This document shows positions 1 to 40,758 of a stretch of DNA of 40,758 nt, in pieces. The DNA lies in the IMG/VR virus record IMGVR_UViG_3300020034_000041, positions 1-40,758 of that record. One strand, given 5' to 3'. This stretch comes from a virus. The notes below the pieces were generated by a model. That model searched no databases. It was not told where the DNA came from and worked only from the letters and a program-made list of their open reading frames with translations. Position 1 is the first letter of the stretch; the number at the start of each line of letters is the position of its first letter. The position numbers and the translations under genes are program-made.

Positions 1-138
1 TCGTAAGAAGTACAAAAGGCGTTGGCCGATAAATAGAATGATGCTAATCGAAGATCACCTTTTCTGTGACACCTACTGCTTTACAAAGTGGCGTGACGGC
101 GAAGAAGAGAAACAAGAAGTTCCCCATGCGTGTCTTCG
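1..138. repeat. Left copy of 138-bp terminal repeat
   Basis: This segment is repeated at 40621-40758. The two copies differ only at position 12 (A here, G in the right copy). Such an overlap marks a contig that closes on itself, either as a circularly permuted or terminally redundant phage genome, or as an assembler overlap of a circular map. The overlap alone cannot tell these apart. Confidence 0.95.
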
Positions 139-169
139 GATACCCACGATCTTTCGAGCTACCCAATAG
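1..169 (+). CDS. 3' part of Cys-rich miniprotein crossing the contig ends
   Basis: The frame opens at 40601 with ATG, runs through the terminal repeat and stops with TAG at 167-169, giving about 62 residues. The joined protein has a Cys-x4-Cys pair near the N-terminus, then a HLFCDTYC segment with Cys-x3-Cys, which suggests one small zinc-binding finger. In this left copy the second Cys of the first pair reads Tyr, because of the one mismatch between the repeat copies. It is the last gene of the rightward arm, directly upstream of a terminator. Its function is unknown. Residues after the Cys pairs are charged (acidic then basic). Confidence 0.6.
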   Translation, partial: RKKYKRRWPINRMMLIEDHLFCDTYCFTKWRDGEEEKQEVPHACLRIPTIFRATQ

Positions 170-177
170 TTCACCTC

Positions 178-208
178 GAGCGGCTTACACCCGCTCTTGT
201 CTTTCTTT
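178..208 (+). terminator. Intrinsic terminator ending the rightward arm
   Basis: A GAGCGG/CCGCTC stem (178-183 with 191-196) and a 7-nt loop are followed by the T-rich run TTGTCTTTCTTT. It lies 9 bases after the stop of the last rightward gene and right at the convergent junction with the leftward arm, whose last stop is at 207-209. Only the rightward strand has a T-tract. Confidence 0.65.
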
Positions 209-590
209 AGAGATCAACTGAAACGACTGCTATATCTCTGGCACGCGCTTCAGTCAAAGACTTGCGAATGCTTCTCTCTTTTTCATATATAAAATTCTCA
301 ACAGATATCCCATGAAAACACCCTGGATATTTTATAAAAATAAGTGCCCCGGCTTTTCGCAGATATACATAATCAAATGGCTTAATCCCCCGGGAATCAT
401 CAGGAATCTTGTAAAGCATTCCCTTGTCACTATTGGCTGCCTGAAGCCATTCAATCTGGTGATCCTTCACTTCATTAAAAGGAAAGCTATTAGTAGTCGT
501 CTGTTTCAATTCAAAAGCAGCAGAGTATCTTGGGTTCGCTCTAATCCAGTGCCTGAATAATAGGCCGAAATCGGCTTCTCTTTTTTTCAT
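207..590 (-). CDS. Possible PD-(D/E)XK-type nuclease (resolvase-like)
   Basis: This 127-residue protein starts with a segment of the form FGLLFRHWIRAN, then FELK (E27, K29), a conserved-looking HQIEWL (44-49), and a block with D72 (PFDYVYL) followed by IFIKYP (I85-x-K87). An acidic residue followed after a short strand by x-K is the pattern of small PD-(D/E)XK endonucleases and Holliday-junction resolvase-like proteins. It is the last gene of the leftward operon and overlaps its upstream neighbour by 50 bases. The start at 590 keeps the N-terminal helix. The fold assignment is inferred from motif layout only. Confidence 0.45.
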   Translation of the reverse strand: MKKREADFGLLFRHWIRANPRYSAAFELKQTTTNSFPFNEVKDHQIEWLQAANSDKGMLYKIPDDSRGIKPFDYVYLRKAGALIFIKYPGCFHGISVENFIYEKERSIRKSLTEARARDIAVVSVDL

Positions 591-810
591 CTTTTTTGGT
601 AGCTATTTCTATAATTAAAAGAAGTTGCTTATCGTTTAAATCTTTAAAAGTCCACACTCCTTCTTCAAACATACTTCGAAGCATAAAACCGACCTTTTTA
701 TTATACTTTTCTTTATTCCAAGTAGGTTTCTTATAGGCACTTTTATGAATCTCTACTGCTTTCTTGTAAAGCTCTAGATCCCCCTTTGGTTGCATCGGTT
801 CTTTCATCAT
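541..810 (-). CDS. Small basic hypothetical protein
   Basis: This 89-residue protein is mostly helical by composition and has a basic C-terminus. I place the start at the ATG at 810, not the in-frame ATG at 828, because 810 overlaps the upstream stop as ATGATGA, the coupling pattern seen throughout this operon. It has no recognisable motif. A middle segment resembling VGFMLRSMFEEGVWTFKDLN could be an amphipathic helix pair. Its function is unknown. Confidence 0.6.
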   Translation of the reverse strand: MMKEPMQPKGDLELYKKAVEIHKSAYKKPTWNKEKYNKKVGFMLRSMFEEGVWTFKDLNDKQLLLIIEIATKKDEKKRSRFRPIIQALD

Positions 811-1007
811 ACACGTTTCGGATTCCATTTAAGCCTCGGGTGCTTACAGTTCCAAATCTGTTCGACACTTAAATACTTTTGCTCACCACACCCCGGGCAC
901 GTAACAAGCTCTCGAGGTTGCGCTACCTTATGATCAACGACTTTTGGTTTCTTCTCCCCCTTAATTCTCACCATTCTCATTAACTTTGTTTGTGTTGCTT
1001 TACTCAT
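807..1007 (-). CDS. Zinc-ribbon miniprotein
   Basis: This 66-residue protein has a strongly basic N-terminal half (Lys/Arg-rich) and then CPGCGEQKYLS and WNCKHPRLKW, giving C38, C41 and C54 plus H56 as candidate zinc ligands. It overlaps the stop of the upstream gene at 1000-1002 and the start of the downstream gene at 810. The basic tail plus a single zinc knuckle suggests nucleic-acid or protein contact, but no function can be assigned. Confidence 0.6.
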   Translation of the reverse strand: MSKATQTKLMRMVRIKGEKKPKVVDHKVAQPRELVTCPGCGEQKYLSVEQIWNCKHPRLKWNPKRV

Positions 1008-1178
1008 ATTTAAAATTGCTTAAAATAATTTCTATCCCCTCAGGATTCAATATATTACAATGCGTCTCAATCTCTCCTTTATCAGTTTGAATGGTGAGAG
1101 TACCAGTTGTGAAATAATAGTTAAGTCTTGCCCCACCCAACCTAGTGCCTCAATTATTTCTTTAATATCATCTTGCAT
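1000..1178 (-). CDS. Small gene split by an apparent -1 frameshift
   Basis: An ATG at 1178 opens a frame beginning MQDDIKEIIEALGW, which later ends at 1047 in implausible sequence. The -1 frame, which only has a TTG (1140) as its own start, encodes a convincing C-terminus (LNYYFTTGTLTIQTDKGEIE, then ILNPEGIEIIL) and stops at 1000-1002. That stop overlaps the next ATG. The 1178 ATG itself overlaps the upstream stop as TAATG. The join falls in a G-rich stretch (about 1130-1137). Either a base was lost there by mutation or assembly, or ribosomes shift frame. Function unknown. Confidence 0.5.
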
Positions 1179-1246
1179 TATTTTCCTTTCTTAGCTATTA
1201 ACCCCCCGATCACTAGGCAGATCGCAGCCAGCCAAACGTATGTCAT
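1178..1246 (-). CDS. 22-residue single-span membrane peptide
   Basis: This very short frame encodes a hydrophobic stretch (YVWLAAICLVIGGLIA) followed by KKGK, a typical membrane span with a positive cytoplasmic end. Its ATG overlaps the upstream stop (ATGA at 1243-1246) and its TAA overlaps the next ATG (TAATG at 1176-1180). Those two coupled junctions are the main reason to believe it is translated. Its role is unknown. Small single-span phage proteins often act in lysis control or membrane-based exclusion, but nothing here selects between these. Confidence 0.5.
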   Translation of the reverse strand: MTYVWLAAICLVIGGLIAKKGK

Positions 1247-1434
1247 AAAAGTTGTACGCCACATTTTTTACAATGATAATCAAACAGATGACTGGGATGT
1301 GGCACCCACTCATGCCTGTTAAGCCAAAAACACAATTTAAAAATATTAAATCTCCTAGGTTTTTTAAAATATACGATATTTTCTTTCGCAATTCTTCGAA
1401 CACCATCCCTATCTGGCCATGGAAACTTTATCAT
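1243..1434 (-). CDS. Small Cys/His-containing hypothetical protein
   Basis: This 63-residue protein ends in HPSHLFDYHCKKCGVQLL. The CKKC pair near the C-terminus and several upstream His residues could form a zinc site. It overlaps the helicase stop by ATGA at 1431-1434 and the 22-residue membrane peptide by ATGA at 1243-1246. The competing frame at 1191-1406 lacks these junctions and reads less like protein. Function unknown. Confidence 0.55.
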   Translation of the reverse strand: MIKFPWPDRDGVRRIAKENIVYFKKPRRFNIFKLCFWLNRHEWVPHPSHLFDYHCKKCGVQLL

Positions 1435-2684
1435 AAATTTAAGTATAATCGCTCATTAAAATCTTGCTTCATTTCTAAACATTTGTCTACTTGTTCATCC
1501 ACACCTCCTCGAGTGACCAAGTTGATGTACAAGTTCTTTTTGATGTTATTTGCTCGTTGGATTCTTCCTACTGCCTGATCGTAATCTACAAAAGAATACG
1601 TCCGGCTCACGAACACCATCACAGGGTACTCCGGTAGCTCCCATCCCGCGCTAATCTGCGCCTGGGCGATGAATATGCACTCCTTTGAGTCATTCGCTTC
1701 TTTGATGACCGAACCCCTCTCCTTCGTCGCTCCAGTGAGCGTCAGCACCTTATACCCCTCCTCCCTAAATCTCTCCTCGAGAATCTTAATTTGGTAAGTA
1801 TATTTAACGAAAAGTACCATTCGCGGAAACTCAAGGGCGAGCTCCAGAAGCACTTTTTCTTTCTCATTATTAAAGGACTCCTGTGGTGAAAATTCATCCC
1901 CTGCAAGTACCCCATTTTCGATCTGATGTCTCTTGCCAAGACGCACAATAGGCTCTGGGAACTCCACGTTCATGTCTTTAATGCGAGCCTTTTGTTCAGC
2001 GGTCATCTCAACATACGTCGTCCTATAGGTTTGATCAGGGACATCAAAGTAGTCCTCGAGACGTCCTACGTATCCTAACAATCGAACTACTTGAGCTAAT
2101 TTATCCTTTGTTACATCATCCTTTTTGGGAGCCCATACCTCCCTCCCAGGCATAGGAAGTTTGGTATAAAAGTTATGTCGGAAGGTGTAAAAATCAGCCG
2201 TATGCCCTAAGATCTTAGCCGCCCCCCACACGGTCATTGGAGACCTCATAATCGTCGCTGTGGCGAGATATAGGCGTTCTGGCTTATGCATGTACAGATA
2301 TGTCTCCAAAGCCTCAAAGAGCTGCGAGGCGCGTGGTATAACCACTTTCTTACGCTGTCTGGTACTCGGGGTAACTCCGAGGCACGTATGAGCTTCATCC
2401 ACGATCACAGTGTCGAATTTAGGTAGGGAAGCAAAGTCGCGCCTAAAGGTCTCTTTCGACATCACAACAAGGTTCTTTGGAGGAATCATAAATCCATCAT
2501 CTAGACTTTTATTCTCACGCTCCCAATTTTGATCCTCCTTCTGGGTCTTGGGACAGATCACGAGTGTCTTTCCTCGAGCTAATCGAAGAGCGATACGCGT
2601 CTTACCTGATCCCGTCCCAAGAAAGAGCCCGCACTTCTTAGGATCAGCGTCAATTATTTTCTTTTGATGATCGTAGAGTTTCAT
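1431..2684 (-). CDS. SF2 DEAH-type helicase/translocase
   Basis: This 417-residue protein has a full superfamily 2 motif set. An N-terminal YDHQ segment is followed by Walker A GTGSGKT (23-29), motif II DEAH (96-99), motif III ATAT (141-144) and a C-terminal RecA-like half with the arginine-finger motif QAVGRIQR (370-377). The compact size and the QxxGRxxR form resemble SNF2/RAD54-like or UvsW-like phage helicases, which remodel branched or forked DNA with ATP. Its place in the leftward replication operon fits a replication or recombination role. It is coupled to both neighbours by 4-base overlaps. Confidence 0.9.
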   Translation of the reverse strand: MKLYDHQKKIIDADPKKCGLFLGTGSGKTRIALRLARGKTLVICPKTQKEDQNWERENKSLDDGFMIPPKNLVVMSKETFRRDFASLPKFDTVIVDEAHTCLGVTPSTRQRKKVVIPRASQLFEALETYLYMHKPERLYLATATIMRSPMTVWGAAKILGHTADFYTFRHNFYTKLPMPGREVWAPKKDDVTKDKLAQVVRLLGYVGRLEDYFDVPDQTYRTTYVEMTAEQKARIKDMNVEFPEPIVRLGKRHQIENGVLAGDEFSPQESFNNEKEKVLLELALEFPRMVLFVKYTYQIKILEERFREEGYKVLTLTGATKERGSVIKEANDSKECIFIAQAQISAGWELPEYPVMVFVSRTYSFVDYDQAVGRIQRANNIKKNLYINLVTRGGVDEQVDKCLEMKQDFNERLYLNL

Positions 2685-2998
2685 TTCCTTTCAATAACAA
2701 ATCCTAAGTTATTACCCTCAAACATCACACCAATAATTTTGTGGTCTTTCTCCACCTCCTTAATGAATTTCTCGATACCGAGACAACGATACCACGTACT
2801 CGTATCATAAATTTTTTCCTCTTCAGAACCTACCAACCAATAGACTTTGCTTACATCTTTTTCTGAATGTAAACAAACTTCCTTATTTGTTATTATTGAG
2901 TTGTTATCTGTCATTACTGGAAAATCTTTAGGCTTTCTACCATCTGTTGTTCTTTCCCATTCATTGGGCTGGCTATTTTTCATTAAATTGTATTTCAT
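2681..2998 (-). CDS. Hypothetical protein upstream of helicase
   Basis: This 105-residue protein has no motif I recognise. The N-terminal third is polar and probably disordered. The C-terminal two thirds alternate strands and helices (KVYWLVGSEEEKIYDTSTWY, then a helix rich in Glu/Lys and a strand IIGVMFEGNN). The stop overlaps the helicase start and the start overlaps the upstream stop, both by ATGA, so it belongs to the same translated chain. Function unknown. Confidence 0.6.
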   Translation of the reverse strand: MKYNLMKNSQPNEWERTTDGRKPKDFPVMTDNNSIITNKEVCLHSEKDVSKVYWLVGSEEEKIYDTSTWYRCLGIEKFIKEVEKDHKIIGVMFEGNNLGFVIERK

Positions 2999-3216
2999 TT
3001 CTTTTTAGGTGAATTAGCTTCTAATGCTTCAAGTCTTTTTTCCAGAGTCTGGATTTTCTTTTTTAAAACCTCTCGCTGTGTACTAACATATTTACGAGCT
3101 GATTCAAGACGATGTTCCCAACTACAACCTTCTTTATTTCTCCAAGAACCGCAATATCTCTGAGTCTTTCTGACAGCAAAGAACTTTGTTTTACAGCCTT
3201 TGCATACCTTCTTCAT
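2995..3216 (-). CDS. Zinc finger plus coiled-coil miniprotein
   Basis: This 73-residue protein has CKGC (C5, C8) then C22 and C31, a four-Cys set suited to one zinc, in a context (KKF, then RKTQRYCG) typical of small phage and bacterial zinc ribbons. The C-terminal half is a Lys/Glu/Leu heptad-like coiled coil (LKKKIQTLEKRLEALEA). The layout suggests a homodimer with a zinc head. It is coupled by 4-base overlaps to both neighbours. Confidence 0.65.
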   Translation of the reverse strand: MKKVCKGCKTKFFAVRKTQRYCGSWRNKEGCSWEHRLESARKYVSTQREVLKKKIQTLEKRLEALEANSPKKK

Positions 3217-3383
3217 TTTCGTTTAGGTGAATTAAGGGGAACTTCTCTCATCCCATCACATCCGAAACAATATTGATAAACTGCATACCCGCATTTAGGA
3301 CATTCAGATTCTTCAAGCCTCCATTTATGGCGATGTACCTTCTTACTCTTTTGTTTGGTTGTCATTTTATTTTGTTTTTTCAT
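3213..3383 (-). CDS. Zinc-ribbon miniprotein
   Basis: This 56-residue protein has a Lys-rich start, then HRHKW, CPKCGYAVYQYCFGCDG with two CxxC pairs, and a basic tail ending SPKRK. The four Cys make a single zinc ribbon. The frame stays open upstream to 3557, but that part overlaps the neighbouring gene and reads poorly, so I prefer the ATG at 3383; 3365 is the alternative. The tail SPKRK resembles the SPKKK tail of the next gene downstream, hinting at duplication. Confidence 0.6.
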   Translation of the reverse strand: MKKQNKMTTKQKSKKVHRHKWRLEESECPKCGYAVYQYCFGCDGMREVPLNSPKRK

Positions 3384-3405
3384 ATATTTTTCTTTACCTA
3401 GTAGT

Positions 3406-3431
3406 AGAGCTGATGGTTGGACATCAGCTCT
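3406..3431 (-). other. Perfect 10-bp hairpin ahead of zinc-ribbon gene
   Basis: AGAGCTGATG (3406-3415) and CATCAGCTCT (3422-3431) pair perfectly around a 6-nt loop. The hairpin sits between the stop at 3457 and the start at 3383, about 22 bases before that ATG in the leftward transcript. No T-tract follows on either strand, so it is not a standard terminator. It may stabilise or process the mRNA, or affect initiation. Confidence 0.5.
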
Positions 3432-3456
3432 AATGAAGGGAAAGAACTGCTTTAGC

Positions 3457-3642
3457 TTACTGTCGATCATTAACCAACTCGCGCTGTTGGTGTTCGAGTC
3501 GCTCGTCTTCTCGTGTGTGAGAAAGCCAGTGCTCGTGTTGCTTCCAATCTTCGACATCCTTCTTCAGCGCATGTGCTGTAGCTCGGACGACGATATTTTC
3601 GTGATTAAGGAACTCTTTGAGTGGAGTGTCTTCGATACTCAT
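3457..3642 (-). CDS. Small charged hypothetical protein
   Basis: This 61-residue protein, read from the ATG at 3642, is highly charged and helical (LKEFLNHENIVVRATAHALK, then many Glu/His/Arg). The frame extends to a GTG at 3714, but the extra residues look unnatural. The 3642 ATG is preceded by AAAGG at a suitable distance, one of the few ribosome-binding-like sequences here. It is followed by the 3406-3431 hairpin. Bases 3643-3868 upstream hold no gene I can support. Confidence 0.5.
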   Translation of the reverse strand: MSIEDTPLKEFLNHENIVVRATAHALKKDVEDWKQHEHWLSHTREDERLEHQQRELVNDRQ

Positions 3643-3868
3643 ATAACCTTTCTTCTGTTCGTTATGAACAGAGTTCGTGACGGGGATAGTTGGAAAGCAC
3701 GCAAATACTTTCACTAAAACACCTGAAAATGAATTTAAACAAGTGTTCCGTCACGATCTCTACTCACAACTAATTCCAGGCAGAATTCATAGCAGGGGCT
3801 CAATAATCACTTAGGTGGGAGACATTGATATGGTTTGCCTTGGCCACTACCACTGCCATGACCTCTGC

Positions 3869-4165
3869 CTACAATTTAACAGGATACCTCTTTCTAATCT
3901 TACCGTCATCTGCTCGATAGCATGTGTAGCACAACCCTCTTCCTGCTTTTTGATTGCCAGTAGAATCTTGAGGAAGCCCACAATGCACACAAAGATCCTC
4001 TGGCACATACTTCGCAATCTTCGTAGGCAGCCTCGGAGTCTTACAATTTGGGCACACCGAGAAATCTAAGATTAGATCCTGGCGGTGTTTGTTGATTGCG
4101 ATAGGGCGTGTATATACGTGCTCACAATGTTCACAAATAACTGTAAGAGTCGGCTTACTTTTCAT
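3869..4165 (-). CDS. Protein with four CxxC knuckles
   Basis: From the ATG at 4165 this is 98 residues with Cys pairs at C11/C14, C38/C41, C59/C62 and C79/C82, enough for two zinc sites of ribbon or treble-clef type. Basic residues surround the pairs, and the protein ends KIRKRYPVKL. The start overlaps the upstream stop (4155-4157) by 11 bases. The longer frame from 4228 adds sequence lying inside the neighbour and is less likely. A nucleic-acid-binding or RNA polymerase-binding role would fit, but no family is recognised. Confidence 0.65.
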   Translation of the reverse strand: MKSKPTLTVICEHCEHVYTRPIAINKHRQDLILDFSVCPNCKTPRLPTKIAKYVPEDLCVHCGLPQDSTGNQKAGRGLCYTCYRADDGKIRKRYPVKL

Positions 4166-4481
4166 TCTTCTTTTTCTTAGTGTATAAACCGGCACAACAC
4201 CCGTCACAGCCGTGAACCCCCTGCTCATGACCTATGCCATGTATACAGGTATCTTCCCAAACACCTTTATCGTTTCGGTAGTGCCGCGTCCACTCGCTTT
4301 TCGGTGTTGACGCTTTAATAGAAGTTGAAGCCGATGGTTCCCCATCTTCAAACTCCACTCCCTGAAGCATCATCTCAATGTAAGAAAGCATCACAAGCGC
4401 ACGACCTCGTTCCTTGCATTCTCCTTTCGGAAACTGCTTATCGAGAATATCTACCATTGTGTCCCAGTGTTGTGATCTCAT
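4155..4481 (-). CDS. Hypothetical protein with HGCDGCC motif
   Basis: This 108-residue protein has an N-terminal helical region, a polar linker and a C-terminal Cys/His cluster (CIHGIGHEQGVHGCDGCCAG). The cluster with C79, several His and C92/C95/C96 looks like a metal site. Similar HGCDGCC endings occur in small phage proteins of unknown function, from memory. The tail is Lys-rich. The start overlaps the upstream stop by ATGA at 4478-4481. Confidence 0.6.
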   Translation of the reverse strand: MRSQHWDTMVDILDKQFPKGECKERGRALVMLSYIEMMLQGVEFEDGEPSASTSIKASTPKSEWTRHYRNDKGVWEDTCIHGIGHEQGVHGCDGCCAGLYTKKKKNEK

Positions 4482-4711
4482 AGTTTTTTCTCAAAAAGAC
4501 AATTAGGATCCTTACACCAATCGAGCGCGTGCATCTTATCTGAACACTCGGTGATGAAATTCTTGAGGGGTTCTTTTAATCTCATTGCTTCAATTTTTGA
4601 CCTGAAATAACCAATGCTTCTACCATCCATAGAGCACTCGAAAAGAATGCTTAATATTGCATCTCTTTCCTTGTCTATAACCAATACGTAGTGATCTGTT
4701 GATTTAATCAT
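4478..4711 (-). CDS. Small hypothetical protein with C-terminal Cys pair
   Basis: This 77-residue protein is read from the ATG at 4711, one base after the upstream stop (4713-4715). The in-frame alternative at 4744 lies inside the neighbour. An N-terminal strand (HYVLVIDKERDAILSILF) is followed by helices, ending ALDWCKDPNCLFEKK with a C-x4-C pair. No function is recognised. Confidence 0.5.
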   Translation of the reverse strand: MIKSTDHYVLVIDKERDAILSILFECSMDGRSIGYFRSKIEAMRLKEPLKNFITECSDKMHALDWCKDPNCLFEKKL

Positions 4712-4712
4712 G

Positions 4713-4898
4713 TTAATTGTCGTACTTACCCGAGATGACTTCATCAGCCATCGCGCGGAGCTTATTGCAAAGCTCTATCTTTGGAGTCGCATATTTATTA
4801 TTTTTGAAGTCATGGAACTCCCACGCTATAGCTTCATCCAAAAGATCCCGAAGATCAGCAATTAATATTTCATGCCCTTTATCTGTTGTATTGTTCAT
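4713..4898 (-). CDS. Small helical hypothetical protein
   Basis: This 61-residue protein is predominantly helical (ILIADLRDLLDEAIAWEFHD, then CNKLRAMADEVISGK). The ATG at 4898 overlaps the upstream stop by ATGA. It carries no motif that I recognise. The composition suggests a small two-helix protein. Confidence 0.55.
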   Translation of the reverse strand: MNNTTDKGHEILIADLRDLLDEAIAWEFHDFKNNKYATPKIELCNKLRAMADEVISGKYDN

Positions 4899-5074
4899 AT
4901 TTTTCCAATTTTAGATTTTGCTTTTACTATCCAATAGCAGGAATCTTTGTCATTACAATAATTGAGATTCCTTGTCGCCCCAGGCATATCCACGACTGGA
5001 TATGAGAGCGTTGAAATAAATTCATCTGGTCGCTCCTGCTTACATCCTTCACATTTCCACGTTAAAATTTTCAT
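4895..5074 (-). CDS. Zinc-finger miniprotein (59 residues)
   Basis: The protein starts MKILTWKCEGCKQERPDEF and has C8/C11, then C40 and C46 in a NYCNDKDSCYW context, a plausible four-Cys zinc site. The start overlaps the upstream stop (5071-5073), and the stop overlaps the next ATG at 4898, both as ATGA. These couplings fix the frame. Function unknown. Confidence 0.65.
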   Translation of the reverse strand: MKILTWKCEGCKQERPDEFISTLSYPVVDMPGATRNLNYCNDKDSCYWIVKAKSKIGKI

Positions 5075-5439
5075 TTTAATTTCTTTACTTCTCTAACGAT
5101 TCTCTTGTGACCGGCTTTTGCCTCCTCAAGTGTCGAATATCTTTCAGTATAATCTTCAAGTGATGAATGATACTCGAACTTCCCTCCTATCGGCCCTTCA
5201 TTAATTTTCTTCTTATTTTCAAATACCATTGTCTCAAAAAGAATTGGAACTCCTCCAGGTCTGAATGAATAATCAATTCCTAAAAAGACAGTTGAGACGT
5301 GATACTTAGAGAGCTTCGTCATTCCTATTCTGCGATCTTTCCTTCCCTCTTTGCTTCCAAGCCACATACTCCACTTAATGAGATCATTCTCTGGGATCAC
5401 CTTACCGTTTTTTATAATGAATTTACCTTCTGTTTGCAT
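5071..5439 (-). CDS. Conserved phage hypothetical protein
   Basis: This 122-residue protein has a central block VSTVFLGIDYSF, PILFETMVF, then ERYSTLEEAKAGH near the C-terminus. I recognise this combination from small conserved phage proteins found beside replication genes in many siphoviruses and podoviruses. Their biochemical role is not known to me. The GH plus acidic residues could be functional. It is 3 bases from its upstream neighbour and overlaps the downstream one by ATGA. Confidence 0.7.
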   Translation of the reverse strand: MQTEGKFIIKNGKVIPENDLIKWSMWLGSKEGRKDRRIGMTKLSKYHVSTVFLGIDYSFRPGGVPILFETMVFENKKKINEGPIGGKFEYHSSLEDYTERYSTLEEAKAGHKRIVREVKKLK

Positions 5440-5442
5440 ATA

Positions 5443-5658
5443 TTATTCGTTACCACTTACTTTCCAACCAATTGCTTTTACCAAGTTACCATCTTTGTCC
5501 TTCACAGTTTTGTTTTCATCGACCTCAACTGCGAACTCGAAAGGCACTCCCGACACCGGACATATGCCCACGCCTTTCGAAGGCATCGGGAAACCACAAC
5601 CGTCGAGTGGCTCACCGTGGTTTGGGCATCGGGGTTTGAATGATGGTGGTCTATTCAT
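5443..5658 (-). CDS. Cys-containing small hypothetical protein
   Basis: From the ATG at 5658 this is 71 residues with CPNHGEPLDGCGFPMPSK and ICPVSGVPFEF, giving C11, H13, C21 and C33 as possible zinc ligands. The C-terminal half is a beta-like stretch (EFAVEVDENKTVKDKDGN). The start overlaps the stop of the AAA+ ATPase by 8 bases. The frame is open to 5679, but that start is inside the ATPase gene. Confidence 0.6.
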   Translation of the reverse strand: MNRPPSFKPRCPNHGEPLDGCGFPMPSKGVGICPVSGVPFEFAVEVDENKTVKDKDGNLVKAIGWKVSGNE

Positions 5659-6952
5659 GTTTTTTTCCAAATACTGCATCTATTGTTCTACTAATATCTT
5701 TTTTGCCTCCACCGCCGCCCCTCGACATGCCATCGGTTTGAACACGTTCCTTACCCATAAGCCCTTGGGACGACACAGTGCGTTCAATAGCTTTGATAAA
5801 GTGTTTCTTCAATACCTTATCGCCGTCTTCAGCGACAGCAAGTCGCGCTGACTGGAGCACAACGTTTTTAATAAGTCCTCCAGTCAGTTCATACTCTGCT
5901 AGCTCTTCGATCTTCACGTCGTCTCCAAGAGGCATCTTCTTTGGAAGTAACCCCTGCCAGATTGCTTCACGCTGCTTTTGAGTTGGGTCGTGAAACTCAA
6001 TGATAAGAGAGAGTCTTCGCTCGAGCGCTGAATCCATATCAGAGATGCGATTGGTAGCAAGAATAACCACGCCTTCAGTCTTCTCAATCTCTGTAAGGAG
6101 TGTATTAATTTCTGATGCAAGAATCATCCCAAGATTTGCACGATTCGCAATAAGAGAATCACACTCATCAATGAAGAGTACCTTATTCTCTTTCGCCGCA
6201 GTCTCAAATGCCTGCTGAATAGCTCTATTAGCGCCCCCAGGCTCTGATGACTGAATTTCTGCAGCTCCGATCACAAGAAGCTGCTTCCCAAGGGCTTTCG
6301 CAATACAACGCGCTCCAAAGGTCTTTCCTGTGCCGGGGCCTCCCCAAAACATAAGAGTCATACCTCGGCCGTATTCAATCACTTCAGCGAGACCCCAATC
6401 TTCAAAGATTTTCTTGGCGTGTTTATGCTGTTGAAGAAGAGCGACGATCTCCATCTTCACTTCTGCGTCGATAACAAGCGGTTCGAGCTTTGTCGCATCG
6501 AGCTCCACTTTCTTACTAAACATTTTACCCTTTGGCTTCGGCGCATCATCAAGAGGGGCTAAACGAGATCTAGAAGCATGATATCTATTTCTTCGACCGT
6601 TGTCCCATATTACGATGACATTTAAATCTCGCGGGTCTACAGCCTGAACGGTACCGGCAATATACTCTCCATTAACTCCCCAATAGGGGTTTGCCTCTGG
6701 GCCCATGCTATCTCCTTCTCCACCAACAAGAACAACACGCATATCAACTGATATGCCGTGAACAGATGGAGAAGAAGTAAACGGCGCATAGCCTCCACTT
6801 CCTGCAGAGCCACTTATACCACCAGGGTATAAGTTGCCTGTGAGACTATTTCCATTCGAGATAGAACTATAAGTAGATGCTGAACTCGTTGTCGCTGCAT
6901 TGATAAGGCTCTGTAACTTCTTCATGTAAGGATCTTGTGATGAGTTAGACAT
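5651..6952 (-). CDS. AAA+ ATPase with SH3-like N-terminal domain
   Basis: This 433-residue protein has a Gly/Ser-rich N-terminus (1-65), a domain at about 70-134 ending VIVIWDNGRRNRYH that resembles the MIB/HERC2 SH3-like fold, and a AAA+ core. Core motifs are Walker A GGPGTGKT (204-211), Walker B LFIDECD (259-265), sensor-1 ATNR (299-302) and paired arginines (ERR, 311-313). The core is of the FtsH/Cdc48/spastin kind, which threads or remodels proteins, but no protease domain follows. A Gly-rich patch (SRGGGGGKK) precedes the C-terminus. It lies in the replication arm and may remodel phage or host complexes. Confidence 0.85.
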   Translation of the reverse strand: MSNSSQDPYMKKLQSLINAATTSSASTYSSISNGNSLTGNLYPGGISGSAGSGGYAPFTSSPSVHGISVDMRVVLVGGEGDSMGPEANPYWGVNGEYIAGTVQAVDPRDLNVIVIWDNGRRNRYHASRSRLAPLDDAPKPKGKMFSKKVELDATKLEPLVIDAEVKMEIVALLQQHKHAKKIFEDWGLAEVIEYGRGMTLMFWGGPGTGKTFGARCIAKALGKQLLVIGAAEIQSSEPGGANRAIQQAFETAAKENKVLFIDECDSLIANRANLGMILASEINTLLTEIEKTEGVVILATNRISDMDSALERRLSLIIEFHDPTQKQREAIWQGLLPKKMPLGDDVKIEELAEYELTGGLIKNVVLQSARLAVAEDGDKVLKKHFIKAIERTVSSQGLMGKERVQTDGMSRGGGGGKKDISRTIDAVFGKKHE

Positions 6953-6953
6953 A

Positions 6954-7271
6954 TTAGTTTAGATTACTTACATTCATGGAAGCATCGACTTTATCCTTAA
7001 GTTCTGTTTCCTTACGACTGATAATGCTTCGTAGCATCATAATAACAATCGCTTCAAAATTTTGACCTTCAGCTCGTGCCATAGCCATAAGAAGTCCCCC
7101 TTCATAGAAAGCTTTAATGTACGTGAGACTATAAGGAATACCCTCACGCGCAAAAATCTTTTGAATCTCACTTTCGATTCTTTCCCTCTCTTCAGACTTC
7201 AGAGTCTCATCAGCCATTTCGGCGAGGAGGTCTTCTATCTTTTTGTGTAATCTATCTTTATTTGACGACAT
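6954..7271 (-). CDS. Helical hypothetical protein paired with AAA+ ATPase
   Basis: This 105-residue protein is almost wholly helical, with a charged N-terminal coiled-coil (LHKKIEDLLAEMADE, then KSEERERIESEIQKIF) and a more hydrophobic middle (FYEGGLLMAMARAEGQNFEA). It ends one base before the AAA+ gene start, so the two are probably made together and could interact. It is the first gene after two hairpins at 7294-7396. Function unknown. Confidence 0.6.
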   Translation of the reverse strand: MSSNKDRLHKKIEDLLAEMADETLKSEERERIESEIQKIFAREGIPYSLTYIKAFYEGGLLMAMARAEGQNFEAIVIMMLRSIISRKETELKDKVDASMNVSNLN

Positions 7272-7293
7272 ATCATTTTATTTAATTAATATT

Positions 7294-7353
7294 GACCGAG
7301 TAGAAACTCCTTCAGGGAAATCTCAGAAAAACTGAAAGAGTCTCTACCCGATC
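7294..7353 (-). ncRNA. Folded leader element, 16-bp wobble-rich stem
   Basis: Arms 7294-7309 and 7338-7353 pair over 16 positions. In the leftward transcript three of these are G-U wobbles; on the opposite strand the same positions would be A-C mismatches. That asymmetry points to RNA structure in the leftward mRNA. An inner TTCAG/CTGAA pairing is also possible. The element lies 23 bases ahead of the 7271 start codon, so it is a candidate cis-regulatory or processing structure for the AAA+ segment. Confidence 0.55.
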
Positions 7354-7365
7354 AACACGACCGGG

Positions 7366-7396
7366 ACTTCTTACTAACTACAGGTAGGTAAGAAGT
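7366..7396 (-). other. 9-bp hairpin over the end of a membrane-protein gene
   Basis: ACTTCTTAC (7366-7374) and GTAAGAAGT (7388-7396) pair perfectly around a 13-base loop that contains the stop codon of the 56-residue membrane protein. No T-tract follows in the leftward direction, so it is unlikely to be a simple terminator. Together with 7294-7353 it forms a two-hairpin intergenic unit. Confidence 0.45.
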
Positions 7397-7548
7397 TTAA
7401 GAATTGCGATTGCACCTACAACAACCATAATAATCCATTTAAGCATTGCGAATCTCGGTGAGAAAGTAATCTGATCGAGAATCCAAAATATTACTGCGAC
7501 GACAACAACGATCACGATAATTGCTGACAAAGTTCCTTCTACTATCAT
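7378..7548 (-). CDS. Two-span small membrane protein (holin-like size)
   Basis: This 56-residue protein has two strongly hydrophobic spans (about 7-24 and 37-54) joined by a short loop (DQITFSPRFAMLK), a layout shared with small phage membrane proteins and some class II holins. The start overlaps the upstream stop by ATGA at 7545-7548. It lies in the early arm, not with the lysis genes, so a host-membrane or exclusion function is as likely as lysis. Confidence 0.65.
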   Translation of the reverse strand: MIVEGTLSAIIVIVVVVAVIFWILDQITFSPRFAMLKWIIMVVVGAIAILKLLTYL

Positions 7549-7886
7549 TGTGGTTTTTGATTAGCTTCTAATAATTCTATTTTTTGTTTAAGCAGTTCCC
7601 TCTCTTTTTCATATGCATCAATCAAACCTCTATAAGTTTTTCTAATATCTAGACTAACCTTTCGATAGTCATGAAGATCCTTTATTATAATCATAACAAA
7701 GATCCACATGATCGCTCCAAATATTTGCCAAATACTAGCCGTTAGATACGCAGGATGAACAACAATTCCTAAGTAGACATTGATCCCTGCCATCGTCAAC
7801 AAGTACGTAGCATATGCAATATAACAAATAGTCATCACGCGCATCTTCGAAGGGAAACTTAAGTGATATTTAAGGAAGCTTTTCAT
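7545..7886 (-). CDS. Membrane protein with C-terminal coiled coil
   Basis: This 113-residue protein has two hydrophobic spans (about 17-35 and 47-67), then a charged helix (YEKERELLKQKIELLEANQK) of coiled-coil type at the C-terminus. The start overlaps the upstream stop as TAATG, and the stop overlaps the next two-span membrane gene. The adjacent pair could form a membrane complex. Function unknown; it is part of the early operon. Confidence 0.6.
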   Translation of the reverse strand: MKSFLKYHLSFPSKMRVMTICYIAYATYLLTMAGINVYLGIVVHPAYLTASIWQIFGAIMWIFVMIIIKDLHDYRKVSLDIRKTYRGLIDAYEKERELLKQKIELLEANQKPQ

Positions 7887-8686
7887 TAGAATGATTTACT
7901 TGGAATCGCATCAAACTCACGATCTGCTTTCCCTTTAGATGATCCCGCATATTGACTCTTCTCCGCTCGAATAACCTCTTTAATCTCGCGAACCTTATTC
8001 ACAATATCAAGCGCCTCCGGTTGTGTAAGCTTTCGCTTTGCATTGAAGGTCATCTGATTCCAAGCGTTTGATCCTTTCTGTTTTGGCTCACTACTAAACG
8101 TTGTAATAACTGATGGCGGTACGATCTTTCGAGAATACGTTAAAAATGAAAACATGCTTGATCCTCCAAGAGTCATCTGATAGATGGATCCTTTGTACTC
8201 AACGTAGAGCACTCGATTATCCTTAAGCTTCGACTTCTTTTTTCCGTCCTCTTCAAATTCATACATCGCCTTAAGCTCTGCCGGTGTGCCTCTTCCAACT
8301 TCTGCTCCTTCACAGAAAAGAGGAATTACTTCATCATCATTGTCATACACTGGAGACTTTGTGTAGCTCTGCGCATTGCCGTCGAAGAAAGAAAGAGCCT
8401 TTCTCTGAAAGAGAATGATTCCATCAATTGAAGTTCCGAGTTCGTCAGTCACCCACAGTTTTTTTCCGTCCTCACCTTCTTCATCAGTCGGCTTATTTAT
8501 AAAAAATACTCCGGCTTCAGTAGTAACCTTCATCGCTTTTCCCTTCCCTTCAGTTTGATCCTTTGCATACAATCCGAGACGAGGAAGATTGATCCTCTGG
8601 TTGCCTGTCTCTATTGGATAGCTTTCCTTTAAAAGCGCTAACGTCTCCTCATTAACATCTGTACTTAGTGTTGTATTTTTAGGCAT
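7886..8686 (-). CDS. Replication-linked protein, possibly ssDNA-binding
   Basis: This 266-residue protein is beta-rich with charged turns (a GEDGKKLW turn, an EFEEDGKKKSKLKDNR turn, VLYVEYKGSIYQMTLGGSSM) and a C-terminal helical, charged tail that contains TQPEALDIVNKVREIKEVIR. It is the first gene after two tandem promoters and an operator. Position beside the primase-polymerase and RecB-like nuclease, plus the beta-rich body, suggests a single-stranded DNA-binding protein, but this is inference; I see no defining motif. Confidence 0.5.
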   Translation of the reverse strand: MPKNTTLSTDVNEETLALLKESYPIETGNQRINLPRLGLYAKDQTEGKGKAMKVTTEAGVFFINKPTDEEGEDGKKLWVTDELGTSIDGIILFQRKALSFFDGNAQSYTKSPVYDNDDEVIPLFCEGAEVGRGTPAELKAMYEFEEDGKKKSKLKDNRVLYVEYKGSIYQMTLGGSSMFSFLTYSRKIVPPSVITTFSSEPKQKGSNAWNQMTFNAKRKLTQPEALDIVNKVREIKEVIRAEKSQYAGSSKGKADREFDAIPSKSF

Positions 8687-8737
8687 TAATTTTTATTTTT
8701 ATAGTTTTTTAAAAAGTATGTACCGACCGATGTAAAT

Positions 8738-8766
8738 ATTTTATCATGCGATGAAATTGACCGCAA
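8738..8766 (-). promoter_or_regulatory. Leftward promoter P2 with operator over its -35
   Basis: On the minus strand TTGCGG (8761-8766), a 17-base spacer and TAAAAT (8738-8743) form a moderate sigma70 promoter for the gene starting at 8686, with a predicted leader of about 45 bases. The imperfect palindrome at 8747-8765 covers the -35 and spacer. Confidence 0.45.
8747..8765. promoter_or_regulatory. Operator-like palindrome O1
   Basis: TGCGATGAAATTGACCGCA is a near copy of the 18-base elements at 11751-11768 and 14626-14643, differing by one inserted A and two substitutions. It keeps the outer TGCG/GCA and the inner ATTGAC core. It lies over the -35 of the P2 promoter and at the predicted start of P1. 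It is probably a binding site for a phage regulator. Confidence 0.5.
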
Positions 8767-8770
8767 GATA

Positions 8771-8798
8771 AGAATAGCAAGGTGTGGGGATAAGTCAA
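8771..8798 (-). promoter_or_regulatory. Leftward promoter P1
   Basis: On the minus strand TTGACT (8793-8798), a 16-base spacer and TATTCT (8771-8776) match the sigma70 pattern well at -35 and fairly at -10. The predicted start falls at about 8764, inside operator O1. It overlaps the very end of the RecB-like nuclease gene and would re-initiate transcription of the genes from 8686 leftward. Confidence 0.45.
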
Positions 8799-9397
8799 AT
8801 GTGGTTCTGGCAATAGTCTTCCATCTCCTTATACACGCGTTTAATTCGTGCTCCAAATGCGAGAAGCTGCGTCATCGTTCTTTTCGTTTTAAAAATCTTT
8901 ATATTGCTTTCAATCGGCTCAACAAATGAAATTGTGAAGTCGCCATTATCCTGCGTTGGCATCCACACTAAACAAACTTCAACATCTTCCGGCCACACCT
9001 GATTAGTGATGTAATTCATGAGAAGATACATATCAATCTGACCATGCTCATCCACGCGCTTCTGATCCCACGCTTTCTTTCCTGTTTTAAATTCAGCGAG
9101 TTTCTTTTTAGAGAGACTACAAAAAGAGTCGGCGTATCCTACAAGCGGGATGCCGTTAAAAACTACTTTAAATTCCTGCTCCATTTGAGCGTGACGAGGA
9201 ATCATCGGAAGATATAAATTATCAGTCTCTAGTTTCTTTCCGATCTCTTTTCCGAAGAGCATCTCTTTACTCGCCTCATCTTTCTCATTCAATACATAGC
9301 GCTTGTACCACTGCTCCGGATCATATTCAAAGGACGATATAGCTGACCACGACAGAGGTCGCGTCTTACTAAATGTGGGCTTATGTTCTGTGTTCAT
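8795..9397 (-). CDS. RecB/Cas4-like PD-(D/E)XK nuclease
   Basis: This 200-residue protein carries the PDDEXK_1 pattern: an N-terminal LSWSAISSFEYDPEQWYKRY helix, a GYADSF strand with D90, then AEFKTGKKAW with E102-x-K104, and a QIDMY motif (Q120, Y124). These are the catalytic residues of RecB-family and Cas4-like exonucleases, which degrade or trim DNA ends in phage recombination and replication. No Cys cluster is present, so an iron-sulfur site of the Cas4 type is unlikely. It is coupled to the primase-polymerase by a TAATG overlap. Confidence 0.85.
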   Translation of the reverse strand: MNTEHKPTFSKTRPLSWSAISSFEYDPEQWYKRYVLNEKDEASKEMLFGKEIGKKLETDNLYLPMIPRHAQMEQEFKVVFNGIPLVGYADSFCSLSKKKLAEFKTGKKAWDQKRVDEHGQIDMYLLMNYITNQVWPEDVEVCLVWMPTQDNGDFTISFVEPIESNIKIFKTKRTMTQLLAFGARIKRVYKEMEDYCQNHI

Positions 9398-11571
9398 TAA
9401 AAGCTATTATTAAATTCCTCTGCGGCTGCTTCCTCCTCTGGCGTTGCCTTTAGTTTAACATTTTTCCAGCCACGCACACGTCGCCCTCGTGGGTTCTCCT
9501 CATCACTCACCATTCCCTCTGAAGCATACGACACATAGAACCTAAATTTCTTTCCGAACATATCCATGGTCTCTGTCGAAAGCCCTTCCTCTGCACAGAA
9601 TGTGGTATAAGCTTCATACATCGACTCCTTGCTCATCTCAAAGCCGGGAGACTGCACAATACTCTCGGCGGTGAACATGGCGATCGACGATCCACTCTTC
9701 ATCATTTCAGTCTTCGTATCCATCGCGCTTTTACCGTATGAGAATGCACCGTTTGAAAGAAGCGATTCGAGGCCCCCCATCGCCAGATTAAACAATCCCG
9801 ACCGTTCTTCTTCAGTTGCAATGGTTGAGATAAAGTTGGGGATCTTTATTGCAATTGGATTTTCAAAACGAATGATCATCCACCGGTTAAAATATGCCTC
9901 ATCATCAAAGTCAGCGACGTCAGGAATACGGTTACAGGCAAACGTAAACTTCGAGAAGTTCTGAAACGAGAATTGATTCCCGAATTTATATTCCCCTGAA
10001 ATGGAGCCCCCTCCGGTTGCGATCTTGAAGTTTCCCGTGTCGGTAATATCTTTAGCCGACAATTCATCCACAAGATTCCCGTGCTTCTCGTAGAGATGTG
10101 CAGCTGCGAACTTATCACTGGTCATCTTATGAAGTGAGACTGAAGAAATGTTTTCTTTGCCAAGGAGGTGAATGATGGTCTCAAGGAGTGTCGTCTTTCC
10201 TGTATCCCCTTCACCCACAAAAATGATTGCCTTCTTAAATGAATAAAGCCTATAGAAATAGTAGCCCATCCATTCGACAACAGTCTTATATTGATCCTCC
10301 GTGAGTACCTGGTGCATAAAAGCTTCTGTCTTCGGACAAAGAGCGTTCGGATTATATTTAATTGGGAACTGATACGTGAAGCGATACTTTGAATCGTGGG
10401 GCAGAATCTCTTTGGTCGTCATATTATAAACGCCGTTTGAAAGAGGAATAAAATTAATAGGCGCTGTTGAAAACACGCTTCGAGGGTGTGCTGTCATATC
10501 GGCTACTTTATGAAACGTCTCGCTCTTCGCATTCTTCGTTACGTGATCTCCAAGAATCCTCTGGATCTCCGGATATATAATTTCGTTCTCGGCTTTAAAA
10601 TACATCCCACCTCGATACACATACATCTCTCGCTCCTTCTCACCCACAGTTATGATGTTGTACTTTTGAGTAAGATAGTTCGCGAGATAAAACGTGCCCT
10701 TGGTTTTATTCTTTATAAATTCCCGGACAATAAGTTTCTCTTCGTTATCCTGATCAACCGTAGGTGCTCCATCTTCTTGAATCGTCGTAGGCGGCGAAGC
10801 AGGAGCAATCAAAGGGCTTGGTGCGGGATTATTTTTTATATGTGTTCTCTTGATAGAGTCCCACGTATCTTTTAATTCTTTCTCGGGAAGCGACGGCACG
10901 TTATGATCCTTGTTCCATAATTTAAAAGCCGGCCAGCCAAGCCCGTCCCACATCTCCGGTGACATCTCATAGAGAATCTTTCCGGCCAACTGCGCTGCAT
11001 TCATATTGCGAATCCCCTCACCTTTTTTATCTTTCAAAAATACTTCCCAATCGGTCTTTGGTTTTTCATCTTCTCTTTTATAAAGCCACTGTGGTGGTGG
11101 GGCAAGAGGCTCACCATCGTTTATCCATTCATAGAAATTTCCTGATGGGTGAAGAGACGGGGGAAGCACAACATATGAAGCTTCAGAACGAATGTCGATA
11201 CCTGCACGAATCCCAACCTTCGCTCCCACTACATCTTTATTCCATGCATAGAAAATATGCTGCCCGCCTCCACCAGTGCGTGAACAAAGTGTTGGAGGAA
11301 GTTCGAGACCCTCTGTTGTACCTCCATGCTTCGGATCTATATCGACAACAATGATACCGGAGATCTCACCACAAATGAGAGCGATGTTGTCACTCGGTCG
11401 ATCTGTCCACCACTTTGTGATCTCTTCTACTGTAGGTTGTCGTGTTTGAAATTCTTTCCACGAGAAAATAGAGGGCGTCTTCTGTCCTCTTGTAATCGGT
11501 ATAACACTCCACCCTCGAGCGATATATTCTAATGCATATTCTAAATTTGTTTTTGTTTTATTATTTTCCAT
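9397..11571 (-). CDS. Primase-polymerase / SF3 helicase fusion
   Basis: This 724-residue protein begins with an archaeo-eukaryotic-type primase-polymerase domain (about 10-155): the metal-binding DID (77-79), GGGQH with H105, and IDIRSE with R128. A linker rich in Pro/Ala (about 245-280) leads to a D5-like SF3 helicase with Walker A GEGDTGKT (453-460), Walker B NLVDE (499-503) and motif C FACNRIP (544-550). Related fused replicases such as that of phage NrS-1 prime and extend DNA and unwind the fork. No other DNA polymerase is visible in the genome. I use the ATG at 11571; upstream there is only a TTG. Confidence 0.92.
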   Translation of the reverse strand: MENNKTKTNLEYALEYIARGWSVIPITRGQKTPSIFSWKEFQTRQPTVEEITKWWTDRPSDNIALICGEISGIIVVDIDPKHGGTTEGLELPPTLCSRTGGGGQHIFYAWNKDVVGAKVGIRAGIDIRSEASYVVLPPSLHPSGNFYEWINDGEPLAPPPQWLYKREDEKPKTDWEVFLKDKKGEGIRNMNAAQLAGKILYEMSPEMWDGLGWPAFKLWNKDHNVPSLPEKELKDTWDSIKRTHIKNNPAPSPLIAPASPPTTIQEDGAPTVDQDNEEKLIVREFIKNKTKGTFYLANYLTQKYNIITVGEKEREMYVYRGGMYFKAENEIIYPEIQRILGDHVTKNAKSETFHKVADMTAHPRSVFSTAPINFIPLSNGVYNMTTKEILPHDSKYRFTYQFPIKYNPNALCPKTEAFMHQVLTEDQYKTVVEWMGYYFYRLYSFKKAIIFVGEGDTGKTTLLETIIHLLGKENISSVSLHKMTSDKFAAAHLYEKHGNLVDELSAKDITDTGNFKIATGGGSISGEYKFGNQFSFQNFSKFTFACNRIPDVADFDDEAYFNRWMIIRFENPIAIKIPNFISTIATEEERSGLFNLAMGGLESLLSNGAFSYGKSAMDTKTEMMKSGSSIAMFTAESIVQSPGFEMSKESMYEAYTTFCAEEGLSTETMDMFGKKFRFYVSYASEGMVSDEENPRGRRVRGWKNVKLKATPEEEAAAEEFNNSF

Positions 11572-11683
11572 ACTCAAAAGGCCACACCGCAATCGTTATG
11601 CAAGAAGTCCTGTTGATACCAGAGCCTTCAAACGATCTTGATGTGGCCGTTAGAAAATAGAAAATATGTTTAACTTCTTGCAT
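11561..11683 (-). CDS. Candidate 40-residue leader ORF before primase gene
   Basis: An ATG at 11683 lies 6 bases after the -10 hexamer of the leftward promoter, i.e. at the expected transcription start. Its frame runs the whole leader and stops at 11561-11563, overlapping the primase-polymerase ATG (11571). The peptide (starting MQEVKHIFYFLTATSR) has no motif. It could be a translated leader controlling the downstream gene, or an accidental frame. The inverted repeats within it may be the real constraint on the sequence. Confidence 0.35.
   Translation of the reverse strand: MQEVKHIFYFLTATSRSFEGSGINRTSCITIAVWPFEYGK
11580..11683. repeat. Interleaved inverted repeats in primase leader
   Basis: Arm A (11580-11597) is complementary to A' (11631-11648): 7 and 6 matched bases flank a 5-base internal loop. 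Arm B, ATGCAAGAAGT (11598-11608), is exactly complementary to B' (11673-11683). The order A-B-A'-B' allows a pseudoknot in the leftward transcript, or alternative pairings. Repeats beside a replicase gene can also be protein-binding sites for initiation. Confidence 0.5.
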
Positions 11684-11689
11684 TGCCAA

Positions 11690-11718
11690 ATTATACAGCA
11701 TAAATCCTGCGACGACAA
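11690..11718 (-). promoter_or_regulatory. Leftward promoter of primase operon
   Basis: On the minus strand TTGTCG (11713-11718), a 17-base spacer and a perfect TATAAT (11690-11695) form a strong sigma70-type promoter. The start is expected near 11683, which is also an ATG, so the transcript may be leaderless for the small leader ORF. Confidence 0.65.
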
Positions 11719-11738
11719 AAGTGATATTTGGGTAGGGG

Positions 11739-11747
11739 TGTGGATAA
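11739..11747. promoter_or_regulatory. Perfect DnaA box
   Basis: TGTGGATAA is the exact reverse complement of the DnaA-box consensus TTATCCACA. It sits between the divergent promoters of the replication arm and the rightward arm, beside A/T-rich DNA with short repeats. This supports an origin of replication that recruits host DnaA, though a single box can occur by chance. Confidence 0.5.
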
Positions 11748-11750
11748 CCC

Positions 11751-11768
11751 TGCGGTGAATTGACAGCA
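11751..11768. promoter_or_regulatory. Operator-like palindrome O2
   Basis: TGCGGTGAATTGACAGCA is an imperfect palindrome (7 of 9 symmetric pairs). It recurs exactly, in inverted orientation, at 14626-14643 and nearly at 8747-8765. Here it contains the -35 hexamer of the rightward promoter, so a bound regulator would block RNA polymerase. Confidence 0.6.
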
Positions 11769-11788
11769 GGATCAGTCTATATTATAGT
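11760..11788 (+). promoter_or_regulatory. Rightward promoter
   Basis: A perfect -35 TTGACA (11760-11765), a 17-base spacer and TATAGT (11783-11788) form one of the best sigma70 promoters in the window. It points to the nuclease gene at 11864 and the genes beyond. The -35 is inside operator O2. Confidence 0.65.
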
Positions 11789-11834
11789 AATGTCAGGGTA
11801 TTGCTAAAATAGTAATATATGCTAATATAGTAAT
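11784..11834. repeat. Three ATAGTAAT direct repeats, A/T-rich (iteron-like)
   Basis: ATAGTAAT occurs at 11784-11791, 11809-11816 and 11827-11834, embedded in very A/T-rich sequence between the rightward promoter and the first rightward gene. Repeats of this kind next to a DnaA box and a replicase gene are typical of origins; they could also be extra regulator sites. The rest of 11593-11863 holds only the promoters and repeats listed. Confidence 0.45.
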
Positions 11835-11863
11835 AGGTCGGTAACATAACAATTAAAAAAATC

Positions 11864-12232
11864 ATGAAAGACGAAACACCATCACAGCGTGGAAAACGCG
11901 CAGAACTTATCGTACAAAGAAGCCTTTGGCAAAGAAATTATCGAACAAAAGATGTGTCGCGTGTCACAAGTTACGATATTTTAGTAAACGATAAATTCAA
12001 AGTAGAAGTAAAAAGTGCGAGTATGCCTTACTCTACAGTGAGAGTAAACCCTAAAGAATTTGATATCTTCTGTCTCGTCATTGTCACGGAATTGGGAAAC
12101 TCAATCTATTATCTTAAAGACAAGAAATATCTAAAAAAGATATATCAAAGGGGGACATTTGGAGTGATCGACATCAACCCTGAAAACATCAAAGAGTATT
12201 TTACTAAAAAACCGCAGGAGGCATTCAAATAA
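11864..12232 (+). CDS. Hjc-like PD-(D/E)XK endonuclease
   Basis: This 122-residue protein has RGKRAELIVQRSL (E14), then RVTSYDILV (D38) and FKVEVKSASM (E48-x-K50). This is the E...D...ExK arrangement of archaeal-type Holliday-junction resolvases and related endonucleases, which cut branched DNA during recombination or before packaging. It is the first gene of the rightward arm, under the O2-controlled promoter, and about 30 bases after the last ATAGTAAT repeat. The length fits the Hjc family. Confidence 0.7.
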   Translation: MKDETPSQRGKRAELIVQRSLWQRNYRTKDVSRVTSYDILVNDKFKVEVKSASMPYSTVRVNPKEFDIFCLVIVTELGNSIYYLKDKKYLKKIYQRGTFGVIDINPENIKEYFTKKPQEAFK

Positions 12233-12242
12233 TATAAATAGT

Positions 12243-12365
12243 ATGGAATCAAGACAAAAAGTAGCGAAACGAAACTTGAGAATCAATATAGTCGTGGGCT
12301 TGGGCATTCTTATTTTAGATGTGTATCTCTTTATTCAAGTGCTAGAGCAGGTATTAAATAAATAA
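12243..12365 (+). CDS. 40-residue single-span membrane protein
   Basis: A basic N-terminus (ESRQKVAKRNLR) is followed by one hydrophobic span (INIVVGLGILILDVYLFIQV) and a short polar tail. This gives an inside-N orientation by the positive-inside rule. It starts 10 bases after the nuclease stop and is followed within 6 bases by the next start. Function unknown. Confidence 0.55.
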   Translation: MESRQKVAKRNLRINIVVGLGILILDVYLFIQVLEQVLNK

Positions 12366-12370
12366 AATAC

Positions 12371-12517
12371 ATGACAAATATAAATCACAAGATGTTTAAT
12401 CAAGCCGATATTGATGATCTTCGAGAAGATGACGAAGAAGATCGGGAAGGGGAGCGTTTGAGAGAAGAGAAGAAGAAAACTAATGAGGAGCTTAATAATT
12501 GGCCTCATTCAAATTAA
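12371..12517 (+). CDS. 48-residue acidic/charged miniprotein
   Basis: The protein is nearly all charged in its middle (DDLREDDEEDREGERLREEK) and is probably disordered or a single helix. The acidic run resembles small DNA-mimic-like or inhibitor proteins, but that is only composition. It is closely spaced with its neighbours and has an A/T-rich leader. Confidence 0.5.
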   Translation: MTNINHKMFNQADIDDLREDDEEDREGERLREEKKKTNEELNNWPHSN

Positions 12518-12527
12518 ATAAATTCAT

Positions 12528-13118
12528 ATGAAAACAAATCAAATTGATATGCTTAAGAATATTGTCGCGCCGGCTGTCGCTGAAGCGCGCGCTATTGTGA
12601 TCGAAGATGGTGAGGGAATGAAACTTGCTGTTGATCTTCTTTCGAGGTTAAACAAATTTAACGATCAAATCGTCGGAGAGAAGGAAAAGGTAACAAAACC
12701 CTTAAACGAAGCACTCAAAGCGGAGAGAGGACGTTGGAAACCTATCGAGACTATAAATGAGGAAGCAATTCTTATTATTCGAGAGAAGATGATTACGTAC
12801 CAGACTAACGAGACGAAACGAGCGCGTGAGGAAGAAGCGCGTATTGCTGCGCGGGTTGGTGAAGGGAAAGGGAAATTGAAGGTTGAAACTGCTGTTCGCC
12901 AGATTGAGGGAGTGAAGCGAGCTGATGGTCAGGTGGTGGGAGATGGGGGCATGGTGAAGTTCCGCGAAGATAAGATTCTCAAAATCACGGATATAAGTAA
13001 GATCCCTGATATCTTTTGGGTTGTTGATGAGAAGCTCCTCTTAGAGACTCTTAAAAAGGGTGAAACAGTGGAAGGCGCAGAACTTGAAATTAAAATGGTA
13101 CCACTTAATTACCGATAA
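12528..13118 (+). CDS. Coiled-coil phage recombination-associated protein
   Basis: This 196-residue protein has a long helical region (about 30-110; KEKVTKPLNEALKAERGRWK, many Glu/Arg) and a small C-terminal domain (ISKIPDIFWVVDE, then LLLETLKKGETVEGAELE). A helix followed by an IP...KxGxxVxG domain is seen in conserved phage proteins next to recombinases. I recall the layout but cannot name the family. It may bind or bridge the nearby nucleases. Confidence 0.6.
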   Translation: MKTNQIDMLKNIVAPAVAEARAIVIEDGEGMKLAVDLLSRLNKFNDQIVGEKEKVTKPLNEALKAERGRWKPIETINEEAILIIREKMITYQTNETKRAREEEARIAARVGEGKGKLKVETAVRQIEGVKRADGQVVGDGGMVKFREDKILKITDISKIPDIFWVVDEKLLLETLKKGETVEGAELEIKMVPLNYR

Positions 13119-13119
13119 T

Positions 13120-13968
13120 ATGATTACGCCCCTCGCCCCAACTGGAGAAGAACTCATATTCTACAACTATAAAGAACCGTTGGAGCCTATTAAAAATGGT
13201 TTCGGATATATGGGTGTAGTTCTATCGAATAAAGAAGAGACCCGCATTCAGTGTCACATCTGTGGGAAGCTGTTTGAAGAAGTGGGTACTCATGCTCGAC
13301 AGGCTCACAAAATCAAAGTCAAAGAATATAAACAAAAGTTCGGACTCTCTTTCAACACGTCTCTTATATCTGAAAGTATTCGTACTGCCCGGAAGATACG
13401 AACTCTCAAGTGGCTCGCAACTATGTCTCCTAAAGAAAGAGCTCATCAGAGGGAACGTGCTCGGCAAGGAATTATTGAGTGGCATCGAAAACAAAGATTA
13501 AAGCACGGAGCAAAATATCCTGACTTTAAGTTGAGTCTTGAAGTTAAAAACAAACGAGGTACATGCCCTGATCAGCTTCTCTATAAGATCAAAGTAGTTG
13601 CCGAAAAGTTAGGCCACAGTCCTTCACTAAGTGAGTTTGTAGACTATTATCAGTCACAAAGGTTCCTCGCTACTATCATCAAAACATTCGGTTCTTGGAT
13701 AAATGCGAAAAAGATGGCAGGACATGGTGAACCACTACCTTTAGGAAACCCAAAAGGTTTTAAGAAACCTAAATATCACGATGAAGAACTCTTAGAATAC
13801 CTTCAAATGTTCTACAAAGAGAATAAAAAAATACCTACAGAAACAGATGCTAGACGTGGTTTAATCCCTTCGAGTTCTCTTTATAAAAGACGTTTTGGAG
13901 GCCTCCCTGCTGCTCGAGAACTTGCCGGTATACATGAGAAGGTGGGGCGATGGGTCAAAAAGAATTAG
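13120..13968 (+). CDS. MucR-type zinc finger with HNH-associated repeats
   Basis: This 282-residue protein, from the ATG at 13120, has a Ros/MucR-like zinc finger (C45, C48, H58, H63, then VKEYKQKFGLS), a basic helical linker and two copies of the homing-endonuclease-associated repeat (about 150-202 with KTFGSWINAKKMAGH, and 220-272 with RRFGGLPAARELAGI). All parts are DNA-binding modules and no nuclease active site is visible, so a sequence-specific regulator or an endonuclease-derived DNA-binding protein is likely. The start directly follows the upstream stop. The frame also opens earlier at 13060 inside that gene. Confidence 0.75.
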   Translation: MITPLAPTGEELIFYNYKEPLEPIKNGFGYMGVVLSNKEETRIQCHICGKLFEEVGTHARQAHKIKVKEYKQKFGLSFNTSLISESIRTARKIRTLKWLATMSPKERAHQRERARQGIIEWHRKQRLKHGAKYPDFKLSLEVKNKRGTCPDQLLYKIKVVAEKLGHSPSLSEFVDYYQSQRFLATIIKTFGSWINAKKMAGHGEPLPLGNPKGFKKPKYHDEELLEYLQMFYKENKKIPTETDARRGLIPSSSLYKRRFGGLPAARELAGIHEKVGRWVKKN

Positions 13969-14242
13969 ACTGTTGATAACTCTTATTGATTATGTGGTAC
14001 AATACATAAGGACTAACTTATAAGTCCATATAAGGTAGTATAATGATTAATGTAATACCCATAATCAAGGATCAAACAGTATAAGTGGTACATCTTTTTT
14101 ACTTAGTCTAGAAAATTATAATACTACTTAGTTATTATATATTTATATAATTATATAATAACTAAGTTATATTAAAATATTTACCCGATTTGTAAAAAGC
14201 TGTGGGAGGTATGCAAGCGTATTATTATTTATAAATAAACTT
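13969..14242. other. A/T-rich intergenic region with palindromes
   Basis: This 274-base gap holds no credible gene. It contains TGTTGATAA (13971-13979, one base off a DnaA box), the perfect palindrome ACTTATAAGT (14016-14025) and a 16-bp A/T stem at 14126-14167. The downstream HTH gene has no clear promoter inside it. The region may be an origin, a DNA-unwinding element or a binding region for the adjacent DNA-binding proteins. Confidence 0.5.
14126..14167. repeat. 16-bp perfect A/T inverted repeat
   Basis: Arms 14126-14141 and 14152-14167 are exact reverse complements around a 10-base A/T loop. No T-tract follows and there is no GC clamp, so it is a poor terminator. Cruciform or strand-opening function, or binding by a dimeric protein, is more likely. 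Confidence 0.6.
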
Positions 14243-14617
14243 ATGTTAAATATACCCAAGACAAATCCATATGAAGAGTTGTCGGATAAGGAAGTTCAAA
14301 TTTTAAAATTATCAGAACAAAAGGTACCCGCTTGGAAGATTGCTCAAGAACTTGGAGTGAGCTACGGTACTGTTAATAATATGAAAGCAGCGATGCGAGC
14401 GAAAGGAGTCGCTGTAGTAGCTCTAGGTAAGTACACGAAGCTCACAGAAGAGATGCGAGCAAAGATCATAGTTTTGGATAGTCAGCAAAAGAAAAATGCT
14501 GATATGGCATTTGAATTAGGTACTACTGTGCCAACACTCTCCCACTGGAAATCTATAATGCGAACCGAGGGTACTGTGTTTAAAACAGCAGGTATCGGCC
14601 GACCAAAACGGGGATAA
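14243..14617 (+). CDS. Double helix-turn-helix regulator
   Basis: This 124-residue protein has two HTH units: about 29-50 (AWKIAQELGVSYGTVNNM) and about 85-106 (NADMAFELGTTVPTLSHWK). The first is of the LuxR/Sigma-4 kind and follows SDKEVQILKL. The C-terminus is basic (GRPKRG). Operator O3 begins 9 bases after its stop, and identical or similar operators lie at the two early promoter regions, so it is the best candidate for the regulator that binds them. That link is inferred from position. Confidence 0.7.
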   Translation: MLNIPKTNPYEELSDKEVQILKLSEQKVPAWKIAQELGVSYGTVNNMKAAMRAKGVAVVALGKYTKLTEEMRAKIIVLDSQQKKNADMAFELGTTVPTLSHWKSIMRTEGTVFKTAGIGRPKRG

Positions 14618-14624
14618 CTTAATC

Positions 14625-14652
14625 TTGCTGTCAATTCACCGCATGGTAGAAT
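14625..14652 (+). promoter_or_regulatory. Rightward promoter over operator O3
   Basis: TTGCTG (14625-14630), a 16-base spacer and TAGAAT (14647-14652) form a moderate sigma70 promoter. The gene's ATG at 14659 lies six bases after the -10, so this would be a leaderless transcript. The -35 overlaps the operator at 14626-14643. Confidence 0.5.
14626..14643. promoter_or_regulatory. Operator-like palindrome O3
   Basis: TGCTGTCAATTCACCGCA is the exact reverse complement of O2 at 11751-11768. Eighteen matching bases nearly 3 kb apart, both at a -35 hexamer, are hard to explain by chance and suggest a shared regulator. Confidence 0.65.
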
Positions 14653-14658
14653 TGTCTC

Positions 14659-14835
14659 ATGACAGCAAAGAGATCACGAGCAAGTAAGGCACGGTGGGCG
14701 AAAATTCCTCCCGAGGAGCGAAGTAAGATAATGAGTATAAAGGCGAAGCGTAAGCATCGTCTTATTTCGCGTGAGGATAGGAAGAAATTTTCTAAGGTAA
14801 TGCTTAAGGCCAGATTATTAAAGAGGGGTTACTAA
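14659..14835 (+). CDS. 58-residue basic miniprotein
   Basis: The protein is very basic, with two similar helical stretches (SRASKARWAKIPPEERSKIM and REDRKKFSKVMLKARLLK). KARWAK-type motifs occur in small phage nucleic-acid-binding proteins. It sits directly behind the O3 promoter with an apparent leaderless start, and opens the block that leads to the chaperonin genes. Confidence 0.55.
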   Translation: MTAKRSRASKARWAKIPPEERSKIMSIKAKRKHRLISREDRKKFSKVMLKARLLKRGY

Positions 14836-14845
14836 TTTTTATTTT

Positions 14846-15088
14846 ATGAATCAGGATATTACATCAGAGCAACAGCAGGATATTAATGATCGAGTAGCGA
14901 AGTTTCGTGAGGGGTATTTGGATTTGGTGAAGCAGTATGAGGTTGATTTTGTTTCCTACCCACAGTTCATTCAAACTCGAGGAGGAGCATTTCAAGTGGT
15001 TACACCGATTAATCTTGTAGATAAAAAATATCTTCCGACTCCAAGTCCACTTCAGCAGAATGATGAGGGTAAAATTATTAAAGAGTGA
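14846..15088 (+). CDS. Small hypothetical protein upstream of chaperonins
   Basis: This 80-residue protein has a helical N-terminus (KFREGYLDLVKQYEVDF) and a C-terminal block (QTRGGAFQVVTPINLVDKKY). I do not recognise it as a named family. Its stop overlaps the next start as TGATG, so it belongs to the chaperonin operon and may be a co-factor or substrate-related protein. Confidence 0.6.
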   Translation: MNQDITSEQQQDINDRVAKFREGYLDLVKQYEVDFVSYPQFIQTRGGAFQVVTPINLVDKKYLPTPSPLQQNDEGKIIKE

Positions 15089-15273
15089 TGAGTATCTGGA
15101 AACGCATTAAGAACTTGTGGAAGCTTTCGGGCTTTGAGTTTAATAATTTGGTAGAGGCAGAGTCCGATATAAAACTATTCTCACAGGGATCTTTCTTTGC
15201 AAAAGGTAAGGCGCAGGTTGTTGATATGCGAGATCCATTATCAGTTGATCTAGGAGAAAACGATGACAAATAA
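15088..15273 (+). CDS. Small hypothetical protein before GroES
   Basis: This 61-residue protein, from the ATG at 15088, starts with an amphipathic basic helix (SIWKRIKNLWKLSGFEF) and ends in an acidic tail. Its end overlaps the GroES start by 11 bases. It has no motif, and the N-terminal helix might contact membranes or nucleic acid. Confidence 0.55.
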   Translation: MSIWKRIKNLWKLSGFEFNNLVEAESDIKLFSQGSFFAKGKAQVVDMRDPLSVDLGENDDK

Positions 15274-15529
15274 ATTCATACCATATTTTGATAAGATTCA
15301 GGTGATGCCTTTTAAACAGGATTCTATCATCATGAGTCAGGATGAAAATCTCATTGAGGCAGGCGAGGTAGTTGCTATCGGGGAGCAGGTAACATTTGTG
15401 AAGGTGGGAGACATTGTTTATTTCGATTCATGGGGATGTTCAAAGACTCCAGAGATTGATGGTGTGAGGCATTATGTTGTGCCGGAGAAGTCAGAGTTAA
15501 TTCTTGGAAAGAATGAGAGTAGCCAATAG
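15263..15529 (+). CDS. groES-like: GroES-like co-chaperonin
   Basis: This 88-residue protein has the Cpn10 layout: a first strand (DKIQVMPFK), a mobile-loop region containing IIM (22-24, where GroES has IVL), EAGEVVAIG (32-40), VKVGDIVYFDSWG (46-58), IDGVRHYVVPE (65-75) and a final ELILG. GroES caps the GroEL chamber. Length and order match the family. Its gene is followed, after one small gene, by a GroEL homologue, so the phage appears to carry both halves of a folding chamber. Confidence 0.85.
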   Translation: MTNKFIPYFDKIQVMPFKQDSIIMSQDENLIEAGEVVAIGEQVTFVKVGDIVYFDSWGCSKTPEIDGVRHYVVPEKSELILGKNESSQ

Positions 15530-15725
15530 TGAATGTGTTGCAGGCTTTCTTCATGATTATCAAGTCAGGAGAAGTACTGATGAGGGCATTGTGGAGCAGT
15601 GTACTCGATGCAAGGACAAGAAGTTCTTTCATGTGAAGACTCCAAACTATATCTATCTTTCGTACCATGTGAGGAGCGCATTACAAAGAAACCATAAGCG
15701 ATTTAACAAAGAATATGTCAGATAA
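15513..15725 (+). CDS. Zinc-binding small protein between GroES and GroEL
   Basis: This 70-residue protein is read from the ATG at 15513. It has FLHDYQVRRSTDEG, EQCTRCKDKKFFH, and a Lys/Arg-rich C-terminus (RNHKRFNKEYVR). C9 and the CTRC pair with nearby His form a probable zinc site. It overlaps GroES by 17 bases and the GroEL start by 11, so it is translated with them. It could be a chaperonin accessory factor or a packaging-related protein; this is unresolved. Confidence 0.6.
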   Translation: MRVANSECVAGFLHDYQVRRSTDEGIVEQCTRCKDKKFFHVKTPNYIYLSYHVRSALQRNHKRFNKEYVR

Positions 15726-17157
15726 TTTTTATTTAAAGGAAGGGGTTGAGAGTGTGATTCGAGGTATTGAAAAGACTACCTCGATTATTAAAGGTACCTA
15801 TGGCGCGGCTGGAGGAAATATTATTGTCGAAGAGTTGGGATATCCGTATCATCGGATTACGAATGATGGAAAGCTTATTGTTGATAAAATAAAGCTTGCT
15901 GATCCACTGGAGAATTTGGGAGCTAACATTATTAAGGAAGCGGGAGACAAAGCAGATCATGATTCAGGTGATGGACGTAAGACTACTATGATTCTTACAG
16001 AGGCAATCTTTAAGGAGTCTCGAGGATTGAAGGGCACACCAATGGAGGTGAAGCGATCACTTGATGCGTGTTTACCTATTATTTTGAAGTCTCTTGATGA
16101 ACAGAAGAGAACTATTGGTGTTGATGAGGTAGAAGCTGTTGCACGTGTATCATCCGAGAGTGTGGAGATAGGGAAGATGCTCGCAGAGATCTATGCACAG
16201 ATTGGCAAAGATGGAATTGTGGAGGTTGATAACTCAAACCTTCCGGAAACATTTTATGAGATCACAGAGGGTGTGAGGCTTCGAGGTGCAAAGTCCTTTG
16301 GTGATTATTCATTCACAGAGCCGGGCAAGGCTGTGTTCAAGAACCCAAAGATTCTTATTACAAAAGATAAGATCACATCAGTCGATCAGCTCGAGGCTGT
16401 GATGAAGCATTTGGTTGCAGGTGGTGTGAATGAATTGGTGATTTACTGTGATGACATAGATATGTCGGTAGCGGGTAGACTCGCGATGACTCATCTTCAG
16501 GGAGGATTTAAGACTCTTATAATTAAGGCTCCAACACTGTGGAAGGATTGGTTGTTTGAAGATTTTGCTAAAATAACTGGAGCAACGATAGTTGATACTA
16601 AGGAAGGTAAAACATTCAAGGGACTCACTATGAATGATTTGGGTACGTGCTCTAAGATCATTACGACCAAGGAGGAAACACGAGTACTGGGTATAAAAGA
16701 TATCACTGAATATTTGAAAGAGCTTGAAGTAAAGGGAACTGATGAGGCAAAGCTACGAGCCTCGTGGCTTCAGACAAAGGTTGCTGTGCTTAAGGTTGGT
16801 GCGAATAGTGAATCAGAACTTTCGTATATATCTAAGAAGGCGAAGGATGCATGTAATGCATCATATTTGGCTTTGAAAGATGGAGTAGTTATTGGAGGAG
16901 GGATAGCTCTCCATAGATGTATTGGAGTTCTTCCCAATACTATTGGAGGAAAAATATTAGCCAAAGTTCTTCAATACCCATATAACCAAATTATGGAAAA
17001 TATGGGGGTTACTTCATTGAATGTATCAGATGATATTATGGATCCATCGCTTGTTGTGAAGAATGCAATAAAAAATGCTGTGTCGATAGCGGGCACTATT
17101 ATTACGACGAATGGTGTTATAATAAAACCAAAGGAATTACATGAGAATATTCACTAA
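15715..17157 (+). CDS. groEL-like: GroEL-like chaperonin
   Basis: This 480-residue protein aligns with GroEL throughout. ATP-site residues are kept: TND (D51, like D52), GDG (D86, like D87), an aspartate in KKAKDACNAS (like D398) and the GGG of VVIGGGIAL. The GDGTTT motif reads GDGRKT, changing two threonines. The apical domain is present (about 180-350). The length is well below the usual 545 or so: the C-terminal GGM tail is absent and the last equatorial region is shorter. Chaperonins of this kind fold proteins in a chamber, possibly capsid or tail proteins. Confidence 0.9.
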   Translation: MSDNFYLKEGVESVIRGIEKTTSIIKGTYGAAGGNIIVEELGYPYHRITNDGKLIVDKIKLADPLENLGANIIKEAGDKADHDSGDGRKTTMILTEAIFKESRGLKGTPMEVKRSLDACLPIILKSLDEQKRTIGVDEVEAVARVSSESVEIGKMLAEIYAQIGKDGIVEVDNSNLPETFYEITEGVRLRGAKSFGDYSFTEPGKAVFKNPKILITKDKITSVDQLEAVMKHLVAGGVNELVIYCDDIDMSVAGRLAMTHLQGGFKTLIIKAPTLWKDWLFEDFAKITGATIVDTKEGKTFKGLTMNDLGTCSKIITTKEETRVLGIKDITEYLKELEVKGTDEAKLRASWLQTKVAVLKVGANSESELSYISKKAKDACNASYLALKDGVVIGGGIALHRCIGVLPNTIGGKILAKVLQYPYNQIMENMGVTSLNVSDDIMDPSLVVKNAIKNAVSIAGTIITTNGVIIKPKELHENIH

Positions 17158-17293
17158 ATGTCCAGTTTGTAGGAAGAGAGCATTCATTGTACGTGTGAGG
17201 ACATATGTTCATCCTAAAGTTGGATGGATGAAGTCACAAACAGAACAGTGTGGTAAATGTTTTAAGAATATTCGCAAGCTAATGAATTCCTGA
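17141..17293 (+). CDS. Zinc-ribbon miniprotein after GroEL
   Basis: This 50-residue protein has CPVC (C7, C10) and CGKC (C37, C40), the classic two-knuckle zinc ribbon, with basic residues between (KRAFIVRVR). It overlaps the GroEL stop by 17 bases. It could bind nucleic acid or protein. Genes of this shape recur through the window. Confidence 0.65.
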   Translation: MRIFTKCPVCRKRAFIVRVRTYVHPKVGWMKSQTEQCGKCFKNIRKLMNS

Positions 17294-17319
17294 TTCGGTT
17301 TTTGGGTTTTTAAACTAAT

Positions 17320-17664
17320 ATGGCAACAGTTCAAGAAACAGCGCCACAAAACGGAAGAAAAGGAGGACGACCGAAAGGATCGGTCGGTAATCATACTCTT
17401 CAAGCGCAACAAGCAAAGATTCGATTGATTGAGATGTACAAAGTAGCATCTGAATCTATAAATTTAGTATTGATTGAAAAAGCTTTGAAGGGAGATATTT
17501 TAGCAATCAAAGAATTGCATGAACGCGTGTGGGGCAAGGCATATCAAGCGGGAGAGATTGATGTGACGTCGCAAGGTAAACCTCTTTCATTAACGGATGA
17601 CCAATATAAACAAGCTCTCGCAGCAGCAGTTAAGAGAAGCAGTGGCGACCAAAGCAGCTCATGA
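17320..17664 (+). CDS. Probable small terminase subunit
   Basis: This 114-residue protein starts with a basic GRKGGRPKGSVGNHTL segment (an AT-hook-like GRPKGS), then helices with IEKALKGDILAIKELHERVW and a short tail. Small phage DNA-binding proteins of this shape precede the large terminase and recognise packaging sites. It overlaps the next gene by 68 bases. Neighbourhood plus the GRPKGS/helix pattern supports the call, though the family is diverse. Confidence 0.7.
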   Translation: MATVQETAPQNGRKGGRPKGSVGNHTLQAQQAKIRLIEMYKVASESINLVLIEKALKGDILAIKELHERVWGKAYQAGEIDVTSQGKPLSLTDDQYKQALAAAVKRSSGDQSSS

Positions 17665-19687
17665 CGGCTTCCCTGAATATTGCGTAGTAATAGATCCAAA
17701 ATATCAGCTTGAATGGTTTCATCAGCAAATAGCTTTGAAGCTAGAAGAAGCAATCAAGCGAGTAGAGAATGGCGAGGACGTGCGCCTAATGATTTTCATG
17801 CCGCCCCGACATGGAAAATCTGACACAGCTACACAAAAATTTCCATCGTGGGTATTGGGTCGTCATCCCGAGTGGCCTTTTATTGTTGCATCATACTCAC
17901 AAGAACTTGCGACGGACTTCGGACAGGGCACGCGAGATCTCATGGAGAGTGATAATTATAAAGCTGTGTTTGAAACGAGATTGCGTGCTGACACACAAGC
18001 GAAAGCGAAATGGATGACTGACGAAAAGGGAGGCTATACAGCAGTGGGAGTCGGAGGAGCAATTACTGGACGAGGATTTAAAGTAGGGATAGTGGACGAT
18101 CCATTTAAAAATCGAGAAGAAGCTGACTCACCTGTAACACGTGAAGGAGTTCATAAGTGGTGGCGCTCGACATTTTATACGCGACAAGAAGGAAATACTT
18201 TGATCGTGCTTATTCTCACGAGGTGGCATGATGACGATCTTGCAGGAAGACTTTTAAAAGAACAGCAGGAAGCAGAGAAGTTTGGCGAAGACAATATTGA
18301 TAAGTGGGAAGTGCTTCAGTTCAAAGCGATTGCTGAAGAAGAAGAACTTCATAGAAAGATGGGCGCAGCTCTGTGGCCGAAGAAGTTTAGTGTACCGAAG
18401 CTCATGCGTACAAAAGCGTCCCTTGGAGGGTATGAGTGGTCAGCACTCTATCAACAGAATCCTATTGATGAGGCTAATCAGGAATTTAAACGTGAGTGGT
18501 TACAATACAAAACGTTTGAAGAAGTAGGAAAGATGACGACAAGAAAGTTTGCCACTATCGACACAGCACTCTCGAAGAATGCGAAGAGTGACTTTACCGG
18601 TGTCACACGTAACTACGTGAGTGATAATAATGACTGGCACTTTCGAAGTACACGTTATCGTATAAGTTCAAAGCAATTGATTGATCTTGTTTTCACACTT
18701 CATACAGAAGGCTTAATTGGTATTGAAGAGGGCGCATATATATCCGCTGTTGAACCATTTCTAAAAGACGAGATGAATGCTCGAGGAGTGTATCCAAATG
18801 TCGTACCTTTGAAGCATGGGGGTACGATGAAGGAGACACGTATCAGAGGATTAATTCCACGTTATCAAAACAAAAAGATCTTTCACATTGTCGGAGAATG
18901 TACTGATCTCGAAGAAGAATATCTACGCTTTCCAAAGGCAGTACATGATGATTGTTTGGATTCAGCTGCATATCAAAACCACGTTGCAGCGCCACCGGCA
19001 GCAGGTGTCGGTGATCGTTTGACATATACTGATCTCGAACAAAATCTAACATCAGCAGTGAACTCACAGGAAGGTACAATCATTATTGGAATCTCTACAG
19101 CTACACCGATTCATTATGTGGTAGGAAACAAAGAGGGCGTGTTCTTTAATCGTAACTGTAAGAATGTAAAGAAGCCTTATGAAGAGATCGAAACGCTCAT
19201 TAGACGATGGACGAATGTGTTCATTATTGCCGATCAGGTTGGTGACACACTTGGCCTTAAGGAGCTTCAGGATAAATACCCAGGCAAAATAATCATCGCA
19301 TGGTTGAAGACTGATCCAACATCACAAAACATTGTGAAGTGGGGGGACGGCGATTCATACGGACAAGTTAATGTAGGGAAGAGTGCTGTCATTCAAATGC
19401 TTATCGACGAACTACGAGATACAAGACTTCCTCTTAGTGGCACGCGAGAAGATTGGCAGCCAATGATTGATGAGTTTGTAAATCTTTATCGTAAGTGGGA
19501 GATCAATGCTATTGGTGAGCGAGAGTCATCATGGGATTCGAGTGGGCCACAAAATTACATTAAGTCCATGATCTTCTTTCGTGTAGGTATGAGTCGATAC
19601 GCTACATCGGAAGCTGTGATTGTAGGTAATGACATGCTGGCGCATTTGCCGACTGCTAAAATATTCAACGATGGCCTCACATTCTGA
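17597..19687 (+). CDS. terL: Large terminase subunit with extra C-terminal domain
   Basis: This 696-residue protein is the packaging motor. The ATPase has Walker A PPRHGKSD (69-76), Walker B VGIVDD (163-168) and a coupling motif LTRWHDDDLAGRLL (208-220). The nuclease is RNase H-like with D322 (ATIDTAL), E377/E378 and a DDCLD motif (451-455). Ordinary terminases of this type end near residue 465. Here a second region (about 490-665) looks like another terminase nuclease domain (IADQVGDTLGLKEL, REDWQPMIDEFVNLYRKW, SGPQNYIKSMIFFRVGMSR), but two expected Asp are Ser500 and Asn653. Confidence 0.92.
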   Translation: MTNINKLSQQQLREAVATKAAHDGFPEYCVVIDPKYQLEWFHQQIALKLEEAIKRVENGEDVRLMIFMPPRHGKSDTATQKFPSWVLGRHPEWPFIVASYSQELATDFGQGTRDLMESDNYKAVFETRLRADTQAKAKWMTDEKGGYTAVGVGGAITGRGFKVGIVDDPFKNREEADSPVTREGVHKWWRSTFYTRQEGNTLIVLILTRWHDDDLAGRLLKEQQEAEKFGEDNIDKWEVLQFKAIAEEEELHRKMGAALWPKKFSVPKLMRTKASLGGYEWSALYQQNPIDEANQEFKREWLQYKTFEEVGKMTTRKFATIDTALSKNAKSDFTGVTRNYVSDNNDWHFRSTRYRISSKQLIDLVFTLHTEGLIGIEEGAYISAVEPFLKDEMNARGVYPNVVPLKHGGTMKETRIRGLIPRYQNKKIFHIVGECTDLEEEYLRFPKAVHDDCLDSAAYQNHVAAPPAAGVGDRLTYTDLEQNLTSAVNSQEGTIIIGISTATPIHYVVGNKEGVFFNRNCKNVKKPYEEIETLIRRWTNVFIIADQVGDTLGLKELQDKYPGKIIIAWLKTDPTSQNIVKWGDGDSYGQVNVGKSAVIQMLIDELRDTRLPLSGTREDWQPMIDEFVNLYRKWEINAIGERESSWDSSGPQNYIKSMIFFRVGMSRYATSEAVIVGNDMLAHLPTAKIFNDGLTF

Positions 19688-19886
19688 ATTAGATTTAACA
19701 CTTGTGAATTTAACTCCTGAAGATGCGGAGCTTTTTCTGCAGTTTCAAAAGCATTATAAGTTCATGCAACTTATGGAATCAGTCGATGCCTTTACAATCA
19801 GAGGAGGAAGTGTCACAGTCCATTTTGATAACCTTGGGGGAGTGGGCAGTATTGATGTCCAACGCAGGTATAAACTTATCCCCTGA
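19671..19886 (+). CDS. Small hypothetical protein after terminase
   Basis: This 71-residue protein, from the ATG at 19671, overlaps the terminase end by 17 bases. It has a helical N-terminal half (TPEDAELFLQFQKHYKFM) and a beta-like C-terminal half with TIRGGSVTVHFDNLGG. Small proteins in this position are common in phages but I cannot assign a role. Confidence 0.6.
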   Translation: MASHSELDLTLVNLTPEDAELFLQFQKHYKFMQLMESVDAFTIRGGSVTVHFDNLGGVGSIDVQRRYKLIP

Positions 19887-19965
19887 TGGTCTCTTGCATA
19901 CATTTAAAGATTAAGGGATAATTAAGACACAGTTTAATAGATTCGATTTTGCCCACACTCAACAC

Positions 19966-19999
19966 AGAGAGGCACGCCAATGCGTGCTTCTCTTTTTTT
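19966..19999 (+). terminator. Strong intrinsic terminator
   Basis: AGAGAGGCACGC (19966-19977) pairs with GCGTGCTTCTCT (19982-19993), 12 positions with one G-T wobble, around a 4-base CAAT loop and followed by seven T. It separates the terminase transcription unit from the structural genes. The portal ATG lies 8 bases beyond the T-run, so portal transcription must start near here or read through. Confidence 0.85.
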
Positions 20000-20006
20000 A
20001 TATCTT

Positions 20007-21884
20007 ATGTCAAGAACAGACCCAGTTGAACAAAATATAATCGGAGTCCAGAGCCTTGTTGGTTCCAAGATGAACAAGGTGCCTTATTCTGGCAATAATA
20101 ATGTCGAAGGAGTAAGTGGTGAATATGAAGATGCGTTTACATTAAAGCTTGATGATACAGAACTCTTATATCTTGCGTCACTTTGGGAAGGACGATATCG
20201 CGGTTACGAGGCGAAGATTTTACTACGACAGCAAGCGAATAAAACTTATTATCTCGGCAGGCAGAAGGAAGGGTCATCTCAATCGACAACAGATGGTCAG
20301 CCGATTGCAGCGAACCTACTCTTCGAAGCGGAAGAAACGTTTCTACCTGCTGCACTCTCAAAAAATCCCGAGCCGGTTGTATGGGCTGACAATACTCCGG
20401 AAGGTACGAAGCTCGCGAGGGATGTAAAGACGATGCTTCAGTATCATGCTGACATTTTGGTACTACGACGAAAGCTCACACTCATGACCCGCAATTGGTC
20501 AGTAGATTTTCTAGGTGTTGTTAAGCACGGATGGGATCCGATCATCGACGATATAAAGATGGATGTAAGAGACGTGAAGAATTTTGTATTTGATCCAAGT
20601 GGATATGTTGATCCTTACGGAGACTTTGTAGGCTATCTCGGAGAACGTATTACGATCAGTGCTCAAAAGCTTATTGATCTCTATCCTAAGCATAAGGAGA
20701 AGATTATTATTTTAGTTGATGGGAAGCTGGGAACCGAAGTGACCTATACCCAGTGGTGGCACGAGGATTACACCTTTGAAACATTCAAAGGAATTGTGTT
20801 GGGAAAGAATATTAACCCTCACTTTAGCTATGGTACGACCGAAGAAGAAACGGATGAGGACGGAGTTGTTGCCGAGACAGAAGTAAAAGGCATCAACCAC
20901 TTTGCACGACCTAAAAAGCCGTATACATTTCTTTCCGTATTCTCATTTGGTGATCAGCCACATGATTCAACAGGGCTTCTTGAACAGAACATTCCGAATC
21001 AGCGACGTGTTACTCGACGAACGGAGCAAATCGACTATAACCTTTCACGAGCAAATAACTCTGATGTGTTCTCTCAAAACAATTTCAATCAGGAGACAGC
21101 AAAACAAGCGGCAACTGCAATGGCACAAGGTCATCCAGTGTTGGTTCCTCAAGGAGGGCCTATCAATCAAGCTATCGTACGTTTGAATGGTCAGGGCGTT
21201 GATGCTTCATACTTTAATGAACTAGAGAATTCTAAGAATGATCTTCGAGCGATCTTCGGTACACAGGGTATTACTGCTCAACAGCAGGACGAAGATCAGA
21301 CAGCGCGTGGAATGATTTTGAATCAGCAATTTGATAACTCACGAATCGGAGGAGGGATTGGAGATTCTCTTGAACAAGTGGCTGATAACATTTTCAACTG
21401 GTGGGTACAGCTCTATTGTGTTTACTACGATGAACCTCACTACGCGACCATTATGGGCCGCATGAAGGCAGTTGAATATATTGAACTATCACGAGAGAAC
21501 TTCACAAAGCGCATTGTAGTTTCTGTGTCTCCTAACTCAATGAAGCCAAAGGATGAGATTAGCGAGATCAATATGGCCCAGGCGCTCTTTGATAAGGGAG
21601 CTATTGGCCCAAAGACTCTTCTTACTGTGCTCGACTTCCCAGATCCACAATCAGCAGCGGAAGACGGTGTGCTGTGGCAAGTCGATAAAGCAGCATACAT
21701 GCAGCTTAATTTTCCAGAACTCACAGCAAAACTTGCACAACTCCAACAGCAAGTAGCAGCGGCAACAGGTGCGCCACCAGGAGGGGCGGTAGCTCCTGAA
21801 GAGATAACGGAACCACCACCACCTGAAGGGTTATCCGTTCCGCCAGCGAGTCCGTCATTATCACAGGTTCCCTTAACAGAGTAA
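20007..21884 (+). CDS. Portal protein
   Basis: This 625-residue protein shows the portal pattern: an early helical region (DTELLYLASLWEGRYRGYEA), a wing domain with a FDPSGYVDPYGDF segment, and a C-terminal part with QDEDQTARGMILNQQFDN and VADNIFNWWVQLYCVYYDEP. It ends in a Pro/Ala-rich tail. Portal proteins form the dodecameric DNA gate at the capsid vertex. I start at the ATG at 20007; the frame opens at 19980 within the terminator. Scaffold and capsid genes follow. Assignment rests on position and overall shape. Confidence 0.8.
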   Translation: MSRTDPVEQNIIGVQSLVGSKMNKVPYSGNNNVEGVSGEYEDAFTLKLDDTELLYLASLWEGRYRGYEAKILLRQQANKTYYLGRQKEGSSQSTTDGQPIAANLLFEAEETFLPAALSKNPEPVVWADNTPEGTKLARDVKTMLQYHADILVLRRKLTLMTRNWSVDFLGVVKHGWDPIIDDIKMDVRDVKNFVFDPSGYVDPYGDFVGYLGERITISAQKLIDLYPKHKEKIIILVDGKLGTEVTYTQWWHEDYTFETFKGIVLGKNINPHFSYGTTEEETDEDGVVAETEVKGINHFARPKKPYTFLSVFSFGDQPHDSTGLLEQNIPNQRRVTRRTEQIDYNLSRANNSDVFSQNNFNQETAKQAATAMAQGHPVLVPQGGPINQAIVRLNGQGVDASYFNELENSKNDLRAIFGTQGITAQQQDEDQTARGMILNQQFDNSRIGGGIGDSLEQVADNIFNWWVQLYCVYYDEPHYATIMGRMKAVEYIELSRENFTKRIVVSVSPNSMKPKDEISEINMAQALFDKGAIGPKTLLTVLDFPDPQSAAEDGVLWQVDKAAYMQLNFPELTAKLAQLQQQVAAATGAPPGGAVAPEEITEPPPPEGLSVPPASPSLSQVPLTE

Positions 21885-21894
21885 TTTAACAACA

Positions 21895-22092
21895 ATGAAG
21901 AAATGCGAATTATGTAACGGCACAGGAAGAGAAGTCGGATCAACCGGCATCGAATGTCCAGGGTGCAAAGGCACAGGCCAGATTGAGAGAAGTGAGATCA
22001 CCGAGGAGACAGTAGCTCCTAAGAAAACAAAGGTCACAAAAAAAGAGAAGATCGTTAAGTTTATCAAAAAGGTCAAAGGTAAGAAGAAATAA
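21895..22092 (+). CDS. DnaJ-type zinc-finger miniprotein
   Basis: This 65-residue protein begins with two CxxCxGxG motifs, CELCNGTG and CPGCKGTG, the zinc-binding repeats of DnaJ, and ends in a very basic tail (KEKIVKFIKKVKGKKK). No J domain (HPD) is present. DnaJ zinc repeats bind unfolded clients and zinc. Here the basic tail suggests nucleic acid or membrane contact. It lies between portal and scaffold genes. Confidence 0.75.
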   Translation: MKKCELCNGTGREVGSTGIECPGCKGTGQIERSEITEETVAPKKTKVTKKEKIVKFIKKVKGKKK

Positions 22093-22102
22093 TTTAAAAA
22101 CC

Positions 22103-22411
22103 ATGATTACACGAAGAGGAGTACGACAGGGAGTGGCACGAGTTTCTTCAGGAGGCTTGGAGCGACGTCAGGCTCGCACAGCTGCTCTCGATAAGTTTGT
22201 GACTAATGTGAAATCACTACCAAGTGATCTCACCAATATCGGTAAAAAAATTGGAGGAGGATTGAAACAAGCAGCAGGAATTACCCTCGATAAAAGCATT
22301 GGATTCACTATGAGTTCTCTAACAAAGAAAAGTTCAGGAGGTCATGGCCGAGGATACAGCGCAAGTAAAGGAGCTTTGGGAGGTGCTTTAGGTACTGCAA
22401 TTAAAAAATAA
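22103..22411 (+). CDS. Basic structural-region hypothetical protein
   Basis: This 102-residue, strongly basic, Gly/Ser-rich protein has amphipathic segments (TNIGKKIGGGLKQAAG, then GYSASKGALGGALGTAIKK). It lies in the head gene block and has no recognised motif. A minor virion protein or a DNA- or membrane-associated protein would fit the composition. Confidence 0.55.
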   Translation: MITRRGVRQGVARVSSGGLERRQARTAALDKFVTNVKSLPSDLTNIGKKIGGGLKQAAGITLDKSIGFTMSSLTKKSSGGHGRGYSASKGALGGALGTAIKK

Positions 22412-22415
22412 AACC

Positions 22416-22562
22416 ATGTTAAAAGTAACAAAAATTCCACGAGCTGAGTACGACCAAGTAAAAAAGCGAGTGCCAGCACGAGGAGCATCGAAGGTAAGGT
22501 TCCCGGCAAGAGATAAGGCCCTTGAAAAAGCAAAAAGATTACCGCACGCAGTAAGTGCATAG
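22416..22562 (+). CDS. 48-residue basic miniprotein
   Basis: This small frame (starting MLKVTKIPRAEYDQVKKRV) is basic and helical and follows the previous gene by 4 bases. It has an A/T-rich leader like its neighbours. Function unknown. The bases 22563-22638 before the scaffold hold only short inverted repeats. Confidence 0.5.
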   Translation: MLKVTKIPRAEYDQVKKRVPARGASKVRFPARDKALEKAKRLPHAVSA

Positions 22563-22638
22563 GTAATGCCGTTTGTAAGGCAGTTCGGCAGAATAAGCCT
22601 GAAGTTTAAAAACTAATCCTAGCAATAGGCGAAACAAT

Positions 22639-23415
22639 ATGAACGAAATAGACAAATTCTTTAATGGCCTACCAGGAGAGGAAAAGCAAGGGCAAGATGT
22701 ATTCGATCAGCAGCCTTCTAAAAAAGATGTTGACGTTATACCTGAAAAGGGAAACGAAAGTGAAGACGACGAACCTCGAAAGAATCGGCGACACCGCAGA
22801 CTTGAAGAGCAACTACAACGTGAGCGTGAGAGCAATATTGCCCTCAATGAGCGCGTGAAGGTTCTTGCAGAAGTTGAGAGAGGTGCGCCAGTGGGTGCGG
22901 GTGAAATGCCTCCTGAATGGGTCGCTCTGTATGGAAATACAGACGAGTCCAAAAGCGCATGGGCCATGCAGTCACGAATGTTGGGGAGTTTGAAAGAACA
23001 AGCCAAAAAGGAAGCACTTGAGGAGTTTGAAAATCGACAACAAGCAGCAGTTCAAGAGCAGAAAGAGTACGAATCATTTATTGATTCAGAACTGGAAGCT
23101 CTCGAAGATGAGCACGATGTGGATCTCACATCGAATGCTCCGGCAGCTCGCAAGGCGAGACGAGAACTACTTGAGATGGTGCAGAAGCTTTCTCCAAAGG
23201 ATTCATCAGGAGCTATCACGGGTTATGCGGACTTCAGTTCCACATTCGAACTCTACAAGGGTTCGAAGACTCAAGACAAGCCAAATGAGACGATCACACG
23301 GCAGAAAGAACTCGCAGCCAGAACCATGCAGGAACCAAATAAAGGAGTGACCGAAAAGTCTACGTTTACTCCAGGGTTTCGCGGGTGGCAAAAAGACTAC
23401 AACATTAGCAATTAA
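22639..23415 (+). CDS. Probable scaffolding protein
   Basis: This 258-residue protein is highly charged, with a coiled-coil region (RRLEEQLQRERESN, then ALEEFENRQQAAVQEQKEYE) and low hydrophobicity, directly before the capsid gene. Scaffolding proteins of tailed phages have this composition and position: they guide assembly of the procapsid and then leave or are cut. No protease gene is visible, so release would be without cleavage or by an unrecognised enzyme. Confidence 0.7.
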   Translation: MNEIDKFFNGLPGEEKQGQDVFDQQPSKKDVDVIPEKGNESEDDEPRKNRRHRRLEEQLQRERESNIALNERVKVLAEVERGAPVGAGEMPPEWVALYGNTDESKSAWAMQSRMLGSLKEQAKKEALEEFENRQQAAVQEQKEYESFIDSELEALEDEHDVDLTSNAPAARKARRELLEMVQKLSPKDSSGAITGYADFSSTFELYKGSKTQDKPNETITRQKELAARTMQEPNKGVTEKSTFTPGFRGWQKDYNISN

Positions 23416-23426
23416 ATTATTAGAAT

Positions 23427-24455
23427 ATGCAACCCAATGTAAACATAACCACGACAACCAACCAATACCTAGCTCCGGCTTGGGTTGATCAGGTTCTTCG
23501 TGACAACTTCTTCTTCGGAAAGGTGCTTTCGAAGACAGAGCGATGGAATGGTTCTCAAATGCTATTCCCAATTAAGTACCAGAAAGGAGTCGCCTCTGTT
23601 GCGTTCAACGGATTCGATCTTCTTCCTATCACTCAACAGCCAGTTTCAGTGAACATGACGTTCTACCCTACTTTCGTAGCTACAAACGTTGCACTAGCAG
23701 GATCTGACCTTTCAGTGAACAAGACACAGCTTCAGACTTTGAATCTTATGACTACTATGATGGAGTCACGATCACAGGATCAGGCTGATGACGTAGGTAA
23801 CTTCTTCCAGGGAGATGGTTCATCTTTCGGTGGAAAGGCACCTATGGGACTCGCAGGTATCGTAGACAACGGATCAACTCTTCCTACATACGGAGGACTT
23901 TCACGAGCTACTTATACCGGTCTTAACGCGACAGTTACTGCTTCAGGCGGAACTATCTCGCTTCTAAAGACTCGACAGCTATGGAACGCAATCTCTGATG
24001 GGCCTGTTCGACCGGACACAATCATCACTGATTACACAACATGGGCTTACTTCGAACAGCTTCTAACTCCATTTCAGCGAAACAACTATTCTGACTTCGC
24101 GCCTAACAAGGCTAACGGATCAATGGCTGGCTACACTGCAATGGTTTGGGACGGAATGGAAGTATTCCGAGATCGAAAGATTGTAACCGGAAACTTCTAC
24201 ATGCTTAACACTAATTACCTAAAGTTCTACGGACTTAATTGGTGGGAAGGTACAAAGGTTTCTCCGAAGGCGAAAGTCATCGAAGGTAACGTGTACGAGG
24301 ATTCAATGTATGCACCAAGCAACGCGTTCACATGGACAGGTTGGATCAAGGCTTACAACCAAGGAGCAATTAACGGCTTCATGATTATGGGAGGACAGTT
24401 GCTATGTACTGACCCTTGGCGAAACGGTGTGCTTACAGGCGTAACAGGAGTATAA
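23427..24455 (+). CDS. Major capsid protein
   Basis: This 342-residue protein has an N-terminal arm (TNQYLAPAWVDQVLRDN) and body segments (LNLMTTMMESRSQDQADDVG, WAYFEQLLTPFQRNNYS, VFRDRKIVTGNFYMLNTNYL) typical of HK97-fold major capsid proteins. It follows the scaffold and is among the longest well-ordered structural genes in the head block. Its start has no Shine-Dalgarno sequence, only A/T-rich DNA. The family call is by gene order and fold-like pattern, not by a diagnostic motif. Confidence 0.85.
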   Translation: MQPNVNITTTTNQYLAPAWVDQVLRDNFFFGKVLSKTERWNGSQMLFPIKYQKGVASVAFNGFDLLPITQQPVSVNMTFYPTFVATNVALAGSDLSVNKTQLQTLNLMTTMMESRSQDQADDVGNFFQGDGSSFGGKAPMGLAGIVDNGSTLPTYGGLSRATYTGLNATVTASGGTISLLKTRQLWNAISDGPVRPDTIITDYTTWAYFEQLLTPFQRNNYSDFAPNKANGSMAGYTAMVWDGMEVFRDRKIVTGNFYMLNTNYLKFYGLNWWEGTKVSPKAKVIEGNVYEDSMYAPSNAFTWTGWIKAYNQGAINGFMIMGGQLLCTDPWRNGVLTGVTGV

Positions 24456-24481
24456 GCTTATTAGCTAATTAAATTACTAAT

Positions 24482-24925
24482 ATGTCAATATACATCGAAA
24501 CTTACGAACCAGTAGTAGCGCAGAACGGGTTGAATACACTCAAGGCTGCGACCTTTGGTTCTACTGTCGCTGTAACAGGTGCGATCACCGCAAGTGGTGG
24601 AATCACCGGACAAGTTACCTCAACAGGAGCATTCATTGGAGGTACTCAAGCAATCACAGGATCAGGTGCAGTCGATGTGGTGACTCTTACAACTAAGATC
24701 AACACTACAGGCGGAGGCACAATGACTCTTGCGAACGGTACCGACGGCCAGGTTAAGATCATCGTTTTGACAACAGATTCAGGAACAGATGCTGTAGTTA
24801 CCCCAACAACAAAGACAGGTTTTTCTACAATCACTTTGAATGATGCAGGAGACGGAGTCACATTGGTGTACACAACAACAACTGGATGGATTTGCGTCGG
24901 AAACAATGGTGCAACTCTCGCTTAA
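24482..24925 (+). CDS. Beta-rich virion protein (possible decoration/fibre)
   Basis: This 147-residue protein is almost all Thr/Gly/Val/Ala with repeating beta-like segments (VAVTGAITASGGITGQVTST, then TLANGTDGQVKIIVLTTDSG), ending TTGWICVGNNGATLA. This is the pattern of trimeric beta-helical fibre or capsid-decoration proteins. The position directly after the capsid gene favours a head decoration protein. Not a named family to me. Confidence 0.6.
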   Translation: MSIYIETYEPVVAQNGLNTLKAATFGSTVAVTGAITASGGITGQVTSTGAFIGGTQAITGSGAVDVVTLTTKINTTGGGTMTLANGTDGQVKIIVLTTDSGTDAVVTPTTKTGFSTITLNDAGDGVTLVYTTTTGWICVGNNGATLA

Positions 24926-24948
24926 TTATTAATTAAACTTAAATTATC

Positions 24949-25767
24949 ATGTCCCGAATCACACAACGTGGAGCTACGGCCCCGATAGATTTGTTCAAGC
25001 AAGCGACTTCGCTCGCCACTGGAACAGGTGTTGTCGATCCTAGCTTTATCACATACCCAGGTCAGAAGTTCGACTTGGCGGATGGACGAGAGGTAACTCT
25101 CGTTTCAAACGGAGCGGTGGCTCTTGCTTCAGGCGTACTCGTACAGGGTTCTGCTATTGTGGCTAACCATCAGAACCTCGCAGTTGCTGTGCCTACAGCT
25201 ACTCCTGCAACAGCAGGAACATTCCGAGTATCAGTTACACTTGGAGCTACAAAGCTCACAGCTAACCAGTATCAGGGAGGTTTCGCGATTGTTAATGCAG
25301 GAACTGGAATTGGTCAGACACTTCGAATTTCATCTAACCCTGGTGCAGCTGCATCAGCGGCAGGAGTGATCATCACTCTTGAGGATGCAATTGCAGTAAC
25401 CCTCGATGCAACATCAAAGCTTAGCCTACATGCTAATCCTTATCAGGATGTTGTGATCAACCCTACAACCTCAACAAATCGAGTAGTAGGAGTAACTCTT
25501 TACCCTCTTGCAGCAGCAACAGCAATTACATCAGATACAAATGGTGCAGTTACTGGAGTGGGTATTCAGCAATACGGTTTCGTCGTAAGCAAAGGTATTA
25601 CTTCATGTTTATCTGATGCGTCAGTCGCAGCAGCAGGACTTGGAATCGCTCCTTCAACTACAACAGCAGGTGCTGTGACAGTTCAGGCAGCTACTCTTGC
25701 AAACATCGGAAGCGCTATTCTTCTCGGAGTTTCAGCGGAGTCACGAGCGATCTACCTAGATTGCTAA
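24949..25767 (+). CDS. Virion protein of capsid/decoration block
   Basis: This 272-residue protein has a polar N-terminal region (THPGQ-like: FITYPGQKFDLADGREVTL), Ala/Thr/Val-rich repeats and a YQGGFAIV stretch. The composition is that of a beta-sandwich virion protein. It lies between the two other capsid-linked genes and the tail genes. Possible roles include head decoration or a minor head protein; the sequence does not separate these. Confidence 0.55.
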   Translation: MSRITQRGATAPIDLFKQATSLATGTGVVDPSFITYPGQKFDLADGREVTLVSNGAVALASGVLVQGSAIVANHQNLAVAVPTATPATAGTFRVSVTLGATKLTANQYQGGFAIVNAGTGIGQTLRISSNPGAAASAAGVIITLEDAIAVTLDATSKLSLHANPYQDVVINPTTSTNRVVGVTLYPLAAATAITSDTNGAVTGVGIQQYGFVVSKGITSCLSDASVAAAGLGIAPSTTTAGAVTVQAATLANIGSAILLGVSAESRAIYLDC

Positions 25768-25772
25768 TGTAT

Positions 25773-25855
25773 CCTTTCAGGTCGTCACGCAAATGGCGGC
25801 TTGGATAGGGGACATTATCCCCCTCGCCTGAAAAGGTGTAATTGACCTGAAAAGG
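25773..25855 (+). other. Intergenic RNA element with two alternative pairings
   Basis: CCTTTCAGG (25773-25781) can pair with either of two identical CCTGAAAAGG copies (25827-25836 and 25846-25855), each with one bulged A. An inner GGGGA/TCCCC hairpin (25808-25812 with 25818-25822) is also present. The second copy ends 9 bases before the next start codon and contains AAGG, so the choice of pairing could change access to that start. It spans most of the 97-base gap between two genes. Confidence 0.45.
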
Positions 25856-25864
25856 TTCACAAAC

Positions 25865-26329
25865 ATGAATAATGACGACAAGGTATTGCCAGTAGATTTT
25901 GACGGAGTGTTTCGCTTTACAAACTTCACAGATGAAGAATTTAAAGCAAAGTGGGGAGGTATTGAATATACATTTCCACCACAGAGGACTACCCCGATGG
26001 TTATCCCAGGTGCAACTCCAGAGGAGGTGCAGCACATTAGAAAGAAGTTTGCGAAAGAGCTTGCGATCTTCCAGTTTTACAAAACTCCGAAGTTCGTAGC
26101 GATGAACAATATCAATCCAGGTGGAGTGCCAGCGCTCTACACAGATTCAGATCTCGTTCCATTCATCACACGATGTCTCGAGCCGCTTCCAATTGCTAAG
26201 GCAACGATGAAAGTTATGCCAAAAGCAGATGATACTCATTTTCGAAAGGATGAAGAGGGTAACAATGTGACACAGGTTCTCGATAAAAAGAAATCTCTGC
26301 TTCAAGAGGGTTCAGGAGTAATAGGCTAA
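25865..26329 (+). CDS. Conserved structural-region protein
   Basis: This 154-residue protein begins with an FRFTNFTDEEFKAKWGGIEY segment, followed by PEEVQHIRKKFAKELAIFQF, a combination I recall from virion-module proteins of other tailed phages without a known role. The rest is Lys/Asp-rich. It starts the tail/fibre gene block behind the alternative-pairing element. Probably a minor structural or assembly protein. Confidence 0.55.
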   Translation: MNNDDKVLPVDFDGVFRFTNFTDEEFKAKWGGIEYTFPPQRTTPMVIPGATPEEVQHIRKKFAKELAIFQFYKTPKFVAMNNINPGGVPALYTDSDLVPFITRCLEPLPIAKATMKVMPKADDTHFRKDEEGNNVTQVLDKKKSLLQEGSGVIG

Positions 26330-26333
26330 AATT

Positions 26334-27041
26334 ATGAGACTTTTTACAAGAGGCGAAATTCAAAAACAAAAGACTGTCGAGCGTAAGCTCGAGATAGACG
26401 AGGGAGCAAAACTTGCTCGCAAGGTGGATGTTCTACGTGAAACATCGGCTAGTGAAGAAGCGCGCCTCGTAAAGTTTAAAATGGCGTCTCTTTATGCAAC
26501 ACAAGCTCAAATTACTGCAGCAGTTAACGAGCGAGAGGCTATCCAAGCTGAAATTTCAGCTCTAAAGGAGGAAAAACGCCGTTTGGAAGAGCCACTCACG
26601 AGTGAATGGGAGAAATTGACCGTAAAACAGGAAGAAATCTCCTTTCTACAGAGCCAAATTGCTGAAAAGATCCTACTTTTGAACAAAAGAGAGCGTGGAA
26701 TACGTGCCCAGGAGGACAAATTGGCATTTATTGAAGCTGAAATTTCAGCTATAAAGGACGAAAATTTGAAGAAATTCGACCATTATTCTGCTCTTATTGA
26801 CCAAACTAATCGTAGTGTTAGTGACGCTTTTGAGGCTAAAGCGAAGGTGGATCGGTACGTAGATGACCGAATTAAGGACATTCTTTCTCGTGAAACTCTC
26901 GTAGCGACACGTGAAAGAGCAGTTCAGATGAAACAAGAGCAAGTTATCAAGGATCGACAAGAGCTTGCTCAAAGAGAGAGATTTATTAACGACAAGTATG
27001 AAACCTTGTTAAGAACAGAAAAAAATGGCCAACGCAAGTAG
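26334..27041 (+). CDS. Long coiled-coil protein
   Basis: This 235-residue protein is nearly all heptad-like coiled coil (RKLEIDEGAKLARKVDVLRE, EEKRRLEEPLTSEWEKL, QEDKLAFIEAEISAIKDE). It overlaps the next gene by 17 bases. In a virion module a trimeric or dimeric coiled coil could be a fibre shaft or an assembly chaperone. It lies ahead of three repeat-containing genes, which favours a fibre component or chaperone. Confidence 0.65.
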   Translation: MRLFTRGEIQKQKTVERKLEIDEGAKLARKVDVLRETSASEEARLVKFKMASLYATQAQITAAVNEREAIQAEISALKEEKRRLEEPLTSEWEKLTVKQEEISFLQSQIAEKILLLNKRERGIRAQEDKLAFIEAEISAIKDENLKKFDHYSALIDQTNRSVSDAFEAKAKVDRYVDDRIKDILSRETLVATRERAVQMKQEQVIKDRQELAQRERFINDKYETLLRTEKNGQRK

Positions 27042-27294
27042 AGACGAAAACGGAGTGCCTACCCTTATTGCTGCATCGTCAGCAGATGGAAAAACTCCTG
27101 TAAAGGTGTACGCCGATCCTGATACTCACCGACTTCTGACCCAGTCAGCAGCCGGGATTTCAGGAACAGGGGCACCATTAACAACGCCTGTCTATATCGG
27201 TCAGGTGTATGTAGATACTGCGGGGCCAGATATTTATATGGCATCCGCAACAGCGAGTGCGGCAGACTGGGAATTAATTTTTGAAACACCATGA
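27025..27294 (+). CDS. Small protein with SRDE-repeat module
   Basis: This 89-residue protein begins MANASRDENGVPTLIAAS and carries the module that is repeated in the next two genes: (A/S)SRDxN-VPTL..., then GxTPVxVYADPxTHRLL. The remainder (TPVYIGQVYVDTAGPDIYM) is beta-like and resembles tail-fibre attachment domains. Its start overlaps the coiled-coil gene and its stop overlaps the next ATG by ATGA. Confidence 0.65.
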   Translation: MANASRDENGVPTLIAASSADGKTPVKVYADPDTHRLLTQSAAGISGTGAPLTTPVYIGQVYVDTAGPDIYMASATASAADWELIFETP

Positions 27295-27685
27295 GTAATG
27301 CTTCAAGAGATGAAAACTCAATACCAACACTTCTCGGCGCGCTTGAGACAAATGGCACGACGCTTGTACGAATACAGGTGGATGCTTCAACTCATGCCCT
27401 TGCCGTTAATGATAGTTCGACAGGTTCAGATCATGGGCCTGTAAATTCTCCTCGAGATGAAAATAGCGTACCGGCTTTGATGGGAGTATCAGCGGATGAC
27501 GGAGTAACTCCAGTCGTTGTTTACGCTACAACGGGAGGAGCTTTATTAATAGATAGTAATTAAAAGTTATGGCACAAGCTTCACGAGATCAAAATAGCGT
27601 TCCAACACTTCTCGCAGTATCGAGCGTGGATGGAGTCACACCAGTAGTGGTGTACGCGGATCCGGTTACACACCGGCTTCTTGTA
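27028..27685. repeat. Four SRDE-module copies across three adjacent genes
   Basis: The coding module for SRDxN-VPxLL...TPVxVYxxxxxxLL occurs once in the 27025 gene, twice in the 27291 gene and once at the start of the 27569 gene. The tandem arrangement with divergence suggests expansion by duplication of a fibre base module. Confidence 0.7.
27291..27563 (+). CDS. Small protein with two SRDE-repeat modules
   Basis: This 90-residue protein contains two copies of the SRDEN-VPxLL...GxTxVxV module, the second beginning PRDENSVPALMGVS. These repeats link it to the neighbours on both sides. It ends GGALLIDSN. The modules may fold as small trimerising or joint domains at the base of a fibre. Confidence 0.65.
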   Translation: MSNASRDENSIPTLLGALETNGTTLVRIQVDASTHALAVNDSSTGSDHGPVNSPRDENSVPALMGVSADDGVTPVVVYATTGGALLIDSN

Positions 27686-29494
27686 GACTCTGCGGGTGGA
27701 GGTGGAGGATCTCCAGGCGGAGCCGATACTGATGTTCAGTTTAACGACGGAGGTAACTTCGGAGGAGATTCAGGATTTACATACGACAGTGCAGGTAGCG
27801 CGACTCTTACTGAAACTCTCTTCGCAGAAACCGTAGGACTTGAGGATACAAATGCTTCTCATTATCTGCTCTTGGCATCTGGTTCTGACCTCACTCAAAA
27901 CAGAACACTCACATTTGTTACAGGAGATGCGGCACGAATTATCACACTTTCAGGAAATCCAACGCTTGCAGACTGGTTTGATCAGGCTGTAAAAGCAGCT
28001 TCAACCCCTACATTTGCAGGTGCAGCGCTTTCAGGAGGCACGACCACACTAGGAATTGTCGCAGGAACTATCGACATGGGAGGTGCAACTTCTCTCGAGA
28101 TTCCAAATGGAGCAGCACCAGTAGTAAATGCAGATGGAGAGATAGCAATCGACAATACAGTGGCAGACTTCGATCAGGGAGTAATCAAATATTTCTCTAC
28201 TGCGGAGATGGGGGTTGTCGCGATGCCAGTTGCAGAATTCACTTCTCCTTCAAACGGAGATATCGTCACATATAATGCATCCACAAACTCATTTGAACTT
28301 GTACCGGCTGCGGGAGGAGGTGCGAACACGGCGCTTTCAAACCTTGCAGCAGTAGCAATCAATACTTCACTCATTTCAGATACGGATGTTACTGATGATC
28401 TCGGTTCTCTAGCAATACGATGGCGAGCAATTTACGCGGGTGTACTTTCAACAGGAGATACGGCAGCAGACACTCTTCTTCTTCAGGGTTATGACTCTGA
28501 TGGAGGGGCAGGCGTTTCATTCATGACGATCACAGCGGGGAATACTCCGACAGCTACCATGTCAGGAATCACAGCTTCAGCAAACCTCACTGCAACATCA
28601 AACGATGGTGCAGCTCTTGGAACTACTGCTCTTCAGTGGTCAGATCTCTTCTTGGCTTCTGGAGCTGTTATTAACTGGGCAAACGGTGATGTTCTTATTA
28701 CTCACTCGTCTAATCTTCTTGCTCATACAGGAGCTTCGTCAGGATACACCTTTGATGCAGCGCTTCTTCCATCAGCAAATGACGCAGCTGCAGTAGGAGG
28801 AGCAACAGTCGCTTGGTCAGATCTATTCTTGGCCTCTGGAGCACTTATTAACTTCGCAAACGGAAATGCAGTCATCACTCATTCTTCAGGAATTATCTCG
28901 GTAACTACTGGAGAGCTACGAATCACATCAGCAAACGTTGGAACGAACGCCGACAGTGTGCCAACACTTTCAAGTACTTCGACTCTTACAAATAAAACTC
29001 TTACATCTCCAACAATCAACACAGCAACTCTTGGAGGAGCACAGCAGCTGAATGAAGGTGCTTCAATCCGATTGGATACTACAGGGTCAGCAGATGGAGC
29101 ATTTTCAGGAATCACTCTTGCAGGTACAGCGGGTACGACTCTTGCCTTCGGAGATTTGATCTACAAGGATCCAACGGATTCACGATGGGAACTTGCTGAC
29201 GCAAACTCTGCGGCTGCGGCTGATGGAGATTCTCGAGGAACTCTCGGAATGTGTGTGCTTGCAGCAGCTTCAGACGGAGATCCAACAGTCATTCTTCTCT
29301 ACGGAATTATTCGAGCAGATACAGCTTTTCCTTCGATGACCATTAACAATCAGCAATACGTGTCGGAAACAGCGGGCGACATTACTGGCACACAGCCTGC
29401 AACAACCGATGTAGTTATTCGAGTAGTAGGAGTTGCTCTTACTGCTGATGAACTTCTCTTCAATCCATCACCTGATTACATCACTCACACATAA
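27569..29494 (+). CDS. Tail-fibre protein with internal repeats
   Basis: This 641-residue protein starts with the SRDQNSVPTLLAVS module (to about residue 42), then a Gly-rich hinge, then a beta-rich shaft. The shaft contains a duplicated segment, first SDLFLASGAVINWANGDVLI, then SDLFLASGALINFANGNAVI, and TLTNKTLTSPTINTATL, typical of tail fibres. The C-terminus (FNPSPDYITHT) is probably the receptor tip or trimerisation end. The next gene encodes a carbohydrate-binding fold, which supports an adhesion role. Confidence 0.8.
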   Translation: MAQASRDQNSVPTLLAVSSVDGVTPVVVYADPVTHRLLVDSAGGGGGSPGGADTDVQFNDGGNFGGDSGFTYDSAGSATLTETLFAETVGLEDTNASHYLLLASGSDLTQNRTLTFVTGDAARIITLSGNPTLADWFDQAVKAASTPTFAGAALSGGTTTLGIVAGTIDMGGATSLEIPNGAAPVVNADGEIAIDNTVADFDQGVIKYFSTAEMGVVAMPVAEFTSPSNGDIVTYNASTNSFELVPAAGGGANTALSNLAAVAINTSLISDTDVTDDLGSLAIRWRAIYAGVLSTGDTAADTLLLQGYDSDGGAGVSFMTITAGNTPTATMSGITASANLTATSNDGAALGTTALQWSDLFLASGAVINWANGDVLITHSSNLLAHTGASSGYTFDAALLPSANDAAAVGGATVAWSDLFLASGALINFANGNAVITHSSGIISVTTGELRITSANVGTNADSVPTLSSTSTLTNKTLTSPTINTATLGGAQQLNEGASIRLDTTGSADGAFSGITLAGTAGTTLAFGDLIYKDPTDSRWELADANSAAAADGDSRGTLGMCVLAAASDGDPTVILLYGIIRADTAFPSMTINNQQYVSETAGDITGTQPATTDVVIRVVGVALTADELLFNPSPDYITHT

Positions 29495-29497
29495 AAC

Positions 29498-30286
29498 ATG
29501 GCACTCACCGATCAAATAGTTGCATATTGGAAACTCGATGAAGCATCAGGTAACGCTGCTGATAGTGTTGGCAGTATTACTTTGACGAATACCAACACGG
29601 TAACTTATACGACGGGTGTTATTAATAATGGTGCAGATGGAGGTTCAACAAACACTACAAAGTTCCTTGCAAACACAACTACATCTCCTCTTACAAGAAA
29701 TCAGATTGTGGTGGCATTTTCAATGAATGCGTGGGTGAATGTATACAATGTAACTAGTGATAAAAGTCTTTTCTCTATCATAAGTAGTGGAGGAGGAAAC
29801 CGAGCGCAATGTAACATGCGATTTACAAATAGCGGCGACCATATCAATGCAGCATGTTTCCCCGGCCCAGGAGGAATTTCTGGAGGAGGAAGCAGTTCAA
29901 CCTCTCTGGGAGCACTTTCCTTCTACATGGCGTCGATTACTTATGATGGTACTAACGTAAAAATCTATATAAATGGGTCTCTAGAAACTACGACCGCTTG
30001 GTCATTCGGTACCGGCTTTAGTGGTAGCACAACAACCAGTATTCTTACTCAATACGATGGAGGAGGAAACGAAACTGCTGCCGCTAAAGTAGATGAGGCC
30101 GGAGTATGGTCGAGAGCATTGACCGCAGGAGAAATTACTCAACTTTATAATAGCGGAGCAGGGCTTCAATATCCATTCGTGCCACCAACAAGTGTGAAGA
30201 CTTTTAACGGTCTAGCAAAAGCGAGTGTCCAGACTGTTACAGGTTTGAGTATTGCCAGTGTAAAAAGCATTAACGGTCTTACCTAA
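29498..30286 (+). CDS. LamG/concanavalin-like adhesin
   Basis: This 262-residue protein has a laminin-G/concanavalin A-like domain (about 8-205): AYWKLDEASGNAADSVG, YMASITYDGTNVKIYINGS and KVDEAGVWSRALTAGEI. Proteins of this type in phage fibre modules bind glycans. A short C-terminal repeat (VKTFNGLAKASVQTVTGLS, then VKSINGLT) follows. It lies between the fibre gene and a holin and is a likely receptor-binding or decoration protein. Confidence 0.75.
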   Translation: MALTDQIVAYWKLDEASGNAADSVGSITLTNTNTVTYTTGVINNGADGGSTNTTKFLANTTTSPLTRNQIVVAFSMNAWVNVYNVTSDKSLFSIISSGGGNRAQCNMRFTNSGDHINAACFPGPGGISGGGSSSTSLGALSFYMASITYDGTNVKIYINGSLETTTAWSFGTGFSGSTTTSILTQYDGGGNETAAAKVDEAGVWSRALTAGEITQLYNSGAGLQYPFVPPTSVKTFNGLAKASVQTVTGLSIASVKSINGLT

Positions 30287-30289
30287 TAT

Positions 30290-30862
30290 ATGACATCAAT
30301 GATAGAACTATTCGTCGCAATTAAAGGGATATTTATAGGGATAGGAGAGTTCTTCTACCTGAAAGTCTTTCCTTCTTTGTTTGTAACGACATTCGGAGTT
30401 TTGTTCGGATTCGATACGCAAGGTATCCTCCAAGCTCTTCTCATCTTAGTGATCATGGATTTTGTAACAGGAATCGCGTCAGCGTATTACAAACATGAAC
30501 CAATTAATAGTGGAGTTGCTGTTCGAACGGCAGTCAAGATCACAGTATATGGGCTCCTTGTTGCAGCAGGTCATTTAACCGAAGAAATCACACCTGGCAA
30601 TACCTTCATCGAAGAAGCTGTCACAACTTTCCTCGCCCTTACAGAGCTTATCTCAATCATTGAGAACATCGGAAAAATGGGCTTTGCAATCCCAAAAAAA
30701 CTTTTAAATCAGCTTCATAAATTCCGAGACGAGGATGTGACTGTGAAGCAGAAAAAAACTGTGAAAGTTACAACAAATCCGGATACCCTCGAGGTAAAGA
30801 CACATACTATCGAGGAAAAAACGGTCGAAACACATACTAGCGAGAAACCCCCAACCCAATAA
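30290..30862 (+). CDS. Holin, phage_holin_4 (TcdE/phi29) type
   Basis: This 190-residue protein has three to four membrane spans (about 20-40, 45-65, 80-98, 108-128), with LVIMDFVTGIASAYYKHEP and TALTELISIIENIGKMG-like segments characteristic of the TcdE/phi29 holin family. Holins form the inner-membrane holes that release endolysin. A charged C-terminal tail follows (KKTVKVTTNPDTLEVKTH). It is placed among tail genes, well away from the two lytic enzymes. Confidence 0.8.
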   Translation: MTSMIELFVAIKGIFIGIGEFFYLKVFPSLFVTTFGVLFGFDTQGILQALLILVIMDFVTGIASAYYKHEPINSGVAVRTAVKITVYGLLVAAGHLTEEITPGNTFIEEAVTTFLALTELISIIENIGKMGFAIPKKLLNQLHKFRDEDVTVKQKKTVKVTTNPDTLEVKTHTIEEKTVETHTSEKPPTQ

Positions 30863-30866
30863 ATAT

Positions 30867-33470
30867 ATGAGCTACAAACTAGAAGGAAAAGACATCGTTT
30901 TAGGAGGCATCGAAGAAGGCATCGCGGATACACCGTATGCCGGTATTGGTGATATGCGAAATATAAATATACTCACAATGTTAGGTGAGGGGTCTACGCA
31001 GCTTAAAGAAACTCCTGCGACTCTCCCACCTGTTTTAAATAATATTGCATTCACTGCAAGTGCTTCAACAAATCGTCTTACATGGGCGGGGCCAAATACT
31101 TTATATGAAAGTGCTGCTATTAGTCTTTCTCTTCAAGCTGTAGATTATCTCGTTCAAGCAGGCGGAGGAGGTGCAGCAGGAGGTTCAGTAAGTGCCGGAG
31201 GCGGAGGCGGAGGAGGTGCCGGAGGAAGGAAGACAGGAAGCATGTCTATGGCTCCAGGTATTCATGCTATCACTGTGGGTGCAGGAGGGGCAGGAGGCGC
31301 TGCTGCGACAAACGGAACTATAGGAAGTAACTCATCAATCGCAGCTCTTGTCGTCTCAACTGGAGGAGGAAGGGGAGGAACGCTTTCAACAAACGGAGGA
31401 AACGGAGGCTCTGGAGGAGGAGGCGGAGGACGCGATGGAGGCACCCCAGTAACTACTGGAGGCACTGGAATTGCGGGTCAAGGTTTTGATGGAGGAGGTC
31501 AAACTTCGAACTCTGATGGAGCCGGAGGAGGAGGAGGCGCGGGAGGTATTGGAGGTAGTTCAAGTAATACCGTAGGAGGTGTTGCGGGTATCGGAGCTGC
31601 TTCATCAATTTCTGGAGCGTCTGTCACATACGGAGTAGGAGGAGCCGGAGGAGGCTTCGGTAGTGGAAACGGTGCAGCTGGGACAGCTAATCGAGGTAAC
31701 GGAGGAACTGGAGGTGGAGGATCAAGCGGAACTGGAGGTAACGGAGGTTCAGGTATCGTCATCATCAGTTACCCAACAGGTACTATTACTGCTACAGGAG
31801 GGTCTATCACAACGTCAGGAGGCAACACAATTCACTCATTTACTACGAGTGGATCATTTGAGATCACTGCGGGACTTAATCCTGACACTGTTTACTACGT
31901 GCGAAATATTGTTGGTTCAACATTCCAACTCTCAATCGCACCAGGGCTTTCTACAATTGTAGATATCACTGGAGATTTTTCTGGTACGTTCACGACGTAT
32001 CAATATGGAAACCAAAGAGGACTTGGTGATTCAACAACAACACCGCCAATTTCGTATATTGTTGATCGAAATCGAACCAACGGAATCATTAATGGAATCT
32101 ACCTCACAGATCTCTCAAACTATGTGTGGGGACTTTTCCCTGCAGCAATCAGTGTAGGTTCAAACAATATTCCTGCAAACACTCTTGTGTTCCTAGGAAA
32201 TATCGGAGGTGCCGGAGCAGCAGGTACCATTACATCTGGAGTTAACATCTGGGTAGGTTATATCTTCCTCTTCGGCCCTAACGGAAGTGTTGATCTCGCG
32301 GACTTAAATGATCTATTTACTTCAGGCGGCCCTGCTGTATGGGATTACGGGTGGTGGTCATCCGACGCGTCGAATGTTAATGGAAAAACCAGCACTCTTG
32401 TAGGACAAGATAACGTCCTCTATTTCATTAGTGGTGCAGGAGTGGGATCTATCATTCAAATTGCCGGACAGACATTTGACCCAACAGACTCTGCTACTTA
32501 TACGAGAAACATCGCAGCCTTAGCAATTCCTAGTTACGATTCTTCAACTTGTCTTGCAGAGCTTGGAGTGAATCTTCTGGTAGGAGGTCAAAATTCATCT
32601 ATATATCCTTGGGATCGGGTGAGTACTTCCTTCACATACCCAATTATCATTCCGGACAATTTCACTGTGAACATCATTGGAACTAACCAAAATGCCTACA
32701 TTTTCGCAGGTAATCGAGGGCGAATTTATATCACAAACGGTTCGTCAGTTGATGAGTATCAGAAAATGCCTGACTACGTAACAGGTATTATTAACCCTTA
32801 TTACCGATGGCGAGATGCGTCATTCGCACGAAATCAGCTCTACTTCACCTTCACGGCAACAACAAACGCAGACGTTGCACTCACAAGTGTGAACGGTGCA
32901 TGGGGCATTGATCTCAAAACGGATGCTCTCTACATGGTGAATAAAATTACCAATAGCGGATATGCCGGTACTACCTCAATGGCAGTTGAAATGCCATCGG
33001 CTTCTCAATCAGATCAGCCAGCGGGTACGGCTCTCGTCCTTGGGTGGAATGTGTCAGGCACATATGGAATTGACGTTGGATCGAGCGCTCCTTATGACAA
33101 TCTTGAGTCATTCATCGAATTTGATTTTATCCCAGTAGGTACGTACACAAAGCCATTTACTCCTCTTCAGATCGAATGGAAGATGGCAGCCCCTTTGGGT
33201 GGGGGTGGAACGATCGAGACGATTCGACTTCTCTATCGTTTGAACATTACTGATAGCTTCACACTCTTAGGAACCACAAGTGCAATAGGTACAACAGTTA
33301 CGGGGAGCACAACAGGAGTGAGTACTAATTCTGGAATTTCAGATTATTACCAAGCGAATTTTCAGAAGGCGCAGTGGGTGCAATTTCGAGCAGAGATGTC
33401 ATCAAACGCCACCACTCCGACATACTGTCGATTGACGGAGGTGCGTATTAGAGAATATCCATCACAATAA
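30867..33470 (+). CDS. Large tail/fibre protein with Gly-rich insertion
   Basis: This 867-residue protein has a Gly-rich region at about 96-300 (long GGG runs between short Ala/Ser spacers), framed by VDYLVQAG and IVIISYP. Sequences with these ends are found in phage adhesins where polyglycine helices pack into receptor-binding tips. The insertion splits a beta domain whose halves read NRLTWAGPNTLYESAAISLS and TVYYVRNIVGSTFQLS. The remainder is a large beta-rich body. Probably a tail-tip or receptor-binding protein. Confidence 0.75.
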   Translation: MSYKLEGKDIVLGGIEEGIADTPYAGIGDMRNINILTMLGEGSTQLKETPATLPPVLNNIAFTASASTNRLTWAGPNTLYESAAISLSLQAVDYLVQAGGGGAAGGSVSAGGGGGGGAGGRKTGSMSMAPGIHAITVGAGGAGGAAATNGTIGSNSSIAALVVSTGGGRGGTLSTNGGNGGSGGGGGGRDGGTPVTTGGTGIAGQGFDGGGQTSNSDGAGGGGGAGGIGGSSSNTVGGVAGIGAASSISGASVTYGVGGAGGGFGSGNGAAGTANRGNGGTGGGGSSGTGGNGGSGIVIISYPTGTITATGGSITTSGGNTIHSFTTSGSFEITAGLNPDTVYYVRNIVGSTFQLSIAPGLSTIVDITGDFSGTFTTYQYGNQRGLGDSTTTPPISYIVDRNRTNGIINGIYLTDLSNYVWGLFPAAISVGSNNIPANTLVFLGNIGGAGAAGTITSGVNIWVGYIFLFGPNGSVDLADLNDLFTSGGPAVWDYGWWSSDASNVNGKTSTLVGQDNVLYFISGAGVGSIIQIAGQTFDPTDSATYTRNIAALAIPSYDSSTCLAELGVNLLVGGQNSSIYPWDRVSTSFTYPIIIPDNFTVNIIGTNQNAYIFAGNRGRIYITNGSSVDEYQKMPDYVTGIINPYYRWRDASFARNQLYFTFTATTNADVALTSVNGAWGIDLKTDALYMVNKITNSGYAGTTSMAVEMPSASQSDQPAGTALVLGWNVSGTYGIDVGSSAPYDNLESFIEFDFIPVGTYTKPFTPLQIEWKMAAPLGGGGTIETIRLLYRLNITDSFTLLGTTSAIGTTVTGSTTGVSTNSGISDYYQANFQKAQWVQFRAEMSSNATTPTYCRLTEVRIREYPSQ

Positions 33471-33474
33471 TTAT

Positions 33475-34065
33475 ATGAACGAAGAAGCCATCATGGAGCA
33501 AAAAATAAGACAAGTCGCCGAAACCGTTTATGACGAGAAGTTAGCGCGTTCCCAATATAATGTATCGAAAATCGCCTTCCACACACATAATGGTACTGAC
33601 TCTGCGCAGATCTTTCAAAAAGATATTATTCTCAATATTAAAAATCACACACAGTTTATCTCGGAGGACAATGAAACTGTGCGATTCCGAAATGTGCCCA
33701 ATCTAACGAACATTACTCTTACGGGCTTCGCAGCTAACAACAAAGTCGCTCCGGCCACAAAGAGATCAATTATTAACGGTCAGGCATATTTCGGAAGATG
33801 CTATGCATTCACTGGGTCAGGAACGACGTTCGACCTCGCTTCAACTGTTACTGGCATCCCTTTTATTCAAACAAGTAATTCAATGTTTAGTGATGTAGCT
33901 GTCCCAGGTAATCGCGTAAGTCTCGCTCCTTATCTTGCGTATACAACAGATGGCACGAATGATCTGGTGATAGCAGAGATATTGAGCTACGACAATGGGT
34001 ATGTCGTGATGCAATTCACGTATGCGCTCAATTGGAAATTACAAGCTACCCTAACCTTTAGTTAA
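33475..34065 (+). CDS. Tail-associated protein with HTHNGTDS motif
   Basis: This 196-residue protein has an N-terminal helix (EQKIRQVAETVYDEKLARSQ), then FHTHNGTDSAQIF, a motif I associate with phage tail or baseplate-like proteins that bind metal through His residues, and a beta-rich C-terminus (GNRVSLAPYLAY). It lies in the tail block between the large fibre and the adaptor-like protein. Its exact role is unknown. Confidence 0.65.
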   Translation: MNEEAIMEQKIRQVAETVYDEKLARSQYNVSKIAFHTHNGTDSAQIFQKDIILNIKNHTQFISEDNETVRFRNVPNLTNITLTGFAANNKVAPATKRSIINGQAYFGRCYAFTGSGTTFDLASTVTGIPFIQTSNSMFSDVAVPGNRVSLAPYLAYTTDGTNDLVIAEILSYDNGYVVMQFTYALNWKLQATLTFS

Positions 34066-34070
34066 AAATC

Positions 34071-35192
34071 ATGAAAACATTTACACAATTAAAAGATTTG
34101 TTCGCGAATCTTTCAAACAACCAGTCGGCTTCGAACCTCACGCTTGGAGGTCAGCTTATAAATGATCAGCACAGATATCTGATCCAAAAGTATTTCGATA
34201 ACGAGCGAACCGTTACCCTTTCTACTATTGGAGCTATGGATCTGGCCTTAACTGTCGGGCCCATTGCCGGCGCTACGTCAGGAACTCTTACGGCTGCGTG
34301 GACGTATCCTACTGTGGTACAACTCGTAACGTTTTCAAACGGTGAACAGATTCCGACTCTCTTCTCGAACGGATCCACGACAGTCACATGGCAAACTCCT
34401 CTTACTGATGCGGCGACCGTTGATATCCAAACTGTTGGAGTAGGAGCATACCCAATACCTGCAAACATCTCAAAGATTATCAATGACACAATTAACGTAG
34501 GTCAGCTTAAATATCAGCCTGCTCCGGTGCAAACAAAAGCAGAGTGGGATCGAATTAACTTCCTACCTTACACATCTGATATTCCAAACTACTTCTTCAT
34601 CTGGAACGGTGCAGTAGAGATTTTCCCAATACCTTCAACAACCGGTAATATCATCACCTTTAACTACAAGGCTCGTGTTGCTGATCTTTCCTTCGCTGAT
34701 TACTCAACAGGAACAATCGCGGTGGCAGGTGCAGTAGTAGGTGATCCAACAGTTACTGGATCGTCAACCTCATGGAGTACGACAGGTCTCTACCCTACTG
34801 GAGTCGATATCGGATACTACAATCTCAATCTAAAGATCAATCCTCCATATGGTGATGGATTCTTCTACCCAGTTAAAAGATTCACATCAGATACAGTTCT
34901 GGAGCTTACAACGGCCATTATTAATGCGCCGAAGATTATTTCTGGTACAACATACACAATTGGACAGTTACCTCTATTACAGGAGGACTTTCATGACATG
35001 CTTGTGTATGGAGCGCTTAAAATCTACTACTCGTCGATCGTTCAGGATGATAAGCGATTCCAGGAATTTGACTCGCTGTATCAGGAGCGGTTGGCACTAC
35101 TGGAAGCATATGCCGGTACCAAGAGTGTTAACGTCGATCTTGGAGCGGAACCGCAGATGGTTAACCCCAACCTGTTCATATACGCTGATTAA
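34071..35192 (+). CDS. Probable neck/adaptor or tail structural protein
   Basis: This 373-residue protein begins with a helical segment (KTFTQLKDLFANLSNNQSAS) and is otherwise beta-rich (GTLTAAWTYPTVVQLVTFSN), with a C-terminal helix pair (ALKIYYSSIVQDDKRFQEFD). Podovirus genomes usually place adaptor or tail-tube proteins ahead of the internal virion proteins, as here. The shape fits, but no motif settles it. Confidence 0.5.
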   Translation: MKTFTQLKDLFANLSNNQSASNLTLGGQLINDQHRYLIQKYFDNERTVTLSTIGAMDLALTVGPIAGATSGTLTAAWTYPTVVQLVTFSNGEQIPTLFSNGSTTVTWQTPLTDAATVDIQTVGVGAYPIPANISKIINDTINVGQLKYQPAPVQTKAEWDRINFLPYTSDIPNYFFIWNGAVEIFPIPSTTGNIITFNYKARVADLSFADYSTGTIAVAGAVVGDPTVTGSSTSWSTTGLYPTGVDIGYYNLNLKINPPYGDGFFYPVKRFTSDTVLELTTAIINAPKIISGTTYTIGQLPLLQEDFHDMLVYGALKIYYSSIVQDDKRFQEFDSLYQERLALLEAYAGTKSVNVDLGAEPQMVNPNLFIYAD

Positions 35193-35213
35193 AAACTATT
35201 ATAAAATAATACC

Positions 35214-36620
35214 ATGCCCCTATCATTTAATAACACAGTCGCAAATAGTACTCCTTCTCTAAGCAACGCACTTAAGAAGAAAATTAAGCCAGAGCCATTG
35301 GAATACAGTCCTTTGTCTTTTGCTGTTACACAGCCAGTGCCAAAGACTGTAGCTACCGCACCCAAAGTCGCTCCTGCTCCACAAGCGAAAAGCTCATTCA
35401 TTCCTACTGCACAGGCTTCAACAGTTTCCAATACTACAGTCGCCCCTCGACCTGCTGCATCTCCGGCTCCTACATATATCCCACCTATGATCCAACAGGC
35501 ACAACAAAAGGCTCAAGAGAAAACTCAAAAGCAAACTATTAAGAAAGAAGAGAAGGCAGCCGCAGAGGATGAAGTACCAACTTTCAGTGGTATTCTCTTT
35601 GATCTCATAAAACATGCTACAAAGGGGACAAAGGCAGTTGATAAAGCTCGTAAGGATCTCACAACATTTCAGCAAGGTACATCGGATAAAATAGCTGCAA
35701 TTAGAAGCGAGCCAATCCCTCTTGAATTTCAGCAAGGACGAGCACAAGCAGTACAGCAAGCTTCAGCAGAGAAAGAAAAAGCTCTTCAAACTGGTGTTGA
35801 AAATGCTCTCACAGCTCAAGGACAAACTCTTGGTGCACTCAATAATGCAGCCGGTCTTGCGACTCCACAGCAACTCGGTTCCGGTAACGTCTACATTGAT
35901 CCTATTTCTGGTAAGCCAATTACAGCAGGGCCTACACAAGTTCCTTACTCAAATCAATATCTTAATCCACTTACTGGTCAGCCAGTTGGGGGAGGTGCAG
36001 CGGGAGGTACACTTCAAAGTGCAGTTACATCTATCGCAGAGAAAGTTCAGAATGGCTCAATGAGTTACGACGCAGGAGTAGACGCTCTCGGAGGCTTTGG
36101 TCAGGCAGGAGTAAACGAGCTTACAAAAGCTCTCGGCCCAAACTTCAATGTTCAGCAATCAAACGCACAGGCAGCCGCACAAGGTGCTTCAACACTCCAG
36201 ACAGGAACTCTCGGAGGTCAGCTTCAGAAAGGAGCAGAGACAGTAAAAGCCCACATGGCAACACTCGCTGATTCTTACAAAAATATTGGTGCACAATACG
36301 GATATCCAATTCTTAACCGAGGAATCAATGCCATCGCAGAGCAATTCGGAAACGGCCCTCTTCAGTCATACAATATCGCTCTCTCAAACGTTCGAGATGA
36401 GCTTGCTAAGATTCTTGGAGGAGGTACTTCAACTGACGGCACACGTGCAACAGCAAAGGAACTTCTACCAGATAACATGACTCCTGATCAGCTTGCAGCT
36501 TCAATCAAAACTGCGAATGAACTCATGGATAGTAAGATTGCAGAGTACACTCGCACACCATCGTTTAACAACAATTCCGATACAGGTGGAGGCGGAAGCG
36601 GAAGTATCTGGGATTTTTAA
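35214..36620 (+). CDS. Internal virion (ejection) protein candidate
   Basis: This 468-residue protein is rich in Ala/Gln/Thr/Pro, with a Pro/Ala-rich N-terminal part (APQAKSSFIPTAQ), a Lys/Gln/Glu coiled region (QQAQQKAQEKTQKQTIKKEE) and a Gly-rich C-terminal tail. The composition resembles podovirus internal core proteins, which pass through the tail with the DNA. It directly precedes the transglycosylase-bearing internal protein. Confidence 0.6.
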   Translation: MPLSFNNTVANSTPSLSNALKKKIKPEPLEYSPLSFAVTQPVPKTVATAPKVAPAPQAKSSFIPTAQASTVSNTTVAPRPAASPAPTYIPPMIQQAQQKAQEKTQKQTIKKEEKAAAEDEVPTFSGILFDLIKHATKGTKAVDKARKDLTTFQQGTSDKIAAIRSEPIPLEFQQGRAQAVQQASAEKEKALQTGVENALTAQGQTLGALNNAAGLATPQQLGSGNVYIDPISGKPITAGPTQVPYSNQYLNPLTGQPVGGGAAGGTLQSAVTSIAEKVQNGSMSYDAGVDALGGFGQAGVNELTKALGPNFNVQQSNAQAAAQGASTLQTGTLGGQLQKGAETVKAHMATLADSYKNIGAQYGYPILNRGINAIAEQFGNGPLQSYNIALSNVRDELAKILGGGTSTDGTRATAKELLPDNMTPDQLAASIKTANELMDSKIAEYTRTPSFNNNSDTGGGGSGSIWDF

Positions 36621-36629
36621 ACAAAACAT

Positions 36630-38369
36630 ATGAATCCATCACAACCAACACAACTCGATCCGCAGGTAGTGAATTTAGCAAAAGCTATTCGCTCTGTAGA
36701 GACGCAGGGTCAGAAGGATCCATATACCGCACGCGGCGGATCCCAAGAATACGGAGCGTACCAATTTACTCCTGGCACATGGGATAAGGCATCTATGAAG
36801 CACCTTGGACGTGCTGTGCCTCTTCTTAAGGCTACAAAAGAAGAACAGAACGAAGTGGCTTACAAGCAGCTCAAAGAGTTCAAAGATCAGGGCTACAATG
36901 TCGGGCAGATCGCATCTCTATGGAACTCTGGAAAGCCAGAGGCTTACAAAGATCCTCAATACACAGGAGTGAATCAGCATGGTGTGAGATACGACGTACC
37001 TCAATATGCAAAAAGCGTTGCTCAAGCTTATCAGTCTATAAAAGGTGAAAGTGGAGAGCCGACTGTAACTCCTGTCACGGCTTCTACCGTTGGGCATGAG
37101 ACTTATGGAACTCCTGACACAAAGGTAGCTCCCGAACCGGAGAAAGGTTTCCTCGGTACTAATCCAAACGATTCTCTCATGGGTAAGGTTCTCGATAACT
37201 CCGTAACTCGGGGTATTCAGAAAGTATTTCCTGGGCAAAAGATTGGTCAGGCTATTGGAACTCTCGCAGGTGCAGGTATCGCGAAAGCAAAAGGAACGTA
37301 TGATAATTACGATCTCAAAGCTCCTACTCCACTTCAAACAATAGGTGACACAGCACAGGGAGCACTTATGCTCGCATCTGGTGGTACAGCAGGAGGCGCT
37401 CTTGCTCGCATCGGTCAAGGAGCACTTCTTGGAGCGGGCTTTGGTGCATCAGGTGCTCTTACAGAAGGTGAGAAGGATCCTTGGGAGGTTGTTAAACAAA
37501 CAGTTATTGGTGGTGCGCTCGGAGGAACTCTTGGAGTTGGTGGCGAGATTCTACAAAAGGCAGCTTCAACTCTGCCTAAGTGGATGGCTCGTCAGTTCAT
37601 AGGTACTCCCGCAAATAAGGAGGCTGTGGAATATGCAGTCAAGAAAGGTCTAGCATCTCCAAAGAAAATGCTTCAAGAAAGTGAAGCTTCTATAAAAACT
37701 CTTGGAAAACAACTTGATACAATTCTTACAAGTAAAAAGTATGCCGATATAAAAGTATCTGGCCCTGAAATATTAAAAGAAGTATTGGCAAAATTTCCCG
37801 ATTCAGGTCTTACAAAGAGTGGAGTTATCGCGAACTTAAAAAAAATCGCACCTCTTCAGGCTGCGACCATCAATAAACTTGGAAAAGGGAAGTTCACTCT
37901 TAAAGAACTACACTCTCTCAATTCTGCAATTGGGAAGAATACATTTAAGACAGCTTTTGATGATCCAGTGGTTAAAGCAGGGAAAGAAATTGGTTCTACG
38001 TTCTACCATAATGTTTCCACAAGACTCAAGACAACAGCAAAAGAAACAGCCTCTATCTTCGATGATCTTTCTAAAGAATACCCACTAGGAGAAGCTCTCA
38101 ATAGATTAATTCTTCGAAAAGAGAAATCAAAGGCTGTTAATCTTTATGAGATACTTGGTCTATTGGGGCTTCATGCAGTAGGTGGCCCAATAACAGCAGG
38201 AGGAGCATTGATTGCTGAAAAAGCTCTACGTAGCCCAACTGTAAATCTCAAGACTGCCGGACTCATTCAAGGCCTTGCAGGAGCACGCGCACAGGCTGTA
38301 AAACAAGGACTAAAAGGCCCTGTTCTGAAGGTAGGAACTGATCTTATTAGAGATCGTGCGAGTCAATAG
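36630..38369 (+). CDS. Internal virion protein with lytic transglycosylase domain
   Basis: This 579-residue protein has an N-terminal SLT-like domain: E24 in VETQGQ, then EYGAYQFTPGTW (40-51). Such domains cut peptidoglycan to let DNA through at infection. The middle holds Gly/Ala-rich hydrophobic segments (IGTLAGAGIAKAKG and LGAGFGASGALTEG) that may insert in membranes, then helical regions. The combination matches podovirus ejection proteins rather than a lysis enzyme. Confidence 0.75.
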   Translation: MNPSQPTQLDPQVVNLAKAIRSVETQGQKDPYTARGGSQEYGAYQFTPGTWDKASMKHLGRAVPLLKATKEEQNEVAYKQLKEFKDQGYNVGQIASLWNSGKPEAYKDPQYTGVNQHGVRYDVPQYAKSVAQAYQSIKGESGEPTVTPVTASTVGHETYGTPDTKVAPEPEKGFLGTNPNDSLMGKVLDNSVTRGIQKVFPGQKIGQAIGTLAGAGIAKAKGTYDNYDLKAPTPLQTIGDTAQGALMLASGGTAGGALARIGQGALLGAGFGASGALTEGEKDPWEVVKQTVIGGALGGTLGVGGEILQKAASTLPKWMARQFIGTPANKEAVEYAVKKGLASPKKMLQESEASIKTLGKQLDTILTSKKYADIKVSGPEILKEVLAKFPDSGLTKSGVIANLKKIAPLQAATINKLGKGKFTLKELHSLNSAIGKNTFKTAFDDPVVKAGKEIGSTFYHNVSTRLKTTAKETASIFDDLSKEYPLGEALNRLILRKEKSKAVNLYEILGLLGLHAVGGPITAGGALIAEKALRSPTVNLKTAGLIQGLAGARAQAVKQGLKGPVLKVGTDLIRDRASQ

Positions 38370-38511
38370 AATCTTTACTATAAAGGTGATAAGGATGTTT
38401 TGGCTCATTGAGAAAAATATCCTCTACATCTTCTCGGGTAAGACGATCACTGCCGTCATCGGCAAAGTAGATACATCCCGCAATAAAGATTATTATTAAT
38501 ATTATAATCAT
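38347..38511 (-). CDS. Small leftward lipoprotein-like gene in the late block
   Basis: This 54-residue protein is encoded against the direction of its neighbours. It has a hydrophobic N-terminal run ending in a lipobox-like IAGC (MIIILIIIFIAGC, Cys13), then an acidic soluble part (SDRLTREDVEDIFLNE) and KHPYHLYS. Its stop lies inside the upstream gene by 23 bases and its ATG faces the endolysin start. It may be an exposed lipoprotein of the exclusion or Rz1-like kind. It could also be chance, but its residue mix is protein-like. Confidence 0.5.
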   Translation of the reverse strand: MIIILIIIFIAGCIYFADDGSDRLTREDVEDIFLNEPKHPYHLYSKDSIDSHDL

Positions 38512-38525
38512 ATTTATACTATACC

Positions 38526-39638
38526 ATGAATAACGAATCTTTGCAACCGGAGCAGAACACAGGTGTAATAATTCAGGAGCCTCGTCCTTCGGATTTTATG
38601 GCGGGAGCAGAGAGCGGTTTGGGATTCGAGGTACGTGTAAAAGGTGGTAACTGGACTAAATTTCTTCCTCTTCGAGAGCGCCAGAAATTCACATGGGAGA
38701 CAAATTCCTGTGTTACATTCTCGGATCTGAACACCATTGAAACAGGTATCAATTGGCTCATCGCGAACAATAAAATATCAGCTCTCAATATGAAACGTCT
38801 TAAAAATGAGGGCTTTATTGTCGATGGTCAAATCAATCTATCCGATCGCTTCACAGCTTATATGAGTAAAACTACGAAGGCAGGAAACAATCTTCAGGCT
38901 GTTGTAGACTCTGTTAAAAATGATGGTGCATGTCCTCAAGCGACATGGGACTACACACAAGAGCAAGGAGCAAAACATAAAACATGGGACTCATTTTGGA
39001 AAGATTACTATCAAGATCCAACAGCCGAAGCTAAGGTAAAAGCTCTTGTTTTCAAGAGTATTTTCGACATCGGCTATGAATGGGTATTCATCACTGGCTC
39101 TCCTCTTTTTGATGATGTTAAGAAATCTTTAAAGAAACACCTAGAACATGCACCAATACAAATCATTACTAAAGTAGGCAAGAATTGGAATGGTAGCGAC
39201 ACCGTAAAGAACCCTGGATGTGGAACTGGTCACGGCACGATGGCATACCGACAGGAAGATCTCACATATATTTTGGATCACTATAATCCATTCGAGAAGA
39301 CTCTTGCAGCGGACTATTGTATCCCCTATGCGATGAAAATAACGGTCAATGAGAAGACGACCCCAGTTGCTCCACCGAAACCTGTGTGTACAATCAACAA
39401 GCCTCTTAAATTTGGTATGAGAGATCCTCAAGTAAAAAATCTTCAGGATGTTTTGAAATATTTAGGCTTCTTCACATTTAAAGAAACGACTGACTATTAT
39501 GGATGGTGGACGCAGCAGGCAGTGTATGAATTTCAAAAAGCAAAAAAGATACCTACCCCATGGGGTGACTGGGCACAGAACCCTGAACGTCAGGTAGGCA
39601 CTCTAACTATTTTTGAGCTCAAGAAAAGCCTTATGTAG
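38526..39638 (+). CDS. Endolysin: papain-like protease plus PG-binding domain
   Basis: This 370-residue protein has a papain-like pattern: a nucleophile candidate C62 (WETNSCVTFSDLNTIE) and later GTGHGTMAYRQEDL with H236, then YILDHYNPFEKT with D251. The C-terminal third (about 296-370) is a peptidoglycan-binding_1 domain (FGMRDPQVKNLQDVLKYLGF, then WTQQAVYEFQKAK). A cysteine peptidase joined to a wall anchor suggests an endolysin that cuts peptide stems. Confidence 0.75.
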   Translation: MNNESLQPEQNTGVIIQEPRPSDFMAGAESGLGFEVRVKGGNWTKFLPLRERQKFTWETNSCVTFSDLNTIETGINWLIANNKISALNMKRLKNEGFIVDGQINLSDRFTAYMSKTTKAGNNLQAVVDSVKNDGACPQATWDYTQEQGAKHKTWDSFWKDYYQDPTAEAKVKALVFKSIFDIGYEWVFITGSPLFDDVKKSLKKHLEHAPIQIITKVGKNWNGSDTVKNPGCGTGHGTMAYRQEDLTYILDHYNPFEKTLAADYCIPYAMKITVNEKTTPVAPPKPVCTINKPLKFGMRDPQVKNLQDVLKYLGFFTFKETTDYYGWWTQQAVYEFQKAKKIPTPWGDWAQNPERQVGTLTIFELKKSLM

Positions 39639-39664
39639 AGCCATATCATGGTGGGGATAACCTG

Positions 39665-39692
39665 TTGGTAAGTCTCCTACATTTGATATACT
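39665..39692 (+). promoter_or_regulatory. Promoter of the small membrane gene
   Basis: TTGGTA (39665-39670), a 16-base spacer and TATACT (39687-39692) form a moderate sigma70 promoter between the endolysin and the next gene. The start would fall near 39699, at the edge of a perfect 18-bp palindrome, so a bound protein would block it. Confidence 0.45.
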
Positions 39693-39697
39693 TACGG

Positions 39698-39715
39698 CAG
39701 TACCCTAGGGTACTG
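39698..39715. promoter_or_regulatory. Perfect 18-bp palindrome (operator-like)
   Basis: CAGTACCCTAGGGTACTG reads the same on both strands. It lies at the predicted transcription start of the small membrane protein and three bases before its ATG. It shares no sequence with operators O1-O3, so if it is an operator, it is for a different regulator. As RNA it would form a hairpin that can hide the start codon. Confidence 0.6.
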
Positions 39716-39718
39716 ATT

Positions 39719-39904
39719 ATGGATTTTACTTTCCTAAAATCGAATAGATTCTGGTCACTCGTGATTCTCGCTGTAGTCTGGTTACTCGGACAGGAGGGAG
39801 TCATCGGTGCCGATATCGCACAAGCCATTGAGGTGATCCTCGGAGGGCATATTGCCATCCGAACTGTTGATCGTTTCAGTGAAGAAGTTGGCGATAAAGA
39901 ATAA
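39719..39904 (+). CDS. Small holin-like membrane protein
   Basis: From the ATG at 39719 this is 61 residues with a hydrophobic span (FWSLVILAVVWLLGQEG), a second partly hydrophobic stretch (VILGGHIAIRTVDRF) and an acidic tail. Small proteins with the RFWSLVILAVVWLLG pattern are common next to phage lysis genes. Together with the 30290 holin it may form a two-gene membrane system, or one may be an antiholin. Confidence 0.65.
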   Translation: MDFTFLKSNRFWSLVILAVVWLLGQEGVIGADIAQAIEVILGGHIAIRTVDRFSEEVGDKE

Positions 39905-39910
39905 TCCTTA

Positions 39911-40008
39911 GGAGTGAACTGACGGGGGCTTTTATGCCCGATGGGGGTGGTTACTTGCTCCGGCAAGACGTAGTGTTTAAATACTATTAACCCCCGCCAG
40001 TTCATTCC
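39911..40008 (+). ncRNA. Cloverleaf-like folded element between lysis genes
   Basis: An outer 18-position stem (39911-39928 with 39991-40008, one mismatch and one wobble) encloses CTTGC/GCAAG (39954-39958 with 39963-39967) and the near-palindrome TAGTGTTTAAATACTA (39971-39986). There is no coding frame inside. No T-tract follows the outer stem. It could be a structured RNA, a packaging or origin site, or an inverted-repeat binding site. Nothing in it resembles tRNA identity elements. Confidence 0.55.
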
Positions 40009-40115
40009 TTCCGTAATGGCAAAGTTACTTCTTGGGTGTCGCCCAATATCGGTAACGAGAATTTTCTGTTCCCCCTTAAATCATTAACATTTTTTTCACA
40101 TCAGCAATCATTGGT

Positions 40116-40574
40116 TTGTTTCTTTTTCCTCAAAGAGCGTTACCGATAGCAAGAGTGAATCCAATTACCGTCATCCCAATTGTAGAAATAGTAGAAGCAA
40201 AGGTTCCCGAAGTAGTGATCGTTATAGAGGATAAGAAACCTGAAACGCTTGAAGAGCGTATTTTGCGTCGGGCGGCAGAGGAGGGTTATGATCCAACAAA
40301 AGCTGCGAGTATCGCTTGGGCAGAAAGCCGATTCAAACCAAATGCTAAAAACTCCGAGAGTACGGCAAGCGGAATTTATCAATTTCTTAATGGCACGTTC
40401 GATCATTACTGCATCAAAAAATATGCACTTGCCACATCTACTACACAAAAAAACGATCCTTTTGTGCAGATCGACTGTGCACTGGAAATTCTCGCAGAGT
40501 CTCCTCGAGGTGAGGATCATTGGTGGCCATCACGGCCATACTGGGGATTGTATAAGCCACCATCGGGTATATAA
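40116..40574 (+). CDS. Lytic transglycosylase (SLT-like) with N-terminal hydrophobic region
   Basis: This 152-residue protein has E70 in IAWAESRFKPNA and then SGIYQFLNGTFDHY, the SLT/lysozyme-like catalytic and substrate segments. The N-terminus (FLFPQRALPIARVNPITVI) is hydrophobic, fitting export or membrane tethering. The only canonical-type start is TTG at 40116. An ATT at 40083 would add a longer signal-like segment (NIFFTSAIIGLFLFP) and cannot be excluded. It lies after the cloverleaf-like element. Confidence 0.7.
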   Translation: MFLFPQRALPIARVNPITVIPIVEIVEAKVPEVVIVIEDKKPETLEERILRRAAEEGYDPTKAASIAWAESRFKPNAKNSESTASGIYQFLNGTFDHYCIKKYALATSTTQKNDPFVQIDCALEILAESPRGEDHWWPSRPYWGLYKPPSGI

Positions 40575-40600
40575 TTGAGAGAGAAAATCCCCTCGTTTAT

Positions 40601-40758
40601 ATGCAAAATACTCAATGTTTTCGTAAGAAGTGCAAAAGGCGTTGGCCGATAAATAGAATGATGCTAATCGAAGATCACCTTTTCTGTGACACCTACTGCT
40701 TTACAAAGTGGCGTGACGGCGAAGAAGAGAAACAAGAAGTTCCCCATGCGTGTCTTCG
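40601..40758 (+). CDS. 5' part of Cys-rich miniprotein crossing the contig ends
   Basis: An ATG at 40601 opens a frame that runs off the contig and continues at position 1, stopping at 169. It begins MQNTQCFRKKCKRRWPINRM, with a Cys-x4-Cys pair, and continues to HLFCDTYC. Here the second Cys is intact, unlike the left repeat copy. The N-terminal half is basic. It follows the transglycosylase gene by 26 bases. Confidence 0.6.
   Translation, partial: MQNTQCFRKKCKRRWPINRMMLIEDHLFCDTYCFTKWRDGEEEKQEVPHACL
40621..40758. repeat. Right copy of 138-bp terminal repeat
   Basis: Identical to positions 1-138 except G at 40632 versus A at 12. See the left copy for its meaning. Confidence 0.95.

Follow-up and report, generated by a model that had tools for sequence, protein, structure and literature searches.

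The virus-derived DNA analysed here (the window: all 40,758 nucleotides of IMG/VR record IMGVR_UViG_3300020034_000041) contains a real, conserved and phage-specific chaperonin cassette, in which the genes of a GroES-like protein and a GroEL alternate with those of two small cysteine-rich proteins, zn1 and zn2. New aspects are the clade formed by the GroELs of this cassette, the changes at their nucleotide site and the constancy of the two small partners. Most probably, the cassette encodes a dedicated phage chaperonin, in which a GroEL ring and its own GroES-like lid would fold phage proteins and zn1 and zn2 would be accessory. The relevant features are, with coordinates of the window:

1 to 138, plus strand: terminal overlap, matching positions 40621-40758 with 1 mismatch
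14846 to 15088, plus strand: protein of 80 aa, the first of an overlapping run of genes; a homologue is found in 24 of 39 related loci
15085 to 15273, plus strand: small protein directly upstream of GroES and overlapping it; a weakly similar protein exists in the three closest relatives only
15263 to 15529, plus strand: GroES-like co-chaperonin of 88 aa (PHROG 3188, E 1.5e-7; fold comparison)
15308 to 15361, plus strand: mobile-loop region of GroES, located by aligning it to E. coli GroES and 50 relatives
15513 to 15725, plus strand: zn1, 70 aa, with CTRC and the residues C8, H14, C30xxC33, H52 and E67; putative zinc-ribbon-type domain
15715 to 17157, plus strand: GroEL (Cpn60) of 480 aa, member of a divergent phage-only clade (PF00118, PHROG 5725, tree)
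15967 to 15984, plus strand: nucleotide-site motif GDGRKT (GDGTTT in E. coli; T89R, T90K)
17022 to 17023, plus strand: deletion point of E. coli residues 465-488, i.e. the nucleotide stem-loop Y478-N479-A480-A481 and part of the inter-ring region
17141 to 17293, plus strand: zn2, 50 aa, CPVC/CGKC (CxxC...CxxC; 12-member alignment), following GroEL in 37 of 39 loci
17597 to 19687, plus strand: large terminase subunit TerL (PHROG 38, E 5e-89), downstream context outside the cassette

The 138-bp overlap of its ends implies that the window is an essentially complete phage genome of about 40,620 bp; its genome class in IMG/VR is linear. In the relative G025, a single GroEL gene is split across both contig ends, which indicates that other members of 40-42 kb are near complete as well. 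A further contig (G008, 42 kb) shows the same GroEL region at both ends (L049 7448-8582 and L081 1-1132, 80% nucleotide identity), which is either a mixed-strain overlap or a pair of gene copies.

Neighbouring genes of the cassette, which spans positions 15263-17293, overlap each other by 11-17 bp. The open reading frames thus confirm an earlier, sequence-only reading of this DNA, which had seen a GroES-like gene, a CTRC protein, a GroEL gene and a CPVC/CGKC protein in one overlapping unit near the terminase. Just upstream of the cassette region (13060-13968) lies the gene of a protein that combines HNH-associated repeats with a ROS/MucR-like zinc finger. After dereplication (removal of sequences with at least 95% identity), 60 related GroELs were left, 39 of them with enough flank on both sides; loci were scanned with profiles built from the first relatives. 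The order GroES-zn1-GroEL-zn2 is kept in 37 of the 39 loci. The exceptions are L082, in which zn2 was undetected, and L091, with a GroEL of only 28% identity that clusters with the other chaperonins. In the close pair L031/L032, all four genes are under purifying selection (dN/dS 0.02-0.10), and as far as sequences tell, this selection together with the recurrence of the four-gene order is more than chance. For a sampling independent of the chaperonin we used the portal gene and kept the best 80 of 228 matches. Among these 80, 32 loci were informative (at least 6 kb upstream), some of them on contigs that are near-copies; 31 of the 32 carry the cassette, 28 just upstream and three (L118, L128, L149) elsewhere in the genome. 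For the one remaining locus (L117), the cassette was not found in the 18.8-kb fragment.

TerL itself is variable. Within a single portal lineage at least three TerL types have been swapped, with the chaperonin cassette remaining in place (L074 9424-10848, L097 7399-9714, and loci of the L068 type). The TerL of the window (696 aa) looks like a Terminase_6N-type protein joined to a nuclease-like C-terminal domain, the one found in the relatives' TerL type: residues 455-690 are 35% identical to L006. In this extra domain GISTA replaces the motif GVDTG, so that it may be catalytically dead; the long form also occurs in L040, L118 and L128. The TerLs at L097 7399-9714 and L080 8658-11282 comprise 775 and 888 aa, and that of L097 contains an intein-like start (CFDGDTII) within the ATPase region.

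In a tree that included E. coli, Rhizobium, an Acinetobacter plasmid copy, two Firmicute-like sequences and eleven other phage GroELs as outsiders, the cassette GroELs constitute one phage-only clade with a support of 100/100. The sequence-only reading had named such a phylogeny as a check, and the outcome did not refute it. A host origin of the GroES/GroEL pair was rejected, because no relative of the window GroEL was found in the contigs of GTDB genomes and the tree places the clade apart from bacterial GroELs. The two Firmicute-like sequences (L205 and L206; OR848861 and OR846590), whose GroELs differ very little from one another in the tree, lie on unannotated wastewater contigs labelled as Listeria/Enterococcus phages and look like bacterial host DNA.

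Three relatives (G005, G020, G025) allow the cohesion of the cassette to be followed. Here, it is located on the strand opposite the portal gene and at a distance from TerL-portal; zn1 and zn2 remain part of it, and TerL is still beside the portal. In G005 and G020, the relocated cassette adjoins the convergent end of the late genes. Each of the three genomes contains a single zn1 and a single zn2, both with the chaperonin; no zn1 or zn2 was left beside TerL-portal. As the loci L039 (G005) and L011 (G020) fall in different GroEL subclades, relocation has probably taken place at least twice.

Distance correlations were computed for the 22 loci with all five proteins, a sample of few taxa and very short proteins. 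GroES and GroEL distances correlate given the portal (partial r 0.60, p 0.0005); the correlation of zn2 and GroEL given the portal is weak (0.19, p 0.026), and for zn1 and GroEL there is none (0.01). The distances of zn1 and the portal correlate given GroEL (0.57, p 0.0005). These partial correlations indicate that GroES and GroEL behave as a pair and zn1 like the phage backbone. The proposal of a dedicated phage pair, made from the sequence, is supported: the pair is not host-derived, and its partners co-evolve beyond the backbone. For zn1 and zn2, the relocation evidence and the distance test, when added to gene order, point in different directions.

The small proteins themselves resemble no known family. 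Zn1, which starts with ATG (an alternative in-frame TTG is at 15504), matched nothing in Pfam, PHROG, the annotated phage collection or GTDB genomes, and was accordingly rejected as a general phage or bacterial family. In an alignment of 50 homologues S6, C8, C30, C33, H52 and E67 are invariant, and H14 is conserved in more than 90%. The AlphaFold model of zn1 is compact and confident (pLDDT 91.7); its fold matches are weak, with a best VIA Z of 3.1 and a Z of 2.1 for the NrdR zinc ribbon (rmsd 2.0 over 34 residues), and a Foldseek search of BFVD gave no match at E 0.001 or better (0.04 or worse). These short, weak matches of the model to zinc ribbons (NrdR, Lar-like) suggest that zn1 may be a ribbon. 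For zn2, no known family was matched; its two CxxC pairs are conserved in the 12-member alignment, with the first cysteine of L014 as the sole exception. We infer zinc binding by both proteins from their motifs only. A zn1-like protein of 135 aa is encoded beside TerL, outside the GroES-GroEL pair, at L091 9298-9705 (E 1.3e-6) and also in L090 and L092-L096; the L091 group is a sister group, and its GroEL is more like the bacterial ones.

Gene order alone was not accepted as proving joint action of zn1 and zn2 with GroEL: TerL is near the cassette in 36 and the portal in 28 of the 39 loci (a 6-kb window limits the portal count), so that their likewise conserved proximity makes order a weak proof. 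An alternative has to be weighed to which we assign nearly an even chance, namely that GroES and GroEL alone are the machine and that zn1 and zn2 are unrelated neighbours, e.g. packaging, transcription or nuclease accessories, held in place by the gene-order conservation of the lineage. This would agree with zn1 distances that follow the portal given GroEL and not GroEL given the portal, with the zn1-like gene beside TerL in L091, and with other GroES+GroEL phages that lack zn1 and zn2. It is at odds with the position of zn1 between GroES and GroEL and with the relocated cassettes, which zn1 and zn2 accompany, no copy remaining beside TerL. Moreover, when zn1 was searched alone (the genome scan used a four-member alignment; an 11-member alignment was too variable), 17 loci were found, and GroEL is adjacent in all of them.

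Rather unlikely, in our judgement, is the reading, building on the earlier suggestion of possible adaptors, that zn1 and zn2 are client-specific adaptors or chaperonin subunits. The invariant cassette (zn1/zn2 with the pair in 37 of 39 loci), its interdigitated order, the joint relocation, the quality of the zn1 model and the weak co-evolution of zn2 with GroEL given the portal are in line with it; however, zn1 shows no co-evolution with GroEL and its divergence tracks the portal, the zn1-like gene of the L091 group lies beside TerL and not within the pair, and no family, fold or experimental lead ties zn1 or zn2 to a chaperonin.

The preferred reading, a dedicated ring with its own lid, depends on the identity of the two chaperonin proteins. 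For the GroES-like protein the Pfam Cpn10 score is 18.8 bits, which is below the gathering cut-off of 21.1; PHROG 3188 matches 33 of 50 GroES homologues. In the AlphaFold model (pLDDT 85.7) the mobile loop is disordered, with a mean of 55 for residues 21-30. In a VIA comparison, the top 16 matches are all Cpn10s or gp31 (Z 7.8-10.4), among them Mtb Cpn10 (Z 10.4), T4 gp31 (Z 8.5, rmsd 3.1, 82 residues) and 7ekq, a CrClpP-S2c entry that holds a Chaperonin 11 chain. Alcohol dehydrogenases, which share the domain, score lower (Z 6.4 or less). This ranking indicates that the protein has the Cpn10 fold despite its Pfam score. The low-confidence mobile loop is in the matching place and consists of 17 residues in nearly all members, compared with 23 in E. 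coli; the roof segment following it has 6 residues in the window and 15 in E. coli. As the roof is also short in elemo and DAC19, other phage lids share this trait, which is no peculiarity of the cassette.

The identity of GroEL is clear from the profiles: Pfam PF00118 (Cpn60) matches over the full length with 98.8 bits (cut-off 34.3) and PHROG 5725 with E 1e-65. The protein is about 26% identical to E. coli GroEL (477 aligned residues) and 68 aa shorter, missing mainly E. coli residues 465-488, 533-548, 353-360 and 427-433. The sequence-only reading had described it correctly, with three ATPase aspartates, GDGRKT instead of GDGTTT, no GGM tail and a deficit of about 65 residues. The catalytic or Mg-binding aspartates D52, D87 and D398 (E. 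coli numbering) are all present, and most glycines of the nucleotide site are retained. Across the 55 members of the clade, D52 and D398 occur in 55, D87 in 52 and D495 in 51. At the apical position L234, 48 of 55 have a polar residue (E, N or D), which shows that part of the usual hydrophobic groove differs.

The nucleotide site has been altered in a recurrent manner. K51N is found in 55 of 55 members. The phosphate-contact motif GDGTTT is replaced in the window, and several clade members keep GDGTTT or have GDGS(S/T)T; at T89-T90, the 55 members have RK (19), SS (22), ST (8) or TT (6). The RK form is found in two separate, supported GroEL subclades, and the 478-481 loop is missing in 17 of 19 RK members versus 2 of 36 others. 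Of the two RK members that keep it, L057 retains a remnant only and L008 is a true exception. Judging from tree and alignment, GDGRKT has two separate origins in the clade, and in nearly every case the 478-481 nucleotide loop was lost along with it. T89R, T90K and the missing loop change the nucleotide site, so that ATP turnover is not to be taken for granted. In addition, both inter-ring salt bridges are absent in the alignment of the window GroEL and of 30 of the 55 members, as they are in single-ring mitochondrial Hsp60 (PMC5575113). The loss of these contact positions in the window member points to a cycle with a single ring or with readily separating rings.

For the dedicated chaperonin, the most likely mechanism is as follows. 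The phage GroEL would assemble into a group-I-like, ATP-binding and ATP-hydrolysing ring, and the GroES-like lid, with its short mobile loop and little or no roof hairpin, would dock on this ring and cap it. Phage proteins would then fold inside the capped ring without reliance on host GroEL/GroES; the client would most likely be the major head protein, as guessed by analogy with T4 and lambda and from where the genes lie. The head protein of the window is encoded at 23427-24455. The ring could be single or easily split, and zn1 and zn2 would be accessory proteins from the same transcription unit as the pair. A more elaborate version, which we regard as improbable, is a four-component chaperonin: zn1 and zn2 would be obligate zinc-binding partners, bringing the client (head protein) to a single-ring GroEL with a roof-less lid or gating this ring, and GDGRKT with the lost loop would be a second nucleotide-binding solution that evolved twice. 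That the ring, instead of cycling as a folding machine, acts as a holdase, degenerate or independent of ATP, is very unlikely. In its favour are the joint occurrence of GDGRKT and the missing stem-loop in 17 of 19 GDGRKT members and K51N in all members; against it are the kept catalytic aspartates and glycines, purifying selection, and the retained GroES, which a holdase would not need.

These findings define a deep chaperonin branch that is restricted to phages and belongs to the core traits of a widespread phage lineage with genomes of about 40 kb. With zn1 and zn2, two conserved candidate partners of a chaperonin are at hand; to our knowledge, few dedicated chaperonin accessory proteins besides GroES have been described. 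The repeated change from GDGTTT to GDGRKT with loss of the stem-loop offers a natural test of the ATPase requirements of group I chaperonins, and the missing inter-ring contacts together with the retained lid make the cassette a possible natural single-ring GroEL/GroES system.

Phage-encoded GroES/GroEL pairs are known already; the deep phage-only branch and the constant partners zn1 and zn2 appear to be undescribed. The sequence-only reading had assumed that the chaperonin of a phage is usually a lone GroEL or a substitute for GroES, which is not supported: many phages encode only GroES, some both and few only GroEL (PMC7185714, which also cites the viral chaperonins of Marine et al. 2017), and pairs occur in the annotated phages Flavobacterium immuto and elemo, Cellulophaga Calle_1, Bacteroides DAC19 and MW202566. 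In the TM7 phage DolZOral124_53_65, the GroES match is very weak (E 0.017); this TM7 (Saccharibacteria) phage (L203 14894-16625, MG269973) has a 480-aa Cpn60; the gene that overlaps it carries the annotation hypothetical and can hardly be recognised as GroES-like. For soil viral chaperonins with other sequences, peptides have been detected (PMC8390657). As in the cassette, the co-chaperonin gene of these other pairs adjoins the GroEL gene and both are phage-encoded; in contrast to the cassette, their GroELs are 26-30% identical to that of the window and outside its clade, and zn1 or zn2 is not alongside in immuto, elemo, Calle_1, DAC19, MW202566 or DolZOral124_53_65. Among annotated phages, the TM7 phage and MW202566 are closest to the window in portal (26%) and head protein (28-30%). 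Both have genomes of about 39 kb with a GroEL gene, so that the wider lineage seems to favour chaperonins; as a lead only, these similarities would hint at a Patescibacteria host for the window phage.

T4 gp31 shares the Cpn10 fold with the window GroES (15% identity), whose mobile loop is shorter; gp31 uses the host GroEL, whereas the window phage brings its own. The chaperonins of phages EL, OBP and AR9 (PMC7185714, PMC9598537) are likewise divergent phage GroELs, and single-ring forms are known in that group; they work without a co-chaperonin, whereas the window encodes a GroES-like partner that co-evolves with the ring. With E. coli GroEL/GroES, the window pair has in common the ATPase aspartates and most glycines of the site. 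It differs from the E. coli system by K51N, T89R and T90K, by the lack of residues 465-488 and of the GGM tail, by changed apical residues, and by the short loop and short roof segment of its lid.
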